Under the pieces are notes generated by a model. That model saw nothing but the letters and a program-made list of their open reading frames with translations. It was not told the origin of the DNA and did no database searches. A program made the position numbers and the translations under genes. From a bacterium (GTDB lineage Bacteria > Patescibacteriota > Andersenbacteria > UBA10190 > CAIZMI01): DNA of 38,746 bases. Positions within the stretch are counted from its first letter, which is position 1. The number at the start of each line of letters is the position of its first letter. Of the stretch, positions 1 through 38,746 are shown in pieces. The DNA lies in contig JAUSJG010000026.1 in NCBI GenBank assembly GCA_030647555.1, positions 1 to 38,746 of the forward strand, written 5' to 3'.

Positions 1-1316
1 ACTTCCCTACTTTTGGATTACGAATGGTAACAAGGATAATATCGTCAGGGTCGGAAGGGTCATCGTCAAAATTGGCATTGTCTTCACCGAGTTGGTTTTC
101 AGTCCGTGAAAGAATCTTCCCGTCGGGATCGGTCACTTCGAAATCGACATTGGGAGAGACGGTAAAGGAGAGCATCGAATCCGGCGCAACATACAAATCA
201 CTCTCATCGGCTCTAACTGTTGGCACAGTAACAAAATTTTGCACAACCCTTCTGAATGGTTGCGGTAAATAGGCCAATACCGGGGGGTTAAAAAATTCGG
301 AAACAGAAGCACGCGCGTCATCCGGAATTTTGATATGCGAAGTGCCGTCATACGTGTAATTTTCTATATCGAGAAGCTTTGCGCTTGTTAGTAATACTGT
401 TTCATCACCTTCATCCGAATCAGCCGTTGGTGGATCCGGATTAGGATGACCATCACGCCAACGATTATAGGTATTGTCATCAACAGTACAAATTCCACCT
501 ATTATTATCTCATCCATTGTTTTACCTGATAAACCCGCATAAATACGCGCTTCTTTTACGCGCGATTTAATCAGATGGGCACTACTGTTCAAATCAATCA
601 GAAAATTGTTCTTTTCCGCCATTTCAGATAAGGACAAAAGGGTTCCGTCACGTTTTACAAAATTTGTTGTCGGCAAAACATCGCGAAGGGAAGGAAAGAA
701 TTCACGGAATGAAAGAGGAGGTTGGATATTAGGAAGTTTGCGAGTTCTTTTTAGGTTCCAATGCAAAACATCAAAACCCCATTTATAAAAAACATTCCAA
801 CTATTTGGATATATTCCACCCTCCCAAACAACGTAAGCTTCAGTAGAACCCTTGTTTGGCGTCCCCATCATTACAATTTTATTAACATCATCCTGATAAT
901 TATTACTTTGAATATAGGCGCGCGCTAAAAGACCGCCCATGCTGTGCGCCACAATATCCACTTGTCGCTTACCACTCTTGGCACGAGCTTCATCAATTTT
1001 CGGCATCAAGTATTTCTTGTATGTTTCATCAACCGGCTTTCGCCAATCATAATAGGCGATAAAAAGAGTTTTTCCTTCTTCATAGCCATAGTTTTCCAGC
1101 TCTTTAATTAACGCTTTGTATACATTACCACGCCAAATAAAACCCCATTTATTATCTTCGATATCATGAAGCATGAGCTTTTTATCAAAAGAAGCCAACA
1201 TCCCAGGAACCAGAACTACCGGGTTGCCATCATATTCTGCATGGACAGTAAAAAAAGGCAAAAAGAAAAGAGCTAGACAGCCCAAAAATGCTATTTTCCT
1301 ATATTTGTCCACCATA
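1..1316 (-). CDS. Secreted alpha/beta-hydrolase, lipase/LCAT-like (3' end beyond window)
   Basis: The reading frame is open from its ATG to the left window edge, giving about 438 residues of a longer protein. The N-terminus is a signal peptide: MVDKYRK, a hydrophobic core to about residue 22, then a VHA cleavage site near residue 26. NPVVLVPGML follows (oxyanion-type segment), and AHSMGG at residues 123-128 is the nucleophile elbow, with Ser125 as the presumed catalytic serine. MGTPNKGS after it is typical of LCAT/PGAP1-like lipases. The family hydrolyses ester bonds of lipids; the substrate here is unknown. The aspartate and histidine of the triad cannot be placed with certainty. The start overlaps the end of the upstream membrane-protein gene by 18 bases, suggesting translational coupling. 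Hydrolase fold sure; substrate not. Confidence 0.85.
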
Positions 1317-1613
1317 AATTCCTGTTACCATCATCCCCCATAAACCAGAAAATATCAACCATGGCAAACTAGCGCCAACGAAAAACAATAAAATACTAAG
1401 CAAGATCACAATAATAATTTTTCTCCGTGTAATCGTATGTCCCCTTTTTTTATCTAAGAAAAGCCATAACCACGGTATTACCGCCAGCACATATCGAAGA
1501 TATATTTCAGAATATCCCAAAAGAGCCGCCAGTATCATTGCAATTTTATCCGAAAAAGTCGGATACCCCGCAGGATTCTCCCCCAATAACCGCAAGAACA
1601 TATCCACAATCAT
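1299..1613 (-). CDS. Small integral membrane protein, unknown function
   Basis: A 104-residue protein with about three hydrophobic segments (roughly residues 24-35, 40-53 and 64-98) separated by a basic stretch (DKKRGHTITRRK). No family is recognised. It is probably real because its end overlaps the start of the lipase-like gene in another frame and because a good extended -10 box lies six bases before its ATG. It may be co-translated with the secreted hydrolase and help its export or anchoring; that role is inferred from position alone. Confidence 0.6.
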   Translation of the reverse strand: MIVDMFLRLLGENPAGYPTFSDKIAMILAALLGYSEIYLRYVLAVIPWLWLFLDKKRGHTITRRKIIIVILLSILLFFVGASLPWLIFSGLWGMMVTGIYGGQI

Positions 1614-1619
1614 ATTTAT

Positions 1620-1628
1620 ATTTTAGCA
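1620..1628 (-). promoter_or_regulatory. Extended -10 promoter, leaderless arrangement
   Basis: On the minus strand TGC-TAAAAT is followed by six bases (ATAAAT) and then the ATG of the 104-residue gene. Transcription starting about seven bases after the -10 box would begin at the start codon. The same TAAAATATAAATATG string precedes the 62-residue gene ending at 4195. Confidence 0.55.
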
Positions 1629-1665
1629 CCCTAAAACAATAATACAAAACCAATCCCGCCGTATT

Positions 1666-1687
1666 CCTTCCCTTATCCAAGGGAAGG
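1666..1687. repeat. Palindrome of the CCTTCCCTT family
   Basis: A 22-base inverted repeat, CCTTCCCTT / AAGGGAAGG, followed by GCGGGGATGGGTTTA. Related copies with the same arms and the same GATGGGTT flank occur near 6120, 10870 and 18300, so this is a dispersed intergenic element. It forms a strong hairpin but has no T-run, so it is not a standard terminator. Confidence 0.7.
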
Positions 1688-1699
1688 CGGGGATGGGTT

Positions 1700-1821
1700 T
1701 ATCCGCTCCATCCCCTCCCGCATCTCCCCAAGCAAAGGATTTCCAGCCAAACCGCCCCAAGCGCCTCGACAAGGTTTTGATAGTGTTCAATCTGTTTTTC
1801 TTTCGGCACGTTAAAGTGCGT
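1700..1821 (-). pseudogene. Remnant of the 3' end of an HD-hydrolase gene (copy A)
   Basis: Directly after the TGA stop of the ATPase gene, the minus strand reads FNVPKEKQIEHYQNLVEALG and then, after a one-base loss in an A-run, GNPLLGEMREGMERI. This aligns with the C-terminus of the intact HD protein at 6261-6809 (FSAPKEPMTEHLKKLAESLS, then ENPLLGEVRDAVGRLR). About 40 codons survive; the catalytic part is gone. It cannot be functional. Confidence 0.7.
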
Positions 1822-3246
1822 TCACATCAAAAAATAATAATCAAGCGGTACTGAAACGATATTAACCTCTTTGTTAAATTTTAGTTCGGTATTAGAAAAA
1901 ATCAAACCGTAATCAGATTTTATTTTGCGCATCGTATTGATAACCTGTTTCATGTTTTTATCGCCAAGACCAACTTCGACAACTATCTTTTTAGAATTTC
2001 CGATTTGCAAAACAAAATCAGCTCCTCCTTCAGCGCTATCATAACGAATAATACCATCTCCTCTCAAAATCAACTCCCGATACAGATGAGCACCGATAGA
2101 ATCCTCCAATAATTTACCCTGTCTGGTTAAATAGGTATTTTCGTTGCCGGAGAAATAAAAAAATGACATTCTAATTGCCGGACTCATAAACAAATACTTA
2201 TTGGGCTTGTTGGCAACAGTCATATTGGAACCGTGCGGTGAAATTTTCACTAAAAGTTCTGCTTTTTCTAAAACATCAAAAATATTGGCAAGTGTTAATC
2301 GATTGATGGAAAACTTATTCGCCAATGTGCTAAGACTCGTTACGTCATTTTCAGCAATTGCAAACAAAATCCTTTTCACTGCTCCAAGCGTGTCCTGATC
2401 AAAACTACCAAGAGTCGGCATATCTTGTTTAATAATTTTTTCCAGCAACAATGAGATGTTGTCATAAATGGACATTTCATCCGGCGCCGTTAAAGCGAAT
2501 GGGAAAGTTCCGTATGATAAATATTTTTTTACGTCATTTCTGTCAATTTTCGACCAATATCCATTAACAGAACTCACTAAACCGGATAGATTTTTATAAA
2601 CATCTTCAGCGGTTTCTGAAAAATAAACTGCTTGCCTAATTTTACTTTTCAGTCCGAGAGTCGGGAAAATTTTATTTTTTATCATTTGGTATTCACCAAA
2701 GCACATTGGTGTCATTGGTTCAAATATGGCTCTTCGCGCGATATCAGGCGTTGACTGTAAAATAATTGCCGAAGAACCGGTGACACACAAAAAAACATTG
2801 TTAGTTCTTTCAAAGATTGACTTCATCGTCACAGCCCATTTGGGATCCGTTTGAACTTCGTCAAGAAAGAATAAAATCGGTTTTTTAATACTTTCCAAAT
2901 TTTCACCGATAATTTTTTCGTATGCCGATATTATCTCATTAATCCCCACATCGAAATAATTCCTCAAGTCTTCCACGGACAAAAAGAAGACGCGCGCATC
3001 TTTTTTTACGAATTCAGAACAAACTTGAGCAACAATTGTCGTTTTTCCAACACCCCTAAACCCGGGAATAATAATCATTCTGTTTGATGATTTCTTGTCC
3101 AGAAAATCGCTCACGTATTTATGCAATTTTACGTACAAAAAACGCTGCGGATGCTTTTCTCCATTCTGATTGTGTGTAAAATGCCTTAACCGGTCATCGG
3201 TGGTTAAAATTTGTTTCTGCAAATACTGTATAAGTTCTTGATTCAT
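1822..3246 (-). CDS. AAA ATPase of the AAA_14/DUF4143 type
   Basis: A 474-residue protein from the ATG; two upstream in-frame TTG codons could extend it by seven residues. Walker A is GFRGVGKTT near residues 62-70 and Walker B is ILFFLDEVQ about 60 residues later, followed by a VTGSSA sensor-like strand. The C-terminal third (DSIGAHLYRELI, then YDSAEGGADFVLQIGNSKKIVVEVGLG) looks like the DUF4143 nuclease-like domain of this family, with a D...E-x-V pattern in place of a clear ExK. Such ATPases are common accessory genes; their cellular role is mostly unknown and a defence role is only a guess. A near-consensus promoter drives it. It lies between two remnants of an HD gene, suggesting an inserted cassette. 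Confidence 0.85.
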   Translation of the reverse strand: MNQELIQYLQKQILTTDDRLRHFTHNQNGEKHPQRFLYVKLHKYVSDFLDKKSSNRMIIIPGFRGVGKTTIVAQVCSEFVKKDARVFFLSVEDLRNYFDVGINEIISAYEKIIGENLESIKKPILFFLDEVQTDPKWAVTMKSIFERTNNVFLCVTGSSAIILQSTPDIARRAIFEPMTPMCFGEYQMIKNKIFPTLGLKSKIRQAVYFSETAEDVYKNLSGLVSSVNGYWSKIDRNDVKKYLSYGTFPFALTAPDEMSIYDNISLLLEKIIKQDMPTLGSFDQDTLGAVKRILFAIAENDVTSLSTLANKFSINRLTLANIFDVLEKAELLVKISPHGSNMTVANKPNKYLFMSPAIRMSFFYFSGNENTYLTRQGKLLEDSIGAHLYRELILRGDGIIRYDSAEGGADFVLQIGNSKKIVVEVGLGDKNMKQVINTMRKIKSDYGLIFSNTELKFNKEVNIVSVPLDYYFLM

Positions 3247-3279
3247 ATATAGTAGACTATTCAACAATTATATGTTTGT

Positions 3280-3308
3280 AGTATATTTGACTATACAGGT
3301 GTTGTCAA
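3280..3308 (-). promoter_or_regulatory. Sigma70-type promoter of the ATPase gene
   Basis: TTGACA (-35), a 17-base spacer and TATACT (-10) on the minus strand, nearly perfect consensus. The predicted start of transcription, about 3273, leaves a leader of only about 27 bases before the ATG and no evident Shine-Dalgarno sequence. Confidence 0.8.
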
Positions 3309-3437
3309 GCACTGTTATTTTGGCTTTTACTAGCACAATTTAGACGGCGTTTCTTGATTATTTTCTTGCGAATTGGACTAATTATGCTCAAATTCCACCA
3401 TCCAGCCCTAACACCCCAAAACCATCCGTTCCTTCTC

Positions 3438-3474
3438 TTTACTAACCCATCTCAAGGGGTTAGTAAAATTTTTT
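3438..3474 (+). terminator. Terminator-like hairpin in the 3247-3816 gene-free stretch
   Basis: TTTACTAACCC and GGGTTAGTAAA form an 11-base-pair stem followed on the plus strand by AATTTTTT. It has the form of an intrinsic terminator, yet no plus-strand gene ends here, so it may belong to a lost gene or be a regulatory palindrome. The rest of this stretch holds a second palindrome, an HD-gene remnant and no credible coding sequence. Confidence 0.4.
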
Positions 3475-3575
3475 CATTTTATTTCCTTCTGTTAGCCATT
3501 ATTTGGCACAATTTCTTGTTGGATTTATCAATAATAGGTCTAATTATACCTGTTTTATACCTGTTTTAGCCCTAT

Positions 3576-3600
3576 GATACAAACTGGCATAGTTTGTATC
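3576..3600. repeat. Perfect palindrome GATACAAACT-N5-AGTTTGTATC
   Basis: A perfect ten-base inverted repeat with a five-base loop (GGCAT). A third partial arm, TATACAAACTT, follows about 20 bases later. The tight symmetry and short loop resemble an operator, but no nearby gene start points to it. Confidence 0.5.
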
Positions 3601-3746
3601 TATTGTGTCAAGAGATGTATACAAACTTGAAAGGGTTACAATCGGTCAATACTATACCCCTACAAAGGGTTAGTGGCGTTTGCCTCGTGTTTATTCCCTT
3701 TCCGTAGCCAATTTTTGAAGCGTTTACTTGTTGAAAATTCAAGGTT

Positions 3747-3808
3747 TTATCCGTCCCACCGCGTCCCGTATCTCCCCAAGCAAAGGATTTTCCGGCCAGA
3801 CCGCCCTG
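3747..3808 (-). pseudogene. Remnant of the 3' end of an HD-hydrolase gene (copy B)
   Basis: The minus strand encodes VWPENPLLGEIRDAVGRI, nearly identical to the last residues (SENPLLGEVRDAVGRLR) of the intact HD protein at 6261-6809, and the DNA match extends over about 57 bases. Only this tail remains. It begins right after the end of the 122-residue zinc-ribbon gene, just as copy A begins right after the ATPase gene. Confidence 0.7.
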
Positions 3809-3816
3809 AAATCACA

Positions 3817-4185
3817 CTAATCCGTTTTCTTCCTCTTCTTCGTATTTTTCTTTTTCATCTCGCCAACAATTTTGTCAGTCGATTTTTTCAAATTTTTTAT
3901 TTTTGAAAGAACATCCAACAGTTCTTCCTCCTCGTCTCCCTCAAACGCATCCTTGCCAACCTCATATGCCGCTTTCGTATTCTCAGCCAATGAACTCATC
4001 GACAATTGAAGCCCTTCTGCAATTAGATCCATCGTAATCGGGTCCCGCCTTAATTCCTTCAAAAATTTACCCGTTTCGCAAGGAAAACACTCTGCTTCTT
4101 TTTCGCGATCATCGCCAATCATCACCTTGCGTCCGCAATTTTCACATTTGTAGGTAATTATTTTCGTTGGACTTTTTGAGGACAT
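3817..4185 (-). CDS. Small zinc-ribbon protein, unknown function
   Basis: 122 residues. The N-terminal part has two CxxC pairs (CENC at about residues 14-17, CFPC at about 33-36), the usual pattern of a single zinc-binding ribbon. A predicted helical, acidic middle (GDEEEELLDVLSKI) and a very basic tail (MKKKNTKKRKK) follow. The family is not recognised. It lies nine bases after the 62-residue gene and probably forms one transcript with it and the 523-residue gene upstream. Confidence 0.65.
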   Translation of the reverse strand: MSSKSPTKIITYKCENCGRKVMIGDDREKEAECFPCETGKFLKELRRDPITMDLIAEGLQLSMSSLAENTKAAYEVGKDAFEGDEEEELLDVLSKIKNLKKSTDKIVGEMKKKNTKKRKKTD

Positions 4186-4194
4186 GGCGGTTGA

Positions 4195-4383
4195 TTACTC
4201 TTCTCTTTCACTGTTTATCTTATTCTGCCTTGTGAAGGCCTCCATGAGTTCCGCCTCACTAAGATCGCGCCCTTCTTTTTCCGCCCCTTGCATCGCGCGA
4301 CAAATCTCACAATCGTCGTACTGTCCGGCCTCCGTATCGTTTTTTTCTTCTCCCTCCTTATTGATTATTGTTTTTTGGGTCAT
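4195..4383 (-). CDS. 62-residue acidic CxxC protein, unknown function
   Basis: A short, strongly charged protein with one CEIC motif and a helical C-terminal half. Two such proteins could share a metal. An extended -10 box sits six bases before its ATG, so it can be transcribed without a leader, and the downstream zinc-ribbon gene follows closely. No homologue is recognised. Confidence rests on the promoter and spacing rather than on sequence family. Confidence 0.5.
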   Translation of the reverse strand: MTQKTIINKEGEEKNDTEAGQYDDCEICRAMQGAEKEGRDLSEAELMEAFTRQNKINSEREE

Positions 4384-4389
4384 ATTTAT

Positions 4390-4398
4390 ATTTTATCA
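4390..4398 (-). promoter_or_regulatory. Extended -10 promoter, leaderless arrangement
   Basis: TGA-TAAAAT, then ATAAAT, then ATG. The 15 bases ending in the start codon are identical to those in front of the membrane-protein gene ending at 1299. Confidence 0.55.
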
Positions 4399-4435
4399 CC
4401 AGATATTTCTTAGCAATAGACACTGAAAAAATCGA

Positions 4436-6007
4436 TCAATAAAGATCTCTTCTAAACCACTCCGCTTTCTTTACTCTTACCGGATCAATTAACAGCAGAC
4501 TCGGATCACCAACCATTTCCAGGATTGGCCGTAATATTGCGTATCTAACCATATTAAAAGAACCTGATCCTGCCCAACCGCCAAACGTAGTAAGATCACT
4601 ATTGGCGTAATGCAACCTCACCAGCCGTAATATATCGCTATTGATTTCGCGAACGGCGTAAGCGATATAAGCCACAATCTTGCGAGGGTCTTGCATGCGG
4701 TTAAATGCTTTAGGGTCGGATTGAATAAACCAATCTAGCATATGATGAGCAATTGAACGGCCATACAAACGATCAATTTCGTCCGCGTCCAAACTTGCCA
4801 CTAACTCCTCTATATGTTTATCTTCTTTTTTTAAACCATCCCTCGTCTTATCAATCAATTCAAGTAGTTCATTGCGATCCACCCCGCATTTTTTTTCATG
4901 CTGATCAAAAAACTTATCGACCATTTCATGACTTAAACAAATTAACTCCATAAAATCAACTAGATTTTCCGGCTTTCCGGAAAAACTGCATTCGCGTTCA
5001 GTAACAGCCTCTACCAGCAAAAAAGAAATAAAGCCGTGCTCATTTTCGGCGATACAATGATTACCAAAAGCCTCTATGTCACGAACAAAATTATTTACTT
5101 TTGCCCACGCAATATCGCCATTTTCACTTAGACGGGAAAGGTGACGCTCAAGAATTTTTGTACTTGCCACCTGTCCTTCCTTGCGAATTATGGTCATCAT
5201 TTCCACTATTTCCGTCTTATTCAACCCAAGATGCGCCGAGGATTTTTCAAAACGCGCGATTGCAATTGCTTCAAGTTTTTTCAGCCACTTCACAGCTTGT
5301 CCTGGATCTCCATCCTTTTTATCCAGCCAAATATTATCTCTGATTTCTTCCGGATCAACTTCTTCTTCGTAATCACTATTTCCAAAACGCGGAATATAGT
5401 CGTCGCTTAGTGGGTTTTGTGATTCCTTATTTACATCATATTCAAAAGCAACAGGATTCATATCGTACCAAAACAATACCAGCGTTTTATAAACAGAAGG
5501 ACCAGTGTCACCAATGTAAGTCGGACGATTTTCCGGTGTATATTTATAAATTAACTCCTTCAAGGATTTTAACAAATCATCAAAAGCCTTAGTCTCCCGT
5601 TTGACAAGTTCTTTTATTTCCGGCTTTAAATCGGAAATCTTTTCGCGACGCCTATTCATAATTCGCAACCATGAAGCCGCTTTACGCGTTTGTTCGCGCA
5701 CGCGCCCATCTGGATGCTGTAAATACTTCAGCGTAAACGAACAAATTTCCAAAAAATAATCATCCAAAAGAGACAGATAAAAAATTCCAAGACCTGCAAT
5801 AACAGCCGATATATGCAGAGGATCTTTTATATCATCGATATTTTTAATTTGATCAAAAATATACACCTTCGCCGGGGCAGAAAAATTTCCCGAATAACGA
5901 TCAATTTTTGCCAGATTCTTTTTAACTTCCTTTATTTGCGCAGTATTCCCTGTTGCCAGAATGCCAAAAAGTTCACTCAGTTGTATTACTTGTTCCTTAG
6001 ACTTCAT
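4436..6007 (-). CDS. Large predicted alpha-helical protein, unknown function
   Basis: 523 residues, no signal peptide and no membrane segment. The N-terminal third (HPDGRVREQTRKAASWLRIM and nearby helices) resembles HEAT/ARM-type helical repeats; the centre has an acidic run (YEEEVDPEEIRDN). No catalytic motif can be named. It heads an apparent three-gene unit with two small CxxC proteins, spaced 52 and nine bases apart, which suggests that the three products work together. The whole unit lies between HD-gene remnant B and the intact HD gene, so it looks like an accessory block. Protein coding is certain from its length; function is unknown. Confidence 0.8.
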   Translation of the reverse strand: MKSKEQVIQLSELFGILATGNTAQIKEVKKNLAKIDRYSGNFSAPAKVYIFDQIKNIDDIKDPLHISAVIAGLGIFYLSLLDDYFLEICSFTLKYLQHPDGRVREQTRKAASWLRIMNRRREKISDLKPEIKELVKRETKAFDDLLKSLKELIYKYTPENRPTYIGDTGPSVYKTLVLFWYDMNPVAFEYDVNKESQNPLSDDYIPRFGNSDYEEEVDPEEIRDNIWLDKKDGDPGQAVKWLKKLEAIAIARFEKSSAHLGLNKTEIVEMMTIIRKEGQVASTKILERHLSRLSENGDIAWAKVNNFVRDIEAFGNHCIAENEHGFISFLLVEAVTERECSFSGKPENLVDFMELICLSHEMVDKFFDQHEKKCGVDRNELLELIDKTRDGLKKEDKHIEELVASLDADEIDRLYGRSIAHHMLDWFIQSDPKAFNRMQDPRKIVAYIAYAVREINSDILRLVRLHYANSDLTTFGGWAGSGSFNMVRYAILRPILEMVGDPSLLLIDPVRVKKAEWFRRDLY

Positions 6008-6086
6008 ATGGATTAAAACTTGTCATACCAACATCCTTGCAGTTTTCCAATATTTTGCAAGTTTACCCGCAATCTCCAAATCATTC

Positions 6087-6260
6087 CTGCCCGTGAGCAG
6101 GAATCAGCGTCGATATTCTTCCCATTATAAGGGAAGGCGAGGATGGGTTTAGTTGCCCCACCCCGTAATCGGTAGTCTTTGCGAACCATCGCCAAGGGCG
6201 AGGCGAAGCAATCTCCCGCGTCATCCGTCGCAACACGTCATTCCTGCCCGCAAGCAGGAA
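6087..6260. repeat. Cluster of three palindromic repeat families
   Basis: Two copies of ATTCCTGCCCG(T/C)(G/A)AGCAGGAAT (near 6089 and 6239) flank a CCTTCCC-type element with its GAGGATGGGTTTA flank (near 6120) and a GCGAACCATCGCC / GGCGAGGCGAAGC element (near 6180). Each forms a hairpin. The right-hand copy begins at the TGA stop of the HD gene. Nothing here looks coding. Confidence 0.65.
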
Positions 6261-6809
6261 TCAGCGCAACCGCCCCACCGCGTCCCGCACCTCCCCAAGC
6301 AAAGGATTTTCCGACCACGCTTTCGAGAGAGACTCAGCTAACTTTTTCAAATGCTCGGTCATTGGTTCTTTTGGCGCGCTAAAACATTTCCACGCGTCTT
6401 CACCTTCTTCCTCCAAATCAATAAGAAGATCACTGATGTTGTGCAGAAAATCCGCGGACTTTAACAGTAAGGCTTCTTTAGGCATAGATAAAACGTGCGC
6501 CCGAGCCGCCTCTTTTCTTTCCGCCCATGGAAGAGTGTCATGATCCGGTTCCGTAACATGACCGACAAGTTCAGCAACCGCCTCGCCAAATTCCAGCGCA
6601 ATATCATCAAGTGTAATTTTCCCACCACTATCTTCCACAGTATCATGCAGAATTCCCGCCGTAATAACATCCTCCGAAGCCCCAACCCGAGCCAAAATCA
6701 AAGCAACTCCAAGCGGATGAGTAATATAAGGAACCAAAGGCTTCCCTTTCCGCGCTTGCCCAGTGTGAGCAGTAGTGGCAAACCGAATTGCTTTTTGAAA
6801 TTGAGACAT
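6261..6809 (-). CDS. HD-domain hydrolase, SpoT/MESH1-like (ppGpp hydrolase family)
   Basis: 182 residues from the ATG; an upstream in-frame TTG would add ten. AHTGQARKGKPLVPYITHPL at residues 14-32, HDTVED at 55-60 and KSADFLHN at 117-124 give the metal set His31, His55-Asp56 and Asp120, matching the hydrolase domain of Rel/SpoT proteins. The length fits stand-alone small alarmone hydrolases, and there is no synthetase domain. The family removes the 3'-pyrophosphate of (p)ppGpp using manganese; the true substrate here is inferred. Two decayed copies of its 3' end lie at 1700-1821 and 3747-3808, so this gene end has been duplicated or exchanged. Confidence 0.85.
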   Translation of the reverse strand: MSQFQKAIRFATTAHTGQARKGKPLVPYITHPLGVALILARVGASEDVITAGILHDTVEDSGGKITLDDIALEFGEAVAELVGHVTEPDHDTLPWAERKEAARAHVLSMPKEALLLKSADFLHNISDLLIDLEEEGEDAWKCFSAPKEPMTEHLKKLAESLSKAWSENPLLGEVRDAVGRLR

Positions 6810-6840
6810 ATATTTAATCAATACTTGAAAAATAATCAAT

Positions 6841-6859
6841 AAATGTGCCTGACACCTTT
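6841..6859. repeat. Short GTGCCTGACACC motif (possible repeat relic)
   Basis: AAATGTGCCTGACACCTTT resembles the GGTGTCAGGCAC motif that is often seen in short dispersed repeats of other bacteria. Only one copy is present here and no transposase is nearby, so it is at most a relic. Confidence 0.3.
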
Positions 6860-6866
6860 AGATCAC

Positions 6867-7568
6867 CTATTTCCCTTTTATTTTCACAAATCCATCTTTT
6901 CTAAGAACTTCGTGTTCTTCTTCAGGCACACGCTCAGGAACAGACTGCCCCAATATTTTACCAATCGTTAAATTTTGCAACTGGATTCGAAAATCACCAA
7001 GCCAAACAATTAAGTCCATTGTGTCTTGTGTGTGTTTTTTAATCATTTGTTTTATTTCATCCACATTCTTTTCCGAGTTTTGTCCAAAATACTGCGGAAA
7101 GATATTACGTTCAATTTCCCAAAAAATATACACTCCTATCCGATCATCAAAACGCTCATAAAATTCTTTTTTCATTTTTCTCAAAGACAGAAAAATAACT
7201 TCGTGATCCTCATAAGATTGGATGAAATCATTAAAAGACCCGTGCATTGCAATATATTTTTCATCCAATTCATCCCTACGTTTACGTTCATACTCTTGCT
7301 CATTACCCCCATTAACCAATCGATTATGACGCTGTTCTAAATACCAAGGCAAAAACTGAATTGATGCGTTGTAATCTACAAGTTTATGAGAAAAATCGAA
7401 AAGTTTTTCTTGCAAAGACATCCAACCGTCATAAACTACTTTTTGCTTAAATTGTGATTGTATTTGTCGAAATGCCACACCAACACCTATTAAAGACACC
7501 ATAAGAGCACCGACAACTTGAATTATCGCTGAAAAAACTTCTGGCTTATTTAAAATATATGACAACAT
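6867..7568 (-). CDS. Membrane-anchored helical protein, unknown function
   Basis: 233 residues from the ATG (an upstream TTG would add 15). One N-terminal membrane segment (FSAIIQVVGALMVSLIGVGV) is followed by a long charged, helical cytoplasmic or external part (KMKKEFYERFDDRIG, then EKNVDEIKQMIKKHTQD). No enzyme motif is visible. Its neighbour upstream has the same plan of one N-terminal membrane anchor plus a soluble helical part, so the two may act together. Both follow the restriction-modification genes on the same strand, but after a gap. Function unknown. Confidence 0.65.
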   Translation of the reverse strand: MLSYILNKPEVFSAIIQVVGALMVSLIGVGVAFRQIQSQFKQKVVYDGWMSLQEKLFDFSHKLVDYNASIQFLPWYLEQRHNRLVNGGNEQEYERKRRDELDEKYIAMHGSFNDFIQSYEDHEVIFLSLRKMKKEFYERFDDRIGVYIFWEIERNIFPQYFGQNSEKNVDEIKQMIKKHTQDTMDLIVWLGDFRIQLQNLTIGKILGQSVPERVPEEEHEVLRKDGFVKIKGK

Positions 7569-7657
7569 TTTTTCGTAAACAATATAAATTATTATCCTTA
7601 TATATTCTTTCAAATTTTCAACTAACTCTGCCTAATCCACCTTTACCATCTCTCAAA

Positions 7658-8008
7658 TTATTTTGTTTTGGCATTTTTTCCTTTGGTGCGCAAAACAGAA
7701 AGCTGATCCTGAATAATGTCATGTGCATCCCCTATGGCTGTAGCGTCCGCCCGACCATCCTTAGCATGAATTGCAGCTTTTTCTCTTTCACCTTCGTCTT
7801 GGATTTTAAGAACCATGGGAAGAAGTTTATCAAAATGAAATTTTGCCCAATCAGAACATTGTTTGATTCTATTTAAACTACTACTAATAGCATCCGCGCT
7901 TGCTTGAATATAGGTTTCAACTTGCGTTCGTTTTCTGTCGGAAATCCAAGCAAGCACAATACCCACCACACCGACAACCAAGCCACCTACAGACATTATT
8001 AGTTCCAT
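7658..8008 (-). CDS. Small membrane-anchored protein, unknown function
   Basis: 116 residues if it starts at the ATG before ELIMSVGGLVVGVVGIVLAW; a TTG and another ATG upstream could add up to 21 residues. I prefer the later ATG because the membrane anchor then sits at the N-terminus and a TATACT box lies eight bases before it. The soluble part is helical and charged (RKRTQVETYIQASADAISSS, then EGEREKAAIHAKDG). No family is recognised. Same architecture as the following 233-residue protein. Confidence 0.6.
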   Translation of the reverse strand: MELIMSVGGLVVGVVGIVLAWISDRKRTQVETYIQASADAISSSLNRIKQCSDWAKFHFDKLLPMVLKIQDEGEREKAAIHAKDGRADATAIGDAHDIIQDQLSVLRTKGKNAKTK

Positions 8009-8189
8009 ACTTACAAAGTATACATCCACAAAATAAATACTACGATCAACCATTTTTGACCACAACGACAATTGAATTTCAATATCATAAACATTGCGCT
8101 TGTCGACAATAAAAATGCAAATATTTTTTTCTCAACATCTCAATTGGCTCTTGAGAAAATTGAGAGTTCTCTAAATACCACACATGTTT

Positions 8190-8942
8190 TCAAACTCTTT
8201 GAAAAACAAATAGATGCTCATGCATTATTAGTAAAAAATTTGATTCTCTTGATTTATTAACCCAAAAACCAGTAGCTTTGCAGTTGAACTGCCTTTTTAT
8301 TATGTCTTCTTTCAAAACAAAGCCTACATCTAAAAACTTTTGCATAACTTTAAAGGCAAGGGGTTGATACATTTTGTTACGCCTTGTGTCACCTATTAAT
8401 ATTGCGCAATACTTTCCAGTCTTTAAAACTCTATATAGTTCCTTGGCGACTTTTCCCATTTCATCAACAAAATCATCAATTCCATGAATATTAGATAAAT
8501 CTTCTTTTATTTTTCCTTCACTATATTTAATAATGTCTACATATGGTGGGTGCGTAAGAATAAAGTCAATGCTTTCATCATTGGCCTTACTAAGGTCTCT
8601 GGCGTCTCTTTTTAATACCTTCTGCCAAGCTTTATTCTCTACTTTAAACGCAAGACTTTTTTTCGTTCGTTCAAGAGCAACATCATTTACATCAGAGCAA
8701 ATGATATTTCTGTTTAATATCTTTGCTTCAATCGCAGTTGTCCCTCCTCCAATCATGGGATCAAGCAAGACGTCACCCTCTTTCGAATAACGTAAAATAA
8801 GGTTGCGAGCTACTTCGGGCGACCAATTACCTCGCCAATCTGATGTATGAGTCGCCCAATTGCCTCGTCTTGGAAATGCCCAAACTGTCGTACATTCTAG
8901 TTCAAATTCGTCTGGATTAAGTTTCTTTTCTTTTTCAGACAT
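8190..8942 (-). CDS. DNA methyltransferase (amino-methylase) of the type II R-M system
   Basis: 250 residues. SAM-binding motif I is DPMIGGGTT at 61-69 and the catalytic motif IV is THPPY at 130-134, a variant of D/N/S-PPY. Motif I precedes motif IV, so this is not the common beta class. The family transfers a methyl group from S-adenosylmethionine to an adenine N6 or cytosine N4. The ATG follows the endonuclease stop without a gap (TAAATG), so the two are translated together. As the second methylase of the system it may modify the other strand of the site or single-stranded DNA; that is inferred. Target sequence cannot be read. Confidence 0.88.
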   Translation of the reverse strand: MSEKEKKLNPDEFELECTTVWAFPRRGNWATHTSDWRGNWSPEVARNLILRYSKEGDVLLDPMIGGGTTAIEAKILNRNIICSDVNDVALERTKKSLAFKVENKAWQKVLKRDARDLSKANDESIDFILTHPPYVDIIKYSEGKIKEDLSNIHGIDDFVDEMGKVAKELYRVLKTGKYCAILIGDTRRNKMYQPLAFKVMQKFLDVGFVLKEDIIKRQFNCKATGFWVNKSRESNFLLIMHEHLFVFQRV

Positions 8943-9701
8943 TTAAACAATCTTATATTTTTTAGATTTAACTAATTTAATAGAATCGTAATTGTTTTTA
9001 TCGGTAAACTTATATTGCCAAATTAAGTATTCATCTATTCTTTTTTCGAAAAATAACAAGAAAACTTCTTTTTTTGTATGTTCTGTCCATTGTCTGTATG
9101 GATAATACAATTGCCTAATGATTGTATTTTTAGTAGACGAATTTTTAGCTTCTATCAAAACAACTTTATCTTTTCCTTCATAACCAGCATCAACTTCTGT
9201 CTGGACTCCTTTTGTTTCAATTGTGTCATTACCAATTTTATAACTAAACTCAGGTGTATACTTTCTCCCCCTAATTGTTAGTACGAGGGAGGAATCTTCC
9301 ATAAATGTTCTGATGAGGCTTGAGGCATAAGCAAAATCAAGGTGTTGCATCTCAGAATTTCCGATTTTTGCCGTATCTAAATCAAAATCTAGCTTGGTAT
9401 TATAAATCTCAGCTTCACTTTTAATTTCTGGGATATCAACATATCCCTCCCCTTTTACAATTACATATTGGCCATTTTTGACTGGCAACAAGACTAACCT
9501 ATTTTCTTTCATTATTTCTGGAACACTTTCCCTTGTATCCATCTTGCATAAAATCCGGACTTCTTTTTCTGTTGTGTTTTTAAAATCTTGAACAGATTTT
9601 TTTATATCTTTTGCGGATAAATAGAATGGTAGTTTAGAAAAATTATGTTCTAAGATTTTATTATCCTCAAATATTTTTATCCAAGAATTATTGTTGGCCA
9701 T
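8943..9701 (-). CDS. Type II restriction endonuclease, PD-(D/E)xK fold
   Basis: 252 residues. The catalytic pattern is Asp171 in VDAGYEG and Glu184-Ala-Lys186 in LIEAKN, a PD-(D/E)xK nuclease core for magnesium-dependent cleavage; RQLYYPYRQW follows, as in many related restriction enzymes. The N-terminal 130 residues probably recognise DNA. It sits between two methylases, five bases after the first and directly against the second, an order that ensures methylase is made first. Family assignment rests on the motif and the context; the recognition sequence is not known. Confidence 0.85.
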   Translation of the reverse strand: MANNNSWIKIFEDNKILEHNFSKLPFYLSAKDIKKSVQDFKNTTEKEVRILCKMDTRESVPEIMKENRLVLLPVKNGQYVIVKGEGYVDIPEIKSEAEIYNTKLDFDLDTAKIGNSEMQHLDFAYASSLIRTFMEDSSLVLTIRGRKYTPEFSYKIGNDTIETKGVQTEVDAGYEGKDKVVLIEAKNSSTKNTIIRQLYYPYRQWTEHTKKEVFLLFFEKRIDEYLIWQYKFTDKNNYDSIKLVKSKKYKIV

Positions 9702-9706
9702 AGATT

Positions 9707-10663
9707 TTAATAATTAATTATTAAGCTCTCTGTGATTTTTCCTCGTTTAGAACCATTAGAATTAATGGCTCTGCCCGCCTGAACTTTTGTAATATTTACA
9801 CCTTTGATTCCAGAATATATTTCTTTTATAAATGGGGTATCGGAGTTTGAAAGCATAACGAAGCATCCTCTTTTATGTAATTCAACAAATGTGTCACGAA
9901 GCTCCATTTGTTCTTTTTCAAGAAACATCTTGGCCGTATAAGACGTAAATGATGCGGTCTTGCTAACCGGATAATATGGTGGATCAAAATAGATAAAATC
10001 GCTTTTTTGGGCTTCTCCTAAAATCGCTTTGTAGTCTTGGTGTTTAATTTCAATATCTTGAAGCGCCTTTGAAACTTTTTGTAAATTACCCTCGTCACAA
10101 ATACGCGGATTGGTGTATTTGCCAAACGGTACATTAAACTTACCCTTCCCATTAACTCTATATAAACCGTTAAAACATGTTCGATTGAGGAATATAAACC
10201 GAGAAGCCACAGCAACGTCGCTTAATTTATTTGGGTCCTGAGCACGAATCTTTAGAAAATATTCCTTATTAGTTTTGTGTTTCTTTAGAGAGACGATCAA
10301 CTTCTCAAGATCATTCTTGATTACATTGTACGTAATAATAAGTTCTTTGTTTAAGTCAGAAAGAAATCCTTTTTCAGGAAGCAAGTCAAAAAAAACTGCT
10401 CCTCCACCCACAAATGGTTCAAAGTACCTATTTTTTTTAGGATCAAATTTTTCTGGCGGATAAAGATTCATTCTTTTGAATTGTTCAAGGAGCTGGCGCT
10501 TACCGCCAACCCATTTAACAAACGGCTTTGGTTTTTCTGCAATAATTCGCGCTGAATCATCAAACAGATTTGTTTTATCAGCAAGAGAATAGACTCGACG
10601 CGCAAAAATCGAGTTAATATCGAATCGTTTTTGAATGTTTAGAACTGCTTCTTTTGTCGTCAT
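9707..10663 (-). CDS. Dam-type N6-adenine DNA methyltransferase (alpha class)
   Basis: 318 residues from the ATG; an upstream GTG would add 13. Motif X is FVKWVGGKRQLL (about 48-59), motif I is FEPFVGGGAVFF (81-92) and the catalytic motif IV is DPPY (227-230), with NRTCFNGLYRVN between them, all as in Dam/DpnM/MboI methylases. The N-terminal 45 residues are an extension not needed for catalysis. Alpha-class enzymes of this kind often methylate GATC, but the target here is inferred only. A TATAGT box near 10705 could drive the three-gene operon; no good -35 is seen. Downstream lie the endonuclease and a second methylase. Confidence 0.9.
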   Translation of the reverse strand: MTTKEAVLNIQKRFDINSIFARRVYSLADKTNLFDDSARIIAEKPKPFVKWVGGKRQLLEQFKRMNLYPPEKFDPKKNRYFEPFVGGGAVFFDLLPEKGFLSDLNKELIITYNVIKNDLEKLIVSLKKHKTNKEYFLKIRAQDPNKLSDVAVASRFIFLNRTCFNGLYRVNGKGKFNVPFGKYTNPRICDEGNLQKVSKALQDIEIKHQDYKAILGEAQKSDFIYFDPPYYPVSKTASFTSYTAKMFLEKEQMELRDTFVELHKRGCFVMLSNSDTPFIKEIYSGIKGVNITKVQAGRAINSNGSKRGKITESLIINY

Positions 10664-10758
10664 GAATTCATTGTTAATCTCAAGTTTTACGCAATATGTC
10701 ACTTACTATACCCACAAACACAAGTATACATCTAAAAATTGTTTTGTTTTACCGGCGT

Positions 10759-10886
10759 TTTTTTTGGGGGGGTGGCGGTGGACGGGACGACGACAGGACG
10801 GAGATTGCTTCGGCGCTGAAGCGCCTCGCAAAGACTGACGACTGACGGAACCCATCCTCGCCTTCCCTTGAATAAGGGAAGGAATG
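10759..10886. repeat. Composite repeat at the 3' end of metK
   Basis: From left to right: a T8-G6 tract followed by GGCGGTGGACGGGACGACG, a GCTTCGGCGC / GCGCCTCGC hairpin with GCAAAGACTGACG, and a CCTTCCCTT / AAGGGAAGG palindrome with its AACCCATCCTCG flank. The last element runs into the metK stop codon. All three modules recur elsewhere in the window. No gene is seen. Confidence 0.65.
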
Positions 10887-10891
10887 CTCGA

Positions 10892-12001
10892 CTACACCAC
10901 TTTTTCCCACGAAAATTCTGGTTTTCCGAAATGCCCGTACGCGGCGGTTTTTTGGAAGATTGGTTTTCTTAGATTTAATCTTTCTATTATTGCCGCGGGG
11001 CGGAAATCTATTTTTGCCACAAATTTCTCGATTTCTTCTTTGGGTTTTATTTCCGTTCCGAATGTTTCCACCATCACACTCACCGGCTGGGCCACGCCGA
11101 TGGCGTAGGCGAGTTGCACTTCACAGCGCTGCGCCATTCCTTTCTTTACAACCGACAACGCCACTTGCCGGGCGGCGTAGGCACCGGAACGATCCACTTT
11201 CGTGGCATCCTTGCCGGAAAATGCGCCCCCGCCGTGTCGTGCCCAACCGCCGTACGTGTCCACAATTATTTTCCTGCCCGTGACACCCGAATCCCCCACC
11301 GGCCCACCGATGACAAAACGTCCGGTTGGATTAATGAGAATCTGCACTTTTTTGGCGAGCAGTTTTGCGGGAACAACCGGATCGATGACGAATTTTTTGA
11401 TCGCTTTTCGCAAATCATTTAGCGAGATGTTTGGATCGTGTTGCGCCGAAACAACAATGGCTGTGATTTCTTTCGGCACGTTTCCTTCATATCGTACTGT
11501 CACCTGTGTTTTACCGTCGGGCCTAAGCCATGACAATTGACCGGTTTTACGAACTTTTGTGAGTTGGCGCGCGAGGCGATGCGCCAAACTGATGGGAAGC
11601 GGCAGAAAATCATTTGTCTGCAAATCGGCGTAGCCGAACATCATCCCCTGATCGCCGGCGCCGATTTCGCCGTTGCGCTTACCCACACCGCGCGCGATGT
11701 CGCCGGATTGTTTTGACAGCGCCACGTGCACTAATGCTTGGTCGGCAGTGAAAATAAGTTTTTCGTCACGATAACCAATATCGCGAATCACGCGACGCGC
11801 GATTTTTTCCGCGTCGATCTCGGCGTTGGAAGTTAGTTCGCCCAAAATAAATACTTTGTTGTCTTTGACGGCGGTTTCCACGCCGACACGTGAATTGGGA
11901 TCTTGCTTTAGACAGGCGTCTAAAATGGCGTCGGAAATTTGATCACAGATTTTATCCGGGTGACCTTCTGTTACCGACTCTGACGAAAATACGAATGACA
12001 T
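10892..12001 (-). CDS. metK: S-adenosylmethionine synthetase
   Basis: 369 residues from the ATG before [16 protein letters not shown]; the frame continues upstream but the family starts here. Makes S-adenosylmethionine from methionine and ATP in the cytosol. Seen motifs: the N-terminal GHPDK ATP-binding segment, [12 protein letters not shown] (the hexapeptide signature) and GGGAFSGKD (P-loop-like signature). All are intact and the length is close to usual (about 380). The product feeds the two DNA methylases just downstream on the same strand as well as general methylation. A SAM-I riboswitch with a terminator in the leader gives feedback control. The TAG stop is fused to a dispersed palindromic repeat. 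Confidence 0.97.
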
Positions 12002-12013
12002 AATATTTCTTGT

Positions 12014-12046
12014 TAAAAATAAACGAATCGCTCCCAAATAGGAGCG
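12014..12046 (-). terminator. Riboswitch expression-platform terminator
   Basis: CGCTCC-N6-GGAGCG hairpin followed by ATTCGTTTATTTTT, between the SAM aptamer and the metK start. It is a classic intrinsic terminator placed to switch off metK when SAM is bound. Confidence 0.85.
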
Positions 12047-12056
12047 CTAATGAATT

Positions 12057-12160
12057 AGACATCTTTCCCATTTGGGCTGAAGGTGGCACCTTGACGTTTG
12101 TGTTAGGTTGCCGGAGCACTGTTAACGGGCCAGTTCCCTGATGCTCGCTCTTGATGCGTA
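12057..12160 (-). promoter_or_regulatory. SAM-I (S-box) riboswitch of metK
   Basis: The leader shows the conserved S-box blocks in order: GCATCAAGAG (P1 and start of P2), AGGGAACTGGCCC (kink-turn region), CCGGCAACC, AAGGTGCCA, a CCCAAATGGG P4 hairpin and AAAGATG, whose GATG closes P1 with the initial CATC. It lies between a promoter and a terminator and directly before the SAM synthetase gene. High SAM should stabilise the aptamer and allow the terminator to form. Assignment to SAM-I rather than the related SAM-IV is from the block order only. Confidence 0.92.
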
Positions 12161-12175
12161 TTGATTTGTGAGTTT

Positions 12176-12204
12176 ATTATAGCGGATATTTTGGCGGATG
12201 GAAA
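12176..12204 (-). promoter_or_regulatory. metK promoter
   Basis: TATAAT (-10), a 17-base spacer and TTTCCA (-35, four of six consensus bases). The start of transcription would fall about 15 bases before the riboswitch. Confidence 0.75.
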
Positions 12205-12207
12205 TGA

Positions 12208-12312
12208 GGCGACAGATTCCTGCTCACGGGCAGGAATGACATGACGGTGGCGACACGGAGATTGCCTCCACCCTTCGCCTCTTGGCTACGGAGTGGCAGG
12301 CGCAAAGACGAC
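12208..12312. repeat. Palindromic repeats upstream of the metK promoter
   Basis: ATTCCTGCTCACGGGCAGGAAT (near 12216) belongs to the same family as the two copies at 6089 and 6239. It is followed by GGAGATTGCCTCCACCC...GGCAGGCGCAAAGACG, a relative of the GAGATTGC...GCAAAGAC elements at 10800 and 28410. The remaining bases to 12359 hold nothing recognisable. Confidence 0.65.
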
Positions 12313-12359
12313 GCGGTTGATTGCTTTGGTCCGCCGGCTGATGAGAACAGGCGTGAGAG

Positions 12360-14381
12360 CTATTTTACGGTTTCTACGGACAGCTCTTTTTCCGTGGCCG
12401 TGTTGGTGCCATCTACCACTTCAGAGCGATTATAATCGGTACCATATGGACTACTTAAGTCTTTCGGTGGCATTTTGATCGTGTATTTTAGCTGATACAT
12501 TTTGCCGTCCGTCGAATAAGAATAATCCGTCTTGGTATAGGCATCTTTTGGAAGCGCTGTGACAAACGCGCGATCCAATTGAATCTTTGCGTCTAAACTG
12601 CGCAAGCTGAAATCTTTCGGATCTTTGATTGGCGAAGACGCCGGAACATCCGCCACTTTCTTCAAAAGATCAGAAAGTGCTGCCGGGTATTTACCGGTGC
12701 GGTCGAAATAATATTCTAGGCCCGTACGAATATCACGGATGTTGCCAACTTGTTTCCCAAGATTGATTTGATCGATTGATTGACCGGTGACAAGCGATGT
12801 TGCTTCATCCACAGAAATTGTTGGGCTTGGCGCGGTGGCGGTAAACTTCTGATTGATTTGTGACAATCCAACGGAAACACCTAGACGATATTGTTTCCCT
12901 TGCATTTTTTGGACGCTATCCGGCGGAACGAGACGCAAGGAATAGGAAAATTTGCGTGGCGTAAAATCTTTTTGATCGACCCAGAGTTCCATGGTGATAT
13001 TTTTTTGCAAGATGCCGTACACTTGTTGAAATTCCTCTCCCTGCAAATATGTCGCCGTTGCTTCATTGAATTTAATCAACGAATCTTTGCCAAACTCTTT
13101 TTCCATTGTGTCCGTTAGACTCTTGTAAAACGCGGCGCTCTTTTTAAGATCGAGTTGAATAACATAGTGATAAAAAGTACCTTCCGCGGTTTTTTCCTTT
13201 GGCAATTCCTTAGTGACCAAGATTAGATTATTTTCTTTCAGAATTTTGAAGAACAACTTATATTGTTGCAGCGCTTTTACATTTTCCGCGTCCAGTTTGG
13301 CTGTGTCTTCATTCGACCAACCCCACGAATCTAAGTCGTCTTTTGTCGCCTTTATCCATTTTCCTTTCAAAGAAGCGAGGTCGAAGAAACCAAGTGATGG
13401 CGCCTCGGTGATTCGGGCGTAGTATTCCATGTTTTTACTGATTATATCCAACCCGCCGGCAAACGAACTGCCGCCCATTGTTACTTTACCTGAACCACTG
13501 AAGGCGTTATCCGCGCCCTTTGTAGATTCCACGTCGCTTTGACCGGAAAGATTTATTTTGGCGTCAATTTCAACGGGCAAGTATTGGTAAATTGTGTCGA
13601 CGCCAAACGTAACCGGGTAAGGAGAAGTACTCGCAGGTTTCACGTTTATCGAAAAGATTGATGATGTGGGATCAATTTCAATCAACCTATTTTTGATCGT
13701 CTTTGGTGGAAAATTTTTATTGGTTTTTACTAATTCGTCGTAACCTTTTTGGGCGGCCTGTGTAACAGAATCGGTTTCTAGTTGAATATGCAGCAGAAAA
13801 CTGGCGCCACCTTGTTCCTGACGGTAGCCATATTGTTGTCCCGTTAACGGATCAATGACTTCTTGTTTATCAATTACCGCGTCCGCGAGATTGGTAGGAT
13901 AAGTTTTGTGATTGTGTTTATAAGTTGCGAGCTCTTCCATAATATTGCTCGCCACCCGCATTCTCTCACGATCGCGATCGACCGCTTTTGATTGCTCCGC
14001 TACCTTCGGCGCCTCAAGGACCATTGGTAACGCGCCTGGATCACGTGGCTCGGAACGAAAGGTTATTTCTGCGTCATATTTGGCCGATTTAACCGTTGGT
14101 ACGTTGTCCAACATTTTACTAATCACCTGGTCGGGCAAAAGAGCGGGCTGAAACGGGTTCCAACCAAAGGCAAAATAGGCGATACCTACCCCAACAACCA
14201 CCAAAACAACGACAATAAGTAAGAGAACAGGAAAAAAGACGGAACCATGTTTTTGTGGTTGTTCAGACTGAAGCGGTGGCGGCGCGAAATTGTTTGGATC
14301 CATTGAAATACCCTCTGCCGGTGAAACATCAACAGGATTTTGATTAGCTACGACTGGCGGAACAATATTTTCAGAGTCCAT
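12360..14381 (-). CDS. Membrane-anchored surface protein with two pseudopilin-like segments
   Basis: 673 residues: a proline-rich cytoplasmic N-terminus (1-45), one membrane helix (about 48-72, FFPVLLLIVVVLVVVGVGIA) and a large external part. Residues about 142-188 (NIMEELATYKHNHKTYPTNL, then DPLTGQQYGYRQ) and about 553-640 (NIRDIRTGLEYYFDRTGKYP, then a YSYSTDGKMYQLKYTI strand) both look like the soluble part of type II secretion or type IV pseudopilins, but without their N-terminal helix. The middle (YYARITEAPSLGFFDLASLK) resembles lipoprotein-like beta domains. Function is unknown; an external scaffold or adhesin is an inference. TAAAAT lies five bases before the ATG. Confidence 0.75.
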   Translation of the reverse strand: MDSENIVPPVVANQNPVDVSPAEGISMDPNNFAPPPLQSEQPQKHGSVFFPVLLLIVVVLVVVGVGIAYFAFGWNPFQPALLPDQVISKMLDNVPTVKSAKYDAEITFRSEPRDPGALPMVLEAPKVAEQSKAVDRDRERMRVASNIMEELATYKHNHKTYPTNLADAVIDKQEVIDPLTGQQYGYRQEQGGASFLLHIQLETDSVTQAAQKGYDELVKTNKNFPPKTIKNRLIEIDPTSSIFSINVKPASTSPYPVTFGVDTIYQYLPVEIDAKINLSGQSDVESTKGADNAFSGSGKVTMGGSSFAGGLDIISKNMEYYARITEAPSLGFFDLASLKGKWIKATKDDLDSWGWSNEDTAKLDAENVKALQQYKLFFKILKENNLILVTKELPKEKTAEGTFYHYVIQLDLKKSAAFYKSLTDTMEKEFGKDSLIKFNEATATYLQGEEFQQVYGILQKNITMELWVDQKDFTPRKFSYSLRLVPPDSVQKMQGKQYRLGVSVGLSQINQKFTATAPSPTISVDEATSLVTGQSIDQINLGKQVGNIRDIRTGLEYYFDRTGKYPAALSDLLKKVADVPASSPIKDPKDFSLRSLDAKIQLDRAFVTALPKDAYTKTDYSYSTDGKMYQLKYTIKMPPKDLSSPYGTDYNRSEVVDGTNTATEKELSVETVK

Positions 14382-14449
14382 AATGTATTTTAATTTTAAT
14401 ATGTTTATTCTAACACTAGTTTATGATTGCGACTAATTCATTGGCGACA

Positions 14450-14698
14450 ACGACGGATTCCTGTTTCCACACTTCGCACAAGGCTACGCGGGACAGAGGA
14501 CAGGAATGACACGGCGGGTATACAACGAAACGCATCCCCGTCCCGATGGCGACATCTTTAAAGCCAATCGGGTTCCGGCCCCGGCCTTGGCCAGTGACGG
14601 ACCCTCGCGACGCGACGAAAATCCACCACTGCCCTTTGCTTATCAAAGCAACACCGCCGAAGCGTGTGCAATTTGGGTAAAGGAGGGAGACGACACGA
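14450..14698. repeat. Repeat cluster filling the gap before rhuM
   Basis: Three modules: ATTCCTGT...ACAGGAAT (near 14458), GGGTTCCGGCC...GACGGACCC (near 14567) and ACACCGCCGAAGCGTGTGCAA with GGAGGGAGACGACACGA (near 14652). The last is a close copy of the element at 21640, and it ends exactly at the TAG stop of rhuM. A weak open frame on the minus strand across this area is made of repeats and is not taken as a gene. Confidence 0.65.
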
Positions 14699-15754
14699 CT
14701 ATTTTTTCTTCTTAATTTCTAATAACTTTTTTACCTCGCGGTCAAAGTCGGAAATATAGTTTTTGTCTTGCTCTTTTCTGAATTCTTCATATTCTTTTTC
14801 CGCCAAAGCGACCGCCACCTCATGACTGATTTTACCGCTGTTGCTTAAAATATCTTTCTCTGTAAATCGTAAAAAAGAATCTAATTTATTCACCCAATCT
14901 TTCATGTGCATCACAATCCCCTTTTGTGCCTGCATTTCCGCGAATTCAAGATACAACGAAACAATCCTGTTTAATCCATCAAGCTCCTTTTCGTCTAGAT
15001 AATTTTTTGCAATCGCAACATCGGTTTTTTGAATTGTTCCTTTTGGTGAATTTTTCCAGACAGTAAGTCCCATATTGGGTTTTTTACTACCAACTCTCCG
15101 GATGATAATTTCCGCCGCCGTTTGACCACTAATGGCAAAATGGAGTTTATTTTGCACGGTGGCAAAAAACAACTTAGTTATTTCCTCATTCGGATCATAA
15201 TCTGCACTACATTGAGCATAAATATCCGTGATTTTTTGGTAAAACCTACGCTCGCTGGAACGAATATTTCTGATACGTGCCAACTGTTCTTCAAAGTAAT
15301 CGTGACCAAAGGTGTAGTTGGGAGTTTTCAACCGCTCATCATCCATTGTAAATCCCTTAATAATGTATTCTTTTAATCGCTCCGTCGCCCAAATTCGGAA
15401 TTGTGTCGCCTGCGAACTATTAACCCTGTAGCCAACCGAAAGAATCGCATCGAGGTTGTAGAACTTTACAGATTGAGTTTGTGTTTTCCCCTCAAGGGCA
15501 CCATGTTGCGTGGTATGTTCCAAAATGGAACTAACCTGATCTTCAATCAATTCATCACTTTCAAAAATGTTTTTGAGATGCTTAGTAATGGCTGGCCTTT
15601 GCACACCAAACAAAATGGCGATCTTGTCTTGAGTCAGCCAGATATTTTCATTTCGTAAAAATATCTCCACTTTTACGTTGCCGTTCGGAGTGGTATAAAG
15701 CAAAAATTCCGTATAACTGTTATTCGGAACAATTTTATGTTTTTTGTAATTCAT
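14699..15754 (-). CDS. rhuM: RhuM family protein
   Basis: 351 residues, full length for the family. The N-terminal part has the RhuM signature (FLLYTTPNGNVKVEIFLRNE, NIWLTQDKIAILFGVQRPAI) with a helix-turn-helix-like KIAILFGVQRPAITKHLKNI. The C-terminal half is related to the Fic/Doc fold in annotation of this family, but no HPFxxGNGR motif is seen, so AMPylation should not be assumed. RhuM was first noted beside a Salmonella pathogenicity island and is common on genomic islands; its activity is not established. A promoter near 16022 and a large inverted-repeat leader precede it. It ends KKKK-TAG-TCG, like dinD. Confidence 0.85.
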   Translation of the reverse strand: MNYKKHKIVPNNSYTEFLLYTTPNGNVKVEIFLRNENIWLTQDKIAILFGVQRPAITKHLKNIFESDELIEDQVSSILEHTTQHGALEGKTQTQSVKFYNLDAILSVGYRVNSSQATQFRIWATERLKEYIIKGFTMDDERLKTPNYTFGHDYFEEQLARIRNIRSSERRFYQKITDIYAQCSADYDPNEEITKLFFATVQNKLHFAISGQTAAEIIIRRVGSKKPNMGLTVWKNSPKGTIQKTDVAIAKNYLDEKELDGLNRIVSLYLEFAEMQAQKGIVMHMKDWVNKLDSFLRFTEKDILSNSGKISHEVAVALAEKEYEEFRKEQDKNYISDFDREVKKLLEIKKKK

Positions 15755-15760
15755 ATACTA

Positions 15761-15976
15761 AGGGCTTGGTAATTAATAAACACTTCATCTTATGTCCAAT
15801 CCATCTCCGACCACCCTCCGCTCCGATGGAGCTACAGGGTGGCAGGCTACAACTGCTTCTCAATCAAAAATCTTTCATCGTACTTACAGTACACCTCGAG
15901 ATTTTTTCAATCAAAGACAGCTGTCTTTGAAGCGTATTGAACATAATATTGAAGCGTTTATTAATTACCAAGCCCT
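15761..15976 (-). promoter_or_regulatory. Inverted-repeat leader element E4 in front of rhuM
   Basis: Terminal arms of 27 bases (AGGGCTTGGTAATTAATAAA core) pair with one exception, which becomes a G-U pair in the RNA. The right arm in the gene direction ends six bases before the rhuM ATG. Inside are a CCACCCT/AGGGTGG hairpin, an AAAAATCT/AGATTTTT hairpin and the perfect palindrome TCAAAGACAGCTGTCTTTGA at 15911-15930. A promoter just upstream would transcribe the whole element as leader RNA. It could instead be a miniature transposable element. Confidence 0.6.
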
Positions 15977-16021
15977 AATAAAATTAATAATATATTGCTT
16001 TCCCCATTCGCTTTCAAAATT

Positions 16022-16050
16022 ATTATAAATCGTTCGTGTATTGTTTGCAA
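16022..16050 (-). promoter_or_regulatory. Promoter upstream of rhuM, twin of the dinD promoter
   Basis: TTGCAA, 17-base spacer, TATAAT. The spacer ends in ACACGAACGATT, identical to that of the dinD promoter at 17051-17079. The leader to the rhuM ATG would be about 260 bases and contains element E4. Confidence 0.7.
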
Positions 16051-16084
16051 GAAGCGCTAGACTCAAACAGCCAGAGTTCCACTC

Positions 16085-16171
16085 TTCCTTTTTTTGGGGA
16101 GACGGCGGACGACAACGCCGATCAGGGTCCGACCCTGCTCGGCAGGGACGGACCCTTTTGATGCGACGCGA
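16085..16171. repeat. T/G tract and GGGTCCG palindrome after dinD
   Basis: T7-G4 followed by AGACGGCGGACGACAACG, then a strong hairpin AGGGTCCG-A-CCCTGC / GCAGGG-A-CGGACCCT, then GATGCGACGCGA abutting the TAG stop of dinD. It may act as a transcription end signal, although the only T-run is in the gene itself. Confidence 0.6.
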
Positions 16172-16999
16172 CTATTTTTTCTTTTTATTATTCGATTTTA
16201 ACAACTTATTCTTTTCTTTCTTTAATTCTTTTATATGTCTTTCCGGTGGTAAATTTTCCGGTGTTACCCCACCTATATCTTTTATCGTCTGTCTAACTTT
16301 TCCACCAACCATAAAATGCGTTCGCGACGCGTTGTAGTCGCCGTGGATATTTTCATTTTTAATCTTCTCATCCGTTTGAGTGATTCTAAACAAATTCGCC
16401 GCCAGTTCGGTGTTACCCGCCCTGTCCAACAGTTCCCCCTTTTTTATTCCCTTTACTTGTTCAACCTCCTGCAGTGGCATTCCATAGAGACCTCGATAAC
16501 CAGCATCATTGAACGAACCAAATTTGGTAACTCCAGCTTTTTTTGCCGTACTAAATAATTTCTTATTCTCATCAGACACTTCCCCGCGAATAAACAGACG
16601 CTTGTCGACATCGGAAAGCTTCTCGAAAACCTCCTGTCGGCGAGTTTGAATGGCGAAATAGGTTTGGGCTATTGCAATCTGTTCTTTGGCAGGATCGCCG
16701 TTTTGCGCGATGAGATAGCAGGCATAACGATCAAGCTTCCAATCCTTGACCGGACGAACGGTGTTTGAGCCGATTTCGACCATTTTAACCAATTGGTTAA
16801 AATGGTTATCCACAGCCTGACTGCTATTAATACAAGCCCTCGCCGCTCGCGCAATAACATCTTCCGCCTTTTGCCAATTAGGATACCCAAGTAGCAACAT
16901 CAACTCCCGTGCTTGCCAATATTCGATTCCGTTTTCATCTGTTCTTTTTATCTCCTCAAAATTTTTATTAAGCGAGTTTATGGCGATTTCGTTTGACAT
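16172..16999 (-). CDS. dinD: DNA-damage-inducible protein D (DinD-like)
   Basis: 275 residues, the usual length of DinD. The N-terminal half has the BRO-N-like segment (EYWQARELMLLLGYPNWQKA) and the family stretches YACYLIAQNGDPAKEQIAIA and QTYFAIQTRRQE; GVTKFGSFNDAGYRGLYGM follows. In Escherichia coli DinD is SOS-induced and inhibits RecA filament activity; that role is family knowledge and not proven for this protein. The promoter shares an unusual conserved spacer with that of rhuM, so the two may be co-regulated. The TAG stop is fused to a GCGTCGC repeat. Confidence 0.88.
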   Translation of the reverse strand: MSNEIAINSLNKNFEEIKRTDENGIEYWQARELMLLLGYPNWQKAEDVIARAARACINSSQAVDNHFNQLVKMVEIGSNTVRPVKDWKLDRYACYLIAQNGDPAKEQIAIAQTYFAIQTRRQEVFEKLSDVDKRLFIRGEVSDENKKLFSTAKKAGVTKFGSFNDAGYRGLYGMPLQEVEQVKGIKKGELLDRAGNTELAANLFRITQTDEKIKNENIHGDYNASRTHFMVGGKVRQTIKDIGGVTPENLPPERHIKELKKEKNKLLKSNNKKKK

Positions 17000-17050
17000 A
17001 TTGTTGTTATGATGAAATTAATGTTTATTCACCCGACCAACTTCGACACC

Positions 17051-17079
17051 ATTATAAATCGTTCGTGTTTCGTTTGCAA
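17051..17079 (-). promoter_or_regulatory. dinD promoter
   Basis: TTGCAA, 17-base spacer, TATAAT. The bases ACACGAACGATT in front of the -10 box are the same as in the rhuM promoter, suggesting a common operator. No standard LexA box is seen. Confidence 0.75.
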
Positions 17080-17089
17080 GAGCGTGTTG

Positions 17090-17212
17090 TGGGCGTTTTT
17101 TTTTGGGGGGGGGGACGGTGAACGAAAATCTCCCCTCGCCCCTCTTTGAAACCACACTTCACTAAAGTTACGCGTGGCGTGGAAAGAGGGGAATACTGGC
17201 GGACCCTATTAG
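17090..17212. repeat. T/G tract and CCCCTCTTT palindrome after fic
   Basis: T9-G10 followed by ACGGTGAACG, the third copy of this module, then CCCCTCTTT...AAAGAGGGG enclosing CACTT...AAGT. The element stands between the dinD promoter and the fic stop. No gene is supported. Confidence 0.6.
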
Positions 17213-17215
17213 ACT

Positions 17216-18097
17216 TTATTTTATTTCTTCCCCGATTTTCCAAATATTTTTTTCCAAGAACGCCTCAATGGTTTGGCGGTTGGCTTTATTGATCAGATTA
17301 GCGTGTGAAATTTTGTTATTTTTTGCATGTTCAGAAAGGGAAATAATTTTCTTACCTTCTAAATATGCTAAACGCTTGTGGTAGCTATTGGTTAGCGCTT
17401 TTCCCACAATTTCTTCCATTATATCTGTCGCGCCTTTTTCATCATATTCCATAAAAGCATCATAATATTTATTTCTGTCGATAAATTTAATGTTTATGGG
17501 AACAAATCCCTCACGCGTCAATAAAAAGTTGTTAATCACGCGTCCAATCCTGCCGTTGCCGTCAATAAACGGATGTGTATATTCAAAATCAAGATGCAAT
17601 TTTGCAATGCGTTTAATAATGTTTTTGTTATTATTGGAATGATACTCGGCAAGCATTTTTTCAAGACGACCAAGCACCTCTTCCGGGCGTGGCGCAACAT
17701 GACTGCCAACGCGGACGAATTCATTTTCTTTTCTAAAACGTCCCGCTACCTCGTCACGAATATTTGCAAGAAGCATTTTATGCAACGATAAAATCATTTC
17801 AAGACTCAATTCTAATTCTTTTGCTCTTTTATCGATATACGAAACAACACGCGCGAGATTTTTTGCTTCAAAAATTTCCCGTTCCGTGATAAATCTATCC
17901 AGATCAATTTGAAGAAGAATTTTTTCTGTCTCTTCAAAAGTGAGTGTACTGTTTTCGATAGCGTTTGAGTTGTATACCTGCTCGGCAACTTCGCTTTCGG
18001 TAATTAATTTCAGCAACGCTTCTTTACCGATCGCCACCTTAAAATAACGTTCACGCAAGAAGTTGATTTGGCTGAATACTTTTAATGTTTTTGGCAT
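17216..18097 (-). CDS. Fic family protein with C-terminal DNA-binding-like tail
   Basis: 293 residues. The Fic motif HPFIDGNGRIGR (175-186) is complete, including the catalytic His175. SNAIEN at 44-49 matches the (S/T)xxxE(G/N) inhibitory helix, placing it in the class with an N-terminal autoinhibitor. Fic enzymes usually transfer AMP from ATP to a hydroxyl side chain of a target protein; the target is unknown. The last 40 residues (ISLSEHAKNNKISHANLINK, then NRQTIEAFLEKNIWKIG) look like a helix-turn-helix, so the protein may bind its own promoter, which carries two palindromic operators. A -10 box lies six bases before the ATG. Confidence 0.9.
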   Translation of the reverse strand: MPKTLKVFSQINFLRERYFKVAIGKEALLKLITESEVAEQVYNSNAIENSTLTFEETEKILLQIDLDRFITEREIFEAKNLARVVSYIDKRAKELELSLEMILSLHKMLLANIRDEVAGRFRKENEFVRVGSHVAPRPEEVLGRLEKMLAEYHSNNNKNIIKRIAKLHLDFEYTHPFIDGNGRIGRVINNFLLTREGFVPINIKFIDRNKYYDAFMEYDEKGATDIMEEIVGKALTNSYHKRLAYLEGKKIISLSEHAKNNKISHANLINKANRQTIEAFLEKNIWKIGEEIK

Positions 18098-18192
18098 ATT
18101 TGTATTATAGTGTTTTTCACGGTTTTGTCAAGATAACCGTGAAAACTGCGTAAAATATCGCTGTTTTTCACGGTTTTGAAGCTTAAATCGTG
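18098..18192 (-). promoter_or_regulatory. fic promoter with two palindromic operators
   Basis: TTGACA (18126-18131), 16-base spacer and TATAAT (18104-18109), six bases before the ATG. The operator CACGGTT-N10-AACCGTG at 18118-18141 covers the -35 box. A second copy, CACGGTT-N10-AATCGTG, lies at 18169-18192, 51 bases further upstream. The equal spacing suggests a dimeric repressor, possibly Fic itself or a linked antitoxin. Confidence 0.75.
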
Positions 18193-18204
18193 AATAATTC
18201 GCCA

Positions 18205-18320
18205 ATCAAGTCCGGCTTTGGCCAGAGACGGACTCTCCGACGACTCGACAAACCCATCCTCGCCTTCTCCCGAGGTCGTGGTCGAGGACAAGCTCTTGAA
18301 TAAGGGAAGGAATGACGCGA
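18205..18320. repeat. Composite palindromic repeat at the radC stop
   Basis: AGTCCGGCTTTGGCC...GACGGACT, then AACCCATCCTCGCCTT...AAGGGAAGGAATGACGCGA, with an inserted GAGGTCGTGGTCGAGGACAAG. The element ends at the TAG stop of radC. Related to those after metK and the element near 14567. Confidence 0.65.
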
Positions 18321-18989
18321 CTATATCAGGTTTTTTTCTTTGAAACTGAATGATTCTTTGGCGGCGATTATGACGTGATCTAAGATTTCGATACCAAGTA
18401 TTTTGCCGGCTTCGACTAATCTTTTTGTTAGTTCCAGATCTTTTTCAGATGGAATGGGTGAGCCGGAGGGATGATTATGCGCGACAATAATACTTGATAT
18501 CAACAAATCAATAGCGGGTTTAAATACTTCGCGCGGATGAACAAGACCACTATTTAATGTGCCAATGGAAATTGTTTCTTTGTGGACGAGTTGATTTCTC
18601 GAATTAAGGTAAAGCGCCACAAAATGTTCTTTCTTCGCCATACGCATTTCTTGCAATTGCGCGATTACTTCTTTAACTGAATTAATGGTTGGCAAATTAT
18701 TGTCTTCTACTTCCAAACCCCTCTTGGTTAATTCGAACGCGGCTAAAAGCAAACTGGCTTTACCCAGGCCAATGCCCTTAATTTCAGATAATGTTTTTAA
18801 GTCCAGCGACAATAATTTTTGCATCGGATACTTGGTCAAAATTTCTCCGGCTACTTTTAAGACATCTTTTCCCTCAATCCCGGTACGTAAAATAATCGCA
18901 AGCAATTCTTGATTACGAAGATTTTCCACGCCTTTTTCGATTAGTTTTTCCCGCGGTTGTTCATGTTTGGGGAGATCTTTTAGTTTCAT
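18321..18989 (-). CDS. radC: RadC-like JAB-domain protein
   Basis: 222 residues from MKLKDLPKHEQPREKL, which is how the family normally starts; an ATG 33 bases upstream lies in repeat-like DNA and is less likely. A helix-hairpin-helix (IKGIGLGKASLLLAAFEL, about 70-87) is followed by the JAMM metal site HNHPSGSPIPSEKD (171-184). The name comes from an old link to DNA repair that has been withdrawn for the E. coli gene; the real role is unclear. Such genes are often found in genomic islands, which fits rhuM, dinD and fic beside it. Confidence 0.92.
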   Translation of the reverse strand: MKLKDLPKHEQPREKLIEKGVENLRNQELLAIILRTGIEGKDVLKVAGEILTKYPMQKLLSLDLKTLSEIKGIGLGKASLLLAAFELTKRGLEVEDNNLPTINSVKEVIAQLQEMRMAKKEHFVALYLNSRNQLVHKETISIGTLNSGLVHPREVFKPAIDLLISSIIVAHNHPSGSPIPSEKDLELTKRLVEAGKILGIEILDHVIIAAKESFSFKEKNLI

Positions 18990-19042
18990 TTTATTAATGT
19001 TTTCAACATCATCATTCGTCATTCATTAATCATCATTCACCG

Positions 19043-20305
19043 TCAATCATTCGAAATTTTTACCCTTAACGATTTTAGCCAATACCTAACCGCCATTGTG
19101 TTGGGTAAAATAGACCAAAGATAACGCAAATCAGCTAATTGTTTTACCACCCACGCGAGAAACCCCGAAAACTGAAATGGCCCAAGACGCGCCAACGCAA
19201 ATTTTCCGCCCACCGCGATTAAAAGTGGCCGATGTTCTGAAAAATATGAAATCAAAGGTTGGCCATCCAAATGACGGATAATATTTTTTGCGACAATCTC
19301 CGCCTGTTGCAACGCCGCCCAAGCCACATCCGGCGCGACTTTGCCCGTAATCGGATCAATAAAATAAGTACAATCTCCCGCCGCGAAGATATTTGTACTG
19401 CCCGAAACAAGCAAGTTTTTGTCGGTTATCAAACCGCCGGTCGTGTTCATTGGAAAATTTGAACGCAACAAAACATCATTTACCCGCGTACCGGCCAGCC
19501 AAATCGTCGTTAGTGTTGGAAACATCACACCATCGGCAATTTCTACACTGTCCTGATGAACGGCCGTAACTTTAGTATGCGCGCGCATTTGTACCCCAAG
19601 TTCACGTAATCGCGCGTGCCCTCTTTGACGAAGTATTCCCGGACAAGTGTGCAAAACATAATCCGTTTCCTCACATAAAATAATTTTAGGAATTTCATGA
19701 TCCACGCGATGCAAACGACAAAGTTTTTTTATGAACAAGGACAATTCCGCCGCGTACTCAACACCCGTTGGTCCACCACCGGCGACAACAAACGTGAAAG
19801 CTTTTTGCTGGGCCATTAACGATGCTGTACGATAACGTAAAAAAAGTGAAACAATGTGTTTGCGTAGGGCCACCGCATCATCCAAGGTGCGTAGTGTAAA
19901 AGCGTAATTGTTGGCACCCGGGGCGTCACTGGTTTGAGACTGCGAGCCAAGCGAGATAACCATAAAATCCGGCGTCTCTGTACGTCCGTCGGCAAGATAA
20001 AACTGACGCGTCTTAGGATCAATACTGCTGACAATTCCCTGCATAAAGTTTACCGACGTGCCATCAAATATTTTATCGTAGGGGGCGGTAGAAGCGTCCG
20101 TCAGAACGCGTCCGACGGCTTCCATTTCCCACGGCACAAAGGCATTGGCAACCTCGTAAAGAATGGGCGCGTTGATGTGATAAGGATGCCGATCAATAAG
20201 ATTAATTTCCAAATCTTTTCCCGCGTCGGAAAGTAAATGGGCAATGCGTATCCCCGCAAATCCCCCACCCAAAATATAAACTTTTTTTGTTATTGTTTGT
20301 GTCAC
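19043..20305 (-). CDS. NDH-2-type NADH dehydrogenase (FAD-dependent pyridine nucleotide-disulphide fold)
   Basis: 420 residues from a GTG that directly precedes TQTITKKVYILGGGFAGIR; longer starts upstream would run into the promoter. The FAD-binding GGGFAG (about residues 12-17), the NAD-binding GGGPTGVEYAAEL, and AGDC near the C-terminal third are all present. The C-terminal FSGFLAWVVKQLADLRYLW would be the amphipathic membrane anchor of NDH-2. Such enzymes oxidise NADH and pass electrons to a quinone or other acceptor without pumping protons. No other respiratory gene is in the window; the nearby ferredoxin could be a partner, which is a guess. Confidence 0.88.
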   Translation of the reverse strand: MTQTITKKVYILGGGFAGIRIAHLLSDAGKDLEINLIDRHPYHINAPILYEVANAFVPWEMEAVGRVLTDASTAPYDKIFDGTSVNFMQGIVSSIDPKTRQFYLADGRTETPDFMVISLGSQSQTSDAPGANNYAFTLRTLDDAVALRKHIVSLFLRYRTASLMAQQKAFTFVVAGGGPTGVEYAAELSLFIKKLCRLHRVDHEIPKIILCEETDYVLHTCPGILRQRGHARLRELGVQMRAHTKVTAVHQDSVEIADGVMFPTLTTIWLAGTRVNDVLLRSNFPMNTTGGLITDKNLLVSGSTNIFAAGDCTYFIDPITGKVAPDVAWAALQQAEIVAKNIIRHLDGQPLISYFSEHRPLLIAVGGKFALARLGPFQFSGFLAWVVKQLADLRYLWSILPNTMAVRYWLKSLRVKISND

Positions 20306-20311
20306 CAAGTT

Positions 20312-20320
20312 ATTATAGCA
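20312..20320 (-). promoter_or_regulatory. Extended -10 promoter, leaderless arrangement
   Basis: TGC-TATAAT, six bases (AACTTG), then the GTG start. This supports the GTG rather than upstream starts. The remainder of the gap to 20583 contains an AAAAATACTATTGC/GCAATATTTTT hairpin near 20460 and a GATACT/AGTATTTTT hairpin near 20505, both terminator-like. Confidence 0.6.
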
Positions 20321-20583
20321 AACATCAAATAAGACAGCGAAAAATAGACCTTGCGCCAAGGGTCGGTGGACTACCGGCCTGCCCCCCCTGTAGCCTTGGT
20401 GAAGGGAGAAACCAGAATCGTGCTCATGAAGAAAAAAATCTGTTTACCCCGCTTCTAAAAATACTATTGCTTGCAATATTTTTATCGCAAATTTATAACC
20501 GATACTTCAAAGAGTATTTTTGATTACTCCATAAACATCAACCAGAAGTAAAGACAAATTAATATTTTATTTATCTTATGGGA

Positions 20584-21015
20584 CTAATCAATTGAATAAA
20601 GAAGCTCATTACTAAACTTATTATCGGAAGAACGCTTAATATAAATCTTAAATTGCGGATACAGAGATTTTTCAAGACGTATACAGTCAGATTCAGATCT
20701 ATTATCACAAGGATCAAATTTTATTGTCTTACCATCAACTGAATAACCATCAATAATGGAACTTATTTCATTTTCCTTGCCAAAATATATCGAATCTACG
20801 TCATTACCAGTGTCAAAATTTGACCCATATATAACAATCTGCTGATTTAGCAATGTTTCAACTTTGGAAATTGATTCTATTTTAGGTTTCTCAGTGAAAG
20901 GAGTCGGCTTAATGGTTCTATTGTTCTTAATTTGTGATGTTAATAGAACACTAATAATGCCGATCACTAAAATAGATACCACACTACCAATTAAAACTAC
21001 TGATTTGTATGTCAT
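20584..21015 (-). CDS. Membrane-anchored protein with a TIG-like domain
   Basis: 143 residues from the ATG before TYKSVVLIGSVV; the frame runs on upstream without a better start. A -10 box TGC-TATCAT lies six bases before the ATG. One N-terminal membrane segment (SVVLIGSVVSILVIGIISVL) is followed by a linker and a domain with KVETLLNQQIVIYGSNFDTG, typical of the IPT/TIG immunoglobulin-like fold (repair of a strand pair around YGxNF). The rest (DSIYFGKENEISS) fits. External exposure is inferred; function unknown. Confidence 0.65.
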   Translation of the reverse strand: MTYKSVVLIGSVVSILVIGIISVLLTSQIKNNRTIKPTPFTEKPKIESISKVETLLNQQIVIYGSNFDTGNDVDSIYFGKENEISSIIDGYSVDGKTIKFDPCDNRSESDCIRLEKSLYPQFKIYIKRSSDNKFSNELLYSID

Positions 21016-21120
21016 AACTAAATGATAGCATACCAATCTATCAACCTCAATGAACCTTACTACCACCAATCATCCCTTTTTGGCTCCGTGGTCAGACTCG
21101 AACCGATTTTCTGACCTCTT

Positions 21121-21339
21121 TTAGCCTACCGCTGGAAAAACTTGTTTCCCGTCGTCGTCATAGATATAGATGGCCAATGTTGGACACGCTTTGGCGGATT
21201 CTATAATCGTCGGTTCGTCCGCGCCTTTTTGGTTGGTTACCACCGCTTTCATTTCGTCATCTAAAACATACACTTCCGGCGCCACCGCGACACAAGAACC
21301 GGCACCGATACACAAGTCTCTTTTTACTTCAATTCGCAT
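21121..21339 (-). CDS. Ferredoxin, probably [3Fe-4S] type
   Basis: 72 residues. CIGAGSC (Cys10, Cys16) and Cys52 before P give three cluster cysteines. The second cysteine of the usual CxxCxxC motif is alanine, as in the [3Fe-4S] ferredoxins of actinobacteria (CVGAGQC). VAVAPEVYVLDDE and an acidic tail fit the family. It transfers electrons in the cytosol; the partner is unknown, the NDH-2-like enzyme nearby being one candidate. Its ATG overlaps the end of a 49-residue membrane-protein frame, suggesting coupled translation. Confidence 0.88.
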   Translation of the reverse strand: MRIEVKRDLCIGAGSCVAVAPEVYVLDDEMKAVVTNQKGADEPTIIESAKACPTLAIYIYDDDGKQVFPAVG

Positions 21340-21478
21340 TAATGTTTTCGGGTTCGGTTATCCAGTTCCAAAGTGAAACGATAAACCCACTACTAAAGTA
21401 CCATATCGCGTATGGAATAATCCAAATAAAAAGCGTCTTCTCGATAATCGGCGCGAAGATGTCGTCAATATCAACCAA
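21329..21478 (-). CDS. 49-residue membrane protein overlapping the ferredoxin start
   Basis: A short frame from a TTG: LVDIDDIFAPIIEKTLFIW, then a strongly hydrophobic, tryptophan- and tyrosine-rich helix (IIPYAIWYFSSGFIVSLWNW), ending TEPENINAN. Its TGA lies eleven bases inside the ferredoxin gene, in another frame. The start is uncertain, since no ATG or GTG exists in frame and only AAAGG upstream resembles a ribosome site. A TTGACA box near 21549 could drive both genes. The composition is that of a real membrane helix; it may anchor the ferredoxin or its partner. Confidence 0.5.
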   Translation of the reverse strand: MVDIDDIFAPIIEKTLFIWIIPYAIWYFSSGFIVSLWNWITEPENINAN

Positions 21479-21601
21479 TTTGGCCTTTGTTATTTTGTTT
21501 ACTTGGACTGTTCACCATTTACCGATAACGTAGCGGAAAGTCTCTTTTTGTCAATGGCGACTGACAAATTAGTAATATAATAATAGGCTTCAGGAATACT
21601 C

Positions 21602-21699
21602 AACAAAATCCCTCCCAACCTTTAACCCATCAGGGTAACACCGCCGATGCGTGTGCAACCTTTGAACAAAGGGAGGAGACGACGACACGATATCAACAA
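21602..21699. repeat. ACACCGCCGATGCGTGTG repeat after leucyl aminopeptidase
   Basis: CCTCCCAACCTTT...AACAAAGGGAGG forms the outer hairpin and TAACACCGCCGATGCGTGTGC the inner part, followed by GACGACGACACGATATC running to the stop codon of pepA. The same inner string occurs at 14652 after rhuM. Confidence 0.6.
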
Positions 21700-23205
21700 T
21701 TATTTCGTTGGTTTCAGGTCGCGGAGGAAACGGAGTAAAAGCCTAGTGGCAGTGCCGGACGCACCCACAGGATTGACCGGATTAACTTGGTGTTCCGAAT
21801 AAGCCGGGCCGGCAATATCCAAATGAATCCAGGAAGTTTTTCCAACAAAAGCTTCCAGGAATAGCGCGGCGGTAATTGCCCCACCCCAACGCTTGAGCGA
21901 AGTGTTACGAATATCGGCGATGGCGCTCTTGATAAGCGGACGATAATCATCCGTGAGTGGCATTGGCCATACTTGCTCCCCCTCTTTTTGCGCGGCAATC
22001 ATAAATTCTTCCGCAAATTGTTGATCATTGGAAAATAACCCTGAAACTTCTTCACCCAAAGCCACAACACAAGCGCCGGTGAGCGTGGCAATATCAATCA
22101 AATAATCCGGTTTTTCTTTTAATGCTTCCGAAATGGAGTCGGCAAGCGTAAGACGACCCTCGGCATCCGTATTGCGAATTTCTACGGTTTTTCCGGATTG
22201 CGTTTCTACAACATCCCCCGGTTTAATCGCCGAGCCGGAAGGCATATTTTCACACGCGGCAATATACCCGTGAATAATTGCTTGCGGTTTTGTTTTTTCC
22301 AGAACTGAAAAAACACCTAAAACTGCGGCGGCACCGGCCATATCACACTTCATTGTTTCCATACTATCCGATGGTTTGATACTTAATCCCCCCGAATCAA
22401 ATGTAATTCCTTTTCCGACCAACGCTATTTTAGCTAATTCCGTGGATTCCGTTTTTTTCTCCGGTTGATAAGTCAGATGAATAAAATATGGCTCATTAAT
22501 AGAACCTTGTGCGACTGCCAAAAAAGCGCCCATTTTTCGTAACTCACATTCTTTTTGATTAAAAATCTCAACCTTAATACTTCCCTTGGAATTATCCGCC
22601 AATTGTTGCGCCACGGTTACCAAATCTGCCGGTCGGGTGTTCTTGGCGGGTTCATTCACCAAATTACGCGTTAAAATGGTTGCTTCGCAATAAACTCTTC
22701 CCGTTTTTATTCCACGCGTCGTTGACGCGGTCAACCCTTTTCCAACTAACAAATCAACGGAAATAATGTTTCTTTGTTCATTAATTTTATTTTGTTCAAC
22801 TTGATACTTTGCAAATTGATAACCACCCAGTTCCGTTCCTTCAACCCCGGCAATACCGATTTCAAAACCTTCTTTATAAATTTCCGGAACAATAATCGAT
22901 ATTTCTCTCACGGCAATCGATTTGGCAAACTGGACGGCACTGGCAACTCCACGACGAAAAGTATCCACACTAGGACGATCACCTAAACCACAACAAAACA
23001 CTGTGCGCGATTTATCGTTTACCGGATAATGAATTGTTTGCGTTTCACCAGTCTCGCCGGTGGCAGAAAATTTCGTCAAAATTTGTTGCACAAAGGCTTT
23101 GTCTTTTCCCACCAAACCGAGATTGTCTTTTTGCCAAAAAAGCACGACCAATTCTGTGCGTGGCAAAACCGAATTTTTTTCTTTAACGATGTATTGAGTA
23201 GGCAT
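21700..23205 (-). CDS. pepA: Leucyl aminopeptidase (M17 family)
   Basis: 501 residues from MPTQYIVKEK; the frame goes on upstream through repeat DNA, which I exclude. It removes N-terminal amino acids from peptides in the cytosol with two metal ions. The metal and active-site motifs are intact: VGKGITFDSGGLSIKPS, MKCDMAGAAAVLG and the family signature NTDAEGRLTLAD, followed by DIATLTGACVVALG. Length fits the family. No linked genes of the same pathway; amino-acid scavenging is a likely need of a reduced cell. The symbol follows the E. coli M17 enzyme. Confidence 0.95.
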   Translation of the reverse strand: MPTQYIVKEKNSVLPRTELVVLFWQKDNLGLVGKDKAFVQQILTKFSATGETGETQTIHYPVNDKSRTVFCCGLGDRPSVDTFRRGVASAVQFAKSIAVREISIIVPEIYKEGFEIGIAGVEGTELGGYQFAKYQVEQNKINEQRNIISVDLLVGKGLTASTTRGIKTGRVYCEATILTRNLVNEPAKNTRPADLVTVAQQLADNSKGSIKVEIFNQKECELRKMGAFLAVAQGSINEPYFIHLTYQPEKKTESTELAKIALVGKGITFDSGGLSIKPSDSMETMKCDMAGAAAVLGVFSVLEKTKPQAIIHGYIAACENMPSGSAIKPGDVVETQSGKTVEIRNTDAEGRLTLADSISEALKEKPDYLIDIATLTGACVVALGEEVSGLFSNDQQFAEEFMIAAQKEGEQVWPMPLTDDYRPLIKSAIADIRNTSLKRWGGAITAALFLEAFVGKTSWIHLDIAGPAYSEHQVNPVNPVGASGTATRLLLRFLRDLKPTK

Positions 23206-23308
23206 AATAATAGTTAAATATAGCGGAAACAGAAGAAAAATACAAGGACGCGCATGAGGACAACCGTGGTGATACGCGCTCACAGGTTAAGGTAAAATTT
23301 GAATCGTC

Positions 23309-23448
23309 GCGCTCACTTCCGATGTGGTGCCGAGGCACTTCATCGGAAGTGGTATAGGTTAGTAGTGTAGTAACGACGTTACGCGAACCATAACCACTTC
23401 CAAGGAAGGCCAAGCGTGGCCCACCTTGGAAGTGACCACGACGGCAAT
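23309..23448. repeat. Two CACTTCC hairpins around a GTAACGACGTTAC palindrome
   Basis: Hairpin one pairs CACTTCCGATG with CATCGGAAGTG; hairpin two pairs CACTTCCAAGG with CCTTGGAAGTG. Between them stands GTAACGACGTTAC. Both outer arms are preserved while the inner stem bases differ in a paired way. This fills most of the gap before the plus-strand HAD gene and may be its control region or just a repeat pair. Confidence 0.6.
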
Positions 23449-23560
23449 CCCTCAACCAGTGAACGCTTACCCATGGCGCTATTTGCAAACAAAGTGTTTT
23501 ATGGTAAACATTGGATACTTCCAAAAAAACGAATTGTCCTTTTTTACCGGAGATAGACCA

Positions 23561-24160
23561 ATGTCAAGACGAAGAAAACCCATTATCGCGATTGATTGGG
23601 ACGACGTTGTCGTACAAACAACAGCCGCGATTTGCCGAATTCACAGCAGACGAAGCGGAGCTCTTCACAGAGCTTCCGATATGATCAGTCATGATTTTTG
23701 CAACCTTTGGGGTACCGGGATTGATTACGTAATACAGGTTATGGACGAGCACTTTTCCAGCGGTGCTACCCAAAAACCACGTTTTCTACCTGGCGCGGTG
23801 GAGGTATTGCGAGAATTGAGCCTTACGCACCGCTTGGCGGTTGTTACCGCGCGTCATGTCCGTTGGGACGCGGTGACCAAGGAACAAGTTCAAGCGCTTG
23901 GATGCAGAATCTATGCTATACATCTTTGTACAGACGAAAATGGCTTTACGACAGACAAGGCGCTCATTTGCCGCGAATACGGCTATGAAACAATCATCGA
24001 CGACCATGTAAGCACAACCAACATGTGCGCGGCCGCGGGTATTCAGTCATTCGTTTTTGGTCGCTATCAATGGAACCGTCACGGAAAAATTCCACTCGTA
24101 CGACGCGCTTACAATTGGAGACATGTCCACGAAATTCTTCTTTCGAAACCCCGAGACTAA
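23561..24160 (+). CDS. HAD-superfamily phosphatase, 5'-nucleotidase (NT5C)-like
   Basis: 199 residues from MSRRRKPIIAIDWDDVV, chosen because GGAGA lies seven bases before this ATG, one of the few clear Shine-Dalgarno sites in the window. Catalytic motif I is DWDD (12-15), motif II is VVTARH, motif IV is IIDDH. The short cap and IDWDDVV start resemble 5'(3')-deoxyribonucleotidases and related HAD enzymes, which dephosphorylate nucleotides; the substrate is not shown by sequence. It is the only long plus-strand gene, converges on the 2-hydroxyacid dehydrogenase, and ends in a strong terminator. Confidence 0.82.
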   Translation: MSRRRKPIIAIDWDDVVVQTTAAICRIHSRRSGALHRASDMISHDFCNLWGTGIDYVIQVMDEHFSSGATQKPRFLPGAVEVLRELSLTHRLAVVTARHVRWDAVTKEQVQALGCRIYAIHLCTDENGFTTDKALICREYGYETIIDDHVSTTNMCAAAGIQSFVFGRYQWNRHGKIPLVRRAYNWRHVHEILLSKPRD

Positions 24161-24174
24161 CAATCTCGGTTTTT
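24151..24174 (+). terminator. Intrinsic terminator of the HAD gene
   Basis: CCGAGA-N7-TCTCGG followed by TTTTT. The stop codon TAA is inside the loop, so the terminator overlaps the end of the gene. Confidence 0.85.
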
Positions 24175-24233
24175 ATTTTGTTTTGCGTCAGCAAAACAAA
24201 ATAATCCCCCATAGCTCATCAGAGCGAAGGGGG
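24173..24233. terminator. Convergent-gene hairpins, bidirectional terminator-like
   Basis: TTATTTTGTTTTGC and GCAAAACAAAATAA form a perfect 14-base-pair stem with a four-base loop; CCCCC and GGGGG form a second hairpin about 20 bases further on. They separate the HAD gene from the opposing dehydrogenase gene and could end transcription from both sides. Confidence 0.6.
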
Positions 24234-24261
24234 ATATGTTCTATAAACTAATTTATAACGC

Positions 24262-25272
24262 TTATTTTTTCACAACCACATTAATCGGTTTTCCAGATTC
24301 AAACGCTTGGATATTCTCCGTATTGGTATCAAATATTCTTTGTTCCGCCTCGACACTATTAAACGCGTTGTGCGGAGTAATAATCACGTCGTCACGATCG
24401 ACTAAAATATGGTTCCGCAAAATCGTGGCAATATCTTTGTTTTTGGGAAAACCCTCAGACAATAATTGAATATGTTCATATGTGTCATTTTCTTCTTCTA
24501 ACACATCCAAACCCGCCCCGGATAAAATCTTTTTCTCTAATGCCCATAACAGCGCTTCCGTTTCCACAATGGCACCGCGTGATGTATTAACCAAAATCGC
24601 ACCACGTTTAATATCCTTTACGTTCTCTTTGTTGATGAGATGATGTGTTGCCGGTAAATATGGAACATGGAGCGTAATTACATCACTCTGGCTAAGCAAA
24701 TCCTCCAACGAATCGGCGTACGTAAAATTTAACTCGGCGGCCAACCTAGCATCATGCTTAACATCAAACGCAATCACCTTCATGGAAAAACCACGACCGA
24801 TGCGAATGGCGTGCTTTCCGATATTCCCCGTTCCCACAACACCCAAGGTTTTCCCATACAAATCAAAACCCGTTAAGCCCCGTCGATCAAAATTCATCCG
24901 TTCAGTTCGCTCGTATGATTGAAAAATCTTTCTCGACAAAGCCAAGATTAAGGCGAAAGCCTGCTCCGCCACTGTATTTTCTCCGTAGGTAGGAACATTG
25001 CAGACTACTATTCCCCTTCGATTACAAGCCGTGACATCAATATGATCAAAACCGGTCGAACGAGTTGTAATCATCTTCAAATTTGGCATTTGATCTAGAA
25101 CATGCTCGGTAACACACGAACAAACAAACACGGAAACAATTTCCGCGTCATCGGCGGCGGCAACAGTGTTTTCGTTTAACGGTTCAGGAAGAACAGTTAA
25201 TTGCTCTTTTGGAAAAGCCTCGCGGACTTTTCGCGGTTCATCTGTCTCGGCTTCGAAGTAGGCAATTCTCAT
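24262..25272 (-). CDS. D-2-hydroxyacid dehydrogenase (D-lactate dehydrogenase-like)
   Basis: 336 residues, normal family length. The NAD-binding motif is GVVGTGNIGKHAIRIG (about 146-161); VNTSRGAIVETEAL carries the catalytic arginine, and a glutamate downstream and the TPHNAF histidine complete the Arg-Glu-His set. NDTYEHIQ and neighbours are typical of D-lactate dehydrogenases, which reduce pyruvate to D-lactate and regenerate NAD+ in fermentation; other 2-oxoacids are possible. It follows the heptose genes on the same strand but across a repeat-filled gap, so it is probably a separate unit. Confidence 0.9.
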   Translation of the reverse strand: MRIAYFEAETDEPRKVREAFPKEQLTVLPEPLNENTVAAADDAEIVSVFVCSCVTEHVLDQMPNLKMITTRSTGFDHIDVTACNRRGIVVCNVPTYGENTVAEQAFALILALSRKIFQSYERTERMNFDRRGLTGFDLYGKTLGVVGTGNIGKHAIRIGRGFSMKVIAFDVKHDARLAAELNFTYADSLEDLLSQSDVITLHVPYLPATHHLINKENVKDIKRGAILVNTSRGAIVETEALLWALEKKILSGAGLDVLEEENDTYEHIQLLSEGFPKNKDIATILRNHILVDRDDVIITPHNAFNSVEAEQRIFDTNTENIQAFESGKPINVVVKK

Positions 25273-25329
25273 GTTTGTTGTTGTATTACGCTTTATCTTA
25301 CCAAATGTTTCAAGATAGACCTAATTTTA

Positions 25330-25458
25330 CTAAATCACCTTATAATTTTCAATTTACAATGATCAATTTTCAAATAATTATCAAAATTCCAATTTTTAAA
25401 CACGACGCCGTTTGAAAATTGATAATTAATTGAAAATTGGGAATTGATACTTGAAAAT
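25330..25458. repeat. Long AT-rich inverted repeat with ACGACGCCGTT centre
   Basis: Runs of AATTTTCAA, AATTATCAA and AATTGAAAATT arms fold back around a short GC-rich centre (CACGACGCCGTTTG). A sister element stands at 26026-26152 on the other side of the hldC-like gene. Such arrays probably arise from simple palindromic repeats; they are not coding. Confidence 0.65.
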
Positions 25459-25980
25459 TTAGGATTTCAATCCCTTTATCTTCCCAATTATATCCGTCGT
25501 CGCCAGTCCCGGTTTTCTCGGCACACTATATGTCTCGCAATCCACTTCTTGTACTGTTGACCATTCGAACCAAGTTTCCGGTGCGCCATATTCAGCCCCG
25601 TTTACGTGAATATGGGGATGAATTGTTAATAAAATCGCTCTCCCTGCTTCCGGTTCAATAATCGGCACAACATAATCCACCCAAGTTAGCGCGCAAAGCA
25701 TCGCCGAACGTTCTGCTTCGGGTAAAATGGGACGTTCTGGCCCCTTATAGCGACGAACTGATTCATCAAGATTTAACCCGACAAATAATATATCTCCTTG
25801 TTTTTTTGCTTCAGATAAAATTATCAGATGCCCAGGATGCATAAGATCAAATGAGCCATTGACCGTAATCAGACGTTTTCCTTCCGCCCGTAATTTTTTA
25901 GCAACAGCTGGCGCTTCTTCACGAGCAAGCAACTTCCCTTTCGTCCACGAATAATTATCATTTATCAATTTAATATCCAT
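25459..25980 (-). CDS. hldC: D-glycero-beta-D-manno-heptose 1-phosphate adenylyltransferase-like
   Basis: 173 residues. NGSFDLMHPGHL (about 41-52) is the nucleotidyltransferase HxGH site (HPGH), and GLNLDESVRRYKGPERPI is the following family signature of RfaE domain II. The enzyme joins heptose 1-phosphate and ATP into ADP-heptose in the cytosol. It is a stand-alone adenylyltransferase without the kinase domain of HldE. The phosphatase GmhB and isomerase GmhA are next upstream on the same strand, which supports the role. The heptose kinase is not in the window. Related cytidylyltransferases share the motif, so substrate is inferred from context. Confidence 0.88.
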   Translation of the reverse strand: MDIKLINDNYSWTKGKLLAREEAPAVAKKLRAEGKRLITVNGSFDLMHPGHLIILSEAKKQGDILFVGLNLDESVRRYKGPERPILPEAERSAMLCALTWVDYVVPIIEPEAGRAILLTIHPHIHVNGAEYGAPETWFEWSTVQEVDCETYSVPRKPGLATTDIIGKIKGLKS

Positions 25981-26025
25981 TTTTTTGAGTGCTATTAGTA
26001 ACTTATGTTTGTACTAAACGTACTT

Positions 26026-26152
26026 ATAATTTTCAAGTATCAATTCCCAATTTTCAATTAATTATCAATGGCTTAATTATCAATTGACGACGTCGTTACT
26101 TGATAATTTATGAATTGATCATTAATTGATAATTGGTCATTGAAAATTGATA
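26026..26152. repeat. Long AT-rich inverted repeat with ACGACGTCGTT centre
   Basis: AATTTTCAAGTATCAATT and AATTATCAAT arms return as ATTAATTGATAATT and GAAAATTGATAATT after the centre TTGACGACGTCGTTAC. It resembles the element at 25330-25458 in arms and centre. Confidence 0.65.
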
Positions 26153-26154
26153 AT

Positions 26155-26718
26155 TTAAAGTGTCTTTATTTTTTGCGCCGCTTCTACAAGCGAGTTGGCT
26201 ACCACCGTTGGCGCCGGATCGGTTGGTGCGGTTGTCCAGTATTCGCTTCTTAAAAGCACAGTCCGCATGCCAAGTTTCGCTCCAAATTCGTGATCGGTGA
26301 TTTTGTCACCCACCGACCAAGACTTGGCGTAATCAATCGGCCCCAAAACAGCCTCAATCTGTTTTGCCATACCGCCATTTGGTTTTCGACATTCGTGATC
26401 CATGGCATATTTAGGAACGGTACCTTCCACGTGGTATGGGCAATAGGCCATCGCACGAATATGAACACCACGCTCGGCTAAAATAGTTCTTACATAATTA
26501 TTTACCGTCTGTACATCCGCTTCCGTAAAACGACCGCGCGCCACCCCGGACTGATTAGTGACAATCGCCAATAAATACCCCGCACCTTCAAAAATGCGTA
26601 AGGCGTCAGAAACCCCATCAACTAACTCCACCTGTTCAATACGATGCACGAAGTGCTTATCAATATTTAAAGTCCCGTCACGATCGAGAAATATTACCTT
26701 TTTGAGAATGTCACTCAT
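26155..26718 (-). CDS. gmhB: D-glycero-D-manno-heptose 1,7-bisphosphate 7-phosphatase
   Basis: 187 residues, typical for GmhB. Motif I IFLDRDGTLN (about 9-18), TNQSGVARG (motif II), CRKPNGGM (the metal-loop and motif III lysine) and GDKITDHEFG (motif IV) are intact. The zinc-binding part is only partly visible (CPYH and HEC). It removes the 7-phosphate from heptose 1,7-bisphosphate. It lies between gmhA and the adenylyltransferase gene. Histidinol-phosphatases share the fold, but the neighbours decide for heptose. Confidence 0.92.
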   Translation of the reverse strand: MSDILKKVIFLDRDGTLNIDKHFVHRIEQVELVDGVSDALRIFEGAGYLLAIVTNQSGVARGRFTEADVQTVNNYVRTILAERGVHIRAMAYCPYHVEGTVPKYAMDHECRKPNGGMAKQIEAVLGPIDYAKSWSVGDKITDHEFGAKLGMRTVLLRSEYWTTAPTDPAPTVVANSLVEAAQKIKTL

Positions 26719-26771
26719 TGATTAATTTTAGCTCAATTTGTCGGTGTTTTCAACCGCACGTTACTTATACT

Positions 26772-26867
26772 GGGTCGGACTTTTATTTATAAAGGTCCGA
26801 CCCACATTGGACAACGACGCGACAACTCGACCAATTAAGGTCGGACCTTTGCGCAAAGTCCGACCTT
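26772..26867. repeat. Two GGTCGGAC hairpins between gmhB and gmhA
   Basis: GGGTCGGAC pairs with GTCCGACCC, then GGTCGGAC...GTCCGACC with an inner TTTGC/GCAAA stem. The first loop (TTTTATTTATAAAG) differs from the second. GACGCGACAACTCGACC lies between. The second hairpin directly follows the gmhA stop and may end its transcript, although no long T-run is seen after it. Confidence 0.7.
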
Positions 26868-27428
26868 TTATTCCACTTCGAAGTATTCGCTTAAAAGATG
26901 CACAACATGAAGATGTAACTCCTGAATACGCGCTGTGACGAGTGACGGCGACTCGATTGAAACATCCACCAGTGTACGTAGTGCTCCTTGCGGTGCGGTA
27001 AGCGCAATCACTTTCATTTGTTTTTTTCTCGCTTCTTCCACGGCGCGCAGAACATTTTTGGAATTACCTGATGTGGAAATCCCGATCAACAAGTCCCCTT
27101 GTTTACCCAACCCTTGCACTTGGCGCGCGAATAACTCTTCAAAACCAAAGTCATTACCAATACAAGTAAGTGCTGCGCTATCGGCCGTCAATGAAACTAC
27201 CGGCAAACTGGGCCGGTTCTTTTTGTAACGACCAAGCATTTCGTCGGAGAAATGTTGCGCTTCCGCGGCCGATCCGCCATTGCCACAAATTAAAACTTTG
27301 CCACCGGATGAATATGTTTGATCGAGAAGCACGGCGGCTTTTTCCACGCTTTCAAAAAAACTATCGGGGATGTTGGCTATAACATTTTGCAATTCTTTTG
27401 ATTCTTTTTTAAGATCGATTTGTTTCAT
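26868..27428 (-). CDS. gmhA: Sedoheptulose 7-phosphate isomerase (SIS domain)
   Basis: 186 residues from MKQIDLKKES; the longer frame upstream is repeat DNA. It converts sedoheptulose 7-phosphate to D-glycero-D-manno-heptose 7-phosphate, the first step of heptose synthesis. CGNGGSAAEAQHFSDE (about 46-61), the SLTADSAALTCIGND segment and GISTSGNSKN are the SIS and GmhA signatures, and ELHLHVVHLLSEYFE supplies the late metal-binding histidines. All expected key residues seem present. Operon-like with gmhB and the adenylyltransferase. Confidence 0.93.
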   Translation of the reverse strand: MKQIDLKKESKELQNVIANIPDSFFESVEKAAVLLDQTYSSGGKVLICGNGGSAAEAQHFSDEMLGRYKKNRPSLPVVSLTADSAALTCIGNDFGFEELFARQVQGLGKQGDLLIGISTSGNSKNVLRAVEEARKKQMKVIALTAPQGALRTLVDVSIESPSLVTARIQELHLHVVHLLSEYFEVE

Positions 27429-27459
27429 ATAAGATTTTTTAAAATAAATTGACAAAACC

Positions 27460-27545
27460 CCTCCCGCGCTGGCACCCTCTCGAACATCCACTGGATGTTC
27501 TCGGGGAACCCGCCGCGCCCCCTTGAATAAGGGGAGGAATTACGA
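27460..27545. repeat. Palindromic repeat after rmlD
   Basis: CCCCTCCCGCG...CGCCCCCTT/AAGGGGAGGAATTACGA with an inner perfect GAACATCCA-C-TGGATGTTC hairpin at 27481-27501. It ends at the TAG stop of rmlD. Confidence 0.6.
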
Positions 27546-28385
27546 CTATGGGTTTTTGATGTTACGGATGTTAATATAATCTTTTAGCGCTTCTTGCCAG
27601 CTACGCATTAACGGACGTTTGGTATTTTTTAAAATTGACCATTTGGGACGAATTGCCTTTGTTGGAAACTCTTCCGATGTTACCGGTACAACATTAACCG
27701 GCATTTGCATAATCTTAAAGATTTCTTTCGCAAATTCCGCCCATGTTGCATTTCCGCCATTGGTGATGTGGTATATGCCAAATGGCGCCTGTTCGTGTGT
27801 TAATTTAAAAATTGCCTGTGCCAAATCCCTGGTGTAGGTTGGCGCCCCGTGCTGATCATCGACCACTTTAAGTTCCGACTTTTGCTTACCGAGATTAATC
27901 ATTGTTTCCACGAAATTTTTTCCTTGCGGGCCAAATAACCACGCGGTACGAATTAGCCAATACTTATCAGTATTTTTTTGTAGCAGTTGTTCACCTAATA
28001 ATTTCGACCGCCCGTAGGCGTTGAGCGGTTCACCTGGTGTTTCGTCTTCCGCGTATCCCTCTTTTTTGTCACCCGAAAAAACATAGTCTGTAGAAATATG
28101 AACAAGTGGAATATTTAATTTCGCGCAAGCCTCCGCCAAATAACCTACCGCATGCCCATTTACTTTGGTCGCCAGTTCTTCTTCAACTTCCGCCTTTTCC
28201 ACATCCGTATAAGCCGCGGCATTAATTACCAAATCCGGCTCGCAAATTGGCAGATGTTCCAACACTTGGTCACGATCGGTAATATCTAATTCATTTCGAT
28301 CCCACGCAATAACTTGGTCGGCCTCAAACTGTTTTTGCAACGCCCGACCCAACATACCCTGCGCCCCCAAGATCAAGACATGCAT
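27546..28385 (-). CDS. rmlD: dTDP-4-dehydrorhamnose reductase
   Basis: 279 residues from MHVLILGAQGMLGRAL; an upstream in-frame start would add repeat-derived residues. The GAQGMLG NAD(P)-binding motif, the INAAAYTDVEKAE segment, ISTDYVFSG and the catalytic YGRSKLLGE (Tyr-xxx-Lys) are all present, as is RTAWLFG. It reduces dTDP-4-keto-rhamnose to dTDP-rhamnose with NADPH, the last step of the pathway. RmlB is the next gene upstream; an RmlC-like cupin is further on, and RmlA is not in the window. Confidence 0.93.
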   Translation of the reverse strand: MHVLILGAQGMLGRALQKQFEADQVIAWDRNELDITDRDQVLEHLPICEPDLVINAAAYTDVEKAEVEEELATKVNGHAVGYLAEACAKLNIPLVHISTDYVFSGDKKEGYAEDETPGEPLNAYGRSKLLGEQLLQKNTDKYWLIRTAWLFGPQGKNFVETMINLGKQKSELKVVDDQHGAPTYTRDLAQAIFKLTHEQAPFGIYHITNGGNATWAEFAKEIFKIMQMPVNVVPVTSEEFPTKAIRPKWSILKNTKRPLMRSWQEALKDYINIRNIKNP

Positions 28386-28409
28386 TATTTTTCCGATGCT
28401 ATTACAACT

Positions 28410-28466
28410 AGGAGATTGCCACGCCTCGACCATTTTAATAATGGTCGATGGCTCGCAAAGACGAAC
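28410..28466. repeat. GAGATTGCC...GCAAAGACG palindromic element
   Basis: GGAGATTGCCACGCC, then CGACCATT-TTAAT-AATGGTCG as a perfect hairpin, then GGCTCGCAAAGACG. Related elements lie at 6180, 10800 and 12250; here the hairpin part is new. Confidence 0.65.
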
Positions 28467-28482
28467 TTTATTATAGAATCAA

Positions 28483-29484
28483 TCATTTCCTTTCTTGATA
28501 CTGCTGACGATAATACTCTTTATAAGAACCATCCTTGAGCGGTTTCCACCAAGCCGTATTCGCCTTAAACCACTCGATCGTTGTCTTGATTCCATCGGCA
28601 AAAGCCACTTGTGGTTTCCAACCCAATTGCATGGTTTTACTACTATCAAGCGCGTATCGACGATCATGTCCTGGTCGGTCTTTCACATATTCAATCATTT
28701 CCGAGCCCTTATCCATTTCACGCAAAATAACATTTGCCAAATCCAAGGTAGAAAATTCTTCTTCACTGCCAATATTATAAATTTCTCCAAAAGTGCCTTT
28801 TTCCAACACCGCTAAAATTCCACGACAATGGTCATCAACATAAAGATAGTCGCGAACACTTAACCCATCACCATAAATCGGCATTTTTTTATTTTCCAAC
28901 AGGTTGGTAATAAATAGCGGCATCGCTTTTTCCGGAAAAATATATGGGCCATAGTTGTTTGATGCCCGCGTGATCAACACGGGTTGATTGTATGTTCGAA
29001 ACGCCGCCCGCACCTGCATATCGCCCCCCGCCTTTGAGGCGGAATAGGGACTATTCGGCAAAATCGGCGATTCCTCCGTCCATTTTCCCTCCACGATGGA
29101 ACCATAGACTTCATCCGTACTAACTTGCAGATATCTTTCAATTCCTTTTTCGCGCGCCTCCGTTAAAAGATTATATGTGCCCAAGACATCCGTTTCGATA
29201 AATTCCAAGCCGCTCATAATCGAACGATCTACGTGCGTTTCTGCGGCAAAATTAACGATTTGATCAATCTCGTAATCACGTAAGACTTTATGAACTTTTT
29301 CACGATCGGCGATATCGCCTTGAATAAATACGAATTTCCCATCGACTTCGGCCAGATTTTTCAAATTGCCAGCATAAGTGAGTTTATCGTAAACGACGAT
29401 TTTCCAATCAGGACGTTCCTTCACGATTAAACGCACGAAGGCAGAGCCGATAAAGCCCGCACCGCCAGTAATCAATATAGTCAT
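28483..29484 (-). CDS. rmlB: dTDP-glucose 4,6-dehydratase
   Basis: 333 residues, full length. It makes dTDP-4-keto-6-deoxyglucose from dTDP-glucose. TGGAGFIGSAFVR (7-19) is the NAD+ site, NFAAETHVDRS is a dehydratase hallmark, STDEVYGS carries the Asp-Glu pair of the active site, YSASKAGGD has Tyr-xxx-Lys, and ASNNYGPY follows. All motifs are intact. It heads the rmlB-rmlD part of the sugar block; the downstream rmlD is about 100 bases away across a repeat. Confidence 0.96.
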   Translation of the reverse strand: MTILITGGAGFIGSAFVRLIVKERPDWKIVVYDKLTYAGNLKNLAEVDGKFVFIQGDIADREKVHKVLRDYEIDQIVNFAAETHVDRSIMSGLEFIETDVLGTYNLLTEAREKGIERYLQVSTDEVYGSIVEGKWTEESPILPNSPYSASKAGGDMQVRAAFRTYNQPVLITRASNNYGPYIFPEKAMPLFITNLLENKKMPIYGDGLSVRDYLYVDDHCRGILAVLEKGTFGEIYNIGSEEEFSTLDLANVILREMDKGSEMIEYVKDRPGHDRRYALDSSKTMQLGWKPQVAFADGIKTTIEWFKANTAWWKPLKDGSYKEYYRQQYQERK

Positions 29485-29539
29485 ATGTGTATTTAAGATA
29501 ACGAAATTGGAGTAAAAATACCAGACTCGTGAGATATTT

Positions 29540-29672
29540 TCCCCTTAAATCCCAAATTTCAAATCCCAATGTCCAACAAAATCCTAATTTTCTAAACCCC
29601 AAACATTAGCGTTTTTGTCATTTATGTTTTGAAATTTTGTTGGTCATTGGGATTTGGTCATTGGGATTTTTT
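29540..29672. repeat. Inverted repeat of AAATCCCAATGTCC type
   Basis: CAAATCCCAATGTCCAACAAAATCC and AAATTTTGTTGGTCATTGGGATTTGG (each partly) are imperfect complements around an AT-rich centre with TTAGCGTTTTTGTC. The ATTGGGATTTGGTCATTGGG end is itself a direct repeat. Not coding. Confidence 0.65.
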
Positions 29673-29698
29673 GGCGCACATGCTGAAAAATCTTCTAA

Positions 29699-30706
29699 TT
29701 AGTTCCAATATTTAGATTTTTTTATTCCTTGTGGAAAAAATCTTTGATATTCATCCTTATACCATTCAGAAAACCGTTTCTGTCCTTCTTCGATCGAAAC
29801 TTTCGGTTGAAAACCTAGAACTTCTTTCGCGTGCGTTATGTCAGCCGCCGTAACAATCGCTTCCTCGGCCGGAAGCGTTTTCTCTACAACTTTCGCTTTC
29901 ATCCCCAAACCGGCCTCAATCGCCGCGACAAAACGCGCCAACGGCACCGGATCGTTGTTGCCTAAATTAACAATATCGAAACCGATGTTTTTATCCAGCG
30001 CCGCGATGATACCAACCACAATATCGCCCACGTACGTGAAATCACGTTTCGTTTCCTGGCCGTCCGGTGTGAATTTTTTTACCGTGATTTCTTCACTCTT
30101 AAAAATTCCTTCATTTAGTTTCCAAGTGGCCATATCGGGACGCATCCAAGGACCATAAACCGTAAAAAAACGTAGACAAATTATCGGTAAATTATGCAAA
30201 TAGTTATACATCCACGCATAAAGCTCGCCCGAGCGCTTGGAAGCGGCATAAGGTGCGATTGGCTCATCGCAAGGCATCGTTTCTACATAAGGAGGTTTTA
30301 AACCACGACCATATAATGAAGAAGAAGAAGCAAATACCACGTTTTTTACACCGTGAATCCGTGACTGTTCAAACACGTTTACTGTTCCATCGACATTTTG
30401 TTGAGTATAAAGCAAAGGATTTTCCACGGATGGACGCACGGCCGCCCACGCGGCCAAATGAATAACCTTTTCCGGTTTCACTTCCGCAAAACATTCTCCC
30501 AATTTCGCGTTATCAGTAATATCAACTTCATAAAGTTTGGGTGTTTGTAAGCCAGCCAATACTTTTTCAAAACGCACGCGTTTGAATTCCGGATCATAAT
30601 AATCATTAAAATTATCAACAACAAAAACTTCATCACCGCGTTCAATTAACGCGCGCACAACATGGACACCTATCGAACCAGCACCACCCGTAACAAGTAC
30701 TTTCAT
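29699..30706 (-). CDS. NAD-dependent sugar epimerase, UDP-glucuronate 4-epimerase-like
   Basis: 335 residues of the extended short-chain dehydrogenase family. TGGAGSIGVHVVR is the NAD+ motif, ASSSSLYG and YAASKRSGE provide Ser/Thr and Tyr-xxx-Lys of the active site, and RFFTVYGPWMRPDMA is the substrate-binding part, very close to UDP-glucuronate 4-epimerases (CapI/LpsL). These make UDP-galacturonate for capsules and other glycans. Relatives acting on other UDP-sugars cannot be excluded. One base separates it from the cupin gene upstream, so the two are co-translated. Confidence 0.88.
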   Translation of the reverse strand: MKVLVTGGAGSIGVHVVRALIERGDEVFVVDNFNDYYDPEFKRVRFEKVLAGLQTPKLYEVDITDNAKLGECFAEVKPEKVIHLAAWAAVRPSVENPLLYTQQNVDGTVNVFEQSRIHGVKNVVFASSSSLYGRGLKPPYVETMPCDEPIAPYAASKRSGELYAWMYNYLHNLPIICLRFFTVYGPWMRPDMATWKLNEGIFKSEEITVKKFTPDGQETKRDFTYVGDIVVGIIAALDKNIGFDIVNLGNNDPVPLARFVAAIEAGLGMKAKVVEKTLPAEEAIVTAADITHAKEVLGFQPKVSIEEGQKRFSEWYKDEYQRFFPQGIKKSKYWN

Positions 30707-30707
30707 C

Positions 30708-31136
30708 CTATCCGTTTAACTGCGCTTCGATTTCCGCCGGTGTCTTATCTTCCTGCTCACCCTTGATGGTTGGGTCATAAGCGGGATGCGGAAAGTTAAT
30801 CAACCAAACCTCTTCCGTGCCGATATTTTCAATTCCGATATAAACATTCGTCGGTAAAAGCAGTCTTTCCGGAGTTGCAGAATCTAAAATATGTTCAACT
30901 TTTTGCTTCCCTTCAACAATGGTTATTTTCACCTTTCCGCGCAAACAAACATAATGACTTTGACGTTGATTATGCAAATGATAGCCCTTAAAAGCCCCCG
31001 GCAAGGCCACCGTTAAATATGTAACAGTTTTGTCACCGTCTTTATAAAGCTCAATCAAGTGCCCATTTGGCTCTTTTGTGCCTGTGACGTAAGTGGTAAC
31101 GCGCTTACAAGACTCTTTAGTAATTTGTTCAATCAT
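30708..31136 (-). CDS. Cupin protein, RmlC/WxcM-like sugar epimerase or isomerase
   Basis: 142 residues forming one cupin barrel. GYHLHNQRQSHYVCLRGKVK holds the first cupin motif with its histidines, and LPTNVYIGIENIGTEEVWLI the second. Similar small cupins act on dTDP-4-keto sugars or are isomerase partners in rhamnose and fucosamine pathways; a full RmlC is longer (about 180), so the exact reaction is open. It is the first gene of the epimerase pair and its ATG directly follows structured element E1. No Shine-Dalgarno sequence is available, because the stem of E1 occupies that place. Confidence 0.75.
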   Translation of the reverse strand: MIEQITKESCKRVTTYVTGTKEPNGHLIELYKDGDKTVTYLTVALPGAFKGYHLHNQRQSHYVCLRGKVKITIVEGKQKVEHILDSATPERLLLPTNVYIGIENIGTEEVWLINFPHPAYDPTIKGEQEDKTPAEIEAQLNG

Positions 31137-31276
31137 CCCAGTATATCAACTTCCAATTTGAACGAATGCGATTCGTTCAAACATTTTATGTGCTAAATTC
31201 AAGATTATTTGCATAATTATGGTGTTACGAAATAAGTAATATATCAGATAAAAAAATTGGAAGTTGTATTACTGGG
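31137..31276 (-). promoter_or_regulatory. Inverted-repeat leader element E1 (structured 5' UTR candidate)
   Basis: On the minus strand the element begins CCCAGTA-ATA-CAACTTCCAATTT and ends with AATTGGAAGTTG-ATA-TACTGGG, immediately followed by the ATG. The arms pair except for a symmetric ATA/ATA internal loop. A TTTGAACGAAT/ATTCGTTCAAA hairpin precedes the closing arm. The copy E2 before lepA has the same design, length and loop, but with CG pairs in place of the TT/AA pairs. A promoter just upstream starts transcription at the beginning of the element. Confidence 0.7.
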
Positions 31277-31285
31277 CATAAAGCT

Positions 31286-31314
31286 ATTGTAGTTATTTTG
31301 AACATTTTAAGCAA
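31286..31314 (-). promoter_or_regulatory. Promoter in front of element E1
   Basis: TTGCTT (-35, weak), 17-base spacer, TACAAT (-10, five of six). The start of transcription would be about 31279, three bases before E1, so E1 would be almost the entire leader of the cupin-epimerase mRNA. Confidence 0.55.
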
Positions 31315-31319
31315 AAAGC

Positions 31320-31414
31320 GATGAATAATGATTGATGATTTATGAATAATGAAGAAACGACGCCGATTCGCCGACTCATCATTCATAAATCATCAATCAT
31401 TATTCATAAATCAT
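31320..31414. repeat. Long ATGAATAATGATTGATG inverted repeat
   Basis: GATGAATAATGATTGATGAT...AATGA pairs with TCATCATTCATAAATCATC...ATTCAT across a GC-rich centre (AAACGACGCCGATTCGCCG), giving an imperfect stem of more than 30 base pairs just after the stop of the 102-residue gene. The centre again contains ACGACGCCG, as near 25390. The upstream part of radC (19020-19050) has related CATTCATTAATCATCATTC DNA. Confidence 0.65.
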
Positions 31415-31415
31415 G

Positions 31416-31724
31416 TCAGCTCCTGTTTTCGTCTAAAAACTTTTGTAACCAATACCGCGCGTCATGATTGTTGACGGAAGCATTTTCCTCCTTTACAGAC
31501 GCCGACTTCTTGTATCGATATATCGATACATTCGATACGTTTGAAAAAATACCGTAGATACCGGCGAAGAAAAAGAAAAGTCCACCGACAACCAGATCGG
31601 CAATCGCCCAACCGGGAAGAATATCAGCTAAAGGTAAAATGAGGACAAGCACGCCAAAAACCGTACCCAACAGCCCTAAAATTGAGAATAGCCCATAAAC
31701 GGTTAAAATCGCCTTTTTCTGCAT
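31416..31724 (-). CDS. Small membrane protein, two membrane helices, unknown
   Basis: 102 residues from the ATG (a TTG two codons earlier is possible). Two hydrophobic helices, LTVYGLFSILGLLGTVFGVL and ADLVVGGLFFFFAGIYGIF, are followed by a short polar tail (SVKEENASVNNHDARYWLQK). No family is recognised. It has its own good promoter and is divergent from a 34-residue plus-strand membrane peptide. Confidence 0.65.
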   Translation of the reverse strand: MQKKAILTVYGLFSILGLLGTVFGVLVLILPLADILPGWAIADLVVGGLFFFFAGIYGIFSNVSNVSIYRYKKSASVKEENASVNNHDARYWLQKFLDENRS

Positions 31725-31732
31725 AGCCAAAC

Positions 31733-31761
31733 ACCATAACCTGATGGTAGAATCATGTCAA
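31733..31761 (-). promoter_or_regulatory. Promoter of the 102-residue membrane protein
   Basis: TTGACA, 17-base spacer, TATGGT, nine bases before the ATG. Transcription would begin almost at the start codon. Confidence 0.65.
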
Positions 31762-31795
31762 GCGTGACTTATTTATTATTTTTGACATAACCTCA

Positions 31796-31900
31796 ATGGC
31801 AAAAAAACGAGATGTTAAAATGATCGTTTGGCGAATTTTGGCGATATTTATCGCGCTGGGCACGATCGCCTATTTGGCGTTGCCGTTCTTGAGATACTGA
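31796..31900 (+). CDS. 34-residue single-helix membrane peptide
   Basis: ATG to TGA: MAKKRDVKMIVWRILAIFIA, then LGTIAYLALPFLRY. A basic N-terminus is followed by one clean membrane helix and a short end, the design of genuine bacterial membrane micropeptides rather than of random translation. It lies divergent from the 102-residue gene and converges on lepA, with a hairpin after it. No family is recognised and no Shine-Dalgarno site is seen. Confidence 0.5.
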   Translation: MAKKRDVKMIVWRILAIFIALGTIAYLALPFLRY

Positions 31901-31909
31901 TGAAGACCA

Positions 31910-31954
31910 CAGGGTACAGGCCTTTCGCGTCCGCTTCCTGTTCCCTGTACCCTG
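31910..31954. terminator. CAGGGTACAG hairpin between converging genes
   Basis: CAGGGTACAG and CTGTACCCTG form a perfect ten-base-pair stem around a 25-base loop between the 34-residue peptide and lepA. It may end transcription from either side, but has no T-run. Confidence 0.4.
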
Positions 31955-31961
31955 CCCCCTT

Positions 31962-33770
31962 TCACTCAGACTTTCCCAGCGCCGCTAAATACGCCTCCGG
32001 CGGAATATCCACACTACCCACTTTGGCCATTTTCTTTTTGCCTTTCTTTTGTTTTTCCAGAAGCTTCTTTTTTCGCGTTACATCTCCTCCATACAAATAT
32101 CCGGTAACGTCTTTGCGCATCGCCGGAATTGTTTCGCGGGCAATAACCTTTCCACCAATCGCCGCCTGAATTGCCACCGCGAATAAATGGCGCGGAATAG
32201 CTTCTTTTAGTTTAGCAACAATGCGTCGCCCTTCACGCTGTGCTTGTTCACGCGGAACAATCATCGACAATGGCTCAACCGTTTCTTCGGCGACTAAAAT
32301 TGAAAGTTTAATTAAATCCGTCGGCCGCCAATTTAACATATCGTATGATAATGACGCGTAACCCGCCGACGCACTTTTTAAGGCATCATGTAGATCAATA
32401 ACCACTTCTCGGAGTGGCATTTCCGCAGTAATCAAAACACGCTCTGCCGACAAATATTCAGTATTACGATGAACACCGGCATGCGCGGAAATGAGTGGCA
32501 AAATTCCACCAATGTCTAACGCGCGAGAAATTATTTCCACCAACACCCACTGCTCTTCGGTTGATTCCAGTGCTGATGGATCAGGAAATTCGGTTGGCGT
32601 GCGAATCACTTGCGTTTCCCCGTTTCTCAATTTCACCCGATAAGCAACGCTGGGAACGGTAATTGTAACTTCAATATTATATTCACGTTTTAATCTCTCT
32701 TGAACAATACTCAAGTGAAGTAACCCGAGGAAACCGCAACGAAAACCTTGCCCCAAAGCAGTAGAAGTTTCTTGCTCATATTGTAGTGATGCATCATTGA
32801 GACGATATTTTGCCAGAGCGTCGCGCAAGAAACGAAAATCTTCCCCGGAGTGCGGATAAATACCGGCAAAAACTTTTGGCTGAGGCACTGTGTAACCAGG
32901 TAAAACCAAGTTACCTTTTTCGTCCCGATCTTTGAAATGAATGATTGTATCACCAACACGCGCTTGCGCGACATCTCTCAAACCCGTCGCCACATAACCA
33001 ATTTCACCGGCACACAATTCATCACGGGACGACTCTTTCGGATTTAGAATTCCCAACTCCAGCGATTCGCCACGAACGTTTTCTCCCGCAAAAAGAATCT
33101 CTTGATTCTTTTTTATTCTTCCGTCCACGACACGGATATAAGTAACCACTCCTTTGTAGGCATCAAAAAACGAATCAAACACAAGCGACCGCAAAGGTTT
33201 TTCTTCACTCCCGCTTGGCGGAGGAACCCGCTTCACAATCGACTCCAAAAGTTCCGGCACACCCGCCCCCGTCTTTGCGGAGACCAGCAAAACTTCTTCT
33301 TCGGGAATACCAGTCAATTTCGCAATATCACGACGTGTCCCTGCCACATCCGCCGCCGGTAAATCAATTTTATTCACCACCGCCACAATTGTCAGCCCGG
33401 CTTCTAACGCAAATGTCAGGTTAGCCATCGTTTGTGCCTGAATACCTTGTGTCGCATCCACCAACAACACGGCGCCCTCAACGGCCGCGAGACTGCGCGA
33501 AACTTCATAGGCAAAATCGACATGCCCGGGCGTATCAATCAAATTCAAAATGAATTTTTCATTAAGCGATTTTGATTTGTATTCCATTCTCACCGGCGTC
33601 AATTTGATTGTGATACCCCGTTCACGTTCCAGATCCATCCCATCCAGCATCTGCTCCTGCATCTGCCGTTTTTCCAGTGTCCCGGTTTGCTCGATAAGAC
33701 GATCAGCCAGGGTAGACTTTCCATGGTCGATGTGGGCGATTATGCAGAAATTACGAATTTTGTTGGTCAT
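31962..33770 (-). CDS. lepA: Elongation factor 4 (LepA), ribosome back-translocase GTPase
   Basis: 602 residues, full length. The GTPase motifs AHIDHGKSTLADRL (G1), the RGITIK switch I, DTPGHVDF (G3), NKIDLP (G4) and VSAKTG (G5) are all present, and the end (SVDIPPEAYLAALG) is the LepA-specific C-terminal domain that contacts the tRNA site. It works on the ribosome during initiation or elongation under stress. The gene has no Shine-Dalgarno sequence: its ATG directly follows structured element E2. Confidence 0.97.
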   Translation of the reverse strand: MTNKIRNFCIIAHIDHGKSTLADRLIEQTGTLEKRQMQEQMLDGMDLERERGITIKLTPVRMEYKSKSLNEKFILNLIDTPGHVDFAYEVSRSLAAVEGAVLLVDATQGIQAQTMANLTFALEAGLTIVAVVNKIDLPAADVAGTRRDIAKLTGIPEEEVLLVSAKTGAGVPELLESIVKRVPPPSGSEEKPLRSLVFDSFFDAYKGVVTYIRVVDGRIKKNQEILFAGENVRGESLELGILNPKESSRDELCAGEIGYVATGLRDVAQARVGDTIIHFKDRDEKGNLVLPGYTVPQPKVFAGIYPHSGEDFRFLRDALAKYRLNDASLQYEQETSTALGQGFRCGFLGLLHLSIVQERLKREYNIEVTITVPSVAYRVKLRNGETQVIRTPTEFPDPSALESTEEQWVLVEIISRALDIGGILPLISAHAGVHRNTEYLSAERVLITAEMPLREVVIDLHDALKSASAGYASLSYDMLNWRPTDLIKLSILVAEETVEPLSMIVPREQAQREGRRIVAKLKEAIPRHLFAVAIQAAIGGKVIARETIPAMRKDVTGYLYGGDVTRKKKLLEKQKKGKKKMAKVGSVDIPPEAYLAALGKSE

Positions 33771-33909
33771 CCCAGTATATCAACCGCCAATACAAGCGAT
33801 TTTAAATCGCTTGTAAATCGCATCATTAATGTTAAACCAAGGAAATTATTCATAAGGGTTGTTTGATGATTCTGCCAAATTATCACAAATTGGCGGTTGT
33901 ATTACTGGG
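33771..33909 (-). promoter_or_regulatory. Inverted-repeat leader element E2 (homologue of E1)
   Basis: Begins CCCAGTA-ATA-CAACCGCCAAT and ends ATTGGCGGTTG-ATA-TACTGGG directly before the lepA ATG. The symmetric ATA/ATA loop is kept, two stem pairs differ from E1 in a compensatory way, and a TACAAGCGAT/ATCGCTTGTA hairpin stands where E1 has its own. It fills the murJ-lepA gap apart from 28 bases. A promoter is not clear; lepA may be transcribed with murJ. Confidence 0.7.
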
Positions 33910-33937
33910 TCATACCTATCTTTTATGCTATCCGGCG

Positions 33938-35578
33938 CTATTCGTCTATGGCCACAGGCTCGGTCTGCTTTTTAAACAGCAACTGCCGTACACCGCCAAA
34001 CAAAACATCAAACTCTTCCAGCTTCAATAATCGACTGGCAATAAGATAAACAACCGCCCCACCAAGCCCCGAACCAAACAATTTGATAAAGACACCAAGA
34101 AATGTTTGCATATTCACCATGTTACCAATTGGCATTTTAAGGAGTTGAATCGTGACACCGGCTAACAATGTAGCGAAAAGCATACGAGAAGCACCGGACA
34201 ATAAATATTTGTCATCCAAACCACCAAGACGAGTTCTTAGTACGACAACCAAGATTAGAAAATTGACTATCGAAGCGACAGTAAACGCCCATGCCAAACC
34301 AACAACGCCGTACTGAATACCAAGAAAAAAAGCTCCAACAAGATTCACAATAATAGTCACAATACTTGCCACCATCGGAGTTTTAGTATCATGCATCGCA
34401 AAAAAAGCACGCGCCAAAAGTGGAACAAGACTTTGAGCAAAAACAGAAACCACAAGAATACTTAAGACGGTAAAAGTCGCTTTAGTATCATTCCAATCAA
34501 AACGGCCCGCTCCTAAAATCACGCGGACTATTTCTGAACGCAATAAATACATTGCCGCGGAAAGCGGTACGGCCAAAAACAATATCAGGCGCATTGTTTT
34601 TATTAACGTATGTGAAAATATTTCCGGCGCGTTTTCGGCCACGGCGCGGGATAGTTGCGGAAAAGCGGCAACGGCAAAAGAAATACCAACTAAACCAATC
34701 GGTACATTCTGCAGATTATCCGCGAAAGCGTAAACAGCGATACTTCCAACAAGCAAGGTGGAACCGATAAAGTTCACCACTAAATCATTAACCTGTCCCG
34801 CCAAAAGCCCAATCAAACGTGGCACCATCAATCGACCGATGTTTTTCAATCCCTCGTGTTTCCAGCGCAATGAAAATTTAAAACGAAAACCCAACTTCCA
34901 AGTACCGGGAAGTTGAATTAATAAATGCAAAATCGCGCCCAACACGACGCCCCACGCAACACCCCTAACACCAACACTTGGCACAAAGAAAATAACGCCA
35001 AAAATAATTCCCAAATTATAGAGAACCGGTGCTACGGCATAAGCAAAGAAACGATTAAAACTGGTGAGAATTGTTCCAAGAATACTGCTCGCGCCAAGTA
35101 AAATTGGTTGTAGTAACATAATCCTGCTTAATGTCACCATCAGGGCCATGCGATGGACATCAAAACCCGGCGCTATTAACGGCACGATAATTGGCGTCAA
35201 AATAAACAAAATTACCGCACAAAGCACCAATAAAACAGTAGTGATAAAAAAGAGACTTTCCGCGACCTCAAAAGCTTCTTTCTTGCCCTTTTCACCCTTA
35301 CTTAAGTATGTCGAAAATACCGGTAGGAATGCCGCGGTTAAAGTACCAAGCACCAACAAGTTAAAAATGATATCCGGAATACGGTAGGCGGCAAAATAAG
35401 CATCCAATTCCGGTCCCGCGCCAAAATGTTCCGCGAATAAACGATCACGAAAAAGCCCAAGCAAACGACTCAAAAGCGAAGATATCGCCACCAACGAGGC
35501 GGCGGAAATTAACGCGCCACTCCGCGTCTTGTCCTCCGTAGCTTTAGCGAAGGAGGATTTCTCGGCATTATTAGACAC
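33938..35578 (-). CDS. murJ: Lipid II flippase MurJ
   Basis: 546 residues with about 14 membrane helices, normal for MurJ. It moves lipid II across the membrane for peptidoglycan synthesis. SLLSRLLGLFRDRLFAEHFG near the N-terminus is the family hallmark, with its charged loop. Start: GTG; the first 20 residues (MSNNAEKSSFAKATEDKTRS) are not conserved and come from a palindromic DNA element, so the protein has a repeat-derived N-terminal tag. The GTG itself lies inside the right arm of element E3. Upstream is the DUF4012 gene, downstream lepA. Confidence 0.94.
   Translation of the reverse strand: MSNNAEKSSFAKATEDKTRSGALISAASLVAISSLLSRLLGLFRDRLFAEHFGAGPELDAYFAAYRIPDIIFNLLVLGTLTAAFLPVFSTYLSKGEKGKKEAFEVAESLFFITTVLLVLCAVILFILTPIIVPLIAPGFDVHRMALMVTLSRIMLLQPILLGASSILGTILTSFNRFFAYAVAPVLYNLGIIFGVIFFVPSVGVRGVAWGVVLGAILHLLIQLPGTWKLGFRFKFSLRWKHEGLKNIGRLMVPRLIGLLAGQVNDLVVNFIGSTLLVGSIAVYAFADNLQNVPIGLVGISFAVAAFPQLSRAVAENAPEIFSHTLIKTMRLILFLAVPLSAAMYLLRSEIVRVILGAGRFDWNDTKATFTVLSILVVSVFAQSLVPLLARAFFAMHDTKTPMVASIVTIIVNLVGAFFLGIQYGVVGLAWAFTVASIVNFLILVVVLRTRLGGLDDKYLLSGASRMLFATLLAGVTIQLLKMPIGNMVNMQTFLGVFIKLFGSGLGGAVVYLIASRLLKLEEFDVLFGGVRQLLFKKQTEPVAIDE
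35532..35557. repeat. In-frame palindromic element in murJ
   Basis: TCCTCCGTAGCT/AGCGAAGGAGGA is an imperfect palindrome (10 of 12 pairs) coding for SSFAKATED near the MurJ N-terminus. Similar FAKATEDK strings are, to my knowledge, a repeated feature of candidate-phyla proteins. Confidence 0.6.
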
Positions 35579-35754
35579 TGTAATAAAATAACATGAATAA
35601 GATCGATTTCAAATTTTTATAAGATTCGATTTTTCTGACAGAGAAAATATTGAAGCGTAGTAGACTACTACGGTGAAATATTTTCGACCGAAGAAAAATT
35701 GAAGATTGTGAGAATTTGGAAGCGAGATATGCATGTTATTTTATTACAGTGTCT
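35573..35754 (-). promoter_or_regulatory. Inverted-repeat element E3 between the DUF4012 gene and murJ
   Basis: A perfect 23-base terminal inverted repeat (AGACACTGTAATAAAATAAC plus CATG complement) encloses a long imperfect hairpin whose tip is the perfect CGTAGTAG-A-CTACTACG. The element starts three bases after the DUF4012 stop and its other end includes the murJ GTG start. TAAAAT lies seven bases before it, in the end of the DUF4012 gene. It is either a structured leader like E1 and E2 or a miniature transposable element. Confidence 0.65.
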
Positions 35755-35757
35755 TAC

Positions 35758-38580
35758 TCATATTTTATCTATCACAACGCCCCACACATTATCACTTTTT
35801 TGGATCGTTGTAAAGCTAACATTTTGCTCACCGTTATAAGTGATCCCGCTTTCCGGACCGGCCCAAACAAAATGAAAATCCTGCGACACATGCACGGACG
35901 CTTCAAATTTTAGCGGTTGATGTCCGGGCTGTTGTTGAGAAAGCAACTGATAATTTAACAGACCGTTTTTATTAATACTGAGATTTTGAGTCGCGGGTAA
36001 ACGGTATTTATAAATTGTCACAGTTGTTTCACCGGGCTTCGTCACAATCCAATTACCAAAAGAAGTCTTACCGCTCTCCTCGGAAACAACCGTGCCGTTA
36101 ATAACTGTGGTCGAATCTTTCTCTAATTCCGCGACATCCGCGTCTTGTACAAATGTTTTATAATCAGCCTTATTTACATACGGCGTTGGCACATCCGCCG
36201 TCTTTGTAAAACCGACCGCTTCCAAAAGAACACTGCCCTTTGGCACTAATGTCCGCTCATAAATCACATTATTTTTTTGAAACCAATCCTCGTCCGGATT
36301 CCATCCGGGTCGACCATTTATCGACCCCTTATGATGACGAGTTGTAATAAGAGTTGCCATAGCTTCCCCCGTATCATTGAAAGAAACATCATATTTTACC
36401 GATTGATCCATTAGTTCATCCGTCTTATGACCACCAATATTTGCTTCTACGCGCATCAAGTAGTCACTCTTTGCATCTTCAATTTTTCCTCCCCAACCAA
36501 GCTTTTCGATACGTGTTTGCGCATCAATATCTCTAAACCAAATCAGTAATTGTTTTTGCTTCAGACTATCGCCAAACACACTCGCCAAATCACCCCAGCG
36601 ATCCTGTGGTAATTTTGTTACCCGCGACATCACTTCCGGCATCAAATCACTAATAAAAGCTTTAGGGTTATTTTCCTCTTTGTCATAATCATAAGTGACT
36701 AACCGTTGCGTTTCATCGATCACGTTATTCGCATCAATTGTAAGATTATAATCAGGCATTGGAATCGGCCCCGTAACCCGCAACATTTGTTGCAATACGG
36801 AAGGTGTAATTGCAATCACCCCATCCACTGTCGGACCACCGCTTTTTTCAAACAATGTGGCGACTTTTTGTGCATTAGTGCGAAAATCAGCAAACCAATT
36901 TCCATCCCTGGAAAACCAACGATCGGTTATTTTTTTAAGTGGCGTCGGAGGAATTATAAAATCACGCAATTGCCCATCCGGATTGTAAATTGTATCAACT
37001 TTGACCTTTTTTACTCCTCCTTTTGATAAATTTGCCAACGCAAAACTTCCAATAAAACCACCCCCCGGCCTTAACTCACGATTATTTTCGAACAAAAATA
37101 GATACTGGCGGTCTTGTTTGGCGCCAAGCAACATGTTCAGTACTTCATGCGAATCCAAATAACTTTCGATCACTTGTGCCAATAAATGCACACTTTTCTG
37201 CAACTGCAAAAGATCCCCTTGTATTTCACTTGGCAACACCGACGGATTGATGTCTTTTATTTCCCCGTCAATTTTATTTAATTGTTCCGCTAAGCTTTTT
37301 ACCAACGGCTGGCTTTTCTCCAGCAAGTCTGTCAAAGATTGATTATCGGTTTTTGGCTGTCGAAATAACTGCACCAACTGCGCGGCATCGTCACCCAACG
37401 CGGAAAGTTGTTTCCCGGCCAATAATAAATTTTCTCCGGAGTCAAGACGCGCTTTGGGGTCAAGTTTTGCCAATAATCTAAGAGCGATATTTGTCGATGA
37501 ATCTAATTGTTCTTGCGCGTCCGTAAATAATTTTGTTGCTTGATCCAGTTCTTCTTTTCCCGCATCCACATCTGATCCGGCAATCGCCTTGAGTCCTAGC
37601 GTCAAATGTTGCGCGCCTTGTTTAGCAACAGCACCAACCGCTTTAGCAACATTTGGCAAACCGTTAACGGCGCCAATTAATCCAACAGCCCCACCGATTA
37701 AAAACACCGCGAAAGCCACCCTCGAAGACTCCAAAATATTTTTTTTATCTACCTTTCTTGGCACTTTTTCTCGTTTTTTCTTTTCTGGTTTTTCCGCAAC
37801 CGTCGCTTTTACAATTTCACGTTTAACGGGCGTAGTTGGTTTTTTTTCTTTGCGGAATTTTTTCCAAGCAACCGGTGGTGCTACCCACGGAATATATCCT
37901 TCCGTTTCCGACTTTTGCATAATCGATTTAAGCAGATCATCCGAACCATCGTCCACTTTTTCGTTTTCCGTTTTTAACGCAGAAATTTTATCCGGTTTCT
38001 TTTTTTTCAATTCCCGCATTTCTTTCACGAAACGTTGAGAAATTCTTTGTTCTCGGTGCCAAACCACCGGCGCAACCTTCTCTTGAACGACTGTTTGTTC
38101 TTTCACAACTTCCTGCTCGATAATTACCGGCTCATCATTAATGATTTGAGGATGTTTTTTGTAATCAGTGACTTTTACTTGAAAATCTTCTTCGCGTTTT
38201 AAGTCTTCATCTAAAAAACGTGACAATTCTTCTCTAACCAACTTCTCTTCAATTGGTTCCGGAATATCAGCACTTCCCGGAAAATGAAAAACGATATCAT
38301 TATCGTAAGTTAATCTCTCGGTATCAAACGGCACAGTCAATTCGTCCAGAGCTTTGCCGGACAAACCTGCACCGATCACGGAACGGAGCAACCTTGCTCC
38401 GTTCCGTGATCGGTGCAGGTCTTGCTGTCTTTCAATATTAACATGTCGCGAACGAGGAATACGAATAATTGAAGCGACTTCTCCTGTGCTGTCACCAACA
38501 AAAATATCGGCCACCTTGGGACCAAAGGCTTTTTGCGCTTTTATCGGTGCTTTATTGTGTTTTTTTCGTTTCCGCTCCAT
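35758..38580 (-). CDS. DUF4012 domain membrane protein
   Basis: 940 residues. A long charged cytoplasmic N-terminus (1-287, with KKKRE-type runs) precedes one membrane helix (about 288-305) and a large external region. The DUF4012 hallmark NNRELRPGGGFIGS is at about 499-512. The domain is common in Patescibacteria and often near surface-glycan genes; its action is unknown, and similarity to LytR-type cell-wall ligases has been noticed for relatives. Residues 54-72 (DLHRSRNGARLLRSVIG...) are coded by a perfect DNA palindrome inserted in frame. murJ follows directly, suggesting a role in the cell envelope. Confidence 0.85.
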   Translation of the reverse strand: MERKRKKHNKAPIKAQKAFGPKVADIFVGDSTGEVASIIRIPRSRHVNIERQQDLHRSRNGARLLRSVIGAGLSGKALDELTVPFDTERLTYDNDIVFHFPGSADIPEPIEEKLVREELSRFLDEDLKREEDFQVKVTDYKKHPQIINDEPVIIEQEVVKEQTVVQEKVAPVVWHREQRISQRFVKEMRELKKKKPDKISALKTENEKVDDGSDDLLKSIMQKSETEGYIPWVAPPVAWKKFRKEKKPTTPVKREIVKATVAEKPEKKKREKVPRKVDKKNILESSRVAFAVFLIGGAVGLIGAVNGLPNVAKAVGAVAKQGAQHLTLGLKAIAGSDVDAGKEELDQATKLFTDAQEQLDSSTNIALRLLAKLDPKARLDSGENLLLAGKQLSALGDDAAQLVQLFRQPKTDNQSLTDLLEKSQPLVKSLAEQLNKIDGEIKDINPSVLPSEIQGDLLQLQKSVHLLAQVIESYLDSHEVLNMLLGAKQDRQYLFLFENNRELRPGGGFIGSFALANLSKGGVKKVKVDTIYNPDGQLRDFIIPPTPLKKITDRWFSRDGNWFADFRTNAQKVATLFEKSGGPTVDGVIAITPSVLQQMLRVTGPIPMPDYNLTIDANNVIDETQRLVTYDYDKEENNPKAFISDLMPEVMSRVTKLPQDRWGDLASVFGDSLKQKQLLIWFRDIDAQTRIEKLGWGGKIEDAKSDYLMRVEANIGGHKTDELMDQSVKYDVSFNDTGEAMATLITTRHHKGSINGRPGWNPDEDWFQKNNVIYERTLVPKGSVLLEAVGFTKTADVPTPYVNKADYKTFVQDADVAELEKDSTTVINGTVVSEESGKTSFGNWIVTKPGETTVTIYKYRLPATQNLSINKNGLLNYQLLSQQQPGHQPLKFEASVHVSQDFHFVWAGPESGITYNGEQNVSFTTIQKSDNVWGVVIDKI
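38365..38420. repeat. Perfect palindrome inside the DUF4012 gene
   Basis: Two 27-base arms (starting ACCTGCACCGATCACGGAAC) are exact complements around a two-base loop, a 56-base near-perfect cruciform. It lies in the N-terminal coding region without breaking the frame. A sister copy is in the gene's upstream region at 38617-38664. Confidence 0.85.
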
Positions 38581-38588
38581 TTGGGGAT

Positions 38589-38597
38589 ATTATAGCA
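38589..38597 (-). promoter_or_regulatory. Extended -10 promoter of the DUF4012 gene
   Basis: TGC-TATAAT followed by eight bases and the ATG. Again nearly leaderless. No clear -35 box. Confidence 0.6.
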
Positions 38598-38616
38598 CGA
38601 GAAAACATTGTTAACC

Positions 38617-38664
38617 GTACCGATCACGGATCGGAGCAAGGTTGCTCCGATCCGTGATCGGTAC
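38617..38664. repeat. Perfect palindrome upstream of the DUF4012 gene
   Basis: Two 23-base arms (GTACCGATCACGGATCGGAG plus CAA) pair exactly around a two-base loop. Compared with the copy in the gene, both arms carry matching changes (GCACC to GTACC, GGAACGG to GGATCGG), so pairing is kept. Confidence 0.85.
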
Positions 38665-38687
38665 AGGGTCCGGCTATGTATTTAAAT

Positions 38688-38715
38688 TTGACAAAATTCG
38701 GTGTAGTGTTATGAT
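38688..38715 (+). promoter_or_regulatory. Promoter for a plus-strand gene beyond the window
   Basis: TTGACA, 16-base spacer, TATGAT. Near-consensus, pointing out of the right edge; no gene start is visible in the remaining bases. Confidence 0.6.
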
Positions 38716-38746
38716 ACTGCGTTGTCCTTTCCCCACCCCAGAAAAA

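Follow-up and report, generated by a model that had tools for sequence, protein, structure and literature searches.

Why should two homologous, foldable sequences of 140 and 139 bases end exactly at the start codons of two different genes? The window analysed here, the whole 38,746-nucleotide stretch of a Patescibacteria genome, holds both on its minus strand: E1 (31137..31276) adjoins a cupin-fold sugar-biosynthesis gene of the FdtA/WxcM-like type (30708..31136, minus strand), and E2 (33771..33909) precedes lepA, which encodes EF4 (31962..33770, minus strand), both host genes being assigned by Pfam. A sequence-only reading had proposed that the pair are structured 5' leaders, naming a short transposable element as the main alternative. 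Its description of the elements agrees with our check of the sequence: homology, strand, lengths and coordinates are as it gave them, both copies begin with CCCAGTA-ATA-CAAC at the 5' end and finish with GTTG-ATA-TACTGGG at the 3' end, the next base is the A of the ATG, and both contain a stem that an ATA/ATA internal loop interrupts, as well as a second hairpin. This subterminal hairpin adjoins the closing arm on its 5' side and lies on the minus strand at 31160..31178 in E1 and at 33792..33814 in E2.

Insertion at start codons with target duplication

E1 and E2 belong to a numerous family. Exact matches to the outer left-end 14-mer number 28 across the 1.32 Mb genome, and those to the right end 27, right ends pairing with left ends, and a covariance model of the kind that the sequence-only reading had suggested, built from 31 copies and run on the same genome, recovers exactly those 31, E1 and E2 among them, and no others at full score. 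The model search returned zero copies in the congener G001, whose LepA is 96% identical, and in the family member G002. For nearly all copies, the orthologous gene starts in G001 were taken and aligned with the joined flanks, and for nearly all of them the G001 sites are empty or hold a single ATG, with one ATG where the window's genome has ATG-element-ATG. The elements show no vertical association with orthologous genes, as the G001 orthologues lack them except for one decayed copy that remains at locus L135.

At the two loci in the window, direct repeats that the sequence-only reading had overlooked bracket both elements. ATG is repeated around E1, as the cupin gene's start codon (31134..31136, minus strand) and as an upstream copy (31277..31279, minus strand), and the corresponding empty G001 site (L121) has a single ATG. 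ATGA is repeated around E2, once with the start codon of lepA (33767..33770, minus strand) and once upstream (33910..33913, minus strand), where it opens ATGACCCAGTAA, read as Met-Thr-Gln-stop; the G001 locus (L071) lacks the element. Site pairs that are still readable in G001 reveal duplications of 3-4 bases (TATG, CATG or ATG), and the same comparison finds TACT duplicated where a copy lies within the end of an upstream gene and TTT at a non-genic site. Over many genomes, 68 of 87 copies lie between perfect direct repeats 3-5 bases long, as against 29 with re-paired flanks, and the other 19 lack a perfect duplication; away from ATG, such repeats are found at 16 of 23 copies against 2.5 expected from re-paired flanks. 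These genome comparisons show that the E1/E2 family inserted with duplication of 3-5 target bases, and the empty sites and repeats make a short transposable element the better of the two original readings.

The choice of target is strongly biased. ATG lies within two bases of the right end in 25 of the 31 copies in the window's genome, always in the direction of the gene, and among the 87 copies from many genomes 67 have a start codon at the right end, which is ATG in 64 and a newly formed GTG in 3. Such new GTG starts, composed of the last G of the element and TG, are seen in L148, L149, L220 and L235. Start codons account for 30% of non-coding TATG and 16% of non-coding ATG in the window, so the bias exceeds what an intergenic preference for TATG would give. 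Host genes, named from their encoded sequences, include gyrA, dnaB, lepA, ftsH, tig, EF-Ts and glyS as well as those for the ribosomal proteins L35, L29, S17, L5, L6, S5, L36 and S11. Insertions elsewhere hit -35 boxes (TTGA in L161 and L164, TTTGA in L114), the leader of a tRNA (TTTG, L076/L092) and intergenic sites.

A search of 84,980 species genomes with a gapped end pattern returned 12 loci, every one of them from Patescibacteria (Terry-, Yanofsky-, Portnoy- and Curtissbacteria and one further group). Within a sample of 380 Patescibacteria genomes at least 15 are positive, a lower bound set by strict filters, and these are spread over many families. Presence in distant families together with absence from close relatives fits mobility.

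Full-length elements and their GIY-YIG nuclease

Searching for the left end in 16 positive genomes, and in longer stretches, yielded copies of about 310 bases. These full-length versions, from several Patescibacteria genomes, measure 297-315 bases and contain a single open reading frame (ORF), which encodes a GIY-YIG nuclease of 90-102 amino acids. Intact examples are L201 (315 nt), L196/L218 (309), L216 (312) and L217 (309), the last from the same order as the window's genome; the nuclease ORF of L200 (312) is broken by one in-frame TGA, and L219 and L220 are related copies with variant ends. The general consensus of the ends is the imperfect inverted repeat CCCNGTA-ATA-CAAC...GTTG-ATA-TACNGGG. 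The nuclease ORF fills nearly all of the element, its last codons lying within the right end, and usually opens at the host's duplicated ATG. In L201 it reads MPSNTTSSMFFWVYVLESLKDKDCYVGYTANLKKRIEEHNKG...RRFLGLRLLEYRRHKKAALGSGS, its first codon is the target's own ATG, and its stop is a TGA within the right end (GTTGATATACTGGG), 9-10 bases upstream of the restored host ATG. The ATGA target of L196 gives Met-Thr-Arg-stop, and there the nuclease must start at an internal ATG.

Membership of the GIY-YIG superfamily is indicated by matches of full-length ORFs to PF01541 (E 7.6e-16 and 4e-16) and by the conserved Tyr, Gly, Arg, His and Glu positions. The AF2 model of the nuclease has a pLDDT of 87, and among solved structures it comes closest to UPF0213 proteins and to SLX1, a nuclease of branched DNA. 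Pairwise comparisons give Ka values of 0.17-0.38 with synonymous sites near saturation, a pattern that, at the level of codons, shows the ORF to be under purifying selection. None of the phage records encodes a close relative of the nuclease; separately, matches of the elements to viral contigs proved to be chance matches within phage genes.

The short copies of 120-150 bases are best read as internal deletions of the full-length element. Short copies in genome G006 keep C-terminal nuclease codons (L102 GRRFLGSRLLEPKRR compared with GRRFLGLRLLEYRR in L201); in the window's genome the interiors are too diverged for recognisable nuclease codons, and global DNA alignments of short with full-length copies score only weakly above shuffles. 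Parents with the same ends, of putative autonomy, are L196, L201, L216 and L217, all in genomes other than the window's. The window's own genome yielded no full-length copy, and its four GIY-YIG genes lack such ends, so the source has been lost, is unassembled or acts from elsewhere. We consider it likely that E1 and E2 are non-autonomous copies, shortened by internal deletion, of a tiny mobile element whose full-length form, of about 300-315 bases, has the GIY-YIG nuclease as its sole gene. They look like members of an undescribed class of mobile elements with GIY-YIG as the only enzyme.

Relatives of the nuclease are present in 245 of the 380 sampled genomes. For 18 of the 30 best GIY-YIG hits, the inverted repeats at the borders outscore all 180 control windows drawn from the same loci. 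Two further end types emerged, CCNNGTAGTGAAA...TTTCTACTACNNGG and ACCCNGTTAGAG...CTCTAACGGGGT, and elements of the second type end in the stop codon; relatives with these ends have the same one-gene layout, and most recognised elements lie -1 to +11 bases from the downstream start codon. More distant GIY-YIG genes, the four of the window's genome among them, have no such ends, and many GIY-YIG genes in the phylum lack framing inverted repeats; a small GIY-YIG gene thus need not be such an element. On balance we lean towards a Patescibacteria superfamily that would comprise the smallest known autonomous transposable elements (about 0.3 kb), with a GIY-YIG protein of about 90-100 amino acids as sole protein and transposase, insertion at start codons, takeover of the host's ATG for nuclease expression and re-initiation of the host gene at the duplicated ATG, and that would account for part of the phylum's small GIY-YIG genes.

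The closest competing account is that of ordinary miniature inverted-repeat elements (MITEs) that depend on a DDE or HUH transposase of the conventional kind and in some copies carry the GIY-YIG gene as a passenger. Inverted ends, duplications of 3-5 bases and copy-number expansions are typical of MITEs, and the present elements have the inverted ends, the repeats and the empty sites that prove the duplication. The nuclease, however, is poorly suited to the role of passenger: it nearly fills the element, reaches into the right end with its last codons and is under purifying selection, and the other end types share its one-gene layout. Between the ends of the full-length copies we found only the GIY-YIG ORF, with no other gene and no DDE, HUH, Tyr or Ser transposase, so that the parents lack the known transposase expected of this account. 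For HUH-type movement in particular, the covarying duplications (TACT/TACT, CATG/CATG) misfit insertion of the IS200/IS605 type. We regard conventional MITEs as unlikely.

Stems, open frames and a possible mode of movement

The compensatory stem changes first noticed between E1 and E2 are borne out across the set of 31 copies. Stem cells are paired in 97.7% of cases, compared with 84.0% in shuffles and at most 42% when the arms are slid, and 15 of 27 stem pairs have changed on both sides. The ATA/ATA loop, described earlier as invariant, is indeed the same in E1 and E2 and is retained in 30 of the 31 copies in the window's genome and in 52 of 56 from other genomes. RNA stems typically pass through G:U pairs, and arms held equal as DNA do not. 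G:U occurs in just 1 of 455 paired stem cells in the window's genome and in 8 of 823 elsewhere, and the stem pairs swap A:T and G:C on both sides; this near-absence of G:U, with its Watson-Crick switching, means that the covariation, although real, is more in keeping with inverted repeats of DNA than with an RNA whose fold is maintained.

These observations bear directly on the proposal that the family consists of RNA-regulatory 5' leaders, which would control genes by setting the AUG at the base of a closed stem. Strong two-sided stem changes, a constant orientation before genes, housekeeping targets and an open frame that ends before the start codon would all suit it. Yet the close congener G001 has empty orthologous sites with target duplication, G:U is almost missing from the stems, some copies occupy -35 boxes, a tRNA leader or other intergenic positions, the full-length versions code for a nuclease, and an Rfam search returned a tRNA and sub-threshold noise and no family for the elements. 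The family, its structure and its placement at start codons survive from that proposal; the function as a gene-control leader does not, given the empty sites, the 3-5 base duplications and the nuclease-coding relatives, and we judge it distinctly improbable.

A transposable element at a start codon may nevertheless matter to its host. As the earlier reading held, a putative promoter stands just before E1: a -10-like TACAAT (31286..31291, minus strand) lies 6 bases upstream of the first ATG, and G001 keeps TACAAT-N6-ATG at its empty site. With this spacing transcription is expected to start at about the ATG, by which the cupin gene at the empty site is predicted to be leaderless. In 22 of the 31 copies of the window's genome no stop interrupts the frame closed by the right-end TGA, against 2.7 copies on average and 8 at most in 1000 composition shuffles. 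An element whose length is a multiple of three has this frame entered from the host's ATG; at other lengths an internal ATG may enter it, for example that at 31212-31214 in E1, which belongs to the short ORF MQIILNLAHKMFERIAFVQIGS (31146..31214, minus strand) in the frame, open in most copies, whose stop falls within the right end. Because the copies become 5' leaders of their hosts and the frame before the host ATG is maintained, they are likely to influence host translation. With the stop of the frame 9-10 bases before the restored ATG, ribosomes entering at the original start could re-initiate, which would keep the host gene expressed; the open frame would then reflect selection on the host gene, whose ribosomes must reach the element's end to re-initiate.

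A mode of movement can be outlined for the GIY-YIG element. It inserts mostly at start codons, (T)ATG(A), with duplication of 3-5 bases, which leaves an intact host ATG directly 3' of the element while the other ATG copy opens the element's frame. We infer that the nuclease catalyses this movement, acting on a single-stranded or cruciform DNA fold: an SLX1-like, structure-specific nuclease would nick the foot of the folded element ends and make a staggered cut in the target, and host repair would produce the duplication. The ATA/ATA loop would make the two strands differ when folded and could so give an enzyme of folded DNA its choice of strand and orientation, a substrate that would suit an SLX1-type nuclease.

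Homing, in which the nuclease would cut the start-codon site and the element be copied in by homologous repair, would accord with the GIY-YIG fold of homing endonucleases such as I-TevI and with targets in conserved genes. Homing requires longer flanking homology and leaves no duplication, while the 31 copies stand at unrelated sites that share just 3-5 target bases, and Rfam finds no group I or II intron signature; we think it very improbable. An RNA intron that restores the mRNA by splicing, also considered, is made less probable by the duplicated target and the near-absence of G:U; Rfam gave no match to the elements. Since the target duplications covary on both sides, we discounted IS200/IS605-type insertion and likewise integron attC sites, which the CAAC...GTTG motif had suggested.

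Relation to known mobile elements and nucleases

To our knowledge, the classification of bacterial transposable elements rests on their DDE, HUH, tyrosine or serine enzymes. MITEs resemble the present elements in being short and gene-less, with inverted ends, target duplication and many copies moved in trans, but the parent here encodes a GIY-YIG nuclease and no known transposase, and the target is the start codon. IS200/IS605 elements and REP/RAYT sequences share the very small size, strand-specific imperfect end hairpins, a subterminal hairpin and a short preferred target. They differ in their HUH/Y1 transposase: the single ORF here is GIY-YIG by Pfam, with no Y1 HUH domain, and 3-5 target bases are duplicated, whereas insertion of the IS200/IS605 type creates no target duplication.

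Among nucleases, UPF0213/YhbQ, SLX1 and I-TevI are likewise stand-alone GIY-YIG proteins, with the same fold and catalytic positions as the element nuclease; UPF0213 and SLX1 are cellular proteins, however, I-TevI homes an intron, and none makes up the whole coding content of an inverted-repeat element. Penelope-like retroelements are mobile and contain a GIY-YIG nuclease (PMC5718144), and in the Tsy transposon such a nuclease is accessory and not essential (PMC10293859), but these elements need reverse transcriptase or tyrosine recombinases. Our searches of open-access papers turned up no inverted-repeat element whose sole gene is GIY-YIG. If our reading is true, the GIY-YIG-only element would add a new class of enzyme and be the smallest mobile element with a protein-coding gene, with a single-domain nuclease of about 100 amino acids that is experimentally tractable. 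By landing on the start codon it would let the host keep its start and express the element's enzyme, an unusual lifestyle in streamlined genomes that extends even to ribosomal-protein operons, and it would help to explain the many small GIY-YIG genes of Patescibacteria.

The nearest precedent comes from the same phylum. In CPR bacteria, rRNA genes hold insertions that encode GIY-YIG proteins, match neither the group I nor the group II introns and are regarded as scattered and outside a homing context, and short ORF-less insertions (<200 bp) are also known there (J Bacteriol 2024, PMC11270868). Neither inverted repeats nor a start-codon target came up in a text search of that paper, and the insertions, here compared by text alone, are described in rRNA genes only. 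They share with the present elements their Patescibacteria hosts, the encoded GIY-YIG protein and the lack of a group I or group II intron match, and the two may be related; if so, elements like the parents of E1 and E2 offer a possible account of the unexplained GIY-YIG insertions in Patescibacteria rRNA genes.

Junctions and tandem copies

Two tandem pairs, each made up of unlike copies of the mobile element, lie at loci L012 (2001-2282) and L022 (5735-6016), with a spacer of TACA or TATG and nothing more between the copies. These spacers do not match the left flank, a mismatch that simple insertion does not explain. At locus L018 (G000:C9:8779) the sequence reads ...GTACTGGG-ATG-CCCAGTAATACAAC..., in which the ATG links a right-end-like piece to a left-end-like one; the joined pieces may be a circle-like junction, or what is left of two copies once in tandem.

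Insertion within a coding end

Also in L022 (4195-4337), the gene that lies upstream of rpoA carries an element in its last codons, which changes TAC TCA CGG TAA to TAC TCC CGG TAA. The C-terminus is unaltered because the element end reads CCCGGTAA.

Other repeats and short versions

Between E1, the copy before the cupin-fold gene, and the next gene, the window holds a long, almost perfect palindrome (31326-31402; AATGATTGATGATTTATGAATAATGA...TCATTATTCATAAATCATCAATCATT), the sole match of which was to a microRNA, below threshold and on both strands. In genome G006, two GIY-YIG genes stand in tandem (L262; G006:C7:9147-9736), and the inverted repeat that surrounds the first, 32 bases long, belongs to a different type.

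Judged by eye, a crossing helix can form in short copies from genome G005 (L089, L094, L097, L101 and L105), pairing GTTCTT with AAGAAC and GCCAAA with TTTGGC; a pseudoknot may replace the simple hairpin. Ultra-short versions of 66 (L110), 72 (L114, at a −35 box) and 71 nt (L215), with ends CCCCGTA...TACGGGG, have TTGA/TTTGA as their insertion target.
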